A DNA stretch of 64,000 bases, taken from assembly GCF_022508225.1 (NCBI RefSeq), contig NZ_JAETXJ010000002.1, positions 124,001-188,000 on the forward strand, in the 5' to 3' direction. The stretch is from Desulfovibrio sp. UIB00. GTDB taxonomy: Bacteria; Desulfobacterota; Desulfovibrionia; Desulfovibrionales; Desulfovibrionaceae. Position numbers and translations under genes: made by a program. Shown here piece by piece: positions 1 to 64,000 of the stretch (its first letter is position 1; each line of letters starts with the position of its first letter). The notes under the pieces were generated by a model. That model had not been told where the DNA came from, searched no databases, and was given only the letters and a program-made list of their open reading frames with translations.

Positions 1-99
1 CACGTTGTCGGTAATGCCCAACGTGGCCTGGCTTACGGTGAGGGAGAGATCCCCCACGGTTATGGAAAAATCCTTTGCCCCTATTCTTTGGCGGCTCAT
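1..99 (-). CDS. Phage tail tube protein, N-terminal part (DUF2597-like), cut by window edge
   Basis: Only the first 33 codons are inside the window. The translation begins MSRQRIGAKDFSITVGDLSL, which I recognise as the opening of the HP1-type tail tube family (DUF2597). A GGAG Shine-Dalgarno lies 7 nt before the ATG, and the gene follows the sheath gene after a 19-bp gap, the HP1/K139 order sheath then tube. Known for the family: this protein polymerises inside the contractile sheath. The remainder, and the rest of the tail, lysis and fibre genes, should lie to the left of the window. Confidence 0.7.
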   Translation of the reverse strand, partial: MSRQRIGAKDFSITVGDLSLTVSQATLGITDNV

Positions 100-118
100 T
101 GGTCAGCTCCTTTGCGCG

Positions 119-1228
119 TCAGGCGTAGTTGGTCAGGTCAAGCAGCAGGTTGCAGGTGATGACCTTGGGGCAATTGTAGGGCCGGGCGGTTATCCAGACT
201 TCCAGCTCGTACTTGCTTTGCCACACCAGGGTTATGGCGTCCCTTGCCGGGGGATGGATTTCGCCAGGAAAGGGAACCCCCAGCACCTTGCGGCTCTTGG
301 ACATTTCGCGCAGGGGGCGCGCAAAGTAGGTTTGCGCGGCGGCGATGCTTTCGGGCGTTTCGTTGAGGCTGCGGTCTGCTATGCGGTAAACGGCCAGGGG
401 ATAAACGCGGCGCATGCACTTTTGAATGACGCGCAGGTTCTCAATGACGCGGTAATCCCCGCCGTTGACATCAAGCACGTTGCCGTCGCCCCAGTACATG
501 CCCTCGTAGCCGGGGTAGGTCTGCGGCACGGAAAAACGCGCTGCGTCCAGGGCGTACAGGGTGGCCGAATCAATGTTGCGGCCGTCCTTGTCCTTGGGTT
601 TAACGCTCCATTCACCAAGCAGGGGGCCGGTTTTAACCCGCATGGGGCTGTCGGCCACGGTGACGGACTTGTTGCACAGCCGGCCCATGTATGTTCCCAG
701 GTCATGCCCCCAAAGATAGGGCGCAAGGGTTACCTGATCTGCGGCCACGCCGCTGGTTATGGGGGCTATGGCAGAGCGGTAGTCAGCCCACGTTTCAGTG
801 GGCAGGGGCGCGCGCGGTGCTGCGGCCATGAACATGGGGGCCATGAATTTTGCCATGACGCTTTCCGCCTTGGCCTGCATGCGCTCCACCTCAACCTGGC
901 TGGAAATGGGATCGGTAAGGCAAATGCCCTCAAAGCGCATTTCCTCCACGGCCATATCCACGGCATCCTGCCATGTGTCGCCCTCGCGCAGGGGCAGCAC
1001 GGCGGCATTCCAGTTTTGCCCGGCATTGAGCTGCGCAGCCGTCACCTGTGTTTTCAGGGTAGAGGGTTCAAGGCCAAGCACTGCGTCCAGATCACTCTGC
1101 GCGTTGATGGAAACAAGCTTGCCTTCGTTGACGCCAGCGCCCCGGCCCGTGAAAAGCACAAAGTTTTCCACGGCGTCCAGCGCGCCCTGCAACAGATTGA
1201 GGTTGTTGACTTGCACGGATCCGAGCAT
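119..1228 (-). CDS. Phage contractile tail sheath protein (DUF2586-like, HP1 type)
   Basis: A 369-aa structural protein in the leftward late operon. Its start (MLGSVQVNNLNLLQG) and overall pattern match the HP1-family sheath proteins (DUF2586) rather than P2 FI. It lies directly downstream of the S-like gene (8-bp gap) and upstream of the tube gene, the position of the sheath in HP1-like phages. In the family it forms the contractile outer tube of a myovirus tail. The length is normal and there is no frameshift. Transcription is presumably from the Ogr-dependent late promoter near 5.9 kb. Family placement is from memory of the sequence pattern, not from a search. Confidence 0.75.
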   Translation of the reverse strand: MLGSVQVNNLNLLQGALDAVENFVLFTGRGAGVNEGKLVSINAQSDLDAVLGLEPSTLKTQVTAAQLNAGQNWNAAVLPLREGDTWQDAVDMAVEEMRFEGICLTDPISSQVEVERMQAKAESVMAKFMAPMFMAAAPRAPLPTETWADYRSAIAPITSGVAADQVTLAPYLWGHDLGTYMGRLCNKSVTVADSPMRVKTGPLLGEWSVKPKDKDGRNIDSATLYALDAARFSVPQTYPGYEGMYWGDGNVLDVNGGDYRVIENLRVIQKCMRRVYPLAVYRIADRSLNETPESIAAAQTYFARPLREMSKSRKVLGVPFPGEIHPPARDAITLVWQSKYELEVWITARPYNCPKVITCNLLLDLTNYA

Positions 1229-1236
1229 GGAAACTC

Positions 1237-2013
1237 CTATTTTTTATCCTTCATTTGACGGACAATTTTTTGGCTAACCACAGAGAGCAGGCTGGCGCTT
1301 TCATCCTCTGTAACGCCCAGGAAAGGACGGGCAGGGAGGCGCACTTCCCACGTTTGGGCTTTCTGTTTTTTGGGCTGGCTGCCGGAAACATCCTCGCGCA
1401 CCAGCAAACGCAAAATCCACGCGGCCTGCATTTGCGACATGTTTTCCATGATCCACTTGGCGGATACGCGCCGCAGGCGCACCTTGCCGTGCCTGCCCCT
1501 TGCCGGGAACTTGTAACCGTTGCGCAGCAGCGCCTGAGCCATTTTGCGGGTAGCCCTGCGCCCGCGCAGCATGACGTGCCACTTGGCAAGGCCCTTTTTC
1601 ATTTCTGGCGTGACGCCAAGCTGCTGGCTCATGCCGTGCTGGTGCTTCCAGGCAACCTCGCTGAACCAGTGGGTCTTGCCCTTTTGCTTCCAGGTCACCT
1701 GCACGGAATCGCCTTCCCGGTACTCGCCCATGTTCTTGGCCATGCCGATCACGGCCAGCATGCGGCGTTTTTTGCGCCACTGGCCCCTGTCGTTCTGCTG
1801 CCAGCGTGTGCGCTTGCTGCGCGGGGCAAAGCCGCCGCCTTCAAGGCTTTGCTGCTTGCTCACACGCCTGGCGCTGTATTTTTTGACCTCGCGCGCGGCC
1901 TCGCGGGCAAGGCGAAAGCGCTTTTCGGGCTGCGGCCTGAGAGCCTCAAGCTGGCGGAAAAGTTTTTTCCGGGCCTGTTCGTTCACCTGCACGTGCACGG
2001 TAATGTCAGCCAC
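1237..2013 (-). CDS. Phage virion morphogenesis / tail completion protein (P2 gpS-like)
   Basis: A 258-aa, very basic protein (many Arg/Lys) ending with the motif PARPFLGVTEDE, which is typical of phage virion morphogenesis proteins of the P2 S family (Phage_tail_S). In P2, S helps complete the tail and its junction with the head. It overlaps the upstream R-like gene by 8 bp, consistent with translational coupling. The order L-R-S-sheath-tube is that of HP1-like phages. It is longer than P2 S (about 150 aa), as in HP1-type homologues. Confidence 0.78.
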   Translation of the reverse strand: MADITVHVQVNEQARKKLFRQLEALRPQPEKRFRLAREAAREVKKYSARRVSKQQSLEGGGFAPRSKRTRWQQNDRGQWRKKRRMLAVIGMAKNMGEYREGDSVQVTWKQKGKTHWFSEVAWKHQHGMSQQLGVTPEMKKGLAKWHVMLRGRRATRKMAQALLRNGYKFPARGRHGKVRLRRVSAKWIMENMSQMQAAWILRLLVREDVSGSQPKKQKAQTWEVRLPARPFLGVTEDESASLLSVVSQKIVRQMKDKK

Positions 2014-2512
2014 GGCTGCCCCCTGCGCTTACGGCGCCCTTCATGCCAGCCAGCTTTTCCACCGGGGTGATTACTGGCGCTTCCACGCGCCAGCGTTTGC
2101 CGTTGAAGGGTATGTCGCCCTGCGGGTCTTCAATGGCTGCCAGCCTTTCCTCAAATTCCACAGAAATATCCAGATCCGCATCGCCGTCCTTGAAGTTCAG
2201 GTCGATGTTCATGGTCGGATCCGCCAGCCCGTCGCGGTCAAGGTCGTTGGCCATGAGCCATGAGGCCACCAGCGCGGCAAAGGCCAGCCCATCGCCGGGG
2301 TAGCGCTCGATCTGGATGACGCCGTCATACTTGAACAGGCCCAGCTCCACCTGTTGCAGAATCGGGGCATTTGTCCCCGGTTCTGGCCGCAGGGGGCCGC
2401 GGTCGCGCCCGATGGGGTGCAATGCTCCGTTGTCGGCAAAGGCTGTGAGCTGCTCCGGCGGCAGGCCAGTGACTTCAAGGATGTGCTGCACCAGGGCGGA
2501 GAGCTTGCGCAT
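2006..2512 (-). CDS. Phage tail completion protein (P2 gpR-like)
   Basis: A 168-aa acidic protein. The opening MRKLSALVQHILEVTGLPPE and the central segment LGLFKYDGVIQIERYP match the P2 tail completion R family. In P2 it acts with S in finishing the tail for head joining. The start codon overlaps the stop of the L-like gene by one base and its own end overlaps the S-like gene, so it sits in a tightly coupled structural operon. No anomalies were seen. Confidence 0.8.
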   Translation of the reverse strand: MRKLSALVQHILEVTGLPPEQLTAFADNGALHPIGRDRGPLRPEPGTNAPILQQVELGLFKYDGVIQIERYPGDGLAFAALVASWLMANDLDRDGLADPTMNIDLNFKDGDADLDISVEFEERLAAIEDPQGDIPFNGKRWRVEAPVITPVEKLAGMKGAVSAGGSRG

Positions 2513-2979
2513 CAGACTGCCTCCACCGTAATGAAGGTGCGCCCCGTAAGGGCGGCAAGGGCCGCATCGGCCTGAGCAAGGAAGGTCTGCGCGGTTTCCG
2601 GGGTTTCCTTGGCATCGTTGCGCGCGGCCTCGCGCCGCTCAATGGTGGCGAACTGTTGCAGCAGCAAGCCCTTTGCCCTGCAAAACACCGCCCGCCTGTA
2701 CAGACGCAAGGCCCCGCCCTCGATGCCGTGAACCGGAATGCCTTCAATGGAGGTATGCCCCTTGTTCTCCTGCTCTGCGCGCCAGCGCGTAAGCGCGCCT
2801 GCGGCCCATATGCGCGCAAGATCCAGATGGTCAGCCACAAGCTGTTCCGCATATTCGGCGGGCAGCCGATACAGATCCATAAAGTCGGCCACGGGCAAAT
2901 CCGGGTACCAGCCATCGCCGCTCAGTACGATGGTGGCGGTTTTTCCGGTGGTGACGCCGAACCCTTTGGGGATTGCCAT
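2512..2979 (-). CDS. Head completion/stabilisation protein (P2 gpL-like)
   Basis: A 155-aa protein with the pattern of P2 L-type head completion proteins: GDGWYPDLPVADFMDLYRLP near the N terminus and an alpha-helical, Arg/Ala-rich second half. In P2, L binds the filled capsid and prepares it for tail attachment. It lies downstream of terminase M after an unusually long gap (2980-3223) and its stop overlaps the next start, TGATG style. Both are consistent with a leftward late operon. Confidence 0.8.
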   Translation of the reverse strand: MAIPKGFGVTTGKTATIVLSGDGWYPDLPVADFMDLYRLPAEYAEQLVADHLDLARIWAAGALTRWRAEQENKGHTSIEGIPVHGIEGGALRLYRRAVFCRAKGLLLQQFATIERREAARNDAKETPETAQTFLAQADAALAALTGRTFITVEAV

Positions 2980-3223
2980 AGTGCCGCTCCTTCAGCCGCA
3001 TGGAAAAGTTGGACGGCGCGCGGCTTGCGCTCCTGTTGCAGCGGCCTGTCCGCCAAGGTGCGCCGCCTGCGCCGTCCGGTTTGGGGATGAGTATGTTTGG
3101 CCAGGGGCCTAACTTTCCTGGGGGGCCGCCAGGCTGTCATCGCTTCAACCGTTGTGACGAAGGAAGCTACGGATGAAGACAGCAATTGGTTACCTTAACG
3201 GACAGCCAACGAAATCGCTGTCG
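2980..3223 (-). other. 244-bp gap inside the late operon
   Basis: The rest of the late operon is packed with overlaps, so this gap between the L-like gene and terminase M stands out. The minus strand is open over part of it, but the reading is Pro/Arg-rich without a convincing start and runs into the L gene in another frame. I see no tRNA, no strong hairpin with a T tract and no clear Ogr-type dyad. It may be a degraded small gene or an untranslated segment. Confidence 0.4.
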
Positions 3224-3985
3224 CTATCCGTAAGCGGCTGAGCCGCTAACGGCTTCCGCTTTGGCGGTTTCCCCCTCGGGGGCAGCGCCCCCGCGTTCAA
3301 TCTTTTTGCGCACCCTGCCAAGGGCCGTGTTGACCTTGGCCCCCAGCGTCAGGGCCTTTTGCAACTGGGTTTCCGCTTCTGCCAGATTGCCTGCGCGCTC
3401 CGCGGCAAGACCCAGCAAACGGTGATAGCGGGCGGTCAGGTCGTCCGGCAGGTTCCAGACCGCCGGATTTTCGGCAATGCCCTGGGCGCAGTTGGTAAAG
3501 TACGGCTCGACAGAGCGGTTGCCGTTGAATTCCGCTTCTGCCCAGTCCGCCACTTGCGAAGCCACAAAGAAGGGGATGGTGGACTGAAAGCGCTGCGGCA
3601 GGGTTATGCCCGCATTCATGCACCACTCCGCGTATTCCATGGCTTCGTCCATGCGGCCCGCGTCAAACTGCCACACAAGCCAGTAGCCCAGCAGTTCGTG
3701 CTTTGCGCCCTGTTCGCGCAGGCGGGCCACGTAGGAGGCGTATTTGGGCAGCAGCACATCGCGCTTGTGGGCGACCTTGGCCATGACAGAGGCAAGGCTT
3801 TTCAGCGTTGCCAGGTCTTCGGCCAGCGAGGCGCTGAGGAAGTCCTCAAGCTTTTTGCCCGCCAGCAGGCCCTTGCCGTGGGATTCGGCAGGAGCCGCCT
3901 TGCGCTGGGGCATGCTGGCGATGACCTGCCCCTCGTTGCGCACGCGCTCCTGATGCGCCTTCATGATGCCGAACTTCATCGCCAC
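3224..3985 (-). CDS. Terminase small (endonuclease) subunit (P2 gpM-like)
   Basis: A 253-aa protein that resembles P2 M: the segment LLGYWLVWQFDAGRMDEAME is characteristic. A helical, TPR-like C-terminal part follows (AAERAGNLAEAETQLQKAL). In P2, M is the terminase partner that cuts cos DNA, working with the large subunit P encoded at 5987-7834. Its start overlaps the capsid gene end by 10 bp. The C terminus carries a short Ala/Glu-rich tail. Identification rests on sequence pattern plus position between capsid and L. Confidence 0.82.
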   Translation of the reverse strand: MAMKFGIMKAHQERVRNEGQVIASMPQRKAAPAESHGKGLLAGKKLEDFLSASLAEDLATLKSLASVMAKVAHKRDVLLPKYASYVARLREQGAKHELLGYWLVWQFDAGRMDEAMEYAEWCMNAGITLPQRFQSTIPFFVASQVADWAEAEFNGNRSVEPYFTNCAQGIAENPAVWNLPDDLTARYHRLLGLAAERAGNLAEAETQLQKALTLGAKVNTALGRVRKKIERGGAAPEGETAKAEAVSGSAAYG

Positions 3986-5010
3986 ACCGTTGCGCCGCCT
4001 TCTTCAAAAGGCAGTTTGACGTTGGCGAATTCCCAGGCCACGAGCTGCTCAGGGGTTTCAACCACATAACCCTCGTTGCGGCTCATGTAGTCCTCGTATT
4101 GATCCTTCTTGGCGTTGTCCTCGATCTTGCGCCGCCAGGAGGTGTCCTGATGGTAGAGGGAGAGGTTTGCCAGAGGGGTGATGACAAGGCCGCGCGCGGG
4201 GAAGAAGCTCGGCGTTTCCCACGGCAGGCCGCCGTAGCGCTGCGAAAAGCTGTCCATGGCCTGCTTTTCCGTGGGGGTTCCCTGCACGGCTTCAAAAAGC
4301 ATGGCGCGCTCGCGCACGATCAGGTCGCGCCCGATAAGGGCCACAAGGTCTTTCTGAAGATAGTAGGGGATGCCCTCCATCAGGTCGTTGATGGCCACGT
4401 CCAGGCAGGAGTAGTCGCCGCCCTTGCCGATGCGGATTTCGCCCGCGTGTTCGCCCTCGGCCAAAATGTTGCCGGGCAGGTTGTCGCGCATGTATTGCAG
4501 CCAGCCCTTGTTCACATCCTGCAACAGGGGATTTGCCGCGATGCTGGTGTTTGCGGCGGCGCTGATGCCGTACCAGCCAATGATTTCGCGGTCGGCGGCA
4601 ATGCGCTCCTGCACGTAGCGGGCGTAGCGGTCGGCCAGATCAGGAAACTTGGCCCAGGTGTCGATGGTGTTGTAGCGGATGGCCACATCGGAATCTGTCT
4701 TGTGGAGCTGGTAGGCGTACTTGCCGAGGCCCAGAACGTCCTTGGGCCTGCGCTCTCCATCGCCGCTGGTGTCTGTGCGGCTGGTGACGGGTTCCTTGGC
4801 GTAGCCAAGCAGGTTTTCGCCCACCAGCTCGTCCACAGGCACAACGTTGACCTTGGGCAGAAAGATGGACTGTTCCACGATCTTGTCGTTGAGGCGCTGT
4901 GCCACGCTGGGCTCAATGGCAAAGTGCGCGCCCACGCTGGGCACGTTGTAGCCCTGGGCCAGCGCCGACAGCACCTCTCGGGCAAAGCGTTCAGAAGTTT
5001 TCTGTTTCAT
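3976..5010 (-). CDS. Phage major capsid protein (P2 gpN-like)
   Basis: A 344-aa protein beginning MKQKTSERFAREVLSALAQG, with central matches to the P2 N family (FPDLADRYARYVQERIAADR; then GWYGISAAANT). The length agrees with P2 N (357 aa). It assembles the icosahedral head on the scaffold encoded just upstream (33-bp gap) and overlaps terminase M downstream. P2-type capsids are usually processed by the scaffold protease. No internal defect is visible, so head genes appear intact. Confidence 0.9.
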   Translation of the reverse strand: MKQKTSERFAREVLSALAQGYNVPSVGAHFAIEPSVAQRLNDKIVEQSIFLPKVNVVPVDELVGENLLGYAKEPVTSRTDTSGDGERRPKDVLGLGKYAYQLHKTDSDVAIRYNTIDTWAKFPDLADRYARYVQERIAADREIIGWYGISAAANTSIAANPLLQDVNKGWLQYMRDNLPGNILAEGEHAGEIRIGKGGDYSCLDVAINDLMEGIPYYLQKDLVALIGRDLIVRERAMLFEAVQGTPTEKQAMDSFSQRYGGLPWETPSFFPARGLVITPLANLSLYHQDTSWRRKIEDNAKKDQYEDYMSRNEGYVVETPEQLVAWEFANVKLPFEEGGATVWR

Positions 5011-5043
5011 GGTGTTCCTTGGTGTTGGGGCGCTGGGCGGGTC

Positions 5044-5874
5044 TTACAAAAGGGGCTTGCGGGCCGCGCCAAGGTTTTTGGGGGCCTGGGTGCCGGGGCG
5101 GGCAGAGGACGCAACCTGACGGAATTCGTTGCGCAGAGCGCCGATCTGGCGGGCAAGAGCCTTGACGGCAAAATCGCCGCCAGAAGCATCGCCAGAGCCG
5201 CCAGCGGCCACGTCCACTTCAAGCGCGGCAAGGCGGCCTTCAAATCCGGCAACCTGCTCACTGAGCGAGCCAATGGTTTCTTCAAGGGCAGAGAGGCGGG
5301 CTTCCAGTTCTTCCATGTTGTCTTCCTTTTCGGGGCCGTCCGTATTTTCGGGTGCGGCCTCTTCTGTTTTGGTGAAAAAATGGGGGAAAATACGTTTGAA
5401 CCACCCGGGGGCTTCTTCCTTGTCCTCGGGCTTCATGGGGGCAAAGGGCACGTTGCTGAAGCAGTTGGCGCCCTTTAAGGCTGTAAAGCGGGTGCTGGGC
5501 ATGCCCAGGGATGCCGGGCTGTCGGTCACGCCAAGCCCGGAAAGGTAGGTTTTGCCGGAATCGGCAAAGTTTTCTGATACTTCAATGGAATAGAACAGGC
5601 CCTGACCAGCCGCGTTGTAATCCAGCATGGCGGCATTGGGCGCAAAGCGGGCAAAGAGCGAGAACACGCCCGCATCATCCGGCCCGGCGCGCAGCTCCAG
5701 CACCTCGCCCATATTGCCGAACCATCGGCAGTGCTCGGGCCAGAGCATGGCGGTATAGGTGGCGGGATTGTATGTTTCCGCCATTTCACGCAGCCATTCC
5801 TCATGAATGGTTCTACCGTCCGCGGCGGGGCCGACCTGGGCCACTTTGATAAAGTCTGTGGTTAGCTTTGCCAT
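5044..5874 (-). CDS. Capsid scaffolding protein with serine protease domain (P2 gpO-like)
   Basis: A 276-aa protein starting MAKLTTDFIKVAQVGPAADG, the conserved opening of P2 O scaffolds. The N-terminal half should be the serine protease that matures the capsid and itself. After about residue 170 there is an acidic linker and a coiled coil (EELEARLSALEETIGSLSEQ), and a C-terminal helix for capsid binding. I chose the ATG at 5874 over a TTG 36 nt upstream because the family starts there. It heads the leftward late operon, divergent from terminase P. Confidence 0.85.
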   Translation of the reverse strand: MAKLTTDFIKVAQVGPAADGRTIHEEWLREMAETYNPATYTAMLWPEHCRWFGNMGEVLELRAGPDDAGVFSLFARFAPNAAMLDYNAAGQGLFYSIEVSENFADSGKTYLSGLGVTDSPASLGMPSTRFTALKGANCFSNVPFAPMKPEDKEEAPGWFKRIFPHFFTKTEEAAPENTDGPEKEDNMEELEARLSALEETIGSLSEQVAGFEGRLAALEVDVAAGGSGDASGGDFAVKALARQIGALRNEFRQVASSARPGTQAPKNLGAARKPLL

Positions 5875-5986
5875 GCAGACAGATAGACACACTTTGCCGC
5901 GATAGGTCAAAAGATGTCAGTTGTAAAAGGCGCATATACAACGAAAAAATGGGGAAAATGGCTGTTTATAATGATATTCAGCCAGT
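5875..5986. promoter_or_regulatory. Divergent late control region with Ogr-type dyad
   Basis: This 112-bp region separates the leftward scaffold/capsid operon from rightward terminase/portal. It contains GTTGT (5920-5924) and ACAAC (5938-5942), a 5-bp dyad with 13 bp between, close to the TGT-N12-ACA element bound by Ogr/Delta activators in P2. In P2 the same place holds divergent late promoters PO and PP. The spacing differs by one base from the P2 rule, so the binding role is inferred. Confidence 0.55.
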
Positions 5987-7834
5987 ATGCCAGAAGCGGA
6001 CAAGAACAATAATATAGGTCATATTGACCAGAAAGCGCCAGCAGGTCGCCGCCGCTACCCGGAGGAAGTCAAAAACGCCGCCCGGAGTCTGTTTTTGCGC
6101 CACTGGAAGGTGGCGGAGATTGCAGAAACCCTCTCCGTGCCGGAGCGCACCGTCTATGACTGGTCAATAAAGGGCGCATGGCTGGACATGCTGAGCCATG
6201 AAGGCCCGGACGAAGCCATCAACCGCCGCCTTGAGCTGCTGGTGGGCCGCGACAACAAAACGCAGGCCGAATTGCGCGAGATTGACCTGCTGATTCAGAG
6301 CCAGGAGCGCCGCCTGCGCATGCGCGAGCGCGAGTTGGCCCAGGCTGCCGCCACGGGGCAGGCAGTGGAAGCGGCAGGCGGGCAGGAGCGGCAAAACCCT
6401 TTTGCCGGAACGACAACGCCCAAAAAGGGCGGCAAAAAGGGCAAGAAAAAGAATGACGTTTCGCACCTGACCGCCGAGGACTTCAAGGAACGGCTGCACA
6501 GCCGTTTTTTTGCCTATCAGCATGAAGTGCGCTCCACCCTGGGGCAGCGCAACCGCATGTTTTTGAAGGCCCGCCAGTTGGGCTTTACCTGGTTTTTTGC
6601 GCAGGAAGGTTTTGAGAACGCCACCCTCACGGGCGACAACCAGATATTCCTTTCTGCCACGCGGGCGCAGAGCGAAATATTTTTGCAGTATATCCGCGAT
6701 ATTTGCGGCGAGGCCTTTGACATTGAGCTGAAGGGCAATCCCCTTGTGCTGCACACGGCAAAGGGGCCTGCCACCCTGTATTTTTTGGCCACGTCTTCCC
6801 GATCGGCCCAGGGCTACCACGGGCATGTGTACGGCGATGAATTTTTCTGGATGCCCAAGTTCAAGGAGTTCTGGAAAGTGGCCAGCGGCATGGCCGCGCA
6901 TGCCAAGTGGCGGCGCACCATGTTTTCCACGCCTTCCATCATCACGCATGAGGCCTATCCGCGCTGGAGCGGCAAGGAATACCTCTCGCGTTTCAAGAAT
7001 CCCGCGCCCTGGCCGGACAAGGCCGCCCTGCGTCAGGGCCTTGTGTGCCCGGACAACACCTATCGCCGCATTGTGACCCTGGACGATGCCGAGGCCGGGG
7101 GCTGCAACCTGTTTAACAGGCAGGATCTGGAGCAGGAATACAGCCCGGAGGAGTTTCGCCAGCTATTTGGCTGCGAGTTTATTGACGACACGCTGGCCGT
7201 GTTTGTTTTGACCCTGCTTGAAGGCTGCATGGAAGACCCGGACGGCTGGGGCCTTGACCTCAAGCGCGCCCGCCCGGTGGACGATGCCGGGGTGTGGGGC
7301 GGCTACGACCCCTCGCGCACGCGGGACGATGCCAGCTTTGTGGTGCTGCTGCCGCCGCAGAAAGAAGGGGAGAAGATACGCCTTTTGGAGCGCCACACCT
7401 GGAAGGGCAAAAGCTATTTGTGGCAGGTGGGGCGCATACGCGACCTGTGCCAGAAATACCGCTTTATGCACATGGGCGTGGACGTGACCGGCCCGGGCCA
7501 GGCCGTGCTGGAAAACGTGCGCCAGTTTTGCCCCGTGGCCATGCCCATCACCTACAGCCTGATGAGCAAGGCGGCGCTGGTGCTCAAGGCGCTGGAAGTG
7601 ATGGAGCAGCGGCGGCTTGCCTGGGATGCCGCGCAAACAGACATTGCCCACGCCTTTATGACCATCCGGCAGGTGGCCACGCCCAGCGGGCAGGTGACCT
7701 ATGCCGCCCACAGAACAGACAGCACAGGCCATGCGGACGTGGCCTGGGCCATCATGCATGCCCTGGCTGCGGAACCGCTGGCCCGGCAGCTACGGGCGGG
7801 CGGCAAATCAAGCTCGCTGGCCTTTAGCCAATAG
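5987..7834 (+). CDS. Terminase large subunit, ATPase (P2 gpP-like)
   Basis: A 615-aa DNA-packaging motor. The N terminus (about residues 20-55) is a helix-turn-helix typical of P-type terminases (LFLRHWKVAEIAETLSVPER). The ATPase follows: the adenine/P-loop region LKARQLGFTWFFAQ near residue 190, and a Walker B-like YGDEFF near residue 283. The C-terminal nuclease part holds GGYDPSRTRDDASF near residue 440. It pairs with the M-like small subunit. It is the first gene of the rightward late unit with the portal, whose GTG alternative start overlaps its stop. Confidence 0.88.
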   Translation: MPEADKNNNIGHIDQKAPAGRRRYPEEVKNAARSLFLRHWKVAEIAETLSVPERTVYDWSIKGAWLDMLSHEGPDEAINRRLELLVGRDNKTQAELREIDLLIQSQERRLRMRERELAQAAATGQAVEAAGGQERQNPFAGTTTPKKGGKKGKKKNDVSHLTAEDFKERLHSRFFAYQHEVRSTLGQRNRMFLKARQLGFTWFFAQEGFENATLTGDNQIFLSATRAQSEIFLQYIRDICGEAFDIELKGNPLVLHTAKGPATLYFLATSSRSAQGYHGHVYGDEFFWMPKFKEFWKVASGMAAHAKWRRTMFSTPSIITHEAYPRWSGKEYLSRFKNPAPWPDKAALRQGLVCPDNTYRRIVTLDDAEAGGCNLFNRQDLEQEYSPEEFRQLFGCEFIDDTLAVFVLTLLEGCMEDPDGWGLDLKRARPVDDAGVWGGYDPSRTRDDASFVVLLPPQKEGEKIRLLERHTWKGKSYLWQVGRIRDLCQKYRFMHMGVDVTGPGQAVLENVRQFCPVAMPITYSLMSKAALVLKALEVMEQRRLAWDAAQTDIAHAFMTIRQVATPSGQVTYAAHRTDSTGHADVAWAIMHALAAEPLARQLRAGGKSSSLAFSQ

Positions 7835-7848
7835 TGGAAAGGAAGCAT

Positions 7849-8886
7849 ATGAAGAAGCACAAAAAGCGCCCCGCAGGGCAAAATGACGCCCAGGGCGCAG
7901 GCGGCGGGGGCCGGGCCGTGGCCTTTAGCTTTGGCGAGCCGGAAAGCGTGATGCAGGGCGAGCTATCGCAATATCTTGGCGTGTATTTGCTGGATAACGG
8001 CCAGTATTACCAGACGCCCATTCCCCTGACGGGCCTTGCCCGCCTGCTGCGGGCCAACGCCTACCACTGGCCCATGCTGGAATTCAAGGTAAACAAGCTG
8101 CTGCGGGGCTTTACGGGCAGCCCGGCCCTTGACCGTATAACCATGCGCAAGGTTGCCACGGATTACATGGTGTTTGCCAACGCCTATTTGCAGCGGCTGT
8201 ACAATTTGTTTGGGCAGGTGGTGGGCTATGCGCACCTTGCGGCCATAAACATGCGGCGCGCCAAGGAGGACGACCAGTACGTGATGCTGGGTGTGGATGG
8301 CAGCCTGACAAAGTTTGCCCCCGGCGAGGTGCTGCACGTAAAGACCTATGATGTGGCGCAGGAGGTATACGGCCTGCCCTCGTATCTGGGGGCCATACAA
8401 AGCATGCTGTTGCAGGAGGACGCCACGCTGTTTCGGCGGCGCTATTACCGCAACGGCGCGCACATGGGCTATATTTTTTGCAGTTCGTCCGCCTATCTGG
8501 ATGTGGACGATGAAAACGCCCTGCGCGAGGCCATGAAGCAAAGCAAGGGGGTGGGCAATTTTCGCAACCTGTTTTTGCACATACCCAACGGCAAGGAGAA
8601 GGACATACAGATCTTGCCCGTGGGGGATTTTTCTACCCGGGACGAGCTGGAAAAGATCAAGAACATCAGCCGCGACGACATTATCGCCGCGCACCGCATA
8701 CCGCCCGCGCTGGCGAACATTATACCCAGCGTGGCCGGAGGCCTGGGCGATATTGAAAAGGCCGATGCAGTGTATGTGCAAAATGAGATTGAACCGCTGC
8801 GGGAAGACCTGGGCGTGGTGAACCATGAACTGCCGGAGCACCTGCGGGTGCATTTTGCGCCTGCGGCCTTGCCGCCCATGCATTGA
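7849..8886 (+). CDS. Phage portal protein (P2 gpQ-like)
   Basis: A 345-aa protein with the PBSX/P2 portal pattern (PIPLTGLARLLRANAYHWPM; LPSYLGAIQSMLLQEDATLF; IPPALANIIP). It forms the ring at the capsid vertex through which terminase pumps DNA. I chose the ATG at 7849, preceded by AAGGAAG, over the GTG at 7834 that overlaps the terminase stop. Its N terminus is lysine-rich. The length matches P2 Q (344 aa). Confidence 0.88.
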   Translation: MKKHKKRPAGQNDAQGAGGGGRAVAFSFGEPESVMQGELSQYLGVYLLDNGQYYQTPIPLTGLARLLRANAYHWPMLEFKVNKLLRGFTGSPALDRITMRKVATDYMVFANAYLQRLYNLFGQVVGYAHLAAINMRRAKEDDQYVMLGVDGSLTKFAPGEVLHVKTYDVAQEVYGLPSYLGAIQSMLLQEDATLFRRRYYRNGAHMGYIFCSSSAYLDVDDENALREAMKQSKGVGNFRNLFLHIPNGKEKDIQILPVGDFSTRDELEKIKNISRDDIIAAHRIPPALANIIPSVAGGLGDIEKADAVYVQNEIEPLREDLGVVNHELPEHLRVHFAPAALPPMH

Positions 8887-8931
8887 CGTTGCCTGTTATT
8901 GCGGCAACAATGGCCGCATTGTGGGGGATTC

Positions 8932-9174
8932 ATGCGCATTTATTGCACACGTTGCGGGCACCGGGCCATCATACGCACAAGCAAACAGCTTGGCAGCACG
9001 CGCAAACTGTATTGCCTGTGCGGCGACCCGGAGTGCGGGCACAGTTTTGTGATGGATTTGAGCTTTTCCCACACCATCTCGCCCAGCGCGCTGGATTTGC
9101 CGGAGAAGGTGCGCGCCGGGCTGCAACAGCAAAGCCCCGGCCAGATTTTGAGTCTGTTCGCGGTGCTGAGGTAG
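8932..9174 (+). CDS. ogr: Ogr/Delta-type zinc-finger late transcription activator
   Basis: An 80-aa protein, MRIYCTRCGHRAIIRTSKQL onward, with the Cys pattern C-x2-C-x22-C-x4-C (CTRC ... CGDPEC) that defines the Ogr/Delta family of P2 and P4. Known role: it binds dyads near -55 of late promoters and contacts the RNA polymerase alpha subunit. I chose the ATG at 8932, downstream of GGGGG. It follows the portal gene by 45 bp, and the dyad at 5920-5942 is the likely target. An activator of this family may also be used by satellites. Confidence 0.85.
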   Translation: MRIYCTRCGHRAIIRTSKQLGSTRKLYCLCGDPECGHSFVMDLSFSHTISPSALDLPEKVRAGLQQQSPGQILSLFAVLR

Positions 9175-9226
9175 GGGCATGAGCGACTTTTGGGGAATGA
9201 TTATCTAAGTTGTGAGGGGGGGATTA

Positions 9227-9799
9227 ATGTCAATTTTTTTTGAGCAGCTAGGCTATGGTGTCCTTGGAGGCGCAGTTACAGCTATTTTAATATGGCTATG
9301 GAAAACTAAGATTGTGCCTCCAAAAATTACTTTTGGAGACTATATTGCTAAAGTAAAAAGTCATACAAACAAAAATGTTTATCTAATAAAGATAACAAAT
9401 ACTCGGAAAAGAAATTTAATTAATTTTAATGTTCAGGCTATTTTGAGAATTCCTGGAATCGTTCCTGATGATCCATCACGTGTACAAGAATTTATTATAA
9501 ATATAGATGAAGGTAGATTGCTCTTTGAACGAAGGTCAATTACAAAAAGTTTACGATTCTGTGATACGAAGCTGCTGAGAGAGTACGGCCCTATAAGAAA
9601 AATAATGGAATATCCGTGTAGTTTTGGCGGAAATGTTTTAGAGGAGCTATTCGACCATCGTCCTGATTCAAAAATTTTTGTTATAGCTGTCGCGTCAGAT
9701 GAGCTAACGGGATGCACTAAGAAGTTTCAAAAAGTTTATAGTAAGAAGGACATCAAAGAGGAAAGATTCCCGCAGGATGAATACGATGTTCTTTTTTAA
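9227..9799 (+). CDS. AT-rich moron gene, single-TM protein of unknown function
   Basis: A 190-aa protein I do not recognise. Residues about 10-28 (GVLGGAVTAILIWLWKT) form one membrane segment, followed by a soluble, mixed alpha/beta domain. It is clearly AT-richer than the phage genes either side, has its own GAGGGGGGG ribosome site before the ATG at 9227, and is closed by a strong hairpin at 9804-9831. This is the structure of a moron, an independently acquired lysogenic-conversion gene. A role such as superinfection exclusion is possible but only inferred from context. Confidence 0.7.
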   Translation: MSIFFEQLGYGVLGGAVTAILIWLWKTKIVPPKITFGDYIAKVKSHTNKNVYLIKITNTRKRNLINFNVQAILRIPGIVPDDPSRVQEFIINIDEGRLLFERRSITKSLRFCDTKLLREYGPIRKIMEYPCSFGGNVLEELFDHRPDSKIFVIAVASDELTGCTKKFQKVYSKKDIKEERFPQDEYDVLF

Positions 9800-9803
9800 T
9801 AGA

Positions 9804-9831
9804 AAGCCCCGGTTCGGAAGAACCGGGGCTT
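9804..9831 (+). terminator. Hairpin terminator between moron and hicB
   Basis: A perfect 12-bp stem AAGCCCCGGTTC / GAACCGGGGCTT with loop GGAA. It lies between two converging genes (moron rightward, hicB leftward), so it may serve both, although neither side has a long T tract. Confidence 0.65.
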
Positions 9832-9838
9832 CGCGTAT

Positions 9839-10234
9839 CTAGCAGGCGGCGTCCATATACTGCTGGGCGGCTTTCTGCAAAAACTGCGATCTGTTCAGGC
9901 CGCGAGTTTTGGCGGCGTGGTCGATGCGGTTGCGCATATACAGGGGCAGGGTGATATTGACGGGCACGGTTTTCTTTTCCAGAAAGTCAAAGTTCACCTC
10001 CACCAGCACCACCGCGCCGCCCTGGGCGTCTTCGGAGGCCAGCACGGCCTCCAGCGCGGAAGGCGAGGGAGGATTGACGTTTTCCTCCCCGTCATAAAAG
10101 CATTCGATAGCGTCCTGCACGTTTGCCAGGGCTTCCTCAAGGGTATCGCCGCCGGAAAACACGCCGGGAAAGTCCGGCACGGTTACACCGTAGGCGCTGC
10201 CTTCGTCCTTATGCAAAATAATTGGATACAGCAT
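9839..10234 (-). CDS. hicB: HicB-type antitoxin
   Basis: A 131-aa protein. The N-terminal half is the HicB RNase-H-like fold (MLYPIILHKDEGSAYGVTVP; then DFPGVFSGGDTLEEALANVQ). The C-terminal part (about residues 90-130, VNITLPLYMRNRIDHAAKTR) looks like a ribbon-helix-helix DNA-binding domain. Known role: it neutralises HicA and represses the operon. It lies 34 bp downstream of hicA, the usual toxin-first order. The operator is presumably the large palindrome at 10461-10509. Confidence 0.88.
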   Translation of the reverse strand: MLYPIILHKDEGSAYGVTVPDFPGVFSGGDTLEEALANVQDAIECFYDGEENVNPPSPSALEAVLASEDAQGGAVVLVEVNFDFLEKKTVPVNITLPLYMRNRIDHAAKTRGLNRSQFLQKAAQQYMDAAC

Positions 10235-10268
10235 ATATACTCCGTAGGGGAGGGGAATCCCCCTCCCG

Positions 10269-10451
10269 TTAGCTTAACTTTACCTTGGTTTGGCGCTCTA
10301 TGGCCCTCAGCGTGCCGGGGGCGATGTCGCCCTTGTGCCGTGGCAACACTGTGACCCTGCCATCCGGGTGCACCAATTTATCATGGCCTTTGCCCCCTTT
10401 GTTTACAAAGCCTGCCCCTGCCAATCGTTTTAGCAGTTCGCGCGTTGTCAT
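10269..10451 (-). CDS. hicA: HicA-type mRNA interferase toxin
   Basis: A 60-aa protein of the HicA family (double-stranded-RNA-binding-like fold). The catalytic His region GGKGHDKLVHPDGRVTVLPR is followed by GTLRAIERQTKV, all typical. HicA cleaves mRNA in a ribosome-independent way. I take the ATG at 10451. A longer reading to 10493 would begin upstream of the promoter and inside the palindrome. The best -10 box (10458-10463) leaves only 6 nt before the ATG, so the transcript may be leaderless. Confidence 0.85.
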   Translation of the reverse strand: MTTRELLKRLAGAGFVNKGGKGHDKLVHPDGRVTVLPRHKGDIAPGTLRAIERQTKVKLS

Positions 10452-10457
10452 GAAAAA

Positions 10458-10509
10458 TTTATACGCATCATGCGCATTGAAGTCAATCGGCAATGCGCAT
10501 GATGCGTAT
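10458..10509 (-). promoter_or_regulatory. hicAB promoter with 19-bp perfect inverted repeat (operator)
   Basis: On the minus strand TTGACT (10481-10486) and TATAAA (10458-10463) are separated by 17 bp. Around them lies a perfect inverted repeat: ATACGCATCATGCGCATTG at 10461-10479 and its complement at 10491-10509, with an 11-bp spacer holding the -35 box. Each arm contains the smaller palindrome GCAT-C-ATGC. This fits cooperative binding of HicB dimers. Confidence 0.75.
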
Positions 10510-10555
10510 GGTTTTTAGTCTGCAAGAAGCACCCCGCATGCAGGGCGCCTGGCGG

Positions 10556-11017
10556 CTAGGCGTCCGCCTCGTCAAGGCTCTCTGCGCAGTGGGATATCTC
10601 CGCGCCGATCATACTCAGCAGCAGGGCCAGGCCTCCCTGTTCTTCTGGCAGGGTGGCGCCAAGGTGATTGAGTGAGGCTGCCAGCCTGTACAGTTGCAGG
10701 ATAGGGGATGGCTTGCGGTGCTGCGAGTGGGGTATGGGCATGGCTTTTTCCTCCGTTGGGGCGAGGGCGGCGAGCATGGCCCCGGTATCCGCAGCCAGCC
10801 AGACAAGTTGCGCCTGTTGAGTCTGAAGCGCCCGGAGCGCCCGGGCCTTGTCTTCCGGCGATTGGGTGGCGTGGGTTACGGCCTGCATGGCCGGATCCAG
10901 CTCGGCGGCAAGGTCGGCCAGATCTTCCCGCATGCGGGCAAGCCCTGCCAGAACGGCGGGCGCATCTGCATAGCTGATGCCCTGACGGGCGGTGTGGGCA
11001 ATGTTGGTGCTGTTCAT
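10556..11017 (-). CDS. Small phage protein of unknown function, last gene of a three-gene operon
   Basis: A 153-aa Ala/Leu-rich, mostly helical protein (QGISYADAPAVLAGLARMRE; later ALRALQTQQAQLVWLAADTG). I do not recognise a family. Its start overlaps the stop of the gene before it (ATGA), as does the next upstream junction, so three genes form a coupled leftward operon behind the RNA structure at 11750-11824. The coding pattern and GC content are like the phage rather than the AT-rich cargo. Confidence 0.65.
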   Translation of the reverse strand: MNSTNIAHTARQGISYADAPAVLAGLARMREDLADLAAELDPAMQAVTHATQSPEDKARALRALQTQQAQLVWLAADTGAMLAALAPTEEKAMPIPHSQHRKPSPILQLYRLAASLNHLGATLPEEQGGLALLLSMIGAEISHCAESLDEADA

Positions 11018-11487
11018 GCGGCTGCCTCGCTTTGCTGCTTGGCAGCCTCATAGGCGTTTTGCGCATCCGTAACATCCCCAATGGCGGAACAAACTGCCAT
11101 TGCGCGCAGATGCAGAGTCCAGAGGGCGCATTCAAGAAAGCGCAAGGCGTAATGCTTGGGCCTGGAATGCCGCTTGTGTTGCCACCGGGCCAGGGTCAGA
11201 TTTCGGCATGGATCCAACAGGTCGGTTGTCCATAAGGAAACATCCTGCGACACGCGCTGCAACTCTGAAAAATCATCGATGCAGCAAATGGTCAGGAGCG
11301 TTTGCCTAGCCTGCTTGGCGAGGGCATTGCACTGCATGAGGTGCTTTTTTGTTTTCTGCTGCCGGGGAAAGCACGGCAGCATGTCTTGCGTGACAAAAAT
11401 CAGCGAATTCAGTTCCTTTCGCAACTTGCCTTGCGAGGCCATGAGGGTGTCTTCGCAGGTGAGGAGGATATTCAGCTTGCTGTTCAT
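11014..11487 (-). CDS. Small phage protein of unknown function, middle gene of operon
   Basis: A 157-aa protein beginning MNSKLNILLTCEDTLMASQG, Cys- and Leu-rich and predicted helical (QTLLTICCIDDFSELQRVSQ). No family was recognised. I choose the ATG at 11487, which overlaps the upstream stop as ATGA; the longer open frame to 11886 crosses the RNA structure and is not supported. It also overlaps the downstream gene by 4 bp. Confidence 0.65.
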   Translation of the reverse strand: MNSKLNILLTCEDTLMASQGKLRKELNSLIFVTQDMLPCFPRQQKTKKHLMQCNALAKQARQTLLTICCIDDFSELQRVSQDVSLWTTDLLDPCRNLTLARWQHKRHSRPKHYALRFLECALWTLHLRAMAVCSAIGDVTDAQNAYEAAKQQSEAAA

Positions 11488-11702
11488 GCTGCTGCCCTCC
11501 GCGTGTTTGTCGCAGGGGCGGCCATGCGGGCGACTGCGGCCATATCTGCCGCAAGCTCGGCCTGGCGGTGTGAGATGCATTGTAGGGCAAGGCGGCGCTG
11601 CTGGCCTGTGCCGCGCTTGGCGTGCTCGGCCAGCATGGCGAGTTCCAGTTGTTGCTCCTGAGCCAGGGCAAGGCGTTGGGTGAGGAAGGAATGGGTAGAC
11701 AT
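11484..11702 (-). CDS. Small helical phage protein, first gene of operon
   Basis: A 72-aa protein, MSTHSFLTQRLALAQEQQLE onward, almost entirely helical with Gln/Ala/Leu repeats, probably a coiled coil. No family was recognised. It opens the three-gene leftward operon and lies 47 bp downstream (on the minus strand) of the folded element at 11750-11824, which could control its expression. Confidence 0.6.
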   Translation of the reverse strand: MSTHSFLTQRLALAQEQQLELAMLAEHAKRGTGQQRRLALQCISHRQAELAADMAAVARMAAPATNTRRAAA

Positions 11703-11749
11703 ATGGCCTCCAGCGAGAGTTTCTTATGGGAGTTCGCAAGACGCAAAAA

Positions 11750-11824
11750 CTCCGGGTGCTAAGAACCGTCGCTGGACGGCGGGCATATTCCCCCGAAGGG
11801 TATTCTATTAGCCCACACCCGGAG
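11750..11824. ncRNA. C4-antisense-like structured RNA element
   Basis: Three nested or adjacent stems: CTCCGGGTG (11750-11758) pairs with CACCCGGAG (11816-11824); CCGTC-GCTG-GACGG at 11766-11779; GGGC (11781-11784) pairs with GCCC (11811-11814), with an inner CCC-GAA-GGG. The strings GGGCATATTC and TATTCTATTAGCCC are what I remember of the C4 antisense RNA motif of P1/P4-like phages. The strand is uncertain: the motif reads on plus, while the only adjacent gene start is leftward. A covariance-model search (Rfam C4) would decide. Confidence 0.5.
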
Positions 11825-11978
11825 CAATACTCCGATGATAGCCCTTTGCCGTGCGCAGGATGCACGACGGGCGCAAAAAAAGCCACTTATAACGGAATGG
11901 CCAGCCGCCAGCGAATGGTGTTCTTAGGCACCGTGTGGAGAGATTAGGGGAAATGGGAGGTGGGCGTCAAGGGGGCGG

Positions 11979-12779
11979 CTATTCCCACGGTGGTGGGCTA
12001 TAGAGCATGCAGAGTGGGATTGATTGTGGTTCGCTGCCCCAATTTTCAAAGAAATACACATGTTCTTGCAAAGGTGCGTTGCTAATCATCTGTGGCAATT
12101 TGGGGGCAAGATTGTTCAAAGCTTCGGTTGCCATTTTATCCGTTAATTTAAAGGCCCTGTTTGCATTGTATTCTGTTCCTTTATCTGCTGTTGCATAATG
12201 TAGCATCATATTTTGAGGAAGAAATATATTTTCGCACATTGGTTCAGATCTGGAATTTATTTTTGCAATAATTCCAAGATGAGAATCGACATAAATATTT
12301 ATTTTTTCATGTAGTGTAATAAGCCCATGAGAAACGAGACATCGTAGCGCATAATACCAAAATTTACGTTCCTCAAATTTTTCCTTTGCGGCTCTAACAA
12401 TAAATGCAAGTAGAAAAATATTATTTTCTCTGAATATAGTAACTGCTGTAACTGAAAAATATATTCCAAAAAAATCTTTTTGATTTGTGTCAATGAAGAG
12501 CAGCTTATCGCGGTTGAACAGAATATTGTCCGTTTCAAAATTTATCATATCAGGATTTTGATATACTCGTTGAATCACTTTATCTGTCTTACCGTCCCTT
12601 GTATGGGAAATTTCAGCATAAGCGTTTTCCATTGGCTGGCCAAACGAAGTTGCGCCAGTCTTCGGATTAACAGAAATTTCAAGGCTTGTGGTTTCACCAA
12701 CCGTTGTGGCGTAAATCCATTCTTCTCTGGGTTTACGTGATAGGTTTTCACGCTTTCTTTGCCTTTTATTTTTTTTCAT
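11979..12779 (-). CDS. AT-rich accessory protein of unknown function
   Basis: A 266-aa protein with a basic N terminus (MKKNKRQRKRENLSRKPREE) and a mixed alpha/beta remainder containing LLFIDTNQKDFFGIYFSVTA, vaguely reminiscent of RNase-H-like DUF3800 proteins but not convincing. The start at 12779 is preceded by GGTGGG; a GTG 12 nt upstream is possible. It is AT-rich and lies next to a DUF2971 gene in a block foreign to the phage in base composition. Defence-related cargo is plausible by context only. Confidence 0.6.
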   Translation of the reverse strand: MKKNKRQRKRENLSRKPREEWIYATTVGETTSLEISVNPKTGATSFGQPMENAYAEISHTRDGKTDKVIQRVYQNPDMINFETDNILFNRDKLLFIDTNQKDFFGIYFSVTAVTIFRENNIFLLAFIVRAAKEKFEERKFWYYALRCLVSHGLITLHEKINIYVDSHLGIIAKINSRSEPMCENIFLPQNMMLHYATADKGTEYNANRAFKLTDKMATEALNNLAPKLPQMISNAPLQEHVYFFENWGSEPQSIPLCMLYSPPPWE

Positions 12780-12823
12780 GCATCCCACCAATACATCTAA
12801 TTTAAATACAGATAACGGGCGGT

Positions 12824-13732
12824 CTAGAGGAGCAGAACCAACTCTGGTTCGAGGGTGCCTGGCCTAGAAGGAATCATTTGAAATAAGGGTATTGCGTGCT
12901 TGTTGCAGAAAGAGAAAGCTGTTTTTTTAAGATCTGAACTTGCGCGTGCGCCTAAGTAAACATTCTTTATCATATCACAGGGAATAGTTTCTGTGTTGCT
13001 CGCATGTGTGCTTGACGGTGTAACCATCGCAGTGCGCCACTCATGCTCAAATGAAAAACTTTCATTCTTTGTGTGGAGCAAGGCTTGGAGATCGTTTGCG
13101 GTCTTTGCCTCATTCCTGTTTGGGGCTAACAGGTCTGATACATACCATTTGCGAGAAGGTGAAGGATACATCACTTTTTGTAGTTCAGATGTAATGCCTT
13201 TTTCGCGATGAAAAAAAGTGTGTTCTGTATCAAGGCCGAGCATAAAACCTGAATGCGCCGTGTTGGCCTCGCGATATGCATAGGTAGTCCATATGGCAAC
13301 TGAGTTGTTATGTTCAATTAAGTTTAGTATTCGAGTCTGGTAAAATTTTTTTCGGAAATTTGCGATTAACTTGGGCAGTTCTTTTTCATTAATTTTTACA
13401 GTATCATCTACTGCTTGTTGTACTGCCTCCCTTTTTTTTTGTTCTGATATTATATCGTTTATAAAGGGGCAAAAGAATTTTATGGCCCCGTTAAGGAATC
13501 CCTTTTCATGGTCTTCCGGGATTCTAAAAAACTTTTCATCTGAAGCTTCGTGCTCTTTAATAATAGAAGAAATCTTGATTGCTGGGTTGATCGCGCCAGC
13601 TAGCCCAACGGCATAGTCAAACAATATGTCCATGTCACCAAGTAGAGTTAACTCACACTTGTAATTGTCAAAAAAATCTTTACGCCCTTCAGGCATATAC
13701 TTGTACAAAACTGACGGCACGGGTTGCGTCAT
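12824..13732 (-). CDS. DUF2971 family protein
   Basis: A 302-aa protein. It begins MTQPVPSVLYKYMPEGRKDF, has NSVAIWTTYAYREANTAHSG, then SFSFEHEWR and MIKNVYLGARASSD near the end, the recurring blocks of DUF2971. The biochemical role of the family is not established. Members are common in prophage and defence-island cargo. It is AT-rich like the genes on both sides and reads leftward with a 45-bp gap to the next gene. An anti-phage function is inference. Confidence 0.72.
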   Translation of the reverse strand: MTQPVPSVLYKYMPEGRKDFFDNYKCELTLLGDMDILFDYAVGLAGAINPAIKISSIIKEHEASDEKFFRIPEDHEKGFLNGAIKFFCPFINDIISEQKKREAVQQAVDDTVKINEKELPKLIANFRKKFYQTRILNLIEHNNSVAIWTTYAYREANTAHSGFMLGLDTEHTFFHREKGITSELQKVMYPSPSRKWYVSDLLAPNRNEAKTANDLQALLHTKNESFSFEHEWRTAMVTPSSTHASNTETIPCDMIKNVYLGARASSDLKKTAFSFCNKHAIPLFQMIPSRPGTLEPELVLLL

Positions 13733-13809
13733 GACCTCCCCCTATTCTTTCACTGCTCAGATAATCATCGCCTTCACAAAAGCATGGCACTCAAGGCTAG
13801 CCCCTGGAT

Positions 13810-14193
13810 TCAACAATCATAGTCCGTCTGCATGATGTAGGTAATGCTAAAAGTGCGCGTCAACAATGGGTATTTACGCTCAATGGCGTCTGCATACTCT
13901 TCAAACTCGCTGCGCAGTTCTTGCCAAGAGGCAAGGATGGCCTTCTGTTCTTGCGGGGTTCCCGTTGCATAGTCGTAGTTGGTCAGCAAAGCTCTAAATC
14001 TTTCACTCACATCGCGCAGGGCAACCACATCATGCTTGGCAAGAAGCGCCAGACAGTTCTCCCGCCGCGTGGAAAAAACTTGTGGATTACTAAACAGCGT
14101 TTTTGAGATGGCAAAGCCCGATACGTTCAAGCTCCAGCCATAGAGCGCCTCTTTGTCTGGCGGGCAAAATGGATCAGTCCGTTTTTTTGTCAT
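13810..14193 (-). CDS. Small hypothetical protein
   Basis: A 127-aa protein, MTKKRTDPFCPPDKEALYGW onward, with a helical second half (KAILASWQELRSEFEEYADA). No family was recognised and no membrane segment is seen. It is the most upstream gene of the leftward accessory block and is followed by DUF2971 after 77 bp. It is less AT-rich than its neighbours. Confidence 0.55.
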   Translation of the reverse strand: MTKKRTDPFCPPDKEALYGWSLNVSGFAISKTLFSNPQVFSTRRENCLALLAKHDVVALRDVSERFRALLTNYDYATGTPQEQKAILASWQELRSEFEEYADAIERKYPLLTRTFSITYIMQTDYDC

Positions 14194-14859
14194 GGCTGTC
14201 CTTCCTTTTGAGTTGGAACAGCATAGCGCAAAATGGGCTTCATTTTCCAGAAAGGAAGGATAGGAAGGTAACTCCTACGGATTAACAGTTTTACAATAGA
14301 TCATCAGTGGATTAGGCTAAATTGTATGGGTCGTATTAACCTAATCGCACTGCGTAGACGACTCGTAAGTTCGTGGTTCCCAATGGGTTGCAGGTTATAT
14401 TCATTGCTCGGAATTCTTCCGGTTTAGGTGACACGGTGAGCTGTGTTGCCGCCGCTAGTTGTAATCCTGTCGCCATGCGCCAACTGTTATTCGGCCTCGC
14501 ATCGGCGCAGAATTCCGTTCTGGTTTAAACAGATAGCCCGTAATTCCACGGTAAAGCAGTCAATATGCCCATTATTCGTGGGCTTCTCCAATCGAGTCGG
14601 CCTTATCAGGCCCATGCTCAAATGCTAACGCAGCCGTAGACTTGCCGCGAAAAGTACATCTTCTGTTTTTACAGTATTCAATCCGGACACCCGGAGCCAC
14701 GATAGGCCTTGCCGCCATCTGCAGGTCTTAGGTATACGCATACAGTGCTGTTGCACCCACAAAGAATTCTGGTTGCGCCGACAAATTGGTGCTGTGCCGC
14801 ATGGAATTTCAGCTGTTGATGTATTTTTACTCCTCACTGCAAAATATTGGATGCGTATT
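14194..14859. other. About 670-bp gene-free stretch before the pentapeptide channel gene
   Basis: I see no convincing coding frame, tRNA or long repeat. It should hold the promoter of the 14860 gene and that of the leftward accessory block. Composition is mixed, closer to the phage than to the AT-rich block. Nothing more can be supported by eye. Confidence 0.4.
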
Positions 14860-16059
14860 ATGAGCGATATTCAAGAGCCAAAGCAGGAGCTCTTTTGCGA
14901 CCCAGACCAATATGCCAGGCTCCTCCGCTGCAGTAAAAAAAAGAATATGGCGGAGTGGAATAATTGGCGGGAGGCGAATCTAGACGTGGAAATTTGGCTG
15001 CAAGGGGCTAAATTTCGAGATGCGCATCTTGAGGAAGCGGATTTTCGAGGTGCGCATTGCGAGCATGCGAGTTTTTCTGGTGCTCATTGCGAGAGGGCGA
15101 ATTTTTGGGGTGCGCATTGCGAGGGGGCGAATTTTCGTGAGGCGCATTGCGAGGGGGCGAATTTTTTGCTGGTGCATTGCGAGGGGACGAATTTTTGGTG
15201 GGCGCATTGCGAGGGGGCGAATTTTTTGGGGGTGCATTGCGAGGGGGCGGAATTTCGTGAGGCGCATTGCGAGGGTGCGGATTTTGGGGCGGCGCATTGC
15301 GAGGAGGCGATATTTTGGAGGGCATATTGCGAGGGGGCGAATTTTCGTGAGGCGCATTGCGAGGGTGCGTATTTTGTGAAGGCGCAGTGCGAGGGGGCAA
15401 ATTTTCGCTATGCCCAGTTCAGCACTTCCACGAATTTTTTTTATTGTACCATAGATGACGCCAGTGATTTTTCTTACACCGCTCTTGGAAGCATTATGGT
15501 TGAGCCAGACAAACGGGCACGGATGGAATATAACATCAGGCGGCTTGCGTGGAAACAACAATATGTGGAACAGGCAGAGTCCTTACAGCAGGTCTTCCTG
15601 ATTAATGGCTGGCAGAAGGTGAGTACGATACTGTCTAGCCTGCTGGCATGGCTTTACCTCTGTCCGGTCCGGTTTTTCTGGCATGTCTCTGACTACGGCT
15701 ACAGCACTGGGCGAGTGATCAGATATTTTATCTTTTTTATCTTGCTGTTTACGCTGTTGTACACGTTCTTTCCGTGGATGCTGATGGTAAATAATACTCC
15801 TATAGACGCCCCGCTTCCTGAACGTTTTTTGCAAATGTTGGCTTTTGCCACGTCTACTATGGTGACGTTGGGCTTTAGTAACATCAACGTTGCCATAGAA
15901 AACGGAAGGCCAGTTTTGGCAGGCATGCTCGTGGTTAGCTGCAACCTCATTGTAGGCTACTTCATGCTGGCAGTGCTGGTAACTCGCCTTGGAATTCTTT
16001 TTCAAAGCATGGGGCCAGGTGAGCCGCGCAACAAAAAAGTAAAGGTGAAAAGGCCATAG
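14860..16059 (+). CDS. Pentapeptide-repeat protein fused to an ion-channel-like membrane domain
   Basis: A 399-aa protein. Residues about 50-195 are 13-14 decapeptides of the form GANFxxAHCE, i.e. pentapeptide repeats (right-handed beta helix), with Cys-Glu closing 12 consecutive units. Then follow three hydrophobic segments (about 254-276, 286-309, 352-381). Between the second and third lies TSTMVTLGFSNINVA, which resembles a two-TM K+ channel pore with TLGFSN in place of TVGYGD. The start is ATG 14860 (GGA 8 nt upstream); ATG 14851 is possible. The gene stands alone with a terminator at 16174. A membrane effector or channel role is inferred from architecture. Confidence 0.75.
   Translation: MSDIQEPKQELFCDPDQYARLLRCSKKKNMAEWNNWREANLDVEIWLQGAKFRDAHLEEADFRGAHCEHASFSGAHCERANFWGAHCEGANFREAHCEGANFLLVHCEGTNFWWAHCEGANFLGVHCEGAEFREAHCEGADFGAAHCEEAIFWRAYCEGANFREAHCEGAYFVKAQCEGANFRYAQFSTSTNFFYCTIDDASDFSYTALGSIMVEPDKRARMEYNIRRLAWKQQYVEQAESLQQVFLINGWQKVSTILSSLLAWLYLCPVRFFWHVSDYGYSTGRVIRYFIFFILLFTLLYTFFPWMLMVNNTPIDAPLPERFLQMLAFATSTMVTLGFSNINVAIENGRPVLAGMLVVSCNLIVGYFMLAVLVTRLGILFQSMGPGEPRNKKVKVKRP
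15007..15420 (+). repeat. 30-bp tandem repeats encoding decapeptides
   Basis: About 14 units of 30 bp with a near-invariant core GCGCATTGCGAGGGGGCGAA. Each encodes two pentapeptides. The third-position uniformity suggests recent repeat amplification rather than an old beta helix. Confidence 0.85.
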
Positions 16060-16173
16060 GGCAGATAACTCTTCCCATTCAATTTAGGATTTCACGTTTT
16101 GCCCTATACGATCGACTCCTTCACTCCACCCTTTTTCACCTGGTGAAATGTCCACGGCTGAACTAAAACGCAG

Positions 16174-16197
16174 AAAAGCCGGAGCAATCCGGCTTTT
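16174..16197 (+). terminator. Bidirectional terminator between channel gene and DUF4177 gene
   Basis: Stem AAAAGCCGG / CCGGCTTTT with loop AGCAAT, followed by a T run on plus and preceded by A residues, so it can work for both converging genes. Confidence 0.8.
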
Positions 16198-16223
16198 TGC
16201 GTTTGGCGTGGTAAGCGCTCGGT

Positions 16224-16469
16224 CTAATCCCGCGGCATTTTTTCGCGTTTGAAGATCAGCATGTTGTAGGGCTTGGTGTTGGGCTTGCCGCCGCTGAAGC
16301 AGCCCGGGGCCGCCTCCGTGGTGATGGTTTCCATGCTGTGGAATTCCCACCCGCCCTGGGCTTCGCGGTTGATCATGTTGCCGAAGCTGTAGATGGCCTG
16401 TTCGGCTTCCTTTTCCGTCTTGATGCTCAGTACCATAGGTGCGGGAACGGTTTTGTACTCAAAGTCCAT
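16224..16469 (-). CDS. DUF4177-like small protein
   Basis: An 81-aa protein starting MDFEYKTVPAPMVLSIKTEK, with EAQGGWEFHSMETITTEAAP and ending LIFKREKMPRD. This is the pattern of DUF4177 (YKVV ... GWEL ... FKR). Function is unknown. It lies 26 bp downstream of a YidD-like gene and is probably co-transcribed with it. The longer open frame upstream overlaps YidD and was not used. Confidence 0.65.
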   Translation of the reverse strand: MDFEYKTVPAPMVLSIKTEKEAEQAIYSFGNMINREAQGGWEFHSMETITTEAAPGCFSGGKPNTKPYNMLIFKREKMPRD

Positions 16470-16495
16470 GACGCTTTCCTTTCTTCTGGTTGCGG

Positions 16496-16699
16496 TTACG
16501 GATGATCCACGCCGCCATTGGGCGGGCGGCAGCGCGCAATGCGCTTTGCCCCAAGCCAAAGCCCCCGCAGTGCGCCGTATTTTTGCACTGCCAGAGCCAT
16601 GTATTCCGAGCAGGTCGGCTCAAAGCGGCACCGGGCGTGCAGCGCGCAGGGCTGCCGCTGGTACCAGCGAATACATGCAATAATACACGTCTTCATCAT
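16496..16699 (-). CDS. yidD: YidD-like membrane protein insertion efficiency factor
   Basis: A 67-aa protein with the family signature CRFEPTCSEYMALAVQKYGA followed by GLWLGAKRIARCRP and a terminal NGGVDHP. YidD homologues help YidC insert membrane proteins. The ATG at 16699 has GAGG upstream; a TTG 12 nt earlier is possible. Its location inside a prophage, away from rnpA/yidC, is unusual: either a phage-borne copy or host DNA captured by the phage. Confidence 0.75.
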   Translation of the reverse strand: MMKTCIIACIRWYQRQPCALHARCRFEPTCSEYMALAVQKYGALRGLWLGAKRIARCRPPNGGVDHP

Positions 16700-16880
16700 A
16701 GCATGCCTCAATAAAAGTGCAATTCAAAATTATGAATTTTATATGTTTATATAAAACCACAAAGCCATGATTATGGTTTTATGTGCCCGTTAAGCTAGTT
16801 GTTTCTGTGTCAATGCGGGTTGAAAATATGGTTTTAGCTTAGGCTTGGAATATATATTTTTGTCAAGAAGAAAAAATAAA

Positions 16881-16929
16881 GTGCATAAAACATTTTTTAC
16901 ATAGTTATTGTAAAAAATATTTTATGCAC
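16881..16929. repeat. 49-bp AT-rich dyad
   Basis: Arms GTGCATAAAACATTTTTTACA (16881-16901) and the complement ending ATTTTATGCAC at 16929, with a 7-bp centre TAGTTAT and one mismatch. It lies upstream of the GTNAC repeat cluster. It could be part of a replication origin or a bidirectional terminator. Confidence 0.7.
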
Positions 16930-17001
16930 CAAAAGAATTTTAAATGTTTTTGGTGTAAGGCGGCGTGGGAGGAATGGGGGTAGCGGCCTACCGCGGGGGG
17001 T

Positions 17002-17293
17002 GGGGTCTCGGAAAGGGGTAACAACTGGCACAAGTATATTTTTTAATATTCAACATGCTGAAATATATGACGTATCCTTGTAACCCAAAACGGTAACAAA
17101 AGGTTACATGAAAGGTAACATTCAATAAATTAAGCATGTTGGTGTAACCAGCGAGGGGCACAAAAAATGGTTACAATGTTACCTTTTGTAACCAGAATGT
17201 AGAAGTTTATGAAATCATATATCTATCTGCAATAACAAATAATAATGATGATTCTGAAAATTTGTGCCAGTTGTAACCTCTTTCCGAGACCCC
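17002..17293. other. Candidate prophage replication origin: 32-bp inverted repeat enclosing GTNAC iterons
   Basis: 32-bp arms at 17002-17033 and 17262-17293 are inverted copies with two mismatches. Within and between them are ten heptamers of the type GGTAACA / GGTTACA on both strands (starting near 17017, 17080, 17092, 17102, 17114, 17143, 17169, 17177, 17187, 17272) in an AT-rich background. P4-type replication proteins act on iterons at the origin, and this prophage has its own primase-helicase at 19368-22151. The role is inferred. Confidence 0.5.
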
Positions 17294-17360
17294 CCTTGGC
17301 GGGTAAATGCCGCCCTTTCTCGCGCGTGTATGCACGTGCGTGAGGGGGGGCAGGGGGTAA

Positions 17361-17382
17361 TAAAAAAGCCCCTTGCGGGGCT
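17361..17382 (-). terminator. Rho-independent terminator of the 17390 gene
   Basis: On the minus strand AGCCCC-GCAA-GGGGCT is followed by TTTTTTA. It lies 8 bp past the stop codon. Confidence 0.85.
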
Positions 17383-17389
17383 ATGGGTG

Positions 17390-17950
17390 TTAGCTGTCTT
17401 GAAGCAGGCGCGTTTTTAGTTTCTTGCACAGATTATTTTTTGCATCGACTTCGTCAATGCTGACCTTAACTTTTTTTGTTAAAGTACCCGCAAGGTTATT
17501 ACGGCTATCATTAAAAATATTTTTAGTTACTTTTGTGTATAGTTTCAAAGTGTCAATTAGTGGCTTTGCTTTTTCAACGGCCTCTTCGTATGAGCCTCCA
17601 GACTCTGTAATGCAAATAACTTTATTGGGTAAATAAGAGAACTCAAGTGGTGATAGCATTTCTTTGTATGTAGAATTTAAATCTTTGTTTGGTAACCCTG
17701 AAGAATAAATGGGTACGTGTATTTGAATGCCGCCGATGTTATGGGACAAAAATAATTTAAGATTTATCACGTCAAGGCTTATCTGAGGAATATTTTTTTC
17801 TTGAACGCTTTTTTCAATTAGTTTAGCAAGCGCCTCCGATCCTTGGTAACACTGTTTGAAAATTGTCTGTGCTATGCTGTCAACAGCTTCATCAACCTTT
17901 TTCTTATATGTATCAAGCATGGAAGTTAGAAGTTCTTCGTTAACGCTCAT
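17390..17950 (-). CDS. AT-rich hypothetical protein
   Basis: A 186-aa protein, MSVNEELLTSMLDTYKKKVD onward, with helical N- and C-terminal parts and a central alpha/beta segment (IPQISLDVINLKLFLSHNIG; later SYLPNKVICITESGGSYEEA). I do not recognise it. It is AT-rich, monocistronic and has its own terminator, so it reads as cargo or a moron beside the origin-like region. Confidence 0.6.
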   Translation of the reverse strand: MSVNEELLTSMLDTYKKKVDEAVDSIAQTIFKQCYQGSEALAKLIEKSVQEKNIPQISLDVINLKLFLSHNIGGIQIHVPIYSSGLPNKDLNSTYKEMLSPLEFSYLPNKVICITESGGSYEEAVEKAKPLIDTLKLYTKVTKNIFNDSRNNLAGTLTKKVKVSIDEVDAKNNLCKKLKTRLLQDS

Positions 17951-18332
17951 TGTTGTACCTCTTTATGGGATCAGTTTGGCTTAACTGATTATAAAAACCT
18001 AAATTGCTTTTATCAAGAGAGTGAATGCCAGCAACGTAAGCCCGCGCCGGAAGGTGAGCCAGCGCGGGGCAGGGGGGCGAATGATAGAGGAGGCTTTGCA
18101 GGCCATTCTCATTTATGAAGCTGAATGGGTGTGGGAGGTCTTAGTGCGGATTACCATACCAATTGGTTAGGGTAGTTTTTCAAGGGTTATAATCGGTTTA
18201 TGACCCTTTCAGTCTTAAGGTATGGTCATCATGAGGTTGTCCATCTGGCTAAGGCTCATGTTCGGGTCGTCTTCCAAGGGAGGTTCCATCGGCAATAGCT
18301 ATGGAACCCCGTGGTATGCAGAGGCGGGAAGG
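17951..18332. promoter_or_regulatory. Gene-free stretch with operator-like motifs
   Basis: No gene is visible. Near 18150-18230 are TTACCATACCAATTGGTTA, an AAGGGT/ACCCTT inverted pair flanking TATAAT, and AAGGTATGGTCAT. The string TACCATAC also recurs upstream of the antirepressor (18902-18909), suggesting shared regulator sites, but this is by eye. Confidence 0.35.
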
Positions 18333-18869
18333 CTAGAGCGTCATTTGTGTTTGCTTAAGGGGGGAGCCTGTTTCGGCAGCGGCAAACACGCCGCAAATAT
18401 TGAGCATAAGGCGCGCACCTTCGCCTTTGTCCGTATGTTTGCCAGCCTGGGCCAGCAAGCGGCGGAAGGCCTCGCGCTTGTAGGGTTCCGGCAAGCGCAT
18501 GATCTGCTTAACTTCGTCCATATTCAGGCGCAGATCATAGCCGCCGGTCTTGCGGATGGAGGGCAGAACCTCAGACGTGACCCATTTACGGAAGCTTTTT
18601 GCCTCTGCCTTGCGTGAGCGGAAGATGAGTGCATAGAGGCCAGATTCGGACACGGCATTGAGCTGATGAGGAATCCCTTCACGGGGATTACTATCGGTAT
18701 TACCGATAGTAATCCGTTCGTCTTCATCCAGTGTGCCGACCGAATCGGGAACATTGGCAATGCCCAAAATGTCGCACACATCCTTGGCCACAAACCAGAG
18801 CATGCCTTTTTCGTCCTGGTGGACGCGGACTTGAGCTTCATCAAAAATGAATGACATGAGCGTGTTCAT
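18333..18869 (-). CDS. Phage antirepressor with BRO-N domain
   Basis: A 178-aa protein. The N-terminal 100 residues are a BRO-N domain (MSFIFDEAQVRVHQDEKGML; then WFVAKDVCDILGI, SESGLYALIFRSRKAEAKSF and RKWVTSEVLPSIRKTGGY), typical of phage antirepressors. The C-terminal part is short and not assigned. The ATG at 18869 follows GAGAGGAG with 8-nt spacing. Such proteins interfere with repressors or bind DNA themselves. The coding region contains a 31-bp perfect palindrome. Confidence 0.8.
   Translation of the reverse strand: MNTLMSFIFDEAQVRVHQDEKGMLWFVAKDVCDILGIANVPDSVGTLDEDERITIGNTDSNPREGIPHQLNAVSESGLYALIFRSRKAEAKSFRKWVTSEVLPSIRKTGGYDLRLNMDEVKQIMRLPEPYKREAFRRLLAQAGKHTDKGEGARLMLNICGVFAAAETGSPLKQTQMTL
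18685..18715. repeat. 31-bp perfect palindrome inside the antirepressor gene
   Basis: Arms GGATTACTATCGGTA (18685-18699) and TACCGATAGTAATCC (18701-18715) around a single central T. In the protein it falls in the DERITIGNTDSNPR loop of the BRO-N domain. Confidence 0.85.
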
Positions 18870-18948
18870 AGCGTATGCTCCTCTCAGTTAGTTAGTTTGG
18901 TTACCATACTATTGAGCAGCCTCGCCCATCGGGGCTGTTCTTTTTTGT

Positions 18949-19371
18949 TCACCAGCCGCGCCAGCGGGTGAGTTCTTCCACCAGCGCGTCCAGTGTGGGG
19001 AACCATCTTGTCACGCAGCCCTTAATCATCACGCCGGGCTGTTCATTGGGCCCCGGCACGCCCCACACGGGCACGCCAGAGGCAAAGGCCATGCCCAGTT
19101 CCGCCGAGGCATCGCAGCCGCCGGGGCCGATGTAGGCGATCAAATCCGCACTGCCCAGGGCGCTGCTGCAAAAGGCAAAGGCAGCGCCGTGCGGATCCTC
19201 GTTTTTGCGCTGGTCAAAGCCCGGCCCTGGCGCGGGTAAAAAGCGCGTCCAGTCCAGCACCTCATAGCGGGAAAGTTCCAGGGCCTGTTGCAGCCGGCGG
19301 TAGGCCTCCAGGTTGCGCGTGGATGTGCAGATGTAGAGCCTGCGGGCCGTGCTGCCCGAAAACATGTTCAT
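18949..19371 (-). CDS. Nucleoside 2-deoxyribosyltransferase-like protein
   Basis: A 140-aa protein with RRLYICTSTRNLEAYRRLQQ, DLIAYIGPGGCDASAELGMA and SGVPVWGVPGP, the pattern of the nucleoside deoxyribosyltransferase / DUF4406-like Rossmann-type fold (the D-x2-AELGMA block holds the usual catalytic Glu). It may act on nucleotide pools during phage replication; substrate unknown. It overlaps the primase-helicase stop-start by ATGA, so it belongs to the replication operon. Confidence 0.65.
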   Translation of the reverse strand: MNMFSGSTARRLYICTSTRNLEAYRRLQQALELSRYEVLDWTRFLPAPGPGFDQRKNEDPHGAAFAFCSSALGSADLIAYIGPGGCDASAELGMAFASGVPVWGVPGPNEQPGVMIKGCVTRWFPTLDALVEELTRWRGW

Positions 19372-22151
19372 GCGCGGTCTCCCTTTTCAAAAATCCAGCA
19401 TTTGATGATGCGGGTCTGCTCATGGCGCGAGCGAACAGACTTGCTGCTCTCCACAAATTTATGCCGCCGGGTGTGCGGCAGCAGCTTTTTGAGCATGCCC
19501 ACATCCGGGTAGGCCTGCCCGTAATCCTGACATTTTTCACGAAAGTGATTGAGGTTGAGGGCGATGATGCCCTCTGTATCCTTGGCGTGGTTGAGCTGCT
19601 CGCTGACCGGCCCGCGCGAGTTGACGTAGTCGTAGGCCTCCCAAAAGGCCTCGAGCATGGGGTGATCCGCACCCACGCGGCGCTCGCGCACGTGGGCGCG
19701 GTCTTTCAGGTATTGGGCCATGCCCTCCACCGTGCGCGCCGTCACGCCGGGAAAGAGCAGGCGCAGGGCGGATCCGCAGGCGGCGATTTGCGCGTGGTTT
19801 TTTACAATGCGCTCGTTCTTGATGCCGCAGGCGGTAAAGTCGCGCTCCATGCTGTCAAAGGCCTGTTCGTAGGCCTCCAGAATACGGCGCTCCTGGCACA
19901 GGGCGGCACCCAAGAAGCCGCCAACGCTTTCGCTTGTCTGGCGCTCAAACCAGCGGGCAATCTCCCGCGTGCCGGGCCTATGGTGCTTTTTGTCGGCGTG
20001 GCAGTGCACAATGCGTTGCAGCAGGGCCTCGCTGCCGTCCACTTCCGCATTCTGCGAAATAATCAGGCTGGCCTGAAACAGGCTTTCGTCCGTATCGTTG
20101 CCGCGCTTGGCCACGCCCAGGGTGCCTGTGCCGCGCCCGTTCCAGAATGGTTTGACCTCGTCAAAGCCAAACTGCTTTTGCCGGGCGTCTTTTTCGCCAG
20201 AGTCGCGGTCAGATTCAATAATGACCACAGGCAGGTTGGATACCTGCGAAAAGGCGCGCCTGCGCCCTGCTACGGAAGACTTGAGCAGGTCAAAGCCCTC
20301 GTAATCATCCCGGCCTACCAGCTTCCAGCAGAACTCCAGCGCGGTGGATTTGCCCGCGCCCGGCTCGCCCGTGTATTCCAGAAAGGGAAAACTTTTGTGC
20401 ATGGCCCGTATTTGCTGCACAAAGAGCGAGCCAAGCCAAAAGGCCAGCAGACACATGCCCTGCATGCCAAAGGCTCTGGAGTAGTTTTCTATCCAGCCGG
20501 GGTTGAACTTGCCGCTGGTGTTGATCTGCAAACCGGAAAGGCTGGATTTTACGCCGCGGCTGCGGATGGTGAAGTAGCCCTGCGGGTTCACATCGATGCG
20601 CCGCCCCTTGTGCCAGGCGTGATCCTGAAAGATGTAGGTCTCAAGGGTTTTGTCGTAGCCGATGTAGGGCACGGCGGTGACGGTGAGCATGCGGTTATCG
20701 AGCCACCACGAGCGCAGGGTCTTGAGGTGGCGCACATCGCCGTCAAAGGTGCCGCCGCGTGATCGGTTGAGTAGGGCCTTGTGAAAGCTGTCTGGCGAGG
20801 TGATGGCCGTGCCTTCCAGCTCAATGACGTCTTGCGCCTGGCCATTGGCGTAGTCGATGGAAAACACGTAGCGCTGCTCGTCCAGAATCTCGTTGCGGCT
20901 CATGTAAAGGAACTGCGGCCACACGTTTGAGATCTGCGCCACGCGCACGTGCTGCATAAACAGCGCGCGGCCCTCGGTTGAGAGCAGGGCGGTTTCGCGG
21001 GCGTCCTGGGATTGGTTGATCTCTGGCGGCGTGGCGGCTGATGAAGTGGGTGGCGTGGCGGGTGACGCTGGCTCTGTGGCTGCGGCCTCTTCCTCACGCT
21101 TCTTTTGGGCCTGCTGGGCCTCGCATATCTGCTGGCGGGCTTCTTCCACCAGAGGTTCCAGCAGCTCTGCAAACGCGCCTTCCAGCTTTATGTCGTAGAG
21201 GCCGTTGCGGTAATCCAGAATGAAGGAATCCCGCTGCTTTTTCAGGTAGGTGTAGTAGGCCTTTTCTTCTACGGATTCAGCCAGAAACAGCCGCCCGTTG
21301 TGCTTGCCCGCGCGCAGAAGGGTCGGGGTGATGCGCCCGGCGCGGTACAGGTCATCCCAGTCGTTGCCCGAGGGCGCAAGGCAAACGGTGGAAAGCTCGC
21401 CCATGTTTTTGAGCTGCTTGTGGTGCTTGCGCATGCCGCTTTTTCCGGCGGCGTCAGGATCCAGCGCCCATATCCACCGGACGCCTTTTTGCGCGTGCTG
21501 CTCAAAGAAATTCTGCGGAAAATTGTTGCACGAGAAAGCGGCCACGGCTTTGACGCCCACATGGAAAAGGGCAATGGCGTGGAAGATGCCCTCAACAATA
21601 AAGCATTCCTCCAGGCGCTCCAGCGTGAAGCCGGGGGGCGCCCACACGTCGCCCTTGTAGAGGGTGTGGTCTTCTTTGCGTTTGCCGCCAAAATGGGCCT
21701 TTTGCCCATCCCTCCCTTTGCCGATGATGCGCTCCCAAAAGCGGGTTTTTGCCGCGTCCAGATAAAAGCGCACGGTGGGCACATCCTGCCCGTTGCCGAG
21801 CGGATAGCTGCTTTGCTCGTACCAGCCACGGATCTTGGCCAGGTCGAAGCCACGGTTCAGCCCAAGGTAGGCATCTGCCGTGGCGTCACGGTGCTCCGGC
21901 GTGGCCGGGTGCTTTTGGGCGAAGTCGTCAAACAGCTCCGGCAGGGCCTCGCGCACTGTCTCGCTGAATCCGCACTTGTTTTTGCGGTTGCAGTCGATCA
22001 CCAGGGGGCGGTCTTTTTTGATGTAGAGCGATTTTTCGCCGCACTGGGGGCAAAGGCCCTTGGTGAGGTATTCGCCGGAATCTTTGAACTGAAAATAGGG
22101 CGAGGCCAGCAGGGCCGCCACAATCTCGGGGTAGTAGTTCTGCCTAGGCAT
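19368..22151 (-). CDS. Phage primase-helicase (zinc finger, Toprim, P-loop ATPase)
   Basis: A 927-aa replication protein. An N-terminal zinc-binding segment has Cys34, Cys37, Cys54 and Cys60 (CPQC ... CNRKNKC). A Toprim region follows with CFIVEGIFHAIALFH and later IWALDPDAAGKSGM. A low-complexity Ala/Pro/Thr linker sits near residues 360-390. A P-loop ATPase has GEPGAGKST near residue 595. This matches phage/plasmid primases that also unwind DNA. I chose the ATG at 22151 (MPRQNYYPE), overlapping the CII-like gene by 8 bp. The likely cis target is the repeat region at 17.0-17.3 kb. Confidence 0.8.
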   Translation of the reverse strand: MPRQNYYPEIVAALLASPYFQFKDSGEYLTKGLCPQCGEKSLYIKKDRPLVIDCNRKNKCGFSETVREALPELFDDFAQKHPATPEHRDATADAYLGLNRGFDLAKIRGWYEQSSYPLGNGQDVPTVRFYLDAAKTRFWERIIGKGRDGQKAHFGGKRKEDHTLYKGDVWAPPGFTLERLEECFIVEGIFHAIALFHVGVKAVAAFSCNNFPQNFFEQHAQKGVRWIWALDPDAAGKSGMRKHHKQLKNMGELSTVCLAPSGNDWDDLYRAGRITPTLLRAGKHNGRLFLAESVEEKAYYTYLKKQRDSFILDYRNGLYDIKLEGAFAELLEPLVEEARQQICEAQQAQKKREEEAAATEPASPATPPTSSAATPPEINQSQDARETALLSTEGRALFMQHVRVAQISNVWPQFLYMSRNEILDEQRYVFSIDYANGQAQDVIELEGTAITSPDSFHKALLNRSRGGTFDGDVRHLKTLRSWWLDNRMLTVTAVPYIGYDKTLETYIFQDHAWHKGRRIDVNPQGYFTIRSRGVKSSLSGLQINTSGKFNPGWIENYSRAFGMQGMCLLAFWLGSLFVQQIRAMHKSFPFLEYTGEPGAGKSTALEFCWKLVGRDDYEGFDLLKSSVAGRRRAFSQVSNLPVVIIESDRDSGEKDARQKQFGFDEVKPFWNGRGTGTLGVAKRGNDTDESLFQASLIISQNAEVDGSEALLQRIVHCHADKKHHRPGTREIARWFERQTSESVGGFLGAALCQERRILEAYEQAFDSMERDFTACGIKNERIVKNHAQIAACGSALRLLFPGVTARTVEGMAQYLKDRAHVRERRVGADHPMLEAFWEAYDYVNSRGPVSEQLNHAKDTEGIIALNLNHFREKCQDYGQAYPDVGMLKKLLPHTRRHKFVESSKSVRSRHEQTRIIKCWIFEKGDRA

Positions 22152-22605
22152 GGCGGCCCACTTTTTTGTCGTGGTCGCGCAGGGCGGCGGCAAGGGCGGT
22201 GGCGACCTCCACCAGATCCAGCACTTCTTTGAGGATGCCGCGGTTCTCGGCCTTGGTGATGCGGTTGTCTGCCGTGGCGCGGATGATGCGGTCAGCTACG
22301 TGCCCAAGGTCGCTTGTGAGGCAAAGAACCTGATTATGCAGGAACGTGGGCGTGATTGCAGGCAGCACGGTGTTGCCTGCGGTGACGCGGGCCAGTAGCC
22401 ATTCAATGACCAGAGTGTTACCCGCGGCAACGCAAAAGCCCGGGATATCCACAAAGCTGGGGAAGTATTTTTCTGTGGAGGTAACGCGGCGCAGAAATGC
22501 CGGGCTGACATTCAGGCGTTTGGCCAGGACGGAAAGAGGGTACTGGCTGCGTGCAATGGCAAGCCGAAAAACATCCTCCGGGGCAAGGTGGGCCAGTTCT
22601 TCCAT
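22144..22605 (-). CDS. Phage CII/CP76-like regulatory protein
   Basis: A 153-aa protein with an N-terminal helix-turn-helix (SQYPLSVLAKRLNVSPAFLR) and a long helical C terminus (GILKEVLDLVEVATALAAAL), the pattern of the phage regulatory CII (CP76) family of P2/HP1-like phages and Vibrio phages. Family role: control of early gene expression and lysogeny. It lies between the Cro-like gene and the primase in the leftward early operon. Confidence 0.7.
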   Translation of the reverse strand: MEELAHLAPEDVFRLAIARSQYPLSVLAKRLNVSPAFLRRVTSTEKYFPSFVDIPGFCVAAGNTLVIEWLLARVTAGNTVLPAITPTFLHNQVLCLTSDLGHVADRIIRATADNRITKAENRGILKEVLDLVEVATALAAALRDHDKKVGRHA

Positions 22606-22656
22606 GGTAGCTCCTTTGTGGAAAAGTCCGTTTGATTGCGGGAAATTCCACGTAGG

Positions 22657-22926
22657 CTACTGTGACCGTGAGCCCAGCGCCTTGCGCAGCGCCTGACGGA
22701 TCGCCAGAGGGCTTACCGTGCCATCGTTTATCAGCGTGCGCAGCACCATGCGCAGGGTGAGCAGTTTGCCCTCTGCGATAATGTGCAGCCCGGCGGATTT
22801 GGACATGCTGCAATTGCGGCCCCTGCGAAAGCTGCGAACATCCATGCCGATGGCCCGCGCTGCCTGCGAGTAGGAACCGTGGAAGAGCCTTAGCCGTTCA
22901 ATGTGGGTGTGGAGTCGTGTTTTCAT
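22657..22926 (-). CDS. Small Cro-like helix-turn-helix protein, first early gene
   Basis: An 89-aa basic protein with a helix-turn-helix-like segment (GSYSQAARAIGMDVRSFRRG) and a helical C terminus. It is the first gene of the leftward early operon and diverges from the HTH gene at 23013, the position of cro/apl in P2-like phages. The promoter (TTGACA at 22957-22962, TATTTA at 22933-22938, read on minus) ends 6 nt before its ATG, so its mRNA may be leaderless. Confidence 0.6.
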   Translation of the reverse strand: MKTRLHTHIERLRLFHGSYSQAARAIGMDVRSFRRGRNCSMSKSAGLHIIAEGKLLTLRMVLRTLINDGTVSPLAIRQALRKALGSRSQ

Positions 22927-23012
22927 GTTTTCTAAATAGGTGGACTTGACCTAATATGTCAAGACGAATTTCGCCTCTTTGTATAGGGCGAAATGCCCTC
23001 TATAGTGGGTGT
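22927..23012. promoter_or_regulatory. Divergent lysogeny switch with two dyads
   Basis: Leftward promoter: TTGACA (complement of 22957-22962), 18 bp, TATTTA (complement of 22933-22938). Rightward promoter: TTGTAT 22979-22984, 16 bp, TATAGT 23001-23006. Operator candidates are CTTGAC-N7-GTCAAG at 22945-22963, overlapping the leftward -35, and ATTTCGCC / GGCGAAAT at 22968-22975 and 22987-22994, overlapping the rightward promoter. Confidence 0.7.
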
Positions 23013-23276
23013 ATGAAAAAATCAGAACGGTTTGAAAAATTGTTTGTCGAGGCAATGGTGAGGCGCGTTGAGGCTGCGGGGATATCGCATTCCGAGTTTG
23101 GCCGGCGGGTCTTTGGGGAAGGCTCTGGCTCTAGGGCTTGGCGGGCTACGCGGGAAAAAGACCGCAAGCGTGGGCTGGGCATAGGCGAGGCCTATATGAT
23201 GGCTGAAGCGCTGGGGATGGAATTCCCCGCCTTGGTGTGGGAGGTCATGCAGGAAGTTAAGGATAGGCTGGATTGA
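23013..23276 (+). CDS. Small HTH repressor-like protein
   Basis: An 87-aa protein, MKKSERFEKLFVEAMVRRVE onward, with an HTH-type segment (GISHSEFGRRVFGEGSGSRA). It lacks the C-terminal oligomerisation domain of lambda-type repressors. By position (divergent from the early operon, upstream of xis/int) it is the candidate lysogeny repressor. The ATG at 23013 lies 6 nt after a TATAGT box, recalling the leaderless cI message of lambda. An upstream in-frame start at 22956 would precede the promoter. Confidence 0.6.
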   Translation: MKKSERFEKLFVEAMVRRVEAAGISHSEFGRRVFGEGSGSRAWRATREKDRKRGLGIGEAYMMAEALGMEFPALVWEVMQEVKDRLD

Positions 23277-23338
23277 CCGTTTTAATTATTGAAATGTAGG
23301 CGGAATGAACCTAGTATGGGTGCCTTTAGGAGGTGCCT

Positions 23339-23581
23339 ATGTCTGGACGCATTGTTCAATCGCCGTATTTGTCGCAGGAACAGGCCGCGCAGTTCGTCAA
23401 TCGCTCGGAAAGAACGTTCCGCGAATATGTGAAGAAATACAGCATTCCCAAGTACGGGCCAGCCCGTAATCAGTATGCCGAAGAGGACTTGCGGGCTTTT
23501 ATGGAAAACCCTCACTGCTTTCTGAAAGGCCGGGGAGGATTCCGGTCGAGATCAGTACGCTTTACGCCCGTGAAAGTATGA
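23339..23581 (+). CDS. xis: Excisionase-like / MerR-type HTH protein
   Basis: An 80-aa protein with a winged-HTH pattern typical of small excisionases (YLSQEQAAQFVNRSERTFRE; then YSIPKYGPARNQYAEEDLRA). The ATG at 23339 has TTTAGGAGG upstream. Its stop overlaps the integrase start (ATGA at 23578), so the two are translated together. The family helps integrase excise the prophage; directionality-factor function is inferred from size, fold and coupling. Confidence 0.65.
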   Translation: MSGRIVQSPYLSQEQAAQFVNRSERTFREYVKKYSIPKYGPARNQYAEEDLRAFMENPHCFLKGRGGFRSRSVRFTPVKV

Positions 23582-24702
23582 GCGTTCATAAAAAATCCAA
23601 TGGAACGTGGTTTGTTCGCTATCGTGTGCCGGGAGAGAAAAACGCAAGGAGCGAGTATATCGGGGTTGGGCCTGACGCCGAGAAGCTCGCCAGGGTGCGG
23701 GACAGGGAGATCAAGGAGCAGAAGGCATCGGGCAAGCGCCCCAGTGACAAGCTGTATCTGGATCAGCTTGCGCAGGCCTACTTGTGCGATCGCAAGCTCG
23801 CGGGCAAGTCGCCGGATTGGCTTGAGGAGATGGAAACCCTGTTCAACAAGAGGTTTCTGCCAGAGCTATGCCATGCGCCCGTTGACGGGCTGACGTATTC
23901 GGACGTCATGAACATGGCCGAGAAACATCTGGCCGAGGTCAAGCTGGCCACGCGGCAGCGCTACCTTGGGTATCTGTATGCCTGCTTCAACTACGGAACC
24001 CGGCACGAGCTTACGGCGGGTAATCCGCTCTCAACGTGGAAGAAGCAGCCCGAGCCGCGCACAGAACTTTTGCTGACGGTTGAGGATCTGGAAAAACTGT
24101 ATCAATGCGCCGCGCCGCATCTACAGTGGGCCATTGCCGTTGAGTGGGAAGTGGGCGCGCGCCCAGGCCCCTCAGAGCTATACGCCATCAAGTGGCTCCA
24201 CGTGGACTTCAAGCGTTGCCTGATTCGGATACCAGGCACAAAGACGGTGCTGGCAAACAGGCTTATCCCGATCACGCCAGCCTTTTGCCTGGAGCTGCAA
24301 AAAAAGCGCGAAGAGGCTCAATCCGAGTATGTGATCGAATTTCGCGGGCGTGGGGTCAAAACTACGCGGACGGCCTTCAAGCGTGCGCAAGAACGCGCAA
24401 AGCTGCCGTACCATGTGCGCATGTATGATATCCGCCACCTCTTCGTTACTCTGCTGCTGGACGGCGGCGCAGGCTTGGCGGCGGTTTCCCGCATGATTGG
24501 CCATAGCCGGATCGCGACAACTCAGGAATGGTATTATCATCTTTTGCCCGGCGCCATGCGTGACGCCATGGCCTTCAAGCCTGCGCCTTTGGGCTCCAGA
24601 GTGGCTGATAACGCGAGGATACACAAAAGGATACACAGGCCACCTCAGTCGACCGTGAAACGCCGTAATCCCGTTGCTCCGCCTAAAACCAAAAAAGAAT
24701 GA
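23578..24702 (+). CDS. int: Prophage tyrosine-recombinase integrase
   Basis: A 374-aa integrase. The N-terminal arm-binding domain (residues 1-50: MSVHKKSNGTWFVRYRVPGE) is followed by a SAM-like core-binding domain and the catalytic domain with Arg in GARPGPSELYAIKW, the R-H box MYDIRHLFVTLLLDGG, GHSRIATT and nucleophile Tyr in EWYYHLL. It directs integration at the tRNA-Pro 3' end, whose copy begins 40 bp after its stop. It resembles the integrase at 43950-45026, consistent with both elements using the same att site. Confidence 0.92.
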   Translation: MSVHKKSNGTWFVRYRVPGEKNARSEYIGVGPDAEKLARVRDREIKEQKASGKRPSDKLYLDQLAQAYLCDRKLAGKSPDWLEEMETLFNKRFLPELCHAPVDGLTYSDVMNMAEKHLAEVKLATRQRYLGYLYACFNYGTRHELTAGNPLSTWKKQPEPRTELLLTVEDLEKLYQCAAPHLQWAIAVEWEVGARPGPSELYAIKWLHVDFKRCLIRIPGTKTVLANRLIPITPAFCLELQKKREEAQSEYVIEFRGRGVKTTRTAFKRAQERAKLPYHVRMYDIRHLFVTLLLDGGAGLAAVSRMIGHSRIATTQEWYYHLLPGAMRDAMAFKPAPLGSRVADNARIHKRIHRPPQSTVKRRNPVAPPKTKKE

Positions 24703-24742
24703 ATTATAAATATTTTAGTGTGTTACGTGTAAGCTGGTCCGC

Positions 24743-25012
24743 TTTGGGAGCAGGAAGTCGAAGGTTCGAATCCTTTCGCTCCGACCATATATCCAAGAAA
24801 AATGGATAGTTAGGTGAAAGCCCGACTATCCCTTTCTTGCGTTGAATGGAATCGCCAAAAGTGGCGTGTGGTAGAATTTTTCAGAAAATTACTGTAACTA
24901 TATGATATATATTTAAAAATATCGCGCCACATGGCCACAACTTAAAAAATTGCATCAACGATACAAACGCTTGCGGACATGGGGGCGTTTGGTGCGCGAT
25001 TTGATGTGTGGA
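24743..25012 (+). repeat. att copy 1: tRNA-Pro(UGG) 3' end plus flank (direct repeat)
   Basis: The string TTTGGGAGCAGGAAGTCGAA, then T-arm GGTTCGAATCC and the acceptor end CGCTCCGACCA, is the 3' half of a tRNA-Pro with anticodon TGG. The 5' half is missing: the preceding bases do not complete the anticodon stem. The same sequence recurs at 46275-46544, exactly for the first 48 bp and closely thereafter. It marks the junction between prophage and second element. Confidence 0.88.
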
Positions 25013-25170
25013 GTGATATGTGAAGCGCTGCAGTAGTTCTAATAAGAAGGCTCTATCATGATTTATAAATCTTTTAGTTTGAGTCTAAAATGCTGCATAT
25101 AATTGTTATGCATCCATTTATAAAAATGTAATGTATATGATAGTATCAGAAATTAGTTGTAATATTGAGT
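25013..25170. other. AT-rich left end of the second element
   Basis: No gene or clear repeat is seen between the att copy and the stop of the leftward sigma-like gene. A transcription terminator is expected here but none with a strong stem was found by eye. Confidence 0.35.
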
Positions 25171-28100
25171 TTACATTTCTTCATCTGTTGATTTTTCGCC
25201 GTCGTACTGCCATATGCAGGGGCTTAATAAGCGAGCATCTATCGCTTTTAGTGCTCCATATAAAAATGACGAGTGTACAGTACGCCCGATCCGCTTGCTC
25301 ACTAAAGACGCAAGAACATCAACATGTACAGGTTTTAGTACATTCATTTTCATAATATTTTTTGCTGCTTCAGTAGCCGATTCACGACGAGGTTCATTCC
25401 ACTCACGTAGAAAAATATACTTGTCCTGTCCTTGTGTTACTGCAAGGCGTGGATCTAGGACATATAATCCAAAAATTTCATCAGGCGAATATTGCACCTC
25501 AACAACTAGCATGTCTCTTAGTTCTGAAATATGAATACCGGTAGTGCGTTTTTGTAATAAATCTACAAGCTCGCTAAGTAATCTTGGCTGATATTCCCTT
25601 TTTGTCGTAAAATCTCGGTCGTTTAACCCCCAAAGGGAGGTTCCAACCCTTAGCAATGGGTCTGCTCCTATCAACTGAAAATATTGAGAAACGCCACGAA
25701 TTGCACAAACTCGCTGTCTGAGTTCTACAGTTGACAGCGGTCGACCTGCAGCACGAATAACGGTGAGGGCTGTTTCTCGTACTTCTAGGCGGTTAGCTTC
25801 AGATAAGGCTCCAGGAATCGCCCATACCATGCGGCCAAGATTGCGCAAATTGCCACGCCTCTTTAGAGCAAAATCGAGGTGAAATTTGTCAACAGGAGTT
25901 GGGGTATCGTGAAGAAGTTCTATAAGCTCATCGCAGTGCCATTGTCTTTCCATATCATTGTCAAAAACCAAACTTTCTGCATCGCTAGCAAGAGAATCTA
26001 GTTCTTCCTCCTCTATTTTTAAATGCTTGGGTAATCCATATGTACCTCGACCAAAAAGGATGCCAATATTACTGGCTGCTTGAAGGGCTCGGCGTTGGTC
26101 AATTGGCTTGTTTGAAAGATTGGAGGCAAGATCTGCAATTTGGCTATAGTGCAACGGGGTTGGGCTTTCATCAAGAACAGAAAACACCGCGGTCTCAGTA
26201 CCACGCCCTTGCATTTGAAGAACTCTTATTCCATCTTTTTCAGAAAAGGCACAGTGTGCTGAAGTCTTTTTCCATAAAATATTAGAGAACTCTAAAGCAG
26301 TTGCAGGAACGAGCGCAGTTATTATAGTTTTGCAAAATTCTTCAGACCATTGTTGATCTACTCCGGATATTAACAGTTGAACGGCTTCTTTTTGTAGGGC
26401 ACCCCACTTGCCAGACGACATAAAGGAAAAATATTCAATGCCATCTATTGAAATAAGGGAAATACATCCATCTGTTATGCTATTTAAAAGATATCTGATG
26501 ACTTCAGGGTAGTCGCCGATTCCTTCAAACCATGGGTCAACAGCCTCCACACCCAGTAGAGGGAGAGGGTAATCACGACCATTTAGCAGTTTGTGGAGTT
26601 TGCTACTCAACAAGTCGTCCCATGTCTCAACTGCTAGCAGGCGTCTTAGCGCTTTTGCTTCGATCTGACGGATGCGTTCTCGTGTAACTCCATATGAGTT
26701 GCCGATCTCAGCGAGTGTTTGAGGTGAACAATTTAATCCCATCCTCCGTTTAAGTACGTCCGCCTGCTGAGTAGGGAGGGAAGACAGTGTCCTCTGAAGT
26801 GCAGAAAGTAAGGAAGTATCTTCAAGAAAAGTTTGAATACCGTTGCTGATCTCAACAAGTGGGCCACGCTTTAGCGCCAAAAGCAAAGCGTCCATGAGCT
26901 TCCTTACAGAAGTCCAGCCAAAATTGGAAAAATTTAGCAAGTGATTAAGCGTTAACTTTTGTAAATCAGAGATAGAGGTAATATTATTTTTTTGAAATAC
27001 ATTTAAAATTTTGTCTGATACGTCTAATGATTGGATTGTCTGTTCTATCAACCAAGGAGGAGCGCTGTTGGAGAAAAGGCATGGATCATTTTTCGTGTCA
27101 CCAATCAAGTATGTTAACCGAAATTCACCTAGTAATTTTCGCAGGCTATGTTCAAGAATATGCTCATGCTCCATATATGATGGGTCGTCAGTTATCCCAG
27201 CTTCGAGCAATGGGCCTACATAACAAACATTGGAGTCTACAAACGCCTGTAGCCATTTTTCCTTAAAGTACTGACTCGGTTGAGCAGATCCTAAGCCAGT
27301 AACTTCATCAATCCTGTATCCCCGCCCTTTAGTCGCCAAAAAGATAGGGGTATCTCCAATATTATCGACCGGGTTTGAACTTGCTTCAAAGCCATGCGGA
27401 AGTGCAGAAAGTAAGGAAGTATCTTCAAGAAAAGTTTGAATACCGTTGCTGATCTCAACAAGTGGGCCACGCTTTAGCGCCAAAAGCAAAGCGTCCATGA
27501 GCTTCCTTACAGAAGTCCAGCCAAAATTGGAAAAATTTAGCAAGTGATTAAGCGTTAACTTTTGTAAATCAGAGATAGAGGTAATATTATTTTTTTGAAA
27601 TACATTTAAAATTCTAACAGTTAGGTTCAATGAGTGGATTGTCTGTTCTATCAACCAAGGAGGAGCGCTGTTGGAGAAAAGGCATGGATCATTTTTCGTG
27701 TCACCAATCAAGTATGTTAACCGAAATTCACCTAGTAATTTTCGCAGGCTATGTTCAAGAATATGCTCATGCTCCATATATGATGGGTCGTCAGTTATCC
27801 CAGCTTCGAGCAATGGGCCTACATAACAAACATTGGAGTCTACAAACGCCTGTAGCCATTTTTCCTTAAAGTACTGACTCGGTTGAGCAGATCCTAAGCC
27901 AGTAACTTCATCAATCCTGTATCCCCACCCTTTAGTCGCCAAAAAGATAGGGGTATCTCCAATATTATCGACCGGGTTTGAACTTGCTTCAAAGCCATGC
28001 GGAAGTGCATATTTTGCAGATCCGGTGAGCAAAACATGACCAGGAAATCTTTGTGCACAGCAGTCAAATGTATTTGATGGTGAGCGGAAAAATCCTACAT

Positions 28101-28236
28101 GGACTATAGCAGTTGTCTCTCCGTCACTCTGCTGCTCCCACGAGTTTAGAAGAGGTTCAAGGTCTCGGTGTACTTCTACATCCCATATTCCAGTTGCATG
28201 GCGCAGCATCAAAAAAGCCCGAAGAGGAGTTGCCAT
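25171..28236 (-). CDS. Large protein of RNA-polymerase-type DNA-binding domains (alpha-CTD-like, sigma region 4, serial winged helices)
   Basis: A 1021-aa protein. Residues about 77-277 and 278-478 are two near-identical 201-aa repeats, each ending in an alpha-CTD-like helix-hairpin-helix (ILNVFQKNNITSISDLQKLT). Residues about 483-540 are a sigma-70 region-4 helix-turn-helix (SYGVTRERIRQIEAKALRRL). Residues about 675-1000 hold several winged-helix, HARE-like modules (VLDESPTPLHYSQIADLASN; VIRAAGRPLSTVELRQRVCA). No catalytic motif was recognised. I chose ATG 28236, one base after the upstream stop. It is the last gene of the defence-like cassette, so a DNA-recognition or sensing role is inferred. 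Confidence 0.7.
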   Translation of the reverse strand: MATPLRAFLMLRHATGIWDVEVHRDLEPLLNSWEQQSDGETTAIVHVGFFRSPSNTFDCCAQRFPGHVLLTGSAKYALPHGFEASSNPVDNIGDTPIFLATKGWGYRIDEVTGLGSAQPSQYFKEKWLQAFVDSNVCYVGPLLEAGITDDPSYMEHEHILEHSLRKLLGEFRLTYLIGDTKNDPCLFSNSAPPWLIEQTIHSLNLTVRILNVFQKNNITSISDLQKLTLNHLLNFSNFGWTSVRKLMDALLLALKRGPLVEISNGIQTFLEDTSLLSALPHGFEASSNPVDNIGDTPIFLATKGRGYRIDEVTGLGSAQPSQYFKEKWLQAFVDSNVCYVGPLLEAGITDDPSYMEHEHILEHSLRKLLGEFRLTYLIGDTKNDPCLFSNSAPPWLIEQTIQSLDVSDKILNVFQKNNITSISDLQKLTLNHLLNFSNFGWTSVRKLMDALLLALKRGPLVEISNGIQTFLEDTSLLSALQRTLSSLPTQQADVLKRRMGLNCSPQTLAEIGNSYGVTRERIRQIEAKALRRLLAVETWDDLLSSKLHKLLNGRDYPLPLLGVEAVDPWFEGIGDYPEVIRYLLNSITDGCISLISIDGIEYFSFMSSGKWGALQKEAVQLLISGVDQQWSEEFCKTIITALVPATALEFSNILWKKTSAHCAFSEKDGIRVLQMQGRGTETAVFSVLDESPTPLHYSQIADLASNLSNKPIDQRRALQAASNIGILFGRGTYGLPKHLKIEEEELDSLASDAESLVFDNDMERQWHCDELIELLHDTPTPVDKFHLDFALKRRGNLRNLGRMVWAIPGALSEANRLEVRETALTVIRAAGRPLSTVELRQRVCAIRGVSQYFQLIGADPLLRVGTSLWGLNDRDFTTKREYQPRLLSELVDLLQKRTTGIHISELRDMLVVEVQYSPDEIFGLYVLDPRLAVTQGQDKYIFLREWNEPRRESATEAAKNIMKMNVLKPVHVDVLASLVSKRIGRTVHSSFLYGALKAIDARLLSPCIWQYDGEKSTDEEM
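26796..28008 (-). repeat. 603-bp in-frame tandem duplication
   Basis: Copies 26796-27398 and 27399-28001 are in phase (201 codons) and identical by eye except for nine substitutions clustered in 21 bp (27011-27031 versus 27614-27634) and one other near 27328/27931. The short string GAAGTGCA occurs at both junctions. Confidence 0.9.
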
Positions 28237-28237
28237 A

Positions 28238-28612
28238 TTAACTTGCCTTGTTTTCAACTTGCTCCAAGAGCGCAACAAAATCGATATCTTTCGTCTGGGC
28301 TTGAGCATAAAGTTCATTAACCCCCCATTCTGCTAAACGCTCAATTAGCCTGTATGGGGTGGTTTCTCTGAGGTCATCTTCGAACAAAGACTCAACGCTC
28401 TGTTTTAATAGTTGATCTGGATCTAGGGAGCCTATGTTGAGAAAGGGCTTTCGTTTGGCTATTTCCTGGGGAACAACACCTTGTGCGATGCCAAGAGCTA
28501 CTGCAAAGCGATATCCGTCCATTTTTTCCGCAAAAATTCCAAGTTCTTTAAGTTCATCAAGCTTAGTATCGCCAGCTTCAGATAAGCCAATGGTCGTAAG
28601 CTCTGTCATCAT
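28238..28612 (-). CDS. Small helical protein between the ATPase and the sigma-like gene
   Basis: A 124-aa protein, MMTELTTIGLSEAGDTKLDE onward, helical, with RFAVALGIAQGVVPQEIAKR. Size and position beside a DndD-like ATPase recall DndE, but the sequence match is weak. It overlaps the ATPase stop by ATGA at its start and ends one base before the next ATG, so it is tightly coupled in the cassette. It may be an adaptor or subunit; function unknown. Confidence 0.6.
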   Translation of the reverse strand: MMTELTTIGLSEAGDTKLDELKELGIFAEKMDGYRFAVALGIAQGVVPQEIAKRKPFLNIGSLDPDQLLKQSVESLFEDDLRETTPYRLIERLAEWGVNELYAQAQTKDIDFVALLEQVENKAS

Positions 28613-30591
28613 TTTTTCCTTTCAATCCTAGATTGGGTATCTGTGACTTCCATAATTTCATAAGCAGCACCGATTTTATGTTTGATCGAAGCAAGATCTG
28701 TTTCAGGGCGAATCTCCCCACCGTGAACAAGAAGTACAAATTGGCTAGAAACTTTTGGCAAATAATTCATAATATTATCTCTATGCTTCGGATCTAAACG
28801 ACCAAAAGGAGTATCCATAATAATAGGTCCGATAGCACGGCCTGTCCTATTAAGGCCATCAATCAATGAAAGTGCAACAATATGTTCTGCCCCAGCACTG
28901 CGGATTGAGACTTTACGACCTTGACTGTCAAGGATGCTCAAGCCGTAGCTGTCATTAATTACAAGCCCACGATAGGCCTTTTGTGATATCATATTTATGA
29001 AAGCTTCATTTGCAAAATGCTCTACAATTTTGCGAAGGCGATCACGCAGGCGTTCGATGCTTACTTGAAAGATTTTTTCCAGAGCGGTTACCATTGATAC
29101 TTTTAAAGTGCTTTTTTGTTTTCTGGCTCCAGCTAATCCTTCAATTGCTTTCTGAGAAACTAGAAGCTTCTCTTTCACTTGCTGGATGTCACAGCTTTTA
29201 TTTTTAATAGATTCAGTTAATCGTCCTTCTTCTTTAAATTTATCATCTTTTAATACTCTTTTTCTTGCAAGCTCTGCAGTGTCATGCCCGGCTATCTGAT
29301 CTTCAATCCGTGCTATTTCGTTCTCAGATTTTTGCATCTCAACTTCTGCGCTACGGATATCACGGTCAATTGAAATTAACCTTTCCTTTGCATTAACTCC
29401 CTTAATTTTATTGAGGATCTCGAGTTGAGCGGATATTGCATTTAGTTCTAGCTGCACATCCCGTTGCTGAAACTTTTTTGCTTCAAGCTTTCCGAATTTT
29501 GTTCCGAGTTGTTCGCGTAAATTCTCAGGAAAAGGTTGCTGGCATGTGGGGCATTCTTTTGTGCTGAGTATATTTTTTATGTTAGCTATCTCTGCGTCGA
29601 GGTGCGACTGCTTGACTAATGTATCATATAAATTTTTTTGGCGAGATGTAAGAATATCCCGTTTTGTATTCAGCTTTGCTGAAAGAAGATCTTTCCATGA
29701 TTCTGCAAGCAAAGCCTTTCGCTCTATCTTTTTTCTTGAAGCAAGCTCTTGCTGTGTTTTAGCAGTATCTTTTGCAGCATCCAACTTGGCTTTTAAGGCT
29801 AAAACTGATGCTGCAGCGTCGAGATCGTCCTCTAGCTTTTCTCGTTCAATTTTTATACTTTCCAATCTCTTTTGTAGATCCTTGAGGTCTCCTTCGTGTG
29901 TGTCAAGCAGGGCGGTAAGGCTAGCATTTTTTTCGGCTTGTGCCTTAAGGCAATCGAATTGTGAAAGATCGTGATTTTGTCGTTTTTGTGCTGCTTTTAA
30001 AATAGCGCCAAGCTCATCTCTACCATTAATGAGCGCAGGAACCCCCAAAACTTGCTCAATCGCTTCTTTTATTTGCCTCCCTTGTTCACTACCTTCCACA
30101 AGCAACTCTTCATATTGATCAAGCAGTTCGCCATCGAAAAGAAAAAAACGGGAAAGTTGTTCGGGTGCTATTTTGTCTATTTCTGACTCAAACTGATCAC
30201 CACGTAATATAACCCCGTCACGAGATAGGAATGGGGTTACTATAAAGTCATCCGGTTTGGTTGGACACGTTATCTGAGGCCGTTTCTCTGCGGTGCGTCG
30301 GAGTTCATATATATGCTCTTCTTCTTCAAATACAATGTGCACCTCAATTTCCCAATCATCTTCTGCGGCAGCATCTTTATTAATAATATTCTGAAGAGGA
30401 ATTGGGCGAGAATGTCGCCCCATTGCGGTATTGTAAAAACCCCATCGAAGGGCATTTATTAGCGATGTCTTTCCGCGCATGTTGTCGCCCAGGACGAGCA
30501 TTATATTGCGCGAGTCATCCATGGGAAATTCAATAGAATTTAAGCCTTTATATGGCATAAAATTTTTCATTGTCAATTTAATGAGCTTCAT
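28609..30591 (-). CDS. DndD/Rad50-like SMC-type ATPase with zinc hook
   Basis: A 660-aa protein. Walker A GDNMRGKTSLINAL is near residue 35, a long coiled coil follows, and a zinc-hook motif CPTCQQPF sits near residue 345. After the second coil come the ABC signature region IRSAGAEHIVALSLIDGL and the Walker B IIMDTPFGRLDPKHRDNI near residue 590. The DTPxGRLDxxHR form is typical of DndD and related ATPases. Known role of the class: DNA-binding, ATP-driven complexes in DNA modification or restriction. It overlaps both neighbours by 4 bp. No dndB/C genes are seen, so sulfur modification is not implied. Confidence 0.82.
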   Translation of the reverse strand: MKLIKLTMKNFMPYKGLNSIEFPMDDSRNIMLVLGDNMRGKTSLINALRWGFYNTAMGRHSRPIPLQNIINKDAAAEDDWEIEVHIVFEEEEHIYELRRTAEKRPQITCPTKPDDFIVTPFLSRDGVILRGDQFESEIDKIAPEQLSRFFLFDGELLDQYEELLVEGSEQGRQIKEAIEQVLGVPALINGRDELGAILKAAQKRQNHDLSQFDCLKAQAEKNASLTALLDTHEGDLKDLQKRLESIKIEREKLEDDLDAAASVLALKAKLDAAKDTAKTQQELASRKKIERKALLAESWKDLLSAKLNTKRDILTSRQKNLYDTLVKQSHLDAEIANIKNILSTKECPTCQQPFPENLREQLGTKFGKLEAKKFQQRDVQLELNAISAQLEILNKIKGVNAKERLISIDRDIRSAEVEMQKSENEIARIEDQIAGHDTAELARKRVLKDDKFKEEGRLTESIKNKSCDIQQVKEKLLVSQKAIEGLAGARKQKSTLKVSMVTALEKIFQVSIERLRDRLRKIVEHFANEAFINMISQKAYRGLVINDSYGLSILDSQGRKVSIRSAGAEHIVALSLIDGLNRTGRAIGPIIMDTPFGRLDPKHRDNIMNYLPKVSSQFVLLVHGGEIRPETDLASIKHKIGAAYEIMEVTDTQSRIERKK

Positions 30592-30806
30592 GAATTTCTG
30601 CCTTCTGCTTCAATATTGTCAGGAATTGCTGCATCAATTAAGCGCTCCATCGCAGAGGATGATTGTTCTCTGGATTGGTTGAATTGATGTTTGTATTGTA
30701 TCTCAAAACACTGATGTATAAGTTTTTCATCAATCTCTTGAGCTAGCTCTGTACGAACGGCGAGGAGAACTTCAAGTGCAATATTATGATCGTTTTTATA
30801 GTTCAT
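30588..30806 (-). CDS. Small cassette protein of unknown function
   Basis: A 72-aa protein, MNYKNDHNIALEVLLAVRTE onward, predicted helical. It overlaps the helicase gene by 11 bp and the ATPase start by 4 bp (ATGA), which supports its being a real coupled gene. No motif was recognised. Small linkers of this kind are common between helicase and ATPase genes of multi-subunit defence systems. Confidence 0.6.
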   Translation of the reverse strand: MNYKNDHNIALEVLLAVRTELAQEIDEKLIHQCFEIQYKHQFNQSREQSSSAMERLIDAAIPDNIEAEGRNS

Positions 30807-32910
30807 CTTCCTCACTCCCTACATCACCCATTATTTCGTCAGGGTTAATGCCTAGATTAATTGCAATAGAACGCAATTCTGCCCCTGCAGCTTTGTTGAC
30901 GGCATTATTGGCAAACTCAATCGCCCGTAATAACTCTGCTTTAAGCAAGCTCACTTGCTCTGGTTCTTTTTCTACGTCAACTGGAATAACAATAGCATCA
31001 TGGATAACAGCGATGTACTTCTCTGGTGATTTTCTTAGAACACGCCCTCTTCGTTGGATAAACTGTCGTGGATTTTGTGACGAGGCCAAAATTAGCGCAT
31101 GCGAAACATCAGGAATATCGACGCCCTCATCTAAACATTTTATGGAGATCAGAATTCCTCCATATCTTTTGAACCACCCCATCGTCGCATCACGATCGCC
31201 ACTCATATTAGAATGATATTCAAGCGGCGTGTAACCTGCTTCATGTAGCGAGATTTTAATGTCATTTAGCTGACCACTATCCTCGCAGTAGACGAGCCAA
31301 CTTTGGCCTTCTTCAAAGTACTTCCTAATAACATCACACGCTAACTGAACTTTAGAAAAAGCTTTTTTTGCAATTCTTGAGCGTTTAATTAGCAGCATTC
31401 TTGCTCGTTCGCTTAAGACTCTATTTCCATTAGTATCAAGCTGTTGTTTTGCCACCTCCAATTGTATCATTCGACTCTCTTTGCGCCATTCTTCGGCTTC
31501 AAGATTGGTAAGGTGAACAGAATGTGGATGGTACTCATAAGGAACAAGTCTGCCAGCTTTTACTGCATCTTGTAATGTTACGGGCGGTGGTATTACGCCT
31601 TCAAAGAATGCAAATAAGCGGTTAGTGCCTTCAGGATCCCCATAACGCTTTGGAGTGGCACTTAATCCAAGTCGCGCCCCAGCGTTTAAATCAAATATTT
31701 TTGAATTCCTTGGACTGCCAAGTTGGTGAACTTCATCAGCTATTAGCAATAGGTGCTCACCGGCACAGATTTTACTGCGGAATAGTGGTTGAGACGCAGT
31801 GGGCATCATGGCTAAAACGACGCGGGGCCCAAGGGCGGGGTCAGGATCTGTCATACTTTTGAGGCGATCCCCTTGTTTCCATCGGTCAAATCTTCCCCCA
31901 GCAAGAAGTACTGTCGTATCAGGTAATTCCATGGCTATTTCTCTTGCCCACTGTTCATGGAGTAGGACGCTTGGTACAAGTATTAACGCGGGCAATCCAA
32001 GCTGGAGATGTTTGCGCAGAGCAAGAAGTGCGGTGAAAGTTTTTCCACTTCCGGTTGCATGCTCAAGGATTCCGCGACGGCCATGATTTTCCCATTCGGA
32101 TATCGCGGATATTTGATGAGGTAACCCCTCTCTTGTAGAGAAAGAATGTGTAGTGTCAGTAGATGTCAAAAGCTCATTTATATCAGATGCAGAAAATTTT
32201 TTCATATATTCTTCGACGGTCTTAGGGAACTTTGTGACAGATATATGTGGGTCTTTTTCAGACCAAAGTGACTCAAAATGTTTTATATGTTTTTGAACTC
32301 GTATTTTTTCTAGGCCATCTCGCCAATTGCAAAATACCTCAATGGATTCAAAGTTTCCATTGTCGTGCCATCCATTCCACGTTTCGTTGCTTGAACCTTT
32401 AAAACTTACGGTATTTCCAGAGCTATCGGAAAAAAGTCCTAACTTTTCGTGATAGAGACCTCTTTGTCCAATACGCTCTGCTAATTTGATTTCCAGGCAT
32501 CCCAAAGATATAAATGTCGCAAGGGCCCTAGCCCCCATGAATGTACGCGTATCACTCAATAACGCGTCAAACTGCGATATCAAAGAACGTTCCACAGTGG
32601 TTGATCGAAGCCGATAGCCAAGCGCAATCTGCTCGACATCATCATGCTCAAGGTTGGGGGAACATATAAGCTGAATTTGCCCACCTTGTTTTGCAAATTC
32701 AGCAACAGGTATTCCTATAACTGTAAATACGGTAGACCTAAAATAACCCACGGCACGGCGATAGCTTTGGGACTTCCTAAGGCATTTAATGTAGAACTGT
32801 TCAATAGGATGTTCCTTAGCAGTACGATATTCTGTCTCAAATACACAACTGCTTAAATCCCCATAGTTGGCTGTGAACTTGTTTTCTGTGTCGTGGTCAA
32901 AGATTGACAT
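30796..32910 (-). CDS. PLD-domain SF2 helicase
   Basis: A 704-aa protein. Residues about 20-190 are a phospholipase D-like nuclease domain with HEKLGLFSDSSGNTVSFKGS near residue 152 (an HxK motif with following Gly-Ser-Asn). Residues about 270-650 form an SF2 helicase: Walker A ATGSGKT near 287, DEVH in LLIADEVHQLGS near 390, LGLSATP, and QFIQRRGRVLRKS near 618. Such fusions occur in restriction-like defence systems. It lies 39 bp downstream of the methyltransferase. A restriction or translocation role is inferred. Confidence 0.85.
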   Translation of the reverse strand: MSIFDHDTENKFTANYGDLSSCVFETEYRTAKEHPIEQFYIKCLRKSQSYRRAVGYFRSTVFTVIGIPVAEFAKQGGQIQLICSPNLEHDDVEQIALGYRLRSTTVERSLISQFDALLSDTRTFMGARALATFISLGCLEIKLAERIGQRGLYHEKLGLFSDSSGNTVSFKGSSNETWNGWHDNGNFESIEVFCNWRDGLEKIRVQKHIKHFESLWSEKDPHISVTKFPKTVEEYMKKFSASDINELLTSTDTTHSFSTREGLPHQISAISEWENHGRRGILEHATGSGKTFTALLALRKHLQLGLPALILVPSVLLHEQWAREIAMELPDTTVLLAGGRFDRWKQGDRLKSMTDPDPALGPRVVLAMMPTASQPLFRSKICAGEHLLLIADEVHQLGSPRNSKIFDLNAGARLGLSATPKRYGDPEGTNRLFAFFEGVIPPPVTLQDAVKAGRLVPYEYHPHSVHLTNLEAEEWRKESRMIQLEVAKQQLDTNGNRVLSERARMLLIKRSRIAKKAFSKVQLACDVIRKYFEEGQSWLVYCEDSGQLNDIKISLHEAGYTPLEYHSNMSGDRDATMGWFKRYGGILISIKCLDEGVDIPDVSHALILASSQNPRQFIQRRGRVLRKSPEKYIAVIHDAIVIPVDVEKEPEQVSLLKAELLRAIEFANNAVNKAAGAELRSIAINLGINPDEIMGDVGSEEDEL

Positions 32911-32949
32911 TGCTATGTCACCTCAGCATGCATTTAACGCGCGAAATTT

Positions 32950-33987
32950 TTAACTATCTTTAAAAAATTTAAATCTACCGCGTGACCCTTCTATGTAGTC
33001 AGCATTAGCCTCAACGCAAACCCATCTTCTGTGCATTTCTTCCGCCACAGAGCCAGTAGTATTTGATCCACCAAATGGATCAAAAACTAAGTCACCCTCA
33101 TCTGTCAAAAATTGTATAAAGAAAGCAGCTAACGCAGACTGCATTCTGGCTGGATGAGATGGTAGTCCATTATCTTTGCAAAATTCTCTATATTCAGCAT
33201 CCCATTTTGTTCCAGTAAACTTTAAGAGTGATTCGGGATAATGTATTCCTGTTGTGTCAAGAACATTTGGGCCAATTGCCCCACCATGATTCTTTAAAAA
33301 TCCAGTCTCAGAAATCACATGCCCAGATGGACGCATCCCAGCATTATATTTTTGCGTCTTAAGCAGTCGTTGCATGTCTTTACTGTACGGGTTGAGGACC
33401 TTACGATTATCTGACTTGGGATAGGGTGTTTTTGATAGCCACCAGACGTGAGTATATGAGTCTTTTAGTCGAATCCTTCTCAGGGTTACCCAAGCCGCTG
33501 GGCCGGGAAGGCGAGCAGGGTTATGACATATTATATGTTGGCATAGATGAAGTCCTGATGCCTCTTTGAAAGCAAGAAGGGCTTCAAGTGGCAATGTCGA
33601 CATTGTTGGAATACCTGCTTCCCAAGCGTTTCCAATCTCAATGATGACTGAACCATCTTCTGTTAAGAGTTCTGTCAATCCATTTGAAAGGGAACATAGC
33701 CAATCTACATAAGCTTTTCCAGTCTCATTCCCGTATCGCTTTTTTCTTACGAGGGGAAACGGGGGGGAAGTCAAAATTAAATTTATTTTACCCTTTAAAT
33801 TTTTCAAGGGAGCATTTGCAAGAGCATCTTCAATAGAGCTATGTAACATTTCTCCAAAATCAGTTTTATAATAATGTGCAATTCTATTGCGAGAACAATC
33901 ATCATTTTTTTTTATTATTTTACGCACAGTACACCCTTGGGCCTGCCAGAATACGTTTCGAAACAGTTGTTTTAAGGTCATGATCAT
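32950..33987 (-). CDS. Beta-class DNA methyltransferase (N4-cytosine or N6-adenine)
   Basis: A 345-aa SAM-dependent DNA methyltransferase with catalytic motif IV LTSPPF near residue 74 preceding the SAM-binding motif FDPFGGSNTTGSVAEE near residue 302. This order is the beta class, and SPPF favours m4C though m6A cannot be excluded. The middle part (about residues 120-280) would contain target recognition. It is the first gene of the leftward cassette, likely marking self DNA. ATGs at 33987 and 33981 are both possible starts. Confidence 0.85.
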   Translation of the reverse strand: MIMTLKQLFRNVFWQAQGCTVRKIIKKNDDCSRNRIAHYYKTDFGEMLHSSIEDALANAPLKNLKGKINLILTSPPFPLVRKKRYGNETGKAYVDWLCSLSNGLTELLTEDGSVIIEIGNAWEAGIPTMSTLPLEALLAFKEASGLHLCQHIICHNPARLPGPAAWVTLRRIRLKDSYTHVWWLSKTPYPKSDNRKVLNPYSKDMQRLLKTQKYNAGMRPSGHVISETGFLKNHGGAIGPNVLDTTGIHYPESLLKFTGTKWDAEYREFCKDNGLPSHPARMQSALAAFFIQFLTDEGDLVFDPFGGSNTTGSVAEEMHRRWVCVEANADYIEGSRGRFKFFKDS

Positions 33988-34189
33988 CTATCACGAAAGT
34001 CACACTTTCTAGGGGCCATATGTGTTCAAGGGGTAATATGGCGATTTCAACGTAATCTTCGTGTGTATTTGATAATAAATAAAAAATTAACTTGTTCACC
34101 ACTAAATCGTCAAGGATTGTTTTGGGCCCCTCATGAAAATTAATTGCTGCCTCAAATAAACCTCAAGGAGTCCCATCTATCCACAATAC
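33988..34189 (-). promoter_or_regulatory. Probable promoter region of the methyltransferase cassette
   Basis: An AT-rich gap between a small leftward gene and the methyltransferase. A 60-codon minus-strand frame covers part of it but overlaps the methyltransferase start in another frame and has no ribosome site. No firm -35/-10 pair was assigned. Confidence 0.35.
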
Positions 34190-34429
34190 TCAAACTTCAT
34201 CACCCTCATTCCCACCTTCCTCTGCCTCCTGCCTGGCCTGTTCCTGAAGCTCAGCCAAAAGCGAACCAATCTGATCAAAAATGTCCAACTGGCATTTTAG
34301 TATTGCTTTGGTAAGCTTAAATGTATCTTGTAAGCAATAGGCAGCTTCATCTTGAAATATTAATGATGCTGGAATACAATCATCGGTAATTTTATCATTT
34401 AACGGCATAAGATTATTATTCTGGTCCAT
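34190..34429 (-). CDS. Small acidic hypothetical protein
   Basis: A 79-aa protein, MDQNNNLMPLNDKITDDCIP onward, helical in the second half and ending in a run of Glu/Gly/Asp. No family was recognised. It is oriented with the cassette and 200 bp upstream of the methyltransferase, so it could be a regulator of the cassette, but there is no direct evidence. Confidence 0.5.
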   Translation of the reverse strand: MDQNNNLMPLNDKITDDCIPASLIFQDEAAYCLQDTFKLTKAILKCQLDIFDQIGSLLAELQEQARQEAEEGGNEGDEV

Positions 34430-34533
34430 CGTAAATCTCCATAAATGGTTTGTAAGTTATCTGTTAAAGTCACATTCTGCATCTATATAAAAATATAGCT
34501 ATTTACTATATTCTGCATTGGAGGAGTTGCAGA

Positions 34534-34746
34534 ATGGAAATTACAGAAACTCACTTGGCAGCTATTCAAGAAGTGGCTGCGGCAATGAGAATGACCTTGA
34601 ATGAATTTTTGACTAAAGAGGTAAGGGGCATCACCCCAGAGCAAGCGCGTAAGTATTTGAAAGCATTCGCGAGCAGTGCTGATGATAGCAAAATTCTTAC
34701 CGCATATTACCTGGTCAGAGCGACCACTGATCCATCAAAGAAGTAG
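34534..34746 (+). CDS. Small hypothetical protein
   Basis: A 70-aa protein, MEITETHLAAIQEVAAAMRM onward, with GGAGG 9 bases upstream of the ATG and a hairpin terminator 20 bp after the stop. The N-terminal helix pair could be a short DNA-binding module, but no family was recognised. It diverges from the gene at 34190. Confidence 0.55.
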   Translation: MEITETHLAAIQEVAAAMRMTLNEFLTKEVRGITPEQARKYLKAFASSADDSKILTAYYLVRATTDPSKK

Positions 34747-34760
34747 CGAATATTGAGCTA

Positions 34761-34862
34761 TTAACAAAATCCCATGCAGGTGGGATTTTTCTTTTGGAAA
34801 TTCCCCGGCCCATCAAAAATTTCCAGCCCCACAATCTTCCCTAAGCACTTTTCCTGGGCCAT
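34761..34862 (-). CDS. Possible 33-aa small protein
   Basis: A short minus-strand frame MAQEKCLGKIVGLEIFDGPG onward, preceded by AGGAGGG with 7-nt spacing, a strong ribosome site. Its end overlaps the terminator of the convergent gene. The good ribosome site is the only support. Confidence 0.3.
   Translation of the reverse strand: MAQEKCLGKIVGLEIFDGPGNFQKKNPTCMGFC
34767..34790 (+). terminator. Terminator of the 34534 gene
   Basis: Stem AAATCCCAT / GTGGGATTT (one wobble/mismatch at the tip) with T tract TTTTTCTTTT. Confidence 0.75.
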
Positions 34863-35058
34863 ATTTAAGCCCTCCTGAGATTTTTTCTCTGGGATACAGG
34901 TTGGGCTAGGATCTGAAAAAAATCGCTTTAAAATCAAAATATGGCCCAATGTCCGTTTTTATATACTAACGGGCAAGGTCATGTTTATGCGCAAATGTAC
35001 TTTATATTGAACACTTTCAAATAGATATTTTATCAAAAATCTATTTGGAGGTGCATTA

Positions 35059-35424
35059 ATGGATTGTAAAGATTGGCAGCTTATTTGTTGTTACACCAGA
35101 CAAAAAGCTCTTGATGATGGTGTTCTGGTAGATGTATCAGACTTTGTAAGTGATTTTGGATTCATTGTTCCAGTAGCAGTTACAGCAACGCTTTTTAACG
35201 GCTACATTCTGCCAAGTGCAAAATTGGTTGAATCTGGACAAACATCCGAATCGCGTATGATCGATCTGCTATTGATTCTGCTGCTGAAGATCATGGCACG
35301 GCCCCACACAGATCGGATCACATTTAATGTGAGCTTCGACATGGAAGTGGGGGAGGGCATTGAACCTCGACTCGTGCAAGTTATCGCTGCAATTGCCCTG
35401 GTGATTCTGGTGAGCCTGTATTGA
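35059..35424 (+). CDS. DUF6573-like protein
   Basis: A 121-aa protein. The segment CCYTRQKALDDGVLVDVSDF is the signature opening of DUF6573 proteins, common on integrative elements and plasmids; function unknown. The end of the protein (about residues 102-121, RLVQVIAAIALVILVSLY) is unusually hydrophobic for the family and could be a membrane anchor or reflect an altered C terminus. A terminator follows at 35459. Confidence 0.65.
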   Translation: MDCKDWQLICCYTRQKALDDGVLVDVSDFVSDFGFIVPVAVTATLFNGYILPSAKLVESGQTSESRMIDLLLILLLKIMARPHTDRITFNVSFDMEVGEGIEPRLVQVIAAIALVILVSLY

Positions 35425-35458
35425 CTATAATGCTTCCCGAAGACGATTAAAAAAAATG

Positions 35459-35485
35459 AGCCGTATCGATGGGATACGGCTTTTC
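35459..35485 (+). terminator. Terminator after the DUF6573 gene
   Basis: Stem AGCCGTATC-GATG-GGATACGGCT followed by TTTCTTTT. Confidence 0.8.
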
Positions 35486-36181
35486 TTTTGAAAATTCTGA
35501 GAAAAATATTGACGGCCATTTAAAACTGGGGCAAGTAGATTTTTATGGCAGTGGGGAAACTGCCATGACCTCAAATATATCTCACTGTGACTCCAAGTTC
35601 ATTCTTGATGCTCACGCAAGGAGGCAACCGACAAGAAGCGCAACTAAAAAAACATTATATTCGCCAGCGTGTCTCCCCACGCGCTGTTTATAGTTAAAAT
35701 TTGATGCAAAACTGATAGTTCCACAGATTCTATTATTAGTTGCCAAATTTAAACTTAAACAGCAACAAAGGCGAAAGTATGTTTAACGCGCATTGTCTGT
35801 TGTCCCAGTCTCGGCTGTTAGACAGCCTCTATTCACCAAAAAAAATAGCACCTAATTTGGTCAGCCAAATTCCGTAGGGAAGCCTCGGAATTTGGTCTGG
35901 CCTTTTTTGGTATGGCACGCCAGCTGTGTTTTCTTTGCACTGGTCTAATGCCACGCGCACTGTACACATGGCTAAACCAATTGTCACAAGCCTAGCTTGT
36001 ATTTTCTGTGTAACATTCTAGATTTTAACAATTTTTTTGGATGTGACAAAGATGACAACGCCTCGCTTAGAGTTTGCTCAGAGCCTATGAGCAGGGTGTA
36101 CGGGTAGTGGTGATTCACTGGTTTTGGTCGCGCGTGATCTGCTCGTGTTCGGCATGCTAAAAAAATTACGGAGGACACTGT
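35486..36181 (+). other. 700-bp gene-free stretch with a strong terminator; possible small RNA
   Basis: No supported gene. A hairpin ATGGCAGT/ACTGCCAT lies at 35544-35565, and a long terminator at 35859-35908 (stem GGTCAGCCAAATTCCG with CGGAATTTGGTCTGGCC, then TTTTTT). As no gene precedes this terminator for over 400 bp, it may end a non-coding transcript or a leader upstream of the helicase gene at 36182. Confidence 0.45.
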
Positions 36182-37543
36182 ATGATAAAAACTATTGAAA
36201 GTCTCGATGAGTTCGGCATCGCAACGCGGTGTTTTCAAAAATTCGGTGATCGTCTGCGTTATCTGGTGGATGCCTCAACCCTGCTGGCTTGGGACGGTAC
36301 GCGGTACTGCCGTCAGCGTCATGTTGCAGAGGCTTTAGTCAAGGATGTCGTGGAGCATCTCGGCGAAGAGTTTGACCGCAACGCAATCACGACCACAGCT
36401 GATGGTGAGGTTGTAACCGGCAAGGATTTTGACAAATTTTTGGTAAAGGCTCGCTCCAAGGGCATGATCGAAAAGGCAATTTGGCATCTTCGTCTGAATC
36501 CTGAAATTCAGTGTAAATTTGGTGGCTTAGATGCAGATCCGTATCATCTCAACTGCGCAAATGGTCTGCTGGACATGAGAAGCGGAATTCTTACTCCGCA
36601 CGCCCCAGATCAACTCGTTACGAAAATAGCTCCAATCAGCTGGAATCCTGAAAAAGATTGCCCTAAGTGGACGCAATTTATCGAAGAAATAACTTGCGGT
36701 GATGCTGATCTTGCCAAATATCTCCAGCGTCTATTTGGCTATTGCCTGTCAGGAAGCACCCAGGAAGAAGTGCTGCCAATTCTTCATGGCTGCGGGGCAA
36801 ACGGAAAGTCCATTTTCCTGAGTCGGTTGCGTGCCATATTGGGGCCAGAATATTCTTTGACGCTTGGAACCGGATCGATTTTAAACAGCAGGTTTCACGG
36901 CATCCGTTGTGATTTGCGCCAACTGGAAGGTGTTCGTGCTGCTTTCGCCATCGAAGTTAATAAGGGACAGGCGCTTGACGAGGCGGTCATCAAATCGCTG
37001 ACTGGCGGCGATGAAATCTCTGCGCGAGCAATGCGGGAAAATCCTGTGCAATTCAAGCCCAATGCAAAGATTTTGATGGCAGTCAACCAACTTCCGGGCT
37101 TTGTTGGCAATGACAATGGTATCCATCGGCGGCTCCAAATTGTGCCATTTTTAGCCAAGTTTACTGGCGAGCGCCGGAAGGAAGAAATCGAAGCCGAATT
37201 CGCTGCCGAGGCAGAAGGAATTTTGAATTGGGCAGTTCAGGGCTTCCAATCTTGGCTTGAAATAGGGCTTAGACCACCCCAATGCGTCAGGGACGCAACC
37301 GAAAAGTATTTCGCAGACAGCGATCAGCTTGCTGATTTCCTGCAAGAAAAGACCGCTAGTGCGTCTGAAAAAAAGGTGCCGATTCGCATGTTGTTCGAAA
37401 GCTATACCGAATGGGCAAACAGCTCTTGCACAAAGCCACTGGGCCTCCACCAGTTTGGCGAACTGATGCGTTCAAGAGGCTTCATACAAGTGCGCGACAA
37501 GACAACCCGATATTGGAGCGGTCTCGCTCTGCGAGCTGGATAA
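36182..37543 (+). CDS. P4-type SF3 helicase / primase C-terminal protein
   Basis: A 453-aa protein. Residues about 1-150 are a D5_N-like region (YHLNCANGLLDMRSGILTPH), followed by the SF3 helicase with Walker A LHGCGANGKSIFLSRL near residue 205, a Walker B region AAFAIEVNKGQAL, and motif C-like ILMAVNQLPGFVG. This matches P4 alpha / DUF5906-type replication helicases of satellites and integrative elements. It lacks an N-terminal primase domain here. It starts a rightward module with the clamp-like gene 36 bp downstream. Confidence 0.85.
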   Translation: MIKTIESLDEFGIATRCFQKFGDRLRYLVDASTLLAWDGTRYCRQRHVAEALVKDVVEHLGEEFDRNAITTTADGEVVTGKDFDKFLVKARSKGMIEKAIWHLRLNPEIQCKFGGLDADPYHLNCANGLLDMRSGILTPHAPDQLVTKIAPISWNPEKDCPKWTQFIEEITCGDADLAKYLQRLFGYCLSGSTQEEVLPILHGCGANGKSIFLSRLRAILGPEYSLTLGTGSILNSRFHGIRCDLRQLEGVRAAFAIEVNKGQALDEAVIKSLTGGDEISARAMRENPVQFKPNAKILMAVNQLPGFVGNDNGIHRRLQIVPFLAKFTGERRKEEIEAEFAAEAEGILNWAVQGFQSWLEIGLRPPQCVRDATEKYFADSDQLADFLQEKTASASEKKVPIRMLFESYTEWANSSCTKPLGLHQFGELMRSRGFIQVRDKTTRYWSGLALRAG

Positions 37544-37579
37544 TTTCGAAAACCAATAGAACCGAACGAGGAGGTTAGC

Positions 37580-38311
37580 ATGGAAACAGGCAATAGCAAA
37601 TTGTTATGCACAATTGCACCGGCACGGCTCAAAGCATTCGTAAGATTATTGAAAATGATTGTTAAAATTCACGGCCCACAGCCACTCCATTTTCAAGATG
37701 GCTGCCTTACGCAAACAATCGGGGGTAACAACTTTGTTGTAGAGCTGGATGCGAAGAATTTTTTCAGCAACCCAAAGGGCTTTACAGTAAGCATCATAGC
37801 CACAGAGCACCATCTTCAGCAGCTCTCGTTCATCACAAGCTCTGATGCCAAGATCTATGACAAGGAGGACGAGCTGTTTTTTTGCGGGAGCCATACAGCA
37901 GGGACACTTTTAAAATCATCCCACGCTGCCCCTCTCGTAGAAACACCATTTTTGCAAGGTGCTCAGAAACTGGGGGAAGATGTGCGGGTTGTAGATCCTG
38001 GCGGGCTTTTGAGATTTGTGGGCAAGGCACAACTTGTAAACTTGCTGAGCTTTCGTGGGCAGCTTGAGCAGATAATCCCACGCGGGAAACAGCCATACAC
38101 TTTGTGCCCAGCATCATTGGAAACTTTGTCCGGTCAGCAGTCTGATGCCGTTTTCGTATCAAGCCATTTCCTGTCTCTGGCAGGAAAGTTAGAGCTGACT
38201 CTGAGTCTTTGGCGCAACGAGGAGGGGGTGTGGCTCAAAACTTCTTCACGCTCAAATATGGTTAATGCACTGACCACCTACGAATTATTGCATGAAGGCA
38301 CTATAAACTAA
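37580..38311 (+). CDS. Clamp-like protein of unknown function
   Basis: A 243-aa protein preceded by GAGGAGG. Alternating beta-strand patterns (GGNNFVVELDAKNFFSNPKG; GVWLKTSSRSNMVNALTTYE) give the impression of a sliding-clamp-like fold, and a clamp would fit between a replicative helicase and a DNA-modifying enzyme, but no diagnostic motif is present. It ends 10 bp before the next ATG and is co-transcribed. The clamp idea is a guess to be tested by structure prediction. Confidence 0.45.
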   Translation: METGNSKLLCTIAPARLKAFVRLLKMIVKIHGPQPLHFQDGCLTQTIGGNNFVVELDAKNFFSNPKGFTVSIIATEHHLQQLSFITSSDAKIYDKEDELFFCGSHTAGTLLKSSHAAPLVETPFLQGAQKLGEDVRVVDPGGLLRFVGKAQLVNLLSFRGQLEQIIPRGKQPYTLCPASLETLSGQQSDAVFVSSHFLSLAGKLELTLSLWRNEEGVWLKTSSRSNMVNALTTYELLHEGTIN

Positions 38312-38321
38312 GGAGAATGTG

Positions 38322-39632
38322 ATGAACTACGTCTATGTGGCTGGAGGACAGCAAAATCAGGGGGCATTGGACCTCGCCATAACGCGGCAAACTAAAAACG
38401 CTCTGCACTCTTTAGTTGGAGGATTAAAGCAGGCAGATTTTGGATTGCACACCATAGAGCAGGTGACAGCGGATATTCGCCAGTTTTCAACGTTGAACAC
38501 CGTGCCAGTTGGAGGAAAGATTTTAACAGATAGCGGTGGTTATTCTTTTCTGCGGGAAGACATAGAACCAAGCTTAATTCAAATGCTCATTGACTGTTAT
38601 GCCGTATATTTTGAAAGTGAATATGAAACATATGAATATATTTTTTCTCTTGATATGCCGTATAGTGCAAAGTATCATGGCTTCAATAATAAAAAAGATA
38701 TATATTCTGCAAATGAAAGATATTTAAATTCAGCAATTAGAATTATTGAATCGAATCAAGCGTTGCAAGCAAAGTACTACTTTGTCTGGCATTTTAAGAT
38801 GACTAGCCAGTTTACAATGTGGAACAATCTTTACAAAAATTTGGATCTCGGGAGGTATGTACGCAACCATGCTATTGGGGGGATGGTGGGATTAAAAAGA
38901 GCAACAGGAATTCGGTTTTCACCCTTCACAGCAATGAGTTATCATGCTCTTAATTCATACTTAAATAGTAGCTTTGTCGGTAAAGAATTTCGGCTGCACT
39001 TTTTGGGCATTTATTCGCCGCAGGATCGTTTCCACATTGCCTTTCTGGAAGCATTATTCCAGGAATATCTCGCAGGTATCTCAACTGTTGCAATGAGTTA
39101 TGATTCAATTAATCCGATGCAAGTCGCAAGAATGAATAAGAAAATTCCATTTTTTAATTTAAAAGATGGCAACCTTGAAGTATATAATTCTGTAAGTGAA
39201 ATTCCAATTTCTATAGTTCATAGTGTTGCAACAAGCCCAGAGCATGTACAGGTAATACTGGAAGAAATTGATAGAAGAAATAATGGATTTAGGTTGCAGA
39301 ATGCAGGATCATTTGGGCCATTTAATGTTTATAGTAATCTTGAGCTGGATAAATTTTTTGAAATGCTCATTAAGAAATATGATTTGGTATCAGTGATGAA
39401 ACGTTCAACAAGTCCGACAGGTCTCATTAGTTGCATTGGGAAAGTCCTTGACGATTTGAGTCGAGATTATCCACAGGTTTTTACCCGTTCGGTACAACAA
39501 TCGATCCAGCAAACTTTTGAGCGTTCTTGGCGCTGGCATAATTGGTTTGTTAACGGACGCAATCCTCAAGTTGCGGAGGAGCTGATGCTGAAAGTCATTA
39601 ATGAAATAGGGTTCCCCAATATGATATGCTGA
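38322..39632 (+). CDS. tRNA-guanine transglycosylase-like protein, DpdA type
   Basis: A 436-aa protein with TGT-fold blocks: LTDSGGYSFL near residue 70 (the conserved catalytic Asp of TGT), HAIGGMVGLKRATGIRFSPF, HFLGIYSPQDRFHIAFLEAL and AMSYDSINPMQVARM near residue 260 (position of the nucleophile Asp). The Cys-rich zinc site of true TGTs is not seen. This combination is typical of DpdA proteins that insert 7-deazaguanines into DNA. AGGAG precedes the ATG at 38322. No dpdB/C or preQ0 synthesis genes are nearby, so precursor supply would come from the host. Confidence 0.65.
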   Translation: MNYVYVAGGQQNQGALDLAITRQTKNALHSLVGGLKQADFGLHTIEQVTADIRQFSTLNTVPVGGKILTDSGGYSFLREDIEPSLIQMLIDCYAVYFESEYETYEYIFSLDMPYSAKYHGFNNKKDIYSANERYLNSAIRIIESNQALQAKYYFVWHFKMTSQFTMWNNLYKNLDLGRYVRNHAIGGMVGLKRATGIRFSPFTAMSYHALNSYLNSSFVGKEFRLHFLGIYSPQDRFHIAFLEALFQEYLAGISTVAMSYDSINPMQVARMNKKIPFFNLKDGNLEVYNSVSEIPISIVHSVATSPEHVQVILEEIDRRNNGFRLQNAGSFGPFNVYSNLELDKFFEMLIKKYDLVSVMKRSTSPTGLISCIGKVLDDLSRDYPQVFTRSVQQSIQQTFERSWRWHNWFVNGRNPQVAEELMLKVINEIGFPNMIC

Positions 39633-39720
39633 TGGGAATGTTGTTTTAATAATTCAACGGCAAAAAGATAAGTCAATTCAATTCGATATATGGTGATTAG
39701 AAGCTGTTGATTGCAGGTAG

Positions 39721-39751
39721 AAACGGGCGTGGTAGCTAATCACGCCCGTTT
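39721..39751 (+). terminator. Terminator after the DpdA-like gene
   Basis: Perfect 11-bp stem AAACGGGCGTG / CACGCCCGTTT with a 9-nt loop; only a short T run is included in the stem. Confidence 0.75.
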
Positions 39752-39932
39752 CTGCGGTTATATGCCGCCTAAACTATGTAGCCCTGCATCTGTATTGTAC
39801 AGAAGTTTTGTATAAATATAAAATTAGTGAGCGTTACAGGTAATCTTGCGTGAAAGATTATGAATAATTGATATCTCGACATAATTTGTTCATGCAAGAT
39901 GTATTATTAACTTAAACAAATGGAGAAGTATT

Positions 39933-41669
39933 ATGCGTGATGATGAAGAGGATTATTCGAAAAAAGTGCCGTATGGATTCGAAGATTTATTTCCTGAGTG
40001 TTTTGAAAATGAGCCTGCAATAGAAAATAACTTGCAAAATAAAGCGCGCTCACAAAGTGTAAATCCTTTCTTGAATATTAACACCCCTGCCGTTAAAGAT
40101 GATGTAAAATCGAATAAAAAGTCTAAAAAGAAAGAGAGTATTCAGGTTAAAGCAATTACATATTTAAAAACACTGAAATATTTTAACTATAAGAACTCAG
40201 TGTATTATGTAAAAGTTATTGAATCTGGAGTTGAAAAGTATCTGGATGTTGCAAGCGGTGATTTTGAAGCGTTTATTTTAGAAAGTTATATGGCTGATCC
40301 ATCTGGGCCAATAAGCATGATGAACTTGAAATCAATTATGATTGTTATAAGAAGTTATGCAAAGAATAATTCTTTACCAATTCAAAGTATTACAAGGTTT
40401 GGAGTTATTAATGGTGAACTTGTTTGGAATTTAGGTTTTCAAAATAGGAGTTGTGTTATTATTAATGGGCATTCAGTAAAAATTGGTTCTCCAGGTGATG
40501 TGTTGTTGGTATGCAATGAAAAGACAAGGCCGATTGAAAAGATAGAATATTCATCATCTGGAATTAGTTCCTGTGAAATGTTCCTTGATTTGTTCGGAAT
40601 TACTTCAAGTATTGAACGCCACTGGATCTTGATGACGTTGGTTAGCTACTTATTTGCAGAAATTCCTACACCTATTCTGTATTTGCATGGCCCTGCTGGA
40701 AGTGGAAAGACTACTCTTGCCAATGCATTAAAGTCGATATTTGATCCTGGTGTTGGAGAATTTCTTCATAATAACGCACTTGATTTAGCACTGACTCTTG
40801 ATCGTTCTGGAATAGTATTATTTGATAACTTCTCGTCATTGAGTAACTCAATTTCTGATCAATTTTGTCTTTCATATTCTAACGGATATTACACAAAAAA
40901 GAAAAATTATTCTGATACTGAAACTATTGAAATATCGATGAAGTGTCCATTAATTTTGACTTCAGTTTCAATTCCAAGGCTCAATGGTGATTTTAAAGCT
41001 CGTTGCGCGTTCATTAAAATCGAACCTAAGCAGGTTTTGAAGTCTGAACTCGAAATTAGATCTGATCTGGAACTTCTTTTGCCATGTGTGCGCGGTGAAT
41101 TGTGTAATCTGGCGAGTATTATTTTGAAGAATTATCATAAGTTTCAACCATTAGGTATCAAACGTCATGCTGATTTTGACTTGCTCGGACAAGCATATTT
41201 TGAAGCAATTGGTTTTTCTAGTGATATTTATCGGCAGTTTTTAGAAGCTTTAACAACTTCCGAATCATCTGATATGATAAAGCGGTCAGATCCTCTCAAT
41301 GATTTGCTTACCCTGCTGAATACTCACCATATTTGCGCATTCACAATGAGTGAACTGTTTAATTACTTATTGGCTACATCAGATGATACTAGTAATTACC
41401 CTATTAATTCAGCAAATTTTGCCAAATTGATTAAGAATAATTTAGCATTACTTTATAGTGCAGGTTTATTAATTCTTTGTGGAACTAAGAAGGCGAATGG
41501 TCATCAGTATATTGCCGTTAATCTCGCAACTGTTGTAGATCGTACCTCACTGATTTTAAATTATGATCTTGAACGCTTGAAAATTGATCCATCGTATGTT
41601 TCTGAAGTATTCCCACTGATTAAAGCGGCTCAAACGCTTAGCTTGGGAATCCCAACTGATCTGTTTTAA
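39933..41669 (+). CDS. P-loop ATPase, second replication-helicase-like protein
   Basis: A 578-aa, AT-rich gene. Walker A LHGPAGSGKTTLANAL lies near residue 252, with a likely Walker B in SGIVLFDNFSSL and a sensor-like LILTSVSIPRL. This resembles the ATPase part of phage/plasmid helicases acting on replication origins. The N-terminal 120 residues are Lys-rich and without recognised domain. It stands alone after a 300-bp gap. Its codon use is more AT-rich than the SF3 gene upstream, suggesting separate acquisition. Confidence 0.65.
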   Translation: MRDDEEDYSKKVPYGFEDLFPECFENEPAIENNLQNKARSQSVNPFLNINTPAVKDDVKSNKKSKKKESIQVKAITYLKTLKYFNYKNSVYYVKVIESGVEKYLDVASGDFEAFILESYMADPSGPISMMNLKSIMIVIRSYAKNNSLPIQSITRFGVINGELVWNLGFQNRSCVIINGHSVKIGSPGDVLLVCNEKTRPIEKIEYSSSGISSCEMFLDLFGITSSIERHWILMTLVSYLFAEIPTPILYLHGPAGSGKTTLANALKSIFDPGVGEFLHNNALDLALTLDRSGIVLFDNFSSLSNSISDQFCLSYSNGYYTKKKNYSDTETIEISMKCPLILTSVSIPRLNGDFKARCAFIKIEPKQVLKSELEIRSDLELLLPCVRGELCNLASIILKNYHKFQPLGIKRHADFDLLGQAYFEAIGFSSDIYRQFLEALTTSESSDMIKRSDPLNDLLTLLNTHHICAFTMSELFNYLLATSDDTSNYPINSANFAKLIKNNLALLYSAGLLILCGTKKANGHQYIAVNLATVVDRTSLILNYDLERLKIDPSYVSEVFPLIKAAQTLSLGIPTDLF

Positions 41670-42327
41670 TGGATTTGATTTCTCCTTTTCTCCAATAAAA
41701 TATTCTTTTTGATTACTACAATAATTATTATATTTTAGGTGAGGTGATTGGTAGAGCTTGATCCATGTAACTGGAGCTTGAACACCAGTAATTTTTAAAA
41801 AAACTTATTAATTATAATTTATAATTTTTTATAAACTATAATATATAAAGTATTTTTAAAATTATTGGTGGTATTCGTGCCGTTCAAGCGTAAGATACAG
41901 GTTATCAAGCATGTTCAAGAAATTCCAATTAAATTCCAATTTGTAATGATATTATTAAATTTACATAAAGAAATTTTCATTTATAAGGAGGAGCGAAATA
42001 CAAAATACATCAAGATACAATTAAAGTTGATTTCATTTTGATTCAAATAATATAGATATTTTAGTTAAATATTAATTAACGGCAAGGGCAGTGGTCAAGT
42101 AAAATTGGCTGCTGCTCTTGTTTATGGAGGTTCAAGTTGAATTTAGCAATGCAATTGTGGAAGCTACAATTCATAGCAAGGAATTCAAAGTTGTTCAGAA
42201 AGATTGTAGTTGAAATTATAGTCACCATCTTGAAGAGTAGGATTTAATCAAAGAGTGTTCACGCACTCTTTTTTATTGCTTAAATATACAGATATTCTTC
42301 ATTAAAATAATCTTAATGGAGGATAGT
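41670..42327. other. Gene-free AT-rich stretch with terminator
   Basis: Very AT-rich. A 29-codon frame at 42124-42213 (MEVQVEFSNAIVEATIHSKE onward) is open but has no convincing ribosome site. A terminator hairpin AAAGAGTG/CACTCTTT plus T run sits at 42250-42274, indicating that some transcript ends here. Nothing else is supported. Confidence 0.4.
42250..42274 (+). terminator. Terminator upstream of the 42328 gene
   Basis: Stem AAAGAGTG / CACTCTTT with a 6-nt loop, then TTT. Confidence 0.75.
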
Positions 42328-42741
42328 ATGAGTAAGAAATCATCTGATTCAAGTGTTGATAAGGTTAAGAAGCAGGAATCAAAGTATGATGCAAATGTGT
42401 TGCGGGATTTGATTCGGAACGGCAAAACCGCTTCGGAAATCATGCTGGCAATGGATATTGGTCATAAGCAGATTCTGAAGCATCACGTTTTGAAACTGAT
42501 CGCTACGGATAAGGAGTTCTACGAAGTACCTGGGCTGTATGACAAGAATCGCCGCAAGGCCTTCGTGAATAGCCGTGGTGAAATCCGATTGAGGATGCCC
42601 AATATTGATTTCAAAGGCATGCCCCTGAAGCCTGAAACCGAGTTTGATGTGGTGGTGGAAGATAATAAGATCATCCTGATTCATCTCGGATTGGAAACGA
42701 AACCAGTTTCGCAAGATGCTTCTACTGAGCTTAGCGAGTAA
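42328..42741 (+). CDS. Small AbrB-like putative DNA-binding protein
   Basis: A 137-aa protein. The N-terminal half has a helix-turn-helix-like segment (VLRDLIRNGKTASEIMLAMD). The C-terminal part (about residues 75-120: VNSRGEIRLRMPNIDFKGMP, then EFDVVVEDNKIILIHL) resembles an AbrB/SpoVT swapped-hairpin domain. The ATG at 42328 follows GGAGG. It ends before a terminator. It is a possible regulator of the recombination genes downstream. Confidence 0.55.
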   Translation: MSKKSSDSSVDKVKKQESKYDANVLRDLIRNGKTASEIMLAMDIGHKQILKHHVLKLIATDKEFYEVPGLYDKNRRKAFVNSRGEIRLRMPNIDFKGMPLKPETEFDVVVEDNKIILIHLGLETKPVSQDASTELSE

Positions 42742-42748
42742 GGCAATG

Positions 42749-42779
42749 AGCCACCTCTGAAAATGGGGTGGCTTTTTCA
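42749..42779 (+). terminator. Terminator after the AbrB-like gene
   Basis: Stem AGCCACC / GGTGGCT followed by TTTTTCATTTT. Confidence 0.8.
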
Positions 42780-42976
42780 TTTTAAGCAAGCGGAATTGCT
42801 TAAAAATGGAACGACCGATTTGTACCAGAATCGGACATTCAAATGTTTGACGGGTTGAAATCAAATAAATTCAGCCTGTTATATGGAGTTCCAAGGGAAA
42901 CCCTATTCCTGTCCCCAAAATGAATGTCCAAATTCTTGGACTTTTCATAACGAAACGTAAATTGGAGTACATGATC

Positions 42977-43537
42977 ATGAAGGTGCAGCCAATTACTGAT
43001 CTGAAGGATATTAAGCGCATCAAGCGATTGTTGTCATCAAATCCGAGAAATATGTTGCTATTTATAATGGGTATCAACGCAGGATTACGAGTTCAAGATA
43101 TTTTGGCATTGCGTGTGAGTGATGTTGAAAATGCTGTAGTTGGAGATCGTGTAACTGTGTTGGAAAAGAAGACGAAGAAAGAAAATGTGCTCATCATTAA
43201 CCAGGAAATTTATGATGCCGTGCAACGATACCTGACCTTTCATAAGAAGCGTGTTCCGAGTGAGTTCCTGTTTAAGAGCCGGAAAGGTTGGAACTACCCG
43301 CTGAGCACATATGCTGTGACGCACATGGTTCAGGGCTGGTGCGATGAAATCAATCTGGCCGGCAATTACGGTGCTCATACCCTTCGTAAGACGTGGTGCT
43401 ACCAGCAACGAAAGCTCTATGGTGTATCGTGGGAGTTACTCGCGAAAAGGATGAACCATTCGAACCCCGCAGTTACTCGGAGGTACTTGGGCATCCAAGC
43501 CGAGGAAGTAGAGGAAGTGTTGCTCAATGCTATTTGA
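42977..43537 (+). CDS. Catalytic-domain-only tyrosine recombinase
   Basis: A 186-aa protein with all catalytic boxes: Arg in GINAGLRVQDILALRV, Lys region EKKTKKENVLI, HTLRKTWCYQQRKLYG, NHSNPAVTRRYLGI with the Tyr nucleophile. It lacks an N-terminal arm or core-binding domain. GGAG lies 9 nt before the chosen ATG (another at 42971). It is not like the full integrase downstream and may act in resolution or multimer control of the element rather than in integration. Confidence 0.8.
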   Translation: MKVQPITDLKDIKRIKRLLSSNPRNMLLFIMGINAGLRVQDILALRVSDVENAVVGDRVTVLEKKTKKENVLIINQEIYDAVQRYLTFHKKRVPSEFLFKSRKGWNYPLSTYAVTHMVQGWCDEINLAGNYGAHTLRKTWCYQQRKLYGVSWELLAKRMNHSNPAVTRRYLGIQAEEVEEVLLNAI

Positions 43538-43740
43538 TCAAAAATATTTTCAGGGCCTCAGTGCCTCCGTGTAATGAGGCTTGATCCAGAAAGTGTATGA
43601 GGTGATGAAGCTGTGTATGAATATCTGTAACTAGCTGAAAACAAAGAGACAAAGTTTGCCATATTTTCATGGGGGTGCTATGTTCTCTTCAACCCTTCGT
43701 GTTGGAGGTAAACTTGTCTAGTAAATTTGGAGTGAAAATT

Positions 43741-43941
43741 ATGTCGGTTCATCAACGCAACGATGGTCACTGGATTGTTGTTTTCAAAAGTGTCGATGGC
43801 AAGCGCAAGGAACGTTCTTTTGAGTGTGGCCCGGATGCTGAAGCCTCCGCAAAAGTTTTTGACGAGGCTATGCGCTCTCGTGATATAGTTCCCGTCGCTC
43901 CTTTACGCGCTGAACTGAAAACATCAGGGGCGACTTCCTAG
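43741..43941 (+). CDS. Stand-alone integrase arm-binding-domain protein
   Basis: A 66-aa protein, MSVHQRNDGHWIVVFKSVDG onward, collinear with the first 50 residues of the integrase encoded 8 bp downstream (MSVYERDGRWGCAYKGPDNK; shared FxxGPxAEA and FDxAMxSRxxVP blocks). It ends shortly after the arm domain. It could compete for or co-occupy integrase arm sites, acting as an excision factor or modulator. Alternatively it is a leftover of an integrase gene duplication. It has a normal stop and no decay. Confidence 0.6.
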   Translation: MSVHQRNDGHWIVVFKSVDGKRKERSFECGPDAEASAKVFDEAMRSRDIVPVAPLRAELKTSGATS

Positions 43942-43949
43942 GAGGCACT

Positions 43950-45026
43950 ATGAGTGTTTACGAGCGTGATGGCCGGTGGGGCTGCGCTTACAAAGGGCCA
44001 GATAACAAACGGCACGATAAATCCTTCGGGTACGGCCCCAGTGCTGAAGCCGCTGCTTATGCTTTTGACGCGGCGATGAAGTCCCGCGCCTTGGTTCCAT
44101 TTGTCCAACAGCCCATTGGCCCTGTGCTGAGGCAAGCTGTTGATAGCTATCTAGACCACCTGCGTGCTCAAGGTAAAAGCCAGTCGCACATCAGCAATGT
44201 GCAGTACATGGCGACAAGCCTGCTTTACAAGCACTTTGGGCCGTTGATGCCACTTGATATGATCAACTATTCTGACGGGATAGTTCCATTTATTAACCAT
44301 ATGCGGTCAATTCCAAGCAGCAGAACAGGTGCAGTACGTTCACAAGCAAGCGTTAATCGGTATTGTTGTTTTCTGAGGACTATCTTCAACTATGCTGTGG
44401 CAAATGGTCTGATGGCTCAAAATCCGATGACTCAGTGGCACAAAACGAAGGAACCGCCGAGGCAGTTTCAGATCACGCTTGAGGATGTTGCTAGGATCAT
44501 GAAGCATGCCGATGTTCATGTGAGATGGGCAATCGAAGTGTGCTTTAACCTTGGTGTGCGTTCGGGCGACTCAGAGCTGCTCTCGCTGCGCTGGATCGAT
44601 GTGGATTGGGAGCGGAAGCAGGTGCGGGTGTATGGCAGGAAAACTAAAACCTACCGGGTCATCCCGGTAAAAGATGCTTTCCTTGAGCGGTTGAGGAAAA
44701 TGCGGGCTATCAGCCTGACAGAATTCATCATTGAATACCGTGGCAAGCGGGTTAATCGGATTCAGAAAGCGTTCAGAATGGCTTGTCGCAGAGCAGGGAT
44801 TGAACATTCCGTTCGAATGTACGACCTGAGGCATATGTTTGCAACATTCATGTTGTCAAACGGAGCAGACCTTGCCGCTGTATCAAAGCTCCTGGGCCAC
44901 TCCAGCGTAACAATGACCGCCAACGTGTATTACCAATACCTTGAGGGCGAGAAGGAACGGGCAGTGGCACTGTTACCAGAACTTCCGCCTCTTGGGCAGT
45001 CGATAGTTCCGCAGCCTTCACTTTAG
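43950..45026 (+). CDS. int: Integrase of the second element (tyrosine recombinase)
   Basis: A 358-aa integrase: arm domain (residues 1-50), core-binding domain, and catalytic domain with GVRSGDSELLSLRW, MYDLRHMFATFMLSNGADLA, LLGHSSVTMTANVYYQYLEG. GGAGG precedes its ATG. It is related to the prophage integrase at 23578-24702, fitting a common tRNA-Pro target. A terminator follows. Its presumed arm sites are the 21-bp repeats at 46102-46180, more than 1 kb downstream beyond two cargo genes. Confidence 0.92.
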   Translation: MSVYERDGRWGCAYKGPDNKRHDKSFGYGPSAEAAAYAFDAAMKSRALVPFVQQPIGPVLRQAVDSYLDHLRAQGKSQSHISNVQYMATSLLYKHFGPLMPLDMINYSDGIVPFINHMRSIPSSRTGAVRSQASVNRYCCFLRTIFNYAVANGLMAQNPMTQWHKTKEPPRQFQITLEDVARIMKHADVHVRWAIEVCFNLGVRSGDSELLSLRWIDVDWERKQVRVYGRKTKTYRVIPVKDAFLERLRKMRAISLTEFIIEYRGKRVNRIQKAFRMACRRAGIEHSVRMYDLRHMFATFMLSNGADLAAVSKLLGHSSVTMTANVYYQYLEGEKERAVALLPELPPLGQSIVPQPSL

Positions 45027-45041
45027 CGAAAGCTGGTCGAT

Positions 45042-45075
45042 ATATGGCCCTGGACGATTAAGTTCAGGGCCATCT
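45042..45075 (+). terminator. Terminator of the second integrase
   Basis: Stem GGCCCTG / CAGGGCC with loop GACGATTAAGTT. A similar hairpin sharing CGATTAAGTTCAGGG follows the DsrE-like gene at 46002-46036. Confidence 0.75.
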
Positions 45076-45099
45076 TCTGGATTAAATAATTTCAACATA

Positions 45100-45459
45100 T
45101 TAGCGAGCTAGAATTTTTATCGCCTCTTGAGCACAGGGATGCGATGAAGAGCTTATTTTTTTTGCCAGCAGTTCACAGCGTTGCTTGTCATTCTTGGAGT
45201 CGTGTTTTCCATGAACAGCAACTATCGTATTATTTTTTCCGAGCTTGAAGGTACATGAAATGTCTTTTGCTTGAGCCTGACTCCAGTTTGCTATGACTTC
45301 AGAATCGTTTCCTTTGTTTACATAAACCTCAAATTGATCAGGGCCTTCCTTCCACATCGACTCAGTCATGCCGCTTGGGCTGCACTGAGTCCCCGCATGT
45401 GAAGCAGCAGGACAACAGATTAATGCCAGAAGTAACAATGCCAAGGACGTTAAATTCAT
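45100..45459 (-). CDS. Small secreted/periplasmic protein of unknown function
   Basis: A 119-aa protein with a clear signal peptide (MNLTSLALLLLALICCPAAS, cleavage about residue 22 after SHA). The mature part has four Cys residues, suggesting disulfides in the periplasm, and no recognised family. It is cargo between integrase and att, reading opposite to both neighbours. Confidence 0.65.
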   Translation of the reverse strand: MNLTSLALLLLALICCPAASHAGTQCSPSGMTESMWKEGPDQFEVYVNKGNDSEVIANWSQAQAKDISCTFKLGKNNTIVAVHGKHDSKNDKQRCELLAKKISSSSHPCAQEAIKILAR

Positions 45460-45620
45460 ATGACCTCCTTAAATTTGCAGTAAAATATGCCTTGATATAG
45501 TTTTTTACAAATAGTTTTTGATGCACATTAGATGAATAAAATATAGTAAAATGATATTATATTGCATTGTTCTAATCTCAGAGGTATCTCAAATTCATAA
45601 AATTACTACAGGAGATTAGC

Positions 45621-45974
45621 ATGAAGAAATTCCTTTTTGTTCTTTCTCGTGGCCCTGAAGATTCAACACGCGCAGTGCGTTGTTTCCAATTTGCGAAAAT
45701 TGCGGCAGAGAAGGGTCATGATGTAACGGTTTTCTTGGTGGACGATGCTGTTTACCTTGCTAATCTCGGCATGTCTGAGCGAGTCAAATGCCCCACTGGT
45801 GATGAATTGCTGCCGTATATGAAGGTCGTCCAAGAAAAAGGGAAGATCCTCGTCTGTAAACCTTGCGCAGCCACTCGCATGATCGGTGAAGATGATTTGC
45901 CCTCTGGGTTCTTCATCAGCACGGGTGTGACGTTGATAGAGCTTGCAGAAGAAGCTCAGGTGTTCTCATTCTAA
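45621..45974 (+). CDS. DsrE/TusD-like sulfur-relay family protein
   Basis: A 117-aa protein, MKKFLFVLSRGPEDSTRAVR onward, with the DsrE fold pattern (GHDVTVFLVDDAVYLANLG; then GKILVCKPCAATRMI). Cys residues in VCKPC are at the place used for persulfide transfer in this family. It is preceded by AGGAG and followed by a hairpin at 46002-46036. It is cargo next to att; the family is abundant in sulfate reducers, so it may have been captured from such a host. Confidence 0.75.
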   Translation: MKKFLFVLSRGPEDSTRAVRCFQFAKIAAEKGHDVTVFLVDDAVYLANLGMSERVKCPTGDELLPYMKVVQEKGKILVCKPCAATRMIGEDDLPSGFFISTGVTLIELAEEAQVFSF

Positions 45975-46001
45975 TCGGATCCATCGGCATAGATCGAAAG
46001 G

Positions 46002-46036
46002 TGGCCTTGGGCGATTAAGTTCAGGGTCATTTTTTT
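46002..46036 (+). terminator. Terminator of the DsrE-like gene
   Basis: Stem GTGGCCTTG / CAGGGTCAT (with G-T pairs) around GGCGATTAAGTT, then eight T residues. It shares its loop and right arm with the terminator at 45042. Confidence 0.7.
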
Positions 46037-46064
46037 TGTATGAACGCAGGTGAGCAGTTTTTAA

Positions 46065-46180
46065 CGCCAAAAATGATGCAGCTGATGTTCCATGAAAAGA
46101 ACGCCAAAAACGCCAAAGTGTACACCAAATACGCCAAACAATTCACCAAAAACACCAAAAGATACGCCAAAAACGCCAAA
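46065..46180. repeat. Regular 21-bp (9+12) iteron array of CRCCAAA next to att
   Basis: Nine copies of CGCCAAA or CACCAAA start at 46065, 46102, 46111, 46123, 46132, 46144, 46153, 46165 and 46174. From 46102 the spacing alternates strictly 9, 12, 9, 12, 9, 12, 9 bp, i.e. a 21-bp period, two helical turns. Position 95 bp before the att copy suggests integrase or Xis arm sites, or an origin-type iteron set. Confidence 0.85.
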
Positions 46181-46274
46181 GTGTATGTGGCGTGATTGGT
46201 GCGAGCCACATGAACTTGTATGAGCGTATAAATAATGTATAAGTATTTGTAATGATTATAAATAAGGTTGATTT

Positions 46275-46544
46275 TTTGGGAGCAGGAAGTCGAAGGTTCG
46301 AATCCTTTCGCTCCGACCATATACCCAAGAAAAAGGGATAGTTAGGTGAAAACCCGACTATCCCTTTCTTGCGTTGAATGGGATCGCCAAAAGTGGCGTG
46401 TGGTAGAATTTCTGGAAAAATTCATGTAACTATATGATATATATTTAAAAATATAGCGCCACATGGCCATAACTTAAAAAGTTGCATCAACGATACAAAC
46501 GCTTGCGGACATGGGGGCGATTGGTGCGTGATTTGGTGCGGGGG
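46275..46544 (+). repeat. att copy 2: tRNA-Pro 3' end plus flank
   Basis: Second copy of the direct repeat at 24743-25012 (offset 21532 bp). It again holds only the 3' half of tRNA-Pro, ending CGCTCCGACCA. It is followed by a hairpin at 46327-46371 (AGGGATAGT / ACTATCCCT with flanking AAGAAA/TTTCTT), the terminator expected after the tRNA. It bounds the second element on the right. The complete tRNA-Pro gene is not in the window. Confidence 0.85.
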
Positions 46545-46753
46545 CAGGTGCTGTAGCAGTGAGTGCGGCCTAATAGCAGGGATATCGGTAGTAATCATTG
46601 CTTGTTGAGTTACTATAGGTGTTTTGGGGGAGCCCCAGGATGCCTGACTTGGTTGAAAATTTTTGAGCGTTAATTGTTGAATTTAATACGTGCAGTCTAT
46701 ATGTTAGGTATAGGCTGTCTTTCGCATTTCAAGTTCTATTGAGGGGGGGCACT

Positions 46754-47554
46754 ATGAGCTTTTCTGCGGGTGATCATCTCAGGATTCAATGTGTTGGATA
46801 TACTCACCATGGCTTGTATGTTGGAAATGGAATGGTAATTCACAAAAATAGAAACGGAGTCGAATTTTCCACGGAAGAAGAATTTTCTGAAGGTGCAAGC
46901 ATAAGCGTTGTCCAGCATATGAGACAAAGTGTTTTTACTAATGAAGAAGCTATTAGTCGCGCTGAATCTCGTATTGGTGAAGATTCATATAATGTTTTTT
47001 TTGATAATTGTGAGCATTTTGTAATGTGGTGCAAGTTTGGTGTTGAAGAAAGCAAGCAGGTTAGAGCGGCCAGTGCAATGGCTTTTCATGCGATGAGTGC
47101 TGCTTGGAGAGAGTATCAGGCAGGGAAAATTCCAGAGTCAGTATTAAAGTTTTTTGTTCAAAATCCAGGTGCGGTACAGCGGCTTATTACGCTGAACAGC
47201 ACGACAAACGCAGTATCTGGGGCGCTGTTGTCGGCGCTCACTTCTCTTGGGTTTACGGCTGAAGCTACAACCGGAGGAGTGCTGACCTCGGGAGTGGTTG
47301 GAGGCGCCATTGGTACAGCTGCAAGCGTTGCCGCAACATCATCGGCAACATCCACCGCTGTGGGGTTAAGTGCAGGACTTGCAGTCGGAAGTGCTGCTGC
47401 TGTTGGAACATCTGTTGTAGCGGGGACATCCGTCGTAGCGGGCGTTACTGCAGTAGGTGCAGCAAGCGTGGCAAGTGTCGTTGTGGCCCCAATTGCTGTA
47501 GCCGCTGGAGTTGGCTACTGTGCGAAAAAGCTTTTTGATTTGCTCACAGACTAA
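46754..47554 (+). CDS. LRAT-domain (NlpC/P60-superfamily) protein with glycine/alanine-rich hydrophobic tail
   Basis: A 266-aa protein. Residues 1-110 are an LRAT-like papain-fold domain: catalytic His in THHGLYVGNGMVIH and Cys in FFDNCEHFVMWCKFG. Residues about 150-260 are a long Ala/Val/Gly/Ser/Thr-rich hydrophobic stretch (GGVLTSGVVGGAIGTAASVA and similar), which could insert in membranes. The ATG at 46754 follows GAGGGGGGG. A terminator is at 47663. LRAT-type enzymes act as acyltransferases or amidases on lipids; the substrate here is unknown. Confidence 0.7.
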   Translation: MSFSAGDHLRIQCVGYTHHGLYVGNGMVIHKNRNGVEFSTEEEFSEGASISVVQHMRQSVFTNEEAISRAESRIGEDSYNVFFDNCEHFVMWCKFGVEESKQVRAASAMAFHAMSAAWREYQAGKIPESVLKFFVQNPGAVQRLITLNSTTNAVSGALLSALTSLGFTAEATTGGVLTSGVVGGAIGTAASVAATSSATSTAVGLSAGLAVGSAAAVGTSVVAGTSVVAGVTAVGAASVASVVVAPIAVAAGVGYCAKKLFDLLTD

Positions 47555-47662
47555 CTATGTGATTTTTTGTGTGCTCTGCTGGTGTGTATTGCTATGGTCT
47601 GCGCGGGCAGGGGCTGTGGTCCCTTTTGAGCTAAACAAGGTTTCTTTTGGTGTTCGTAACCT

Positions 47663-47692
47663 AAGACCGCGCAGAAATGGGCGGTCTTTTTA
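47663..47692 (+). terminator. Terminator after the LRAT gene
   Basis: Stem AAGACCGC / GCGGTCTT, 10-nt loop, then TTTTATTG. Confidence 0.8.
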
Positions 47693-47774
47693 TTGTGGTT
47701 TAGCCAGTTGAGCGCACTTGTGCGCGAAGCAGAGAATCGCCCGCTATGTGGGTGGAAATAAAGTGTTATACACA

Positions 47775-47952
47775 AAAAAACACCCTTCCTGTACGATGAA
47801 GTTGTTCAAGCCCATCGTAACATTTAAAGGAGGGTGTTTTTATTATGGGAACCAAGGCCCAAAGCTTAGCTCACACAAAGTGGCTGTGCACGTATCATAT
47901 CGTGCTCACGCCTGTATCGTCGGAAAATAATATTTGTTCAGTTGCGCGATAG
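47775..47952 (+). pseudogene. Truncated IS200-type element (left end and tnpA start)
   Basis: The long hairpin at 47777-47841 (arms AAACACCCTTCC and GGAGGGTGTTTTT) is the regulatory stem at the left end of IS200-family elements. It is followed by ATG 47845 and MGTKAQSLAHTKWLCTYHIV, the start of the IS200 TnpA Y1 transposase. The frame is lost after about 24 residues and stops at 47952; the HUH and Tyr motifs are absent. Confidence 0.85.
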
Positions 47953-48465
47953 TATAAAAGAAAATTTTGCAGAGTCTTTGTAAGTACAAAGGAGTAGATA
48001 TTCTGGAAGGTCGCTTAATGCCATCTCGGGCAAAGGTGGCGGCCTGAACGTGTATGCCCCATCTTTGAGGTAGGGCTGCCCAAAGTGGAGATTTGCAGAT
48101 TTTTTAAATTCCAAACTGTTAGATATCAATTTAAATTTATCGCGAATTATCACCAGGGTCGAAAAAAATGCAGTAACTCAATGGTGTGCTAGTATTCGAT
48201 AATTTGTACAGCCTTTTGTGTGTTAACTGATGCTTTTGTGATAAATAATGTAAAATTGCCTTTTTTATATAAAAGGTGTCTATGAAGTTCACGAATCGTA
48301 ATGCTTAACTGTTTATTTATATGAATCTCATCATGATATTTTATGAGAAAAATTTTTATGACCAGCATAAATATTTATTAAAATCCTCCGATCTATTATT
48401 GATGGAATATGCATGGTTCAAAGCTTCTGAATATATGTTTTAATGAGCATGACGGAGGGAATGTT
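47953..48465. other. Gene-free region upstream of the first chemoreceptor
   Basis: AT-rich, no supported gene. Short frames on both strands have neither ribosome sites nor family patterns. It should contain the chemoreceptor promoter. Confidence 0.4.
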
Positions 48466-50232
48466 ATGGGAAAAATTTCTACAATGCAGAAACTTTTTGG
48501 TTTGTGTTTGCTGCTCTCGCTATTCCCAGTTGCAATAGGTGGATACGCGGTAAGAAGTTTGCAAAAACTTACGTTTGATTTAAACACGCTATATAATGTG
48601 CATATGAAAGGGTTAGATCAAACACGTGCGTTAAATATAACTGTTTTGCGTATTGTGCGAGATGAGAAGAATCTAATCATAAGCGACGATGAACAAGAGA
48701 TAGAAAAGTATTTGCAAATTTTGAATAACGAATACAAAGAGTACAACAGTATTCTACAGGATTTGCCAAACTATTTCGTTACAACACGTGGCTATGAACT
48801 GCTTGCAAGCATTAATGCTGCTGCGAAAGAGTGGCGCGCTGCCCATGATCGGGTGGTTGAGCTGGGAAGGAATGTTGACCCGGCCGCCAATAAAGAAGCG
48901 CAAAAGCTTTCGTCTACCCTCGGCAATGACAAACAACGCGCTCTTGCCCAAACAATCCAGACAATTGTTGACTCCAAAATCAATACTGCCAAACGGCTTA
49001 ATGATTCCAGTGCGGCCATGTACCAGCAGGCGTTTTGGATTACAGTGGCAGGCATTGCCATGTCGGTGCTTGTAGGGCTGTGCGCAGGGTATTTTCTCGC
49101 ACGAAATATGCTGCGTCAGCTTGGCGACGAGCCTGCTTCCCTTTCTGATCTTGCACTTGATATTGCCGGTGGAAACTTGAACGCGGAGTTTAATCCCCGC
49201 CGGTCAGAGATTGGCGTGTTTGGGGCCATGAAGCAGATGGTTGCCACACTGAAGTCAAAGATTGCCGAAGCCGATCAAAAGAGCCTCGAGGCCAAGGAAG
49301 AGTCAGAGCGAGCCCAAAAAGCGACGGTAGAAGCTGAAGAAGCCAGAAAGCAAGCTGAACGCGCCAAGGCCGAGGGCATGCTTCAGGCTGCGCAGCAGCT
49401 TGAGGGGGTTGTCCAGGTCGTATCCTCTGCTTCAGAAGAACTTTCCACGCAAATTGAACAATCCAGTCGTGGGGCAGATGAACAGTCTAGCCGTGTGCGC
49501 GAAACCGCAACCGCCATGGAAGAAATGAACGCCACAGTTCTGGAAGTTGCACGCAATGCCCAACAGGCTGCTGACATTTCTCATCAGGCGCGGCAGCAGG
49601 CCCAGGAAGGCTCTAAAATTGTCACTGATGCCGTTAAAAGTATTGAATCTGTTCACTCCCAATCCATTGCCATTAAGGAAGACATGGATGCTTTGGGTAA
49701 GCAGGCCGAAGGTATCGGGCAGATTATGGGTGTGATTGCCGATATTGCTGATCAAACAAACCTGCTGGCTCTGAACGCCGCCATCGAAGCCGCTCGTGCA
49801 GGTGATGCCGGGCGTGGATTTGCTGTGGTTGCCGATGAAGTGCGCAAGCTTGCTGAAAAGACCATGACCGCTACCCAAGAGGTGGGGCAGGCCATCACAG
49901 GTATTCAGGAAGGTACGCGCAAGAATATCCACAACGTGGAGGTGACTGGTGTGTCCATTGAAGAAGCCGCAAGGCTTTCAGTCACGTCTGGTGAATCGCT
50001 CAAGCAGATTCTGAAATTTGTCAACATGGTCAACGACCAGGTTCAGTCCATTGCAACGGCTAGTGAGCAGCAATCCGCAGCAAGCGAAGAGATCAATCAT
50101 TCTGTGGAACAGGTAGCAACCATTTCGTCTGAAACTGCTCAGGCAATGGATCAGGCATCAAGGGCTGTGGCTGACCTTGCGCAGCAGTCCCAAGCATTAC
50201 AGCGCCTCATAGTTGAAATGAAGAAGGGATAA
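48466..50232 (+). CDS. Methyl-accepting chemotaxis protein (first paralogue)
   Basis: A 588-aa chemoreceptor. TM1 is at about residues 9-28 ([20 protein letters not shown]); a periplasmic four-helix-bundle sensor domain (about 30-190) follows with the conserved [21 protein letters not shown]2 is about 192-213 and a HAMP region follows. The long cytoplasmic signalling domain has the hairpin tip [20 protein letters not shown] followed by [25 protein letters not shown] precedes the ATG at 48466. It signals to CheA/CheW. It is closely related to the receptor at 52664 in the cytoplasmic part, less in the sensor. Confidence 0.93.
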
Positions 50233-50253
50233 CCCCCCTCAGCCCGTGTATTC

Positions 50254-50287
50254 AAAAGGCCGCTCAGGAATATGGGCGGTCTTTTTG
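50254..50287 (+). terminator. Terminator after the first chemoreceptor
   Basis: AAAGGCCGCTC / GGGCGGTCTTT hairpin (with one mismatch) followed by TTG; T run TTTTT inside the right arm. Confidence 0.7.
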
Positions 50288-50318
50288 TTTGATGATCTGG
50301 CTCTATGTGGACTTTACG

Positions 50319-51191
50319 TCACCCGAAGAGGCTCAGTTGCCTGTGGGCCTGCTTTTCTTCAAGAGTTTTCATATATTGAAAAATCGGCTCAGGCTCATGC
50401 ATGATGCCATGCTGCAAACAGTAATGGCGGGAAAAGTCCATCAGGTATTTGTTGTTTGGACTGCTCAGTATGTATTGCGTGCCATAGGCCCGGATGTATT
50501 TTTCCTTCATTCCGGGAAAGTGCCGATCAAGCTGGCTATAGAAGTATTGCCGGTTCCCCTGGCGAAGCGTCATTCCCATGCCAAAATTAATGATGCCGCG
50601 CACATTTGCCTCGGCGCAGTACTCCAGAATCCCCGCGATATTTTCTTTTGTATCATTGATGAAGGGGAGTATGGGGCAAAGCCATACCACAGTCGGTATC
50701 CCTGCATCGCGCAAGCGAAGCAGCACGTTAAAGCGCTCCTTTGTGGTGCTTACGTTCGGTTCCAGCTTTTTGCACAAATCTTCATTGTGTGTGGTCAGGG
50801 TTATCTGAACAACGCATTTGGTCTTTTCATGAATTTTTTGCAACAGGTCGAGATCGCGCAGTATCCGATCTGACTTTGTGATCACGGTAAAGCCAAAGCC
50901 ATGCTCATGTATCAGCGACAAGGCCTTTCTGACATTTCCGATTTCCATTTCTGCCGGAATGTATGGATCTGTCATGGAGCCTGTGCCAATCATGCACTTT
51001 TTGCGTTTGCGCTGAAGTGCGTTATCAAGCAGCTCTATGGCGTTTTCCTTTACTTCTATATCTTCAAACTCATGCTCCATGCCATAGCAAGCGCTGCGCG
51101 AATCGCAGTAAATACATCCATGCGAACATCCGCGATAGATATTCATGCCGTTTTTAGCGGATAAAATTTCCTTTGCTTTCACAAAATGCAT
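50319..51191 (-). CDS. Radical SAM protein of the SPL/Rv2578c type
   Basis: A 290-aa radical SAM enzyme. The [4Fe-4S] motif CSHGCIYCD has Cys22, Cys26 and Cys29, preceded by NIYRG. Further blocks GTGSMTDPYIPAEM and TVITKSDRILRDLDLL are typical of spore-photoproduct-lyase-related SPL family proteins (Rv2578c group) found widely in non-sporulating bacteria. The reaction is not known for this group. It is monocistronic and convergent with the chemoreceptor. Confidence 0.8.
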   Translation of the reverse strand: MHFVKAKEILSAKNGMNIYRGCSHGCIYCDSRSACYGMEHEFEDIEVKENAIELLDNALQRKRKKCMIGTGSMTDPYIPAEMEIGNVRKALSLIHEHGFGFTVITKSDRILRDLDLLQKIHEKTKCVVQITLTTHNEDLCKKLEPNVSTTKERFNVLLRLRDAGIPTVVWLCPILPFINDTKENIAGILEYCAEANVRGIINFGMGMTLRQGNRQYFYSQLDRHFPGMKEKYIRAYGTQYILSSPNNKYLMDFSRHYCLQHGIMHEPEPIFQYMKTLEEKQAHRQLSLFG

Positions 51192-51343
51192 CTGTTTGTT
51201 CCCGTCTGACTGCTGTGCAACGCAGCTGTTATTGTCTTGACGCGTCGCGCAGTTCTTACCATATGCGCCAGCTATCCCATCTGTCGGTTTTTTCTTCGCT
51301 GGTGTGGCGGGCGAGTGCCGCAGAGTTCGTCTTTTGGGCTCAT

Positions 51344-51955
51344 CTACTGGCCCGCAGGCCCGTTGCTGAAGGATTTGACAAGCGGTTTTTCATTGCTGTC
51401 GCGTACCGTTGCTGGTGGGTTCTGTCTGTCCACTGGAGTCAGACGAAAAAGTTGTCCTCGCGAGGTGGTCTCGGCATACCCCTGAAAAACCGTGCCCGCG
51501 CGTTGCGCATTGCCTTTTAAGTCAAGGGCGAGGCTGGTTTCTTGATTGGTGAGAGTGTAAAATTCTTCCTTTGCAATGACCTTCCAACGCTGATTTCTGC
51601 CGCCGTGCCAAGGGAATATGATGATAGGAACGCCATTGTATTTTTTGCTTTCAGATGAATCCAACACCATTGCCAGCCTGGGTGCAATAATTTTGTAGAA
51701 GTCGTTGCCAAGGTGCTCAAAGCGCCATATGCCCGCCTGTTCGTTCTGTCCAAGTGTAACCCGCTCCCTCACTGTCATACCGCTGGAAACTACTGCCAGA
51801 TTGCTGTCTGCCATCTGAACAAGGTAGTCGCCATCCGCAATTATAGCGGCAAGGGCGGTTTGCGGAAAAATAAGGCACAAGGTCAGCAGAATAATCAGCC
51901 TGGAGTATGCGGCCATGCCTGAAGCCTTTTTTATGGCTTTCTGCGTGTTCTTCAT
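51344..51955 (-). CDS. Secreted ricin-type beta-trefoil lectin-like protein
   Basis: A 203-aa protein. An N-terminal signal segment (about 17-36, YSRLIILLTLCLIFPQTALA) is followed by a RICIN-like domain with repeats such as DGDYLVQMADSNLAVVSSGM and IIIFPWHGGRNQRWKVIAKE (the QRW motif of beta-trefoil lectins). It probably acts in the periplasm or outside the cell, binding carbohydrate. No enzymatic domain is attached. It stands alone, oriented like the radical SAM gene. Confidence 0.7.
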   Translation of the reverse strand: MKNTQKAIKKASGMAAYSRLIILLTLCLIFPQTALAAIIADGDYLVQMADSNLAVVSSGMTVRERVTLGQNEQAGIWRFEHLGNDFYKIIAPRLAMVLDSSESKKYNGVPIIIFPWHGGRNQRWKVIAKEEFYTLTNQETSLALDLKGNAQRAGTVFQGYAETTSRGQLFRLTPVDRQNPPATVRDSNEKPLVKSFSNGPAGQ

Positions 51956-52663
51956 AGGGTCTCATTACTGGGCAAGGTGCCGTTGTGTGTGGCTGCCTTT
52001 AACAAGGAAGAGGGCAAATAGGCAGATCATATAATAACCAGCATTGGATGCTGTAAATATCTATTGGTTTTTTAACTCAGTTTTAATTGGCGGGTCTAGA
52101 TGTTTGTTTAGATGCCACCACGTTCTACTGCTTTGTAAATAGCTATACGCACGCTTTCGGTGATGCCGTAAGTAAGCTATCGTAACAATTTTGTTCTAAT
52201 TGAAAAAATAACTTATTCTTTACTGCATGTTGTTGCTGAAAAATATTTGTCAATTTTTTCTTGAGGTAGTTTATTCAAGGCAAAATTTTTATAGTAACTA
52301 TGGGAGAATTGTATGAGTTCATATAATACAGGGTAATTGAATAAGGATGGTGTGCAAGTGTTGTGTTTGCAAACATGGCTGCAGTGAATGCTTGGAAATT
52401 TTTTTTTGGATAGCCGATACTTTCAGATTAGTTATATTGCAAAAAGAATTGGGTTTATAATCAATAAAACTTTTTTATTAATTTATCATTTTTTATTAAA
52501 AAAGATAATCATTTTAAAATGCATTTTTATATAAGATATATTTTTTAAAAAATCTCCCTAAACGTATATTAATGGTTGCCGAATATATAGTGATGTCGAT
52601 TTTTGTGGAGGCAGGCGAATGGCTTAGTTTTTATGATCCACGCATAACAAGGAAGGAACGAAC
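51956..52663. other. 700-bp AT-rich gene-free region
   Basis: No supported gene or RNA. It contains the start regions of two divergent genes. The second half is very AT-rich (long A/T runs near 52440-52560). Nothing further was identified by eye. Confidence 0.4.
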
Positions 52664-54433
52664 ATGTCTAAAATTTCAACTATGCAAAAATTGTTTGGGT
52701 TAAGTTTGTTGCTTTCAATATTTACCGTTCTCGTAGGGGCCTTTGGTGTAATGGAGTTAAGCAATATATCTGATGATGTAGATGAGCTGTATTCTGTTCA
52801 TATGCGAGGGCTTGATATCGCGCGATCAATAAACATCAGCGTGCTGCGCATTGTCCGTGATGAAAAAAATCTTATCATAAGCAAAACTGCAGAGGAAAGC
52901 CAAAAACAGATTAAATCCCTTGCAGATGAATACGCAGTTCTAGATAGTTACCTTAAAGAAATACAAAAATATTTTATTTCAGCAGAGGGGCAAAAGCTCC
53001 TTTCAAAAATGTCTGGCGTGATAAAAGAGTGGCAGAATATTCACAATAAAACAGTTGAATTAGGAAAATCCACAGACCCGGCCATGAAGGCCAGGGCGCA
53101 AGAAATATCATCAACCACTGGCAGAGAAAAAACGCAGAATCTTGCAGCAATAATTCAAGATGTTGTTGATACAAAGATTGATTATGCCCAGAAGGTCAGC
53201 CTGCAAAGCAAGGCGGATTACATACTCGCCAGAAATATTACGGTGGGGGGAGTTGTGCTGTCCTTGCTGTTGGGGCTTGGGCTGGGATACATGCTTGCCC
53301 GCAATATGCTGCGCCAGCTGGGCGATGAGCCCGCATCACTTGCCGATCTTGCCCTTCGCATTGCTGGCGGCGACCTGAACGCCCAGTTTAATCCCCACCG
53401 GGGTGAAATAGGCGTTTTTGGCGCTATGAAGCAAATGGTTGCGACCCTCAAGGGGAAAATAGCCGAGGCCGATCAAAAAAGTCAGGAAGCCAGGGAAGAA
53501 TCTGAACGCGCCCAGCAGGCCACCCTGGAAGCGGAAGCCGCGCGAAAGCAGGCGGAACGAGCCAAGGCTGAGGGCATGTTGCAGGCGGCCCGGCAGCTTG
53601 AGGGCGTTGTTGAAATAGTTACCTCCGCATCAGAGGAGTTGTCCGCCCAGATTGAACAGTCCAGCCGTGGCGCGGACGAACAGTCGAGCCGTGTTCGCGA
53701 AACAGCTACGGCTATGGAAGAAATGAACGCCACCGTGCTTGAAGTGGCAAAAAATGCGCAGCAGGCGGCGGACGTTTCCAGTCAGGCACAGAAGCAGGCT
53801 CTTGAAGGCGCAAAAATCGTCAGTGATGCCGTCAAGAGCATTGAATCGGTGCATAACCAATCGCTTTCCATCATGGACGATATGAACGCTCTGGGCCAGC
53901 AGGCAGAAGGTATCGGCCAGATCATGAGCGTTATAGCCGATATTGCCGACCAGACAAACCTTCTGGCGCTCAACGCCGCCATTGAAGCGGCTCGTGCCGG
54001 TGATGCCGGGCGCGGATTTGCCGTGGTTGCCGACGAAGTGCGCAAGCTTGCAGAAAAAACCATGTCCGCGACCCAGGAAGTGGGGCAGGCCATCAGCGGT
54101 ATTCAGGAAGGCACAAAAAAGAATATTGATAATGTGGATAAGTCTGCAGAATCCATCGAAGAAGCCACACAACTTTCAATCCGTTCCGGTGACTCGCTGA
54201 AGCAGATTCTGGAGCACGTGCATATGGTCAACGATCAGGTGCAGTCCATAGCCACGGCCAGCGAACAGCAGTCGGCAGCCAGCGAGGAAATCAATCATTC
54301 GGTAGAACAGGTTGCCACAATCTCGTCAGAAACTGCGCAGGCCATGGAGCAGGCGGCAAAGGCCGTGGCGGATTTGGCGGAGCAGTCGCAGGTACTTCAG
54401 GGGCTTATCCGCGACATGAAAAGTCAGGGGTAG
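52664..54433 (+). CDS. Methyl-accepting chemotaxis protein (second paralogue)
   Basis: A 589-aa chemoreceptor with the same layout as 48466-50232: TM1 about residues 9-30, four-helix-bundle sensor with [22 protein letters not shown]2 about 192-213, then [24 protein letters not shown] region, and signalling tip [20 protein letters not shown]. From TM2 onward it is nearly identical in protein sequence to the first paralogue, while the sensor halves differ, so the pair likely senses different or related ligands with shared output. AAGGAAGGA precedes the ATG. Confidence 0.93.
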
Positions 54434-54445
54434 TGAGATATTCTG

Positions 54446-54478
54446 GCAGAAGGCCGCTCAGCTTGCGCGGTCTTCTGC
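54446..54478. terminator. Terminator between chemoreceptor and K+ channel gene
   Basis: Stem GCAGAAGGCCGC / GCGGTCTTCTGC, with one bulge, between two converging genes; probably bidirectional. Confidence 0.65.
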
Positions 54479-54499
54479 CCCGGCACGGGATATGGGGTG

Positions 54500-55543
54500 C
54501 TACATCATTTCATTGAGGCCTTGCAGATGGATTTTTGATCCAGCCACAAGCAGCACATCGCCCGCCTGAACTACCGTGTCAGCCCTGGTTTTTTGCAAAA
54601 TGGGGCTGCCCTGGCCTTTTATGGCGAGGATGATAACATCATGCGATCTGGTCAGGGCGGCTTCCGCCAAGCTTTTGCCCACAAGGGGCGATGTGTCCGA
54701 AACCAGAAATTCATCGAGCAGCACTTCATCGTTGGTGTTGCTGCGGTGCATGAAGGATTCCACCAGGGGCCGCTGGATGGCCTGGGCGATGGACTGTCCG
54801 CCGATCATGTGCGGCAGTATGACGCGGTTGGCCCCTGCGGTTTTGAGCTTGCTGATGTGGCGGTTGTCGCTGGCGCGTGAAACAATGTAGAGATCGGGGT
54901 TCATGGCCCGGGCAGAGAGCACCACGTACACGTTGGCGGGGTCGTTGGACATGGAAGCCACAAGAGCCTTTGCCCTGTCGAGCCCAACACGCATCATCAC
55001 GCTGTCTGATGTTGCATCGCCAAGCACAAGAAAATAGCCCGCGCTCTCGATTTCTTCTGCCTTTTTGTCATCGGTTTCAACCACAACCACGTCAACGCCG
55101 TCCGCTGCCAGTTCAGCGGCCACTACCCGGCCCACCAAACCGAAACCGCACAAAACGCAATGGCCCGAAAGTGCCGCAATTGCCTTGTCCACTCTGCGCC
55201 TCCGCATCATTTGAAAAACGCGCCCTTCTGAAGCCAATTGCACAAAATAACCAATGAGAAGCGCAAAATAGACTACGCCAGAAATAATGACAGCACTTGT
55301 AAGCAGTTTTCCCTGCTCGCTCAAGGGGTGTATTTCGCCGAATCCAATTGTTGAAAGGGTAATAAGCACCATGTAAAAACCGTCAAATAGCGACCAACCT
55401 TCAACATATTTATACCCAAGGCTGCCAAGTATAAATATAATAAAGAGTACTGTGCCGTTAATCATTAACGGCCAGAATATGCCCATGCGCTGCCTGACGC
55501 GCAATAATCTTATGTAGAGCTTCTTTTTCAATCCTTGCTCCAT
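54500..55543 (-). CDS. Two-TM potassium channel with RCK (TrkA-N/TrkA-C) domains
   Basis: A 347-aa protein. TM1 is at about residues 27-47 (LMINGTVLFIIFILGSLGYK), the pore has selectivity filter STIGFGEIHP, and TM2 is near 82-105. The RCK domain has the Rossmann motif VLCGFGLVGRVVAAELAADG and VLGDATSDSVMMRVGL. A TrkA-C domain (EFLVSDTSPLVGKSLAEAAL) ends the protein. It works as a gated K+ channel in the inner membrane. ATG 55543 (MEQGLKKK) is used; an upstream ATG at 55594 is possible. Confidence 0.88.
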   Translation of the reverse strand: MEQGLKKKLYIRLLRVRQRMGIFWPLMINGTVLFIIFILGSLGYKYVEGWSLFDGFYMVLITLSTIGFGEIHPLSEQGKLLTSAVIISGVVYFALLIGYFVQLASEGRVFQMMRRRRVDKAIAALSGHCVLCGFGLVGRVVAAELAADGVDVVVVETDDKKAEEIESAGYFLVLGDATSDSVMMRVGLDRAKALVASMSNDPANVYVVLSARAMNPDLYIVSRASDNRHISKLKTAGANRVILPHMIGGQSIAQAIQRPLVESFMHRSNTNDEVLLDEFLVSDTSPLVGKSLAEAALTRSHDVIILAIKGQGSPILQKTRADTVVQAGDVLLVAGSKIHLQGLNEMM

Positions 55544-56525
55544 TGGTGAGCAGCCAAGCGCATCTTGCTGAGCAGCTTGCTGTCGCAAATGCAATCACGC
55601 CATCGCGGCAAGTATGTTTGATTTGCTGGTTGTGCTAAGTGATTTACGAGCGAATCCTCCAGAATTCAACAAAATATGGAGCAGATTTGAAATATTTTTA
55701 TCCTTTCATGAAATGTCCAGGAAAAGCCCAGTATAGCGTATTTCTGAAAAATTGTTTGGAGTGCTTGGTCTGCGGATAGAAATTTTTTTATAGTGAGCTC
55801 TTTTGTTGTGATTAATAACGCAAAAAAAGAATGATGATTTTTCGCTAATAGATTTAATATGCTGATATTTTTGGCTGTTAACCAGAAAAATGTTGAAACT
55901 TTTTCGAGGGTGATTTTTTTTGACAAATCGGTTCTCTGTAGAATTAGATAGCGAAGTAGTTTGATTTAATATCTAAAGGCTTTGATGTTTGCCAGTTTGT
56001 GAATAAAATGGATAATTAAATACGATTTTTGCATGTTACATTTTTGTTTTGAATTGTTTTATATTTATTTACGATAATTATTTTATTAAAAAAAATTAAA
56101 TTGAATTATATCAGTTGGGAGCACCATGCTTTTAACTGGCTGATTTTTGGTGTGATTTTTAGTTTATATATTATATCTATGTACATTAATGTAGTTTTGT
56201 TTAATTTATTCATTTCTTTGCTTGTCATGGATTGTAAAAAAATGGGAGTTTATTTGTGTTATGGCAGCCATTTGAGGCTATTTTTTATTTTTACAGTAGT
56301 AATGTGCGATAAATGGTGGTTGAAGCTCGGGCGCACCCCTAAATATGGATGGGCATATTCTCTAGACGCTATTTATATTGCCCTCCTTACGCTTCAAGCG
56401 CCCCGGTTTGATTGTGGTGCCATTTTTCGTTTATTGGGTTGACACAAATTGCTTTATCGAAATAGTGTTGGTGCTGAATCTTTATAGTTCAAAAGTTTTT
56501 TAACTTAATATATCGCGGAGTGAAG
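55544..56525. other. 980-bp AT-rich gene-free region upstream of the MucR-type gene
   Basis: Strongly AT-rich compared with surrounding chromosome. A hydrophobic plus-strand frame at 56101-56442 (TTG start, no ribosome site) and a minus-strand frame at 55666-55926 are open but unconvincing. AT-rich DNA upstream of a MucR/Ros gene is a plausible autoregulatory target, since this family binds AT-rich sites. Confidence 0.4.
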
Positions 56526-56927
56526 ATGGACGATTTTTTGAAGGGTGCTTTGGAAATTTCCAAGGCTCAGGCTGGCGTCAGGGTTATGAGCGCGGAAGAA
56601 ATTACGGCCTTTGTCCAAAAGGTTGCTGGCAGTATCAGGGCTGTTGCCATGGGCGAAGCCACTTGCGAGCCCGACTTTGATGGGGCTGTTCTTGAAGCCA
56701 GAAAGTCGATCAAGGAAAAGAGCGTCACATGCCTTGAGTGTGGTAAGAGCTTCAAGATTTTGACTAAACGTCACCTGGCTACACACGGCCTCTCCACAGA
56801 GGAATATCTTGAAAAGTGGGGCTTTAAAAAGGGTACTCCTCTTGCCTGCAAGGCCTTGCAACGCGAGCGCCGCAAGAAAATGAACGACATGAAGCTGTGG
56901 GAACGGAGGATGACCGCCAAGAAGTAA
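56526..56927 (+). CDS. MucR/Ros family zinc-finger transcriptional regulator
   Basis: A 133-aa protein. The N terminus is helical (oligomerisation). Residues about 70-115 form the prokaryotic Cys2His2 zinc finger CLECGKSFKILTKRHLATH followed by GLSTEEYLEKWGF, the Ros/MucR signature. These regulators bind AT-rich DNA and often repress surface, motility or acquired genes. CGGAG lies 5 nt before ATG 56526. The terminator is at 56989-57016. Confidence 0.88.
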   Translation: MDDFLKGALEISKAQAGVRVMSAEEITAFVQKVAGSIRAVAMGEATCEPDFDGAVLEARKSIKEKSVTCLECGKSFKILTKRHLATHGLSTEEYLEKWGFKKGTPLACKALQRERRKKMNDMKLWERRMTAKK

Positions 56928-56988
56928 TTCTGCGGTCTGTCTGTCAGCAGTCTTGTTTTTGCATTCCCCGCCTTGCAGGGCAGGGGAA

Positions 56989-57016
56989 AGAAGCGGCCCA
57001 CTTGTGGGTCGCTTCT
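56989..57016 (+). terminator. Terminator after the MucR-type gene
   Basis: Stem AGAAGCGGCCCAC / GTGGGTCGCTTCT (one mismatch) with a TT-containing tip, then GTTTGG. Confidence 0.75.
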
Positions 57017-57136
57017 GTTTGGGGCGTCGCTTGGTTTTTGCAGGCATTTTTTGCAATTTTTTTGGGTTTGGCGTAAAACTACGAAGGATTGCATCATACC
57101 AAACTGCCGGGTACCCCGGAAAGGACAAGGGCTTTC

Positions 57137-57829
57137 ATGAGCACTGCAGAAGCGCCGAGTCGTGCCATTTTTCTGGATCGCGACGGCACCCTGAACCACG
57201 ATACTGGCTATATTCACCGCAAAGAAGACTGGCAGTGGCTGCCGGGCGTGGTTGAAACCCTCAGGCGCTTTCATGCCGTAGGGTATCTGCTTGTGGTAGT
57301 GAGCAACCAGTCAGGGCTGGCGCGCGGCATGTTCAGCGAGGACGATCTGCACGCTCTGGAAGCATGGGTTAGTGAAGATCTGGCGGCGCACAACGCCGTT
57401 ATCGACGCTTGGTACTATTGCCCCCATCTGCCGGAGGTTACTGGCCCTTGCAACTGCCGCAAGCCAGAGCCGGGCCTCATCCTGCAAGCCGCTGCCGATC
57501 TGAATATTGATCTTGCGCGCTCCTGGATGATTGGCGACCGTGTGCGCGATATGCAGGCCGGGCTGGCCGCCGGGTGCAGTTGCGTGCTATTGCGCCCCCC
57601 GGTGGGCGCGTACGAAGATAACGTTCCCGTGCCGGAAGGCGTAAAGGTTGTGCCGCATCTGCCCGCCGCCGGGGTGCATATTTTGGCACCTGAAATGCGG
57701 GCGCACAGGCTCTCCCGTCTGCCTGGCGGCTGTGGCGCGCATTGTGGAGGAAATCTGGGTTCCGATGGCTCAGGTCTCCTCGGCAGCAGTTGCGGTTCTG
57801 GCTGTGAGGGCGGGTCTGGCAAAGGATAA
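57137..57829 (+). CDS. gmhB: D-glycero-D-manno-heptose-1,7-bisphosphate 7-phosphatase (GmhB-like)
   Basis: A 230-aa HAD-family phosphatase. Motif I AIFLDRDGTLNHDTGYIH has the two catalytic Asp residues, motif II VVSNQSGLARG follows, the zinc-binding Cys/His set is CPHLPEVTGPCNCRKPEPG, and motif IV is MIGDRVRDMQAG. This is the GmhB pattern, removing a phosphate from heptose-bisphosphate in ADP-heptose (LPS core) synthesis. After about residue 190 there is a Gly/Ser/Cys-rich tail not usual in the family (GGCGAHCGGNLGSDGSGLLG). I chose ATG 57137. Confidence 0.88.
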   Translation: MSTAEAPSRAIFLDRDGTLNHDTGYIHRKEDWQWLPGVVETLRRFHAVGYLLVVVSNQSGLARGMFSEDDLHALEAWVSEDLAAHNAVIDAWYYCPHLPEVTGPCNCRKPEPGLILQAAADLNIDLARSWMIGDRVRDMQAGLAAGCSCVLLRPPVGAYEDNVPVPEGVKVVPHLPAAGVHILAPEMRAHRLSRLPGGCGAHCGGNLGSDGSGLLGSSCGSGCEGGSGKG

Positions 57830-57879
57830 TTTTTATGTGCAGGCAGGTTTGAAATTTTGCCCTGCCGTGCCTGTAGATG

Positions 57880-57941
57880 CACAAGCCCCCCGTCTGACAG
57901 AATCTGCGTTAGGTGCAGGTCCTTCAGGCAGGGGGCTTTGC
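57880..57941 (+). terminator. Large GC-rich hairpin after gmhB
   Basis: AAGCCCCCCGTCTGA pairs with TCAGGCAGGGGGCTT (one bulge) across a 28-nt loop. A T-rich tail is nearly absent, so it may be a terminator or an mRNA 3' stabiliser. Confidence 0.5.
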
Positions 57942-58020
57942 GTGAAATTTTAATGCGTGGGGGAGCGGCGTCAGTGTGACAGGCAGCCGTGCGCCCGCCT
58001 TTGCCGTGCGGCTGGTCGCA

Positions 58021-59001
58021 TCAGGTGTATTGCGGCTCGTTTTCCTTGATAATCTGAAAGGCCTTCATGGCCTTGATGGTGCCGGGCAGGCCCTGATACT
58101 TGGTCACTCCGGCGACCGTGCAGTTGAGCATGTCTTCGTGATCGGTATCCAGCACGATTATGTCGCCCACCTGCATGCGCAGCAACTGGTTGCCCGTGAT
58201 GGTGGTGCGGCCAAAATGCACCTTCATCTCCACCGGAGTTTCCAGCAGGCGCTCTTTAAGGCGCGCCACCCATGCGTGGTCAACTTCGAGTCGTTCGGTC
58301 TGAAAGCTTGCATGCAGTTTGGAACGAATGGGTTCAATGGTGGCGTAGGGCAGGCAGATGATCATGGAGCCGAGCGCCGTATCCAGCTCGACTTCAAAGG
58401 TGATGACCACCACAACATCGCTGGGGGGCACAATGGCGGCGAACTGCGGATTGATTTCGCTGCGCACAAGCTCAAGCTTTACGTCATGCACTGGCCGCCA
58501 GGATTCTTCCATGTTTTCCAGCGCGATTTTGACAATCTTGTCCACCACGGCCTGTTCAATGCGCGTGAATTCGCGGCCCTCAACCTTGGGCTGGGAGCCG
58601 GCGCCGCCAAACACGTTTTCCACCAGGGCAAATACCAGACGCGAATCAACAACCATGATGGCATTGCCGCGCAGGGGATCCATTTTGAAAATATTGATGG
58701 AGGTGGGTACCGGCAGCGAGCGCATAAACTCGCCGAACTTGGTCATATCAATGGATATGGGGTTCAGCTCCACGCGCTTGCGCACAGAGTTGGAAAGGGC
58801 GTTGGTGCAAAGCCGTGAAAAGCGGTCATTAACGATTTCAAGTACGGGCATGCGCCCACGGATGATACGATCCTGATTGGCAAGGTCAAAGGACACAATA
58901 CCGGAATCGTCTTCCTGCGTTTCCGTTTCGTTTTCGATTTCCCCGCCGGAAAGCCCGCGCAGCAGGGCATCAACTTCGTCTTGCGCCAGAACTTTATTCA
59001 T
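58021..59001 (-). CDS. fliM: Flagellar motor switch protein FliM
   Basis: A 326-aa protein starting MNKVLAQDEVDALLRGLSGG (the N-terminal CheY-binding peptide of FliM), then the CheC-like middle domain (about 45-235, including GGAGSQPKVEGREFTRIEQA) and the C-terminal SpoA/FliN-like domain (about 245-320, GRTTITGNQLLRMQVGDIIV). It sits in the C ring of the flagellum and switches rotation. ATG 59001 is preferred over a longer frame. No other flagellar gene is adjacent on this side within the window. Confidence 0.95.
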   Translation of the reverse strand: MNKVLAQDEVDALLRGLSGGEIENETETQEDDSGIVSFDLANQDRIIRGRMPVLEIVNDRFSRLCTNALSNSVRKRVELNPISIDMTKFGEFMRSLPVPTSINIFKMDPLRGNAIMVVDSRLVFALVENVFGGAGSQPKVEGREFTRIEQAVVDKIVKIALENMEESWRPVHDVKLELVRSEINPQFAAIVPPSDVVVVITFEVELDTALGSMIICLPYATIEPIRSKLHASFQTERLEVDHAWVARLKERLLETPVEMKVHFGRTTITGNQLLRMQVGDIIVLDTDHEDMLNCTVAGVTKYQGLPGTIKAMKAFQIIKENEPQYT

Positions 59002-59149
59002 ACCAGCCTCGGAACAGTCGTGAAAATGTGTGTTGCGGCGTGTTTTTCCGCACACGACCACGCAGTTGGAATATGCAAGATAAAGGCCAGTTTGACAAGC
59101 AGTACAGCACCTTTTGCCATATCAGCCGGCGCACGGCAGGGAGTGCGCC

Positions 59150-61012
59150 ATGCTTGCCTTTCCAGGGCCTGTCAGGCAATCTCAAAGGATGTTTGTACGT
59201 CTTTTTTCGGCCAGTGACCATGCCTTTGCAGACAGGGACGGCGTTGCTCCAGCCGCGCCAGTTGTAACTATTGCCGCAAGGCCGGGGCAAAGCCTTTCGC
59301 AGGCCATCTGGCTTTCTGGGCAGGTGCGCCCCTTGCCCCTGTGCGGCGGGCTTGGGCGTTGCGGGCGCTGCCGCGTGCGTTTTGTGCGCCATGCGCCGCC
59401 ATGCCTGCCTGCGGAGCAGGACGTTTTTTCCGCCCCGCAACTGGAGGCTGGCTGGCGTCTGGCCTGCCGCCGTCAGGTGCCCGACCCAGAAATGGCTGCG
59501 GCGGGGGGCGCTGCCGCGCTTGATCTTGAGTTGCCGCCGGAGAATCTTGTTCTGCCTAAGGGAGCGCAAGCGACAGGGCATTTGCCCGGCCACGGCATAA
59601 CGCCGCCGGATTTGGCGCTGGCTGTTGATCTTGGCACCACATCCCTCTGCTGGCGGGCGCTTGATATGAAGGGCCGGGCTGTGGCTGAGGGCCGCGCGCT
59701 CAATCCTCAGGCTGGAGCCGGGGCGGATGTCATGTCGCGCCTTGCCGTGGCGCGCGCGCCAGAAGGGCGCGCTGTGCTGGCCGGGCTTGCCCGGCGGCAA
59801 CTGCTGGACATCATGGATTCGCTGGCGCAGTCGGGCGCGGGGCGGGTAGTGCGGTTGTGTCTGGCTGCCAACACTGCCATGACCGATATTTTTCTTGATC
59901 GCGATGTGGAGGGCCTGTGCGCAGCGCCGTACAGGCTGACGCACAGCGGCGATGAAACACTTGCGCTGCCGGATTTTCCACCTCTCTATGTCCCGCCCCT
60001 GCCCGCGCCCTTTGTGGGCGGCGACGTGAGCGCGGGGCTGGCCGCCCTGCTGGAGGCGGACGTTCCCCGGCCCTTTGTGCTGGCAGATCTTGGCACCAAC
60101 GGCGAACTTGCCCTGGTAACCGAGACTGGACAGTTGTGGCTGACCAGCGTACCCCTTGGCCCGGCTCTGGAAGGTATTGGGCCTGAATGCGGCCAACTTG
60201 CTGGCCCCGGTGTGGTAACGGGCTTTACGCTCATTCCCATGGGGCTTGCCGCGCAGTTTTATGAAGGCGCGTCCACGGATGCAGAAGATACCGCAGATGC
60301 GGCGCGTCATCATGTTGCTCCGGGCGCTGCTTGCCCGTGCCCTGCCTGCCAGAGCGTTAACGCGGGGCAGAACCCTGCGGGGCTTGCAGCAGGTTCTGCG
60401 GCTGGCGCTGGAGTTGCTTCTGCGGGAGCTGTTGCGTGCGGCATAAGCGCCACTGGATACTTGTCCCTGCTGGCCTTGCTGCTGCGCGCGGGTGTCCTGC
60501 GCAATGACGGACAGTTTGTGGTAAATCCGGTCATGCCGCTGGCGCGCAAGCTGTCTGCCGGGCTGGAGCAGCCCAATGCGGCAGAAGTTCCTACGGAATC
60601 CGGCCTAGCCAAGTCAGGCGCGCGCCTGCGCCTGCCGCATGGCCTGTGGCTTGCCGCCGCTGATGTGGAGGCCCTGCTGCAGGTCAAGGCCGCCTTTGCG
60701 CTGGCGCTGGATGCGTTGCTGCGCGCGGCGGATATTCCTGCCGGCAAGGTCGCGGCATTGTGTCTGGCTGGTACGCTGGGCGAATATGTCAGGCCGGACG
60801 ACCTTGAAACACTGGGCTTTGTTCCCGCTGCTCTTGCCCCGCGCATCCGCGCTGTGGGCAATACTGCGCTGGACGGAGCCGCGCTGCTTGCGCTGCACAA
60901 CAATAAAATTCCGCCTTTGGCCCGCTTGTGCAGCGAGGCCGTGGTGCTTCCCCTTGTAGACGAACCGAATTTTCACACCGATTATCTGCGCCGTATGCGC
61001 TTTGGAGTATAA
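59150..61012 (+). CDS. ASKHA-domain ferredoxin protein (corrinoid activation, RACo-like)
   Basis: A 620-aa protein. Residues about 25-105 are a 2Fe-2S ferredoxin-like domain with LCGGLGRCGRCRVRFV and a further Cys in WRLACRRQV. After a linker comes an ASKHA ATPase domain (LALAVDLGTTSLCWRALDMK; ADLGTNGELALVTETGQLWL; GIGPECGQLAGPGVVTGFTL). The combination is that of RACo/DUF4445 proteins that reductively activate corrinoid proteins of methyl-transfer systems. A low-complexity Ala/Gly/Cys insert sits near residues 365-425. ATG 59150 has GGGAG upstream. It is coupled to the next gene (TAAATG). Confidence 0.8.
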   Translation: MLAFPGPVRQSQRMFVRLFSASDHAFADRDGVAPAAPVVTIAARPGQSLSQAIWLSGQVRPLPLCGGLGRCGRCRVRFVRHAPPCLPAEQDVFSAPQLEAGWRLACRRQVPDPEMAAAGGAAALDLELPPENLVLPKGAQATGHLPGHGITPPDLALAVDLGTTSLCWRALDMKGRAVAEGRALNPQAGAGADVMSRLAVARAPEGRAVLAGLARRQLLDIMDSLAQSGAGRVVRLCLAANTAMTDIFLDRDVEGLCAAPYRLTHSGDETLALPDFPPLYVPPLPAPFVGGDVSAGLAALLEADVPRPFVLADLGTNGELALVTETGQLWLTSVPLGPALEGIGPECGQLAGPGVVTGFTLIPMGLAAQFYEGASTDAEDTADAARHHVAPGAACPCPACQSVNAGQNPAGLAAGSAAGAGVASAGAVACGISATGYLSLLALLLRAGVLRNDGQFVVNPVMPLARKLSAGLEQPNAAEVPTESGLAKSGARLRLPHGLWLAAADVEALLQVKAAFALALDALLRAADIPAGKVAALCLAGTLGEYVRPDDLETLGFVPAALAPRIRAVGNTALDGAALLALHNNKIPPLARLCSEAVVLPLVDEPNFHTDYLRRMRFGV

Positions 61013-63466
61013 ATGTCCGCGAAAGACGATTCTTTTAACGATTCCGATCGGCGTAGCCGCCGTTCCGGCGAGGGCAACAGTCAGCCTCGCCGCCAGACAC
61101 CGCGCAGAGCTGACGACAGGCCCGTGCGGCGCGATGGCGCGGACGGCAGATTTGCCGGACGCGATGACCGTAACTCTGGCCGTCAGGACGACCGCCGTGA
61201 TAACCGCCGGGACGGGCGTGCTTCTGACCGCCGTGACGACAGGCCGGGCAGTCGTCCCAACGGTCGGCCTGGCAGCCGCCCCTCCAGAGGGCAGGATGCA
61301 CGGCGTGATGGGCGGAGAGAAGACCCCCGCGACAATCGCCGTGACGACCGGCGTCCAACTGACCGCCCCGCAGATCGCCGTGACGATCGCCGTCAGGACG
61401 GACGTTCGCCCAATGCACCCAGGGACCGCTACGGCAGACCTGCATTCCGGCCTGAAAAGCGCGAGGGCGACAGGGACGTTGCTCCTTCCGGGCAGCGCAA
61501 CTTCGAGCGCCAGAATCAGCGCCCCGTAGCGCGTTCTTTTGAATTGGGGGCTTGGCCTGCCGCCAGGGCGCTGTTTCCGCCGCTTTCGGCTGAAACCCAG
61601 CGTATTCTGGATATGCTGCCCGAAGCCCTGACCAAGGTGTGGCCGCTCAATGCGGGGCACAAGCGCTCGTTGCCCGACGACGTGGCCCAACTCTCGCGCC
61701 TTCTAACCACAGAACGTGCCGGGTTGGCGCGTCCGTACTGGAGTTCCCCGGCCTCCATCAGCGCCTATCTGTATTATTTTCTGCCCTGGAATCTCGTGCG
61801 CCTTACGCGTCTGCTGGCAAGTCTGCCCCTGGCCGACCCCCGCACAGTGGCTCCGGAGGGTGGCGAGGCTCTGCTGGTGGATGTGGGCTCAGGCCCTCTG
61901 ACTCTGCCCCTGGCCCTCTGGCTGGCAAGGCCTGAATGGCGCAGCGCCCCTGTGCGGGTGCTGGCTCTGGATACCTCGTCGCAGCCGCTTGAACTGGGCA
62001 AAACCCTTATGGAAGTTCTGGGCGAGCTGACGGGCCAGCCCGTATGGCCTGTGCGCGTGGCCCGCGCACCTCTTGATCAGGTTGTGCGGCAGGCCGCCCC
62101 GTTGCTTTCTGGCGGGCGCGCCCGCCCGTGGCTGGTCAGCGCCGCCAACGTGCTCAACGAACTGCGTTTTGGCAAAAAGCGTTCACGCGGCGCAAGCGCC
62201 ATAGAAGACGAGGACGAATTTGATTCGCTGGATGCCGAGGGCATGGATATTGACGGCAATCCCGCTGCGGGCGAGGCCGATGGCGAAAAGCCCGAAGGCT
62301 GCCGCGAGGATAGGCTCGACAGCTTCCTTGAATCCCTGTCGCCGCTCTTTGACCATGCGGATTCGCGCGGCCCTGCCCCTGTTGGGCCTTCCCTGCTGTT
62401 TGTGGAACCCGGCACACGCCTTGGCGGCTCCACCATCATGCGCTTGCGCCAGCTTGCTGTTGACGGCGGGCTGACTGCCCTTGCGCCCTGTACGCATCAG
62501 GCTGATTGCCCGCTGCTGCGCGGTCAGGGCGGGCGCACATGGTGCCACTTTACCTTTGGCAGCGAAGGCGCGCCGCTGTGGCTTGAAGACCTGTCGCAGG
62601 CTTCGGGCCTTGGCAAAAGCGGCCTGAGTCTCTCCCCCCTGTTGCTTGCCGCCATGCCCGAGGCAGAAGCGCAAATGTCCGGTTCTCTGGCCGCCAGGGT
62701 GCTTTCTGCCCCCTTTATGGTGCCGGGTCTGGCGGGCAGGGCACGCTACGCCTGCTCTGGCAAGGGGATACTGCTGCTGGAAAATGCCGAATCTCTGGCC
62801 TCTGGTGATGAACTGACTGTTTCCATTGCTGCTGGCGCACCACGCGACCGTAAAAGTGGCGCCTTGCAGGTGAGCCCCCCGGCGCAGCAGGGCGGAGCCC
62901 CCCGGTCTGAGCGCCGCCCCGGTGATGATGAACACGGTCGCAGGCCCGCGCCATTCCGCAGGGACACTAGAGAAGACGGCAATGATGGCACCCGCGAGGG
63001 CAACAGGCCCGCAGGAAAGGGGTATCCAGACCGTCCGTCCCGTGCTCCGCAGGGAGACCGCAGTCAGGGGGATAACCGCAGGGGACAGGGCGGGCGTCCG
63101 CCTCGGCCTCATGGCAATGACCGTCCTCAGCGTGACGATCGTTCCGGTCGTGACGACAGGCCTCGCCGCGATGATCGTTCGGGCAGGGATGACCGCCGTG
63201 GTCGGGACGACCGTCCGGACTGGAAAGGCCGTCAGGATCGGCAGGGTCAGCCAGACCGTTCAAATCGTTCAGATCGCTCTGAGCGTTCGGACAGGCCTGA
63301 TCGGCCCAATCAGCAGGGGCGCCAAGATCGCAATAACCGTCAGGAAAGACCGGGCGGGCAGAACAGAAAGGACCGTGGAGGCTCTTCGGACAACCGTTCG
63401 GGCGGCAAGCGACCTGGCAACAATCGTGCAGGCAAGCCTTCAGGCCCGCGTCGCAACAAACCCTAG
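61013..63466 (+). CDS. Rsm22-like methyltransferase with Arg/Asp-rich low-complexity tails
   Basis: An 817-aa protein. The central part (about residues 170-610) matches the Rsm22 family (mitochondrial/bacterial small-ribosomal-subunit methyltransferase-like): SAYLYYFLPWNLVRLTRLLA, SAM motif LLVDVGSGPLTLPLALWL, LFVEPGTRLGGSTIMRLRQL. The first about 160 and last about 190 residues are Arg/Asp/Gly-rich with many RDDR-like repeats, which could bind RNA. It begins directly after the RACo-like stop. Terminator at 63479-63504. Confidence 0.75.
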   Translation: MSAKDDSFNDSDRRSRRSGEGNSQPRRQTPRRADDRPVRRDGADGRFAGRDDRNSGRQDDRRDNRRDGRASDRRDDRPGSRPNGRPGSRPSRGQDARRDGRREDPRDNRRDDRRPTDRPADRRDDRRQDGRSPNAPRDRYGRPAFRPEKREGDRDVAPSGQRNFERQNQRPVARSFELGAWPAARALFPPLSAETQRILDMLPEALTKVWPLNAGHKRSLPDDVAQLSRLLTTERAGLARPYWSSPASISAYLYYFLPWNLVRLTRLLASLPLADPRTVAPEGGEALLVDVGSGPLTLPLALWLARPEWRSAPVRVLALDTSSQPLELGKTLMEVLGELTGQPVWPVRVARAPLDQVVRQAAPLLSGGRARPWLVSAANVLNELRFGKKRSRGASAIEDEDEFDSLDAEGMDIDGNPAAGEADGEKPEGCREDRLDSFLESLSPLFDHADSRGPAPVGPSLLFVEPGTRLGGSTIMRLRQLAVDGGLTALAPCTHQADCPLLRGQGGRTWCHFTFGSEGAPLWLEDLSQASGLGKSGLSLSPLLLAAMPEAEAQMSGSLAARVLSAPFMVPGLAGRARYACSGKGILLLENAESLASGDELTVSIAAGAPRDRKSGALQVSPPAQQGGAPRSERRPGDDEHGRRPAPFRRDTREDGNDGTREGNRPAGKGYPDRPSRAPQGDRSQGDNRRGQGGRPPRPHGNDRPQRDDRSGRDDRPRRDDRSGRDDRRGRDDRPDWKGRQDRQGQPDRSNRSDRSERSDRPDRPNQQGRQDRNNRQERPGGQNRKDRGGSSDNRSGGKRPGNNRAGKPSGPRRNKP

Positions 63467-63478
63467 GGTATATGGCTT

Positions 63479-63504
63479 CGGCACAGATGTTTTTGTCTGT
63501 GCCG
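63479..63504 (+). terminator. Terminator after the Rsm22-like gene
   Basis: Perfect 9-bp stem CGGCACAGA / TCTGTGCCG with an 8-nt loop, followed closely by TTTTTTT. Confidence 0.85.
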
Positions 63505-63982
63505 CACCACTTTTTTTAGTTATAAAATTCAGGGGGGGCTTTTACCCCCCTGTGCATGACCCACTATCTCTGCACCCTTCGCGAAATTTTTGGCCCGAAC
63601 TGTTCGTAGGTTCCCCTTGAGGCTCTGGGCTTTTTTCACCTCCTCCAGCTGGGTTACCCGCACAATATTTTGCTCAAAAAAACTTGCCCCGCATATCCGC
63701 GCCACTGGCTAGAAAACGGGTGCGGGGGGGGTATGCGTCTAAAGTTTTTTGTTGCTATTGGTTATTTTTATTATTAATTTATACAAATAATTTAATGTGT
63801 TAATGGGGGTAAGCGGCTTTCCGGGGGCTTTTATTTACATCCGTTCCGTGTATACTCAACTCTTAATCATAAAAACGCCGTACCTGAGCCGCCATGCTGC
63901 GGCTTCTGTTTTGCGGTTAGTTATCTGGAAACTTCGGAGCCGCCCTGACGGCTGCATACCTTAAAGAAGAGGCTGTTTTTTC
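63505..63982 (+). promoter_or_regulatory. Leader region of the next gene
   Basis: A 478-bp stretch without a supported gene. It includes an AT-rich part (63740-63800) suitable for a promoter. After about 63880 come GC-rich segments that can pair (GCCGCCATGCTGCGGC; GGAGCCGCCCTGACGGCTGC) just before the start codon, suggesting a structured leader. No riboswitch class was recognised. Confidence 0.35.
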
Positions 63983-64000
63983 ATGCTCACAATGCCCAAG
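63983..64000 (+). CDS. Start of a gene cut by the window edge
   Basis: ATG at 63983 gives MLTMPK; AAGAAGAGG lies about 10 nt upstream. Too short to identify. Confidence 0.4.

Follow-up and report, generated by a model that had tools for sequence, protein, structure and literature searches.

A predicted transglycosylase-like enzyme beside a putative PCNA-fold clamp in a satellite-like integrative element of Desulfovibrio that may chemically disguise its own DNA

A tRNA-integrated element with its own replication genes

The window, i.e., the whole 64,000-nucleotide stretch of Desulfovibrio sp. UIB00 DNA analysed here, contains a 21.5-kb integrative element (Table 1). It shares its tRNA-Pro integration site with a 38.6-kb P2-like prophage, the two forming a tandem array. 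Copies of 25 bp from the 3′ end of the tRNA-Pro(TGG) gene (C2:110099-110175) occur at both attachment repeats of the element, which stand inside a 269-nt direct repeat. The prophage occupies C2:110151-148787, so that window positions 1-24787 are its right part. It carries genes for the portal, the large and small terminase subunits, the scaffold, the major head protein, a neck or tail-completion protein and the sheath, and its right end bears a gene of the integrase cluster of the element. Scanning of element proteins revealed no structural gene (PHROGs was run on seven of them), and a cos site shared by element and prophage was not found, the matches between the two being those of the attachment sites and one of 18 nt (E = 0.038).

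Table 1. Features of the element and their supporting evidence (window coordinates)
Feature	Position	Strand	Basis
Left attachment repeat, tRNA-Pro 3′ end, element start	24763..24787	+	
Restriction/defence cargo: PbeC/DndD-like, PbeA/Dnd-restriction-like (dnd_restrict_1-like), DNA methyltransferase	28609..33987	-	PADLOC, NCBIfam
DUF6573-like small protein	35059..35424	+	cluster c6 in 7 loci; L024 homologue matches DUF6573
P4-type primase C-terminal/SF3-like helicase domain (D5_N, DUF5906), 453 aa	36182..37543	+	Pfam, PHROGs, TIGR01613
Putative two-domain PCNA-fold sliding-clamp-like protein, 243 aa	37580..38311	+	AF2, Foldseek, VIA-align
Predicted TGT/DpdA-like transglycosylase, 436 aa	38322..39632	+	AF2 model, Foldseek/VIA-align to TGTs, conserved motifs
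P-loop ATPase, helicase-like, weakly assigned, 578 aa	39933..41669	+	homologues in L019, L022, L026, L028, L032
Small conserved protein, cluster c2, without family match	42316..42741	+	10 copies in 9 loci
Tyrosine recombinase 2	42920..43537	+	Pfam Phage_integrase 2.7e-19
Tyrosine integrase 1	43950..45026	+	Pfam Phage_integrase 5.6e-26
Right attachment repeat, tRNA-Pro 3′ end, element end	46295..46319	+	

We refer to the element as satellite-like because it combines a P4-type primase domain and recombinases with no structural gene among the proteins scanned. The initial annotation had already described the surroundings as a satellite-like replication module, and this description is borne out by the integration at a tRNA gene, the P4-type primase domain, the putative clamp and the tandem arrangement with a P2-like prophage. 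P4-like satellites have in common with the element the primase domain (TIGR01613), a tRNA attachment site and a P2-like prophage in the same attachment site; the element differs from them in the addition of a putative PCNA-fold clamp and a tRNA-guanine transglycosylase (TGT)-like enzyme, and a shared cos site was not found.

The core of the module is a run of three genes that encode the P4-type primase-helicase, the clamp-like protein and the TGT-like enzyme, the last two lying 10 bp apart. The first product matched Pfam D5_N (1.4e-21) and TIGR01613 (8.5e-85); its N-terminal primase part is missing, since full-length phage primase models are matched only from about residue 320-400 onwards. The AlphaFold (AF2) model of the second (pLDDT 86.1, pTM 0.83) points to a two-domain PCNA fold, with 9-1-1 and PCNA proteins as the top Foldseek matches (E = 1.4e-6) and a best VIA-align superposition of Z 15.6 (rmsd 3.2 over 209). 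Its sequence retrieved nothing from the PDB and had no match in the phage collection, and PDB profile searches with the enzyme alignment and with the clamp alignment yielded nothing meaningful. The enzyme gene was originally placed between a clamp-like and a helicase-like gene: the clamp-like neighbour upstream stands, with a predicted PCNA fold, whereas the downstream neighbour is only weakly assigned and the clearer helicase lies upstream, in the primase-helicase gene.

Further features accompany this module. The minus-strand restriction genes of Table 1 and a gene for a 1,048-aa protein (25171-28317, minus strand), which contains two near-identical 300-nt copies (26796-27095 and 27399-27698), constitute Dnd/Pbe-like restriction cargo of the same element. 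A 21-bp repeat (ACGCCAAAAACGCCAAAGTGTA and variants) occurs four times in tandem at window positions 46101-46185, left of the right attachment site. The direct repeat continues at 93% identity for ~225 nt past the tRNA 3′ end (window 24788-25011 and 46320-46543), which suggests a further element or remnant to the right of 46319. On that side, as far as ~57 kb, most of the sequence has a lower GC content than the flanks (0.58-0.66).

The transglycosylase-like protein and its relatives

The mechanically called open reading frame of the enzyme starts at an in-frame GTG at 38319, 3 nt before an ATG at 38322, and its stop codon ends at 39632. We prefer the ATG as the start because an AGGAG sequence precedes it at 38311-38315 and the closest homologues start there. 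The ORF is real, in agreement with the original call. Both Asp-bearing blocks named in the initial annotation (LTDSGGYSF and YDSINP) are present, and their Asp positions are invariant in the 21 aligned members. The full set of residues invariant in 21/21 comprises D71SGGY75, L111, D112, P114, G187, G188, H227, L229, G230, R237 and D262. The zinc-binding Cys motif, which had been noted as lacking, is indeed absent: CxCxxC occurs in none of 30 family members (from 27 distinct loci, as L075, L076 and L081 duplicate L023, L025 and L028; L077 is cut by a contig end), and no Cys column reaches 19/21 in the alignment of 21. All 12 host TGTs extracted carry CxCxxC...H (they derive from 13 loci, L099 having been dropped from local extraction). 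The Asp-block pair, formulated as DSGG[FYL] followed after 120-260 residues by [YF]D[SCT], matched 63 of 443 ORFs of at least 300 residues from the collected loci, a count in which overlapping loci enter more than once, versus 2 of 8,860 shuffled ORFs, and the pattern is thus more than chance. By locus and position, all 63 were assigned to TGT, DpdA2 or the enzyme family.

Structure prediction had been proposed as a check on this locus. The AF2 model built from 15 sequences (pLDDT 89.4, pTM 0.91) places the enzyme in the TGT superfamily by fold, with a predicted TGT-type barrel carrying the DSGG and second Asp blocks. The 50 VIA-align rows listed were all tRNA-guanine transglycosylases, headed by 1j2b_A (Z 17.9, rmsd 5.0 over 317 aligned, 12% identity). 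Foldseek retrieved 4htb (2e-5) and the archaeosine TGT 1j2b (4.3e-5) as top PDB matches, and its 18 PDB matches at E up to 0.001 consisted of 11 TGTs and 7 other TIM barrels. The latter (the putative tagatose kinase 2fiq, N-acetylglucosaminidases and a hexosaminidase) superimposed at an rmsd of 16-21 and were interspersed from rank 6 on. We rejected an unrelated TIM-barrel identity, given that the VIA-align rows listed hold TGTs alone. Among viral models (BFVD), the matches included a 'tRNA guanine transglycosylase' of Achromobacter phage Motura (5.7e-8) and protein R9TGF0 of Vibrio phage nt-1 (2.4e-7, rmsd 16), which has 464 aa, the same length as the nt-1 DpdA2 gene product.

Among 348 genomes of the class, 14 (its own included) yielded matches to the enzyme; the weakest of these, in G130 (E = 0.008), was not recovered when BLAST was run later. 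Alignment A1 consists of 14 homologues and the window protein, and was drawn from 16 regions after leaving out a 178-aa fragment (L033) and a region without a hit (L034). Its profile detected eight viral loci in IMG/VR, on contigs of 22-315 kb, which, with L037 (a near-copy of L036) and L042 left out, extended the set to the 21 sequences of alignment A2. The A2 profile in turn detected nine loci in named genomes, and when the viral scan was repeated with an alignment weighted towards phages, it gave seven records, all of them already found. The window protein had no sequence match in named phage and plasmid collections, and two phage relatives had none in the named-phage collection (three members queried in all). 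The L024 member likewise found nothing in the plasmid collection, and single-sequence scans of genome contigs and viral contigs gave no match.

The enzyme family is unnamed in the libraries scanned. The window protein had no significant match in Pfam, PHROGs, NCBIfam or PADLOC, and Pfam matched no family member convincingly. The TGT profile PF01702 matched none of the 15 A1 members, and in a search of the own genome it listed the chromosomal tgt alone and not the enzyme ORF. Titles and abstract openings in the openly accessible literature disclosed no report of the family, or of a TGT homologue beside a clamp in satellite-like elements.

To place the family, we compared it with the known DNA transglycosylases, DpdA of phage 9g, which introduces preQ0 into DNA (PMC6884629), and DpdA2. 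The names DpdA1, DpdA3 and DpdA4 do not appear in the available portion of that source. The 9g family corresponds to phrog_887 (the 9g protein scores 2e-98), and the DpdA2 proteins of nt-1 and Moby to phrog_10773. Of the 15 A1 members, 8 matched phrog_887 with E values of up to 10, weakly (best 2e-6), and in seven bacterial members viewed singly the match spans the first catalytic block alone. Two of six phage members matched at E = 0.006-0.007 and the other four had no match at 0.01; the window protein had none. The PADLOC DpdA model hit 1/15 A1 members (E = 0.013). phrog_10773 was not among the matches listed for A1, nt-1 DpdA2 matched the family neither by BLAST nor by hmmsearch, and local 9g-type and DpdA2 HMMs returned nothing convincing. 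Ten phage records, nt-1 and 9g among them, contained no match to the A2 profile, in a run without a positive control.

Profile-profile comparison (hhalign) of the family with a six-sequence DpdA2 alignment gave probabilities of 69% in local and 96% in global mode, with all motifs in order, and 0.9% for A2 against nt-1 DpdA2 alone. The link to DpdA2 is not specific, however, because the host TGT alignment reached a similar score with those six DpdA2 sequences (66%, local). This control weakens the DpdA2 label only and left the odds of the best explanation as before. Comparisons with 12 host TGTs (2.6%) and with a 9g-type alignment (4%) were uninformative, the latter alignment consisting of 9g and two usable homologues (L088 contributed a 10-residue fragment only). 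Because control comparisons with the 9g-type alignment fail as well (TGT, 0.7%; DpdA2, 1.7%), hhalign cannot rank the closeness of these groups at this depth, and for this reason we treat the family as a third DpdA-like lineage rather than a member of DpdA or DpdA2. On visual inspection, the order of motifs is common to the enzyme, host TGT, 9g DpdA and nt-1 DpdA2, and a His three residues before Gly (HxxG) is found in the enzyme, 9g and nt-1, with Tyr in its place in host TGT. The nt-1 His read in this way is not obviously in line with the account in PMC6884629, which describes DpdA2 as lacking the His196 of 9g.

In sum of likeness, 9g-type DpdA shares with the enzyme its TGT-like character, the motif order, the HxxG His and a gene that adjoins a clamp gene; the enzyme is ~120 residues longer (436 vs 317 aa), its profile matches are weak and come via relatives, and its bacterial-element neighbourhoods here have no que genes. 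DpdA2 of the nt-1 type is of similar size (403-464 aa) and has collinear motifs, and an nt-1 protein of equal length is among the best BFVD matches, whereas BLAST and HMM matches are absent and the TGT-DpdA2 control scores as high. tRNA-guanine transglycosylases (PF01702) share the predicted fold and the Asp blocks, and the enzyme departs from them in lacking the zinc motif and a PF01702 match and in its neighbourhood. The enzyme appears to belong to a zinc-less lineage of the TGT superfamily parallel to DpdA and DpdA2, with weak sequence links to both. The original name DpdA is favoured by the predicted fold, the weak matches of relatives and the gene co-occurrence described below, and it is disfavoured by the window protein itself, which matches no DpdA, DpdA2 or TGT model. 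The earlier reading was largely sensible, its DpdA label and its host-queuosine source being weaker than stated.

Clamp adjacency and 7-deazaguanine genes around the homologues

Gene clusters shared around the homologues comprise the P4-type primase/helicase, the clamp, the enzyme, the small conserved protein and two tyrosine recombinases. In 14 of 18 bacterial loci, a clamp gene stands next to the enzyme gene, in varying orientation. Eleven pairs are in tandem and no more than 64 bp apart (one, in L024, is a 50-bp overlap that depends on the start codon chosen), two are convergent (L027, 62 bp; L030, 60 bp) and one is in tandem at 553 bp (L029). Eight of these loci are training members of the A5 clamp model; L019 (cut by a contig end), L077, L079, L027 and L030 are independent A5 matches (4e-40 to 0.001), and the L029 clamp was linked through BLAST to that of L027. 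The loci without a clamp are L028, L031, L032 and L078, the last on a contig with only 806 bp upstream, and L080, L082 and L083 were left out of the tally, their neighbours being judged phage-like. In L027, L029 and L030, a gene for an AAA_25-type ATPase (cluster c27; Pfam was run on L027 only) is nearby in place of the P4 primase. Persistence of the clamp-enzyme adjacency through such rearrangement argues for a working link of the two proteins. In phage 9g, dpdA lies 8 bp from a gene annotated as replicative clamp. A PIP-like motif was detected in 1 of the 30 family members (L039).

The viral relatives frequently carry genes for 7-deazaguanine synthesis. QueC was identified in six of eight viral records with a family member (L036 and L037 among the six look like copies), against 322 of 50,697 named phage records, a rough background only, as the comparison mixes methods (Pfam profile vs one tblastn query) and record sizes. 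QueD was present in five of seven such records and a standard TGT (PF01702) in none of the seven tested. In L041, QueE follows the enzyme gene at a distance of 9 bp, and it is also present in the loci of L036, L037, L038 and L040, up to ~6 kb away. The L042 and L043 records, which may be fragments, have neither queC nor queD. Two phage records searched in pieces with local models contained no other TGT, DpdA or DpdA2 (a gene at a piece boundary could escape this search) and no FolE, and both carry a clamp of the family found in the element (1e-29 and 5e-13). No que gene was detected in the bacterial-element loci examined with HMMs built from 2-5 seeds, which divergent copies can escape.

The bacterial Dpd island and TGT-bearing BRC systems (PMC12839542) likewise combine a TGT homologue with a mobile or defence setting; the context here is a primase-clamp operon instead. 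None of the neighbours of the enzyme scanned was assigned to DpdB, DpdC, PglZ or BrxC. PADLOC searches of 15 element proteins (in part limited to the best 25 families each) found no DpdB or DpdC, and only weak helicase matches to DpdE and DpdF.

A possible replication-coupled base exchange and its alternatives

7-Deazaguanine bases in DNA have been described for phages and for a bacterial defence island. Here a DpdA-related enzyme, as we read it, stands inside the replication operon of satellite-like integrative elements and beside a putative PCNA-fold clamp; what is new and of interest is the proposed coupling to the clamp and a lineage shared with large que-bearing phages. Because an enzyme of the guanine-swapping type adjoins the element's own DNA-copying and clamp genes, this small mobile element of a sulfate-reducing bacterium may chemically disguise its own DNA. 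If this is true, satellites too disguise their DNA, and the link to the clamp would explain how newly made DNA is marked.

The explanation that we favour, with a probability of roughly 0.6, is that the enzyme exchanges G for a 7-deazaguanine in DNA copied by the element, that the clamp loads or holds the enzyme and that the copies thereby escape restriction. Upon excision, the element would replicate with its own helicase/primase and clamp and a host polymerase. The PCNA-fold clamp would load or hold the transglycosylase near the fork, on nascent DNA, where the invariant Asp pair would cleave the glycosidic bond of dG and the enzyme would insert a 7-deazaguanine (preQ0, preQ1 or similar), presumably drawn from the host's queuosine supply by way of host synthesis or import. 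Excised, replicating copies of the element modified in this way would escape restriction. A more elaborate version is tentative, and we regard it as somewhat improbable as a whole: a satellite with clamp-guided, replication-coupled base exchange that modifies only its own copies at the expense of the host queuosine supply, by means of a third lineage of DNA transglycosylases shared by satellites and large phages, with radical-SAM tailoring in some elements.

The substrate could instead be RNA, the enzyme being a divergent TGT that alters host or element tRNA (or other RNA) during replication of the element or phage. TGTs that act on tRNA have the fold predicted for the enzyme, and the host genome carries tgt and queC. 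We nevertheless consider action on RNA unlikely in view of the absence of the zinc motif from all 30 members, the position of the gene in a replication operon beside the clamp, the normal TGT already present in 13/13 carriers and the relation of the family to phrog_887, the 9g DpdA family. Since all carriers have a normal TGT, genes of the queuosine pathway are expected in these hosts anyway.

Host genes also bear on the base that a DNA exchange would insert. QueC is full length in 9 of 13 carrier hosts, so that preQ0 synthesis by the host cannot be the general source. Three of the four carriers without it (G274, G154, G270 and G074) have a strong match to Vut_1, the family of the YhhQ transporter, and G274 has neither; a full QueC or a strong Vut_1 match is thus present in 12/13. 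This pattern is compatible with the 7-deazaguanine idea and not specific to it. The four hosts without full QueC would suit an exchange with another purine, perhaps finished by a radical-SAM enzyme, or a glycosylase that leaves abasic sites. So would the SPL-like radical-SAM genes (CxxxCxxC) that are neighbours of the enzyme gene in L019, L021, L024 and L025, and of the clamp gene in L023. Such a reaction is improbable given the co-occurrence of the phage relatives with queC, queD and queE and the 12 carriers with a possible supply by QueC or Vut_1.

It is very unlikely that the enzyme is defence cargo, i.e., a self-mark for the opposite-strand Pbe/Dnd-like restriction genes: these genes and the methyltransferase do lie ~4-10 kb upstream in the same element, but they are outside the clusters shared with the neighbourhoods of relatives (~10 kb on each side), which include primase, clamp and enzyme, and they adjoin a methyltransferase of their own. 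A protein that has lost catalysis and serves as a structural or DNA-binding replication factor, for which the case is only circumstantial, is hardly to be expected when 21/21 members from elements and phages keep the presumed catalytic Asp residues.

Other genes recur around the operon. In L027, an SPL-like radical-SAM gene lies ~2 kb from the enzyme or clamp gene, and L021, L024 and L025 have a second radical-SAM copy, which neighbours a member of a third gene family (DUF927 in L024). The radical-SAM gene of the window (50319-51191) was rejected as part of the system, its product being 21% identical to the first of the relatives' group and its position outside the element. Genes of the DUF5131 family are found near the same operon in L022, L023 and L029 (by Pfam in L022 and by cluster in the other two).
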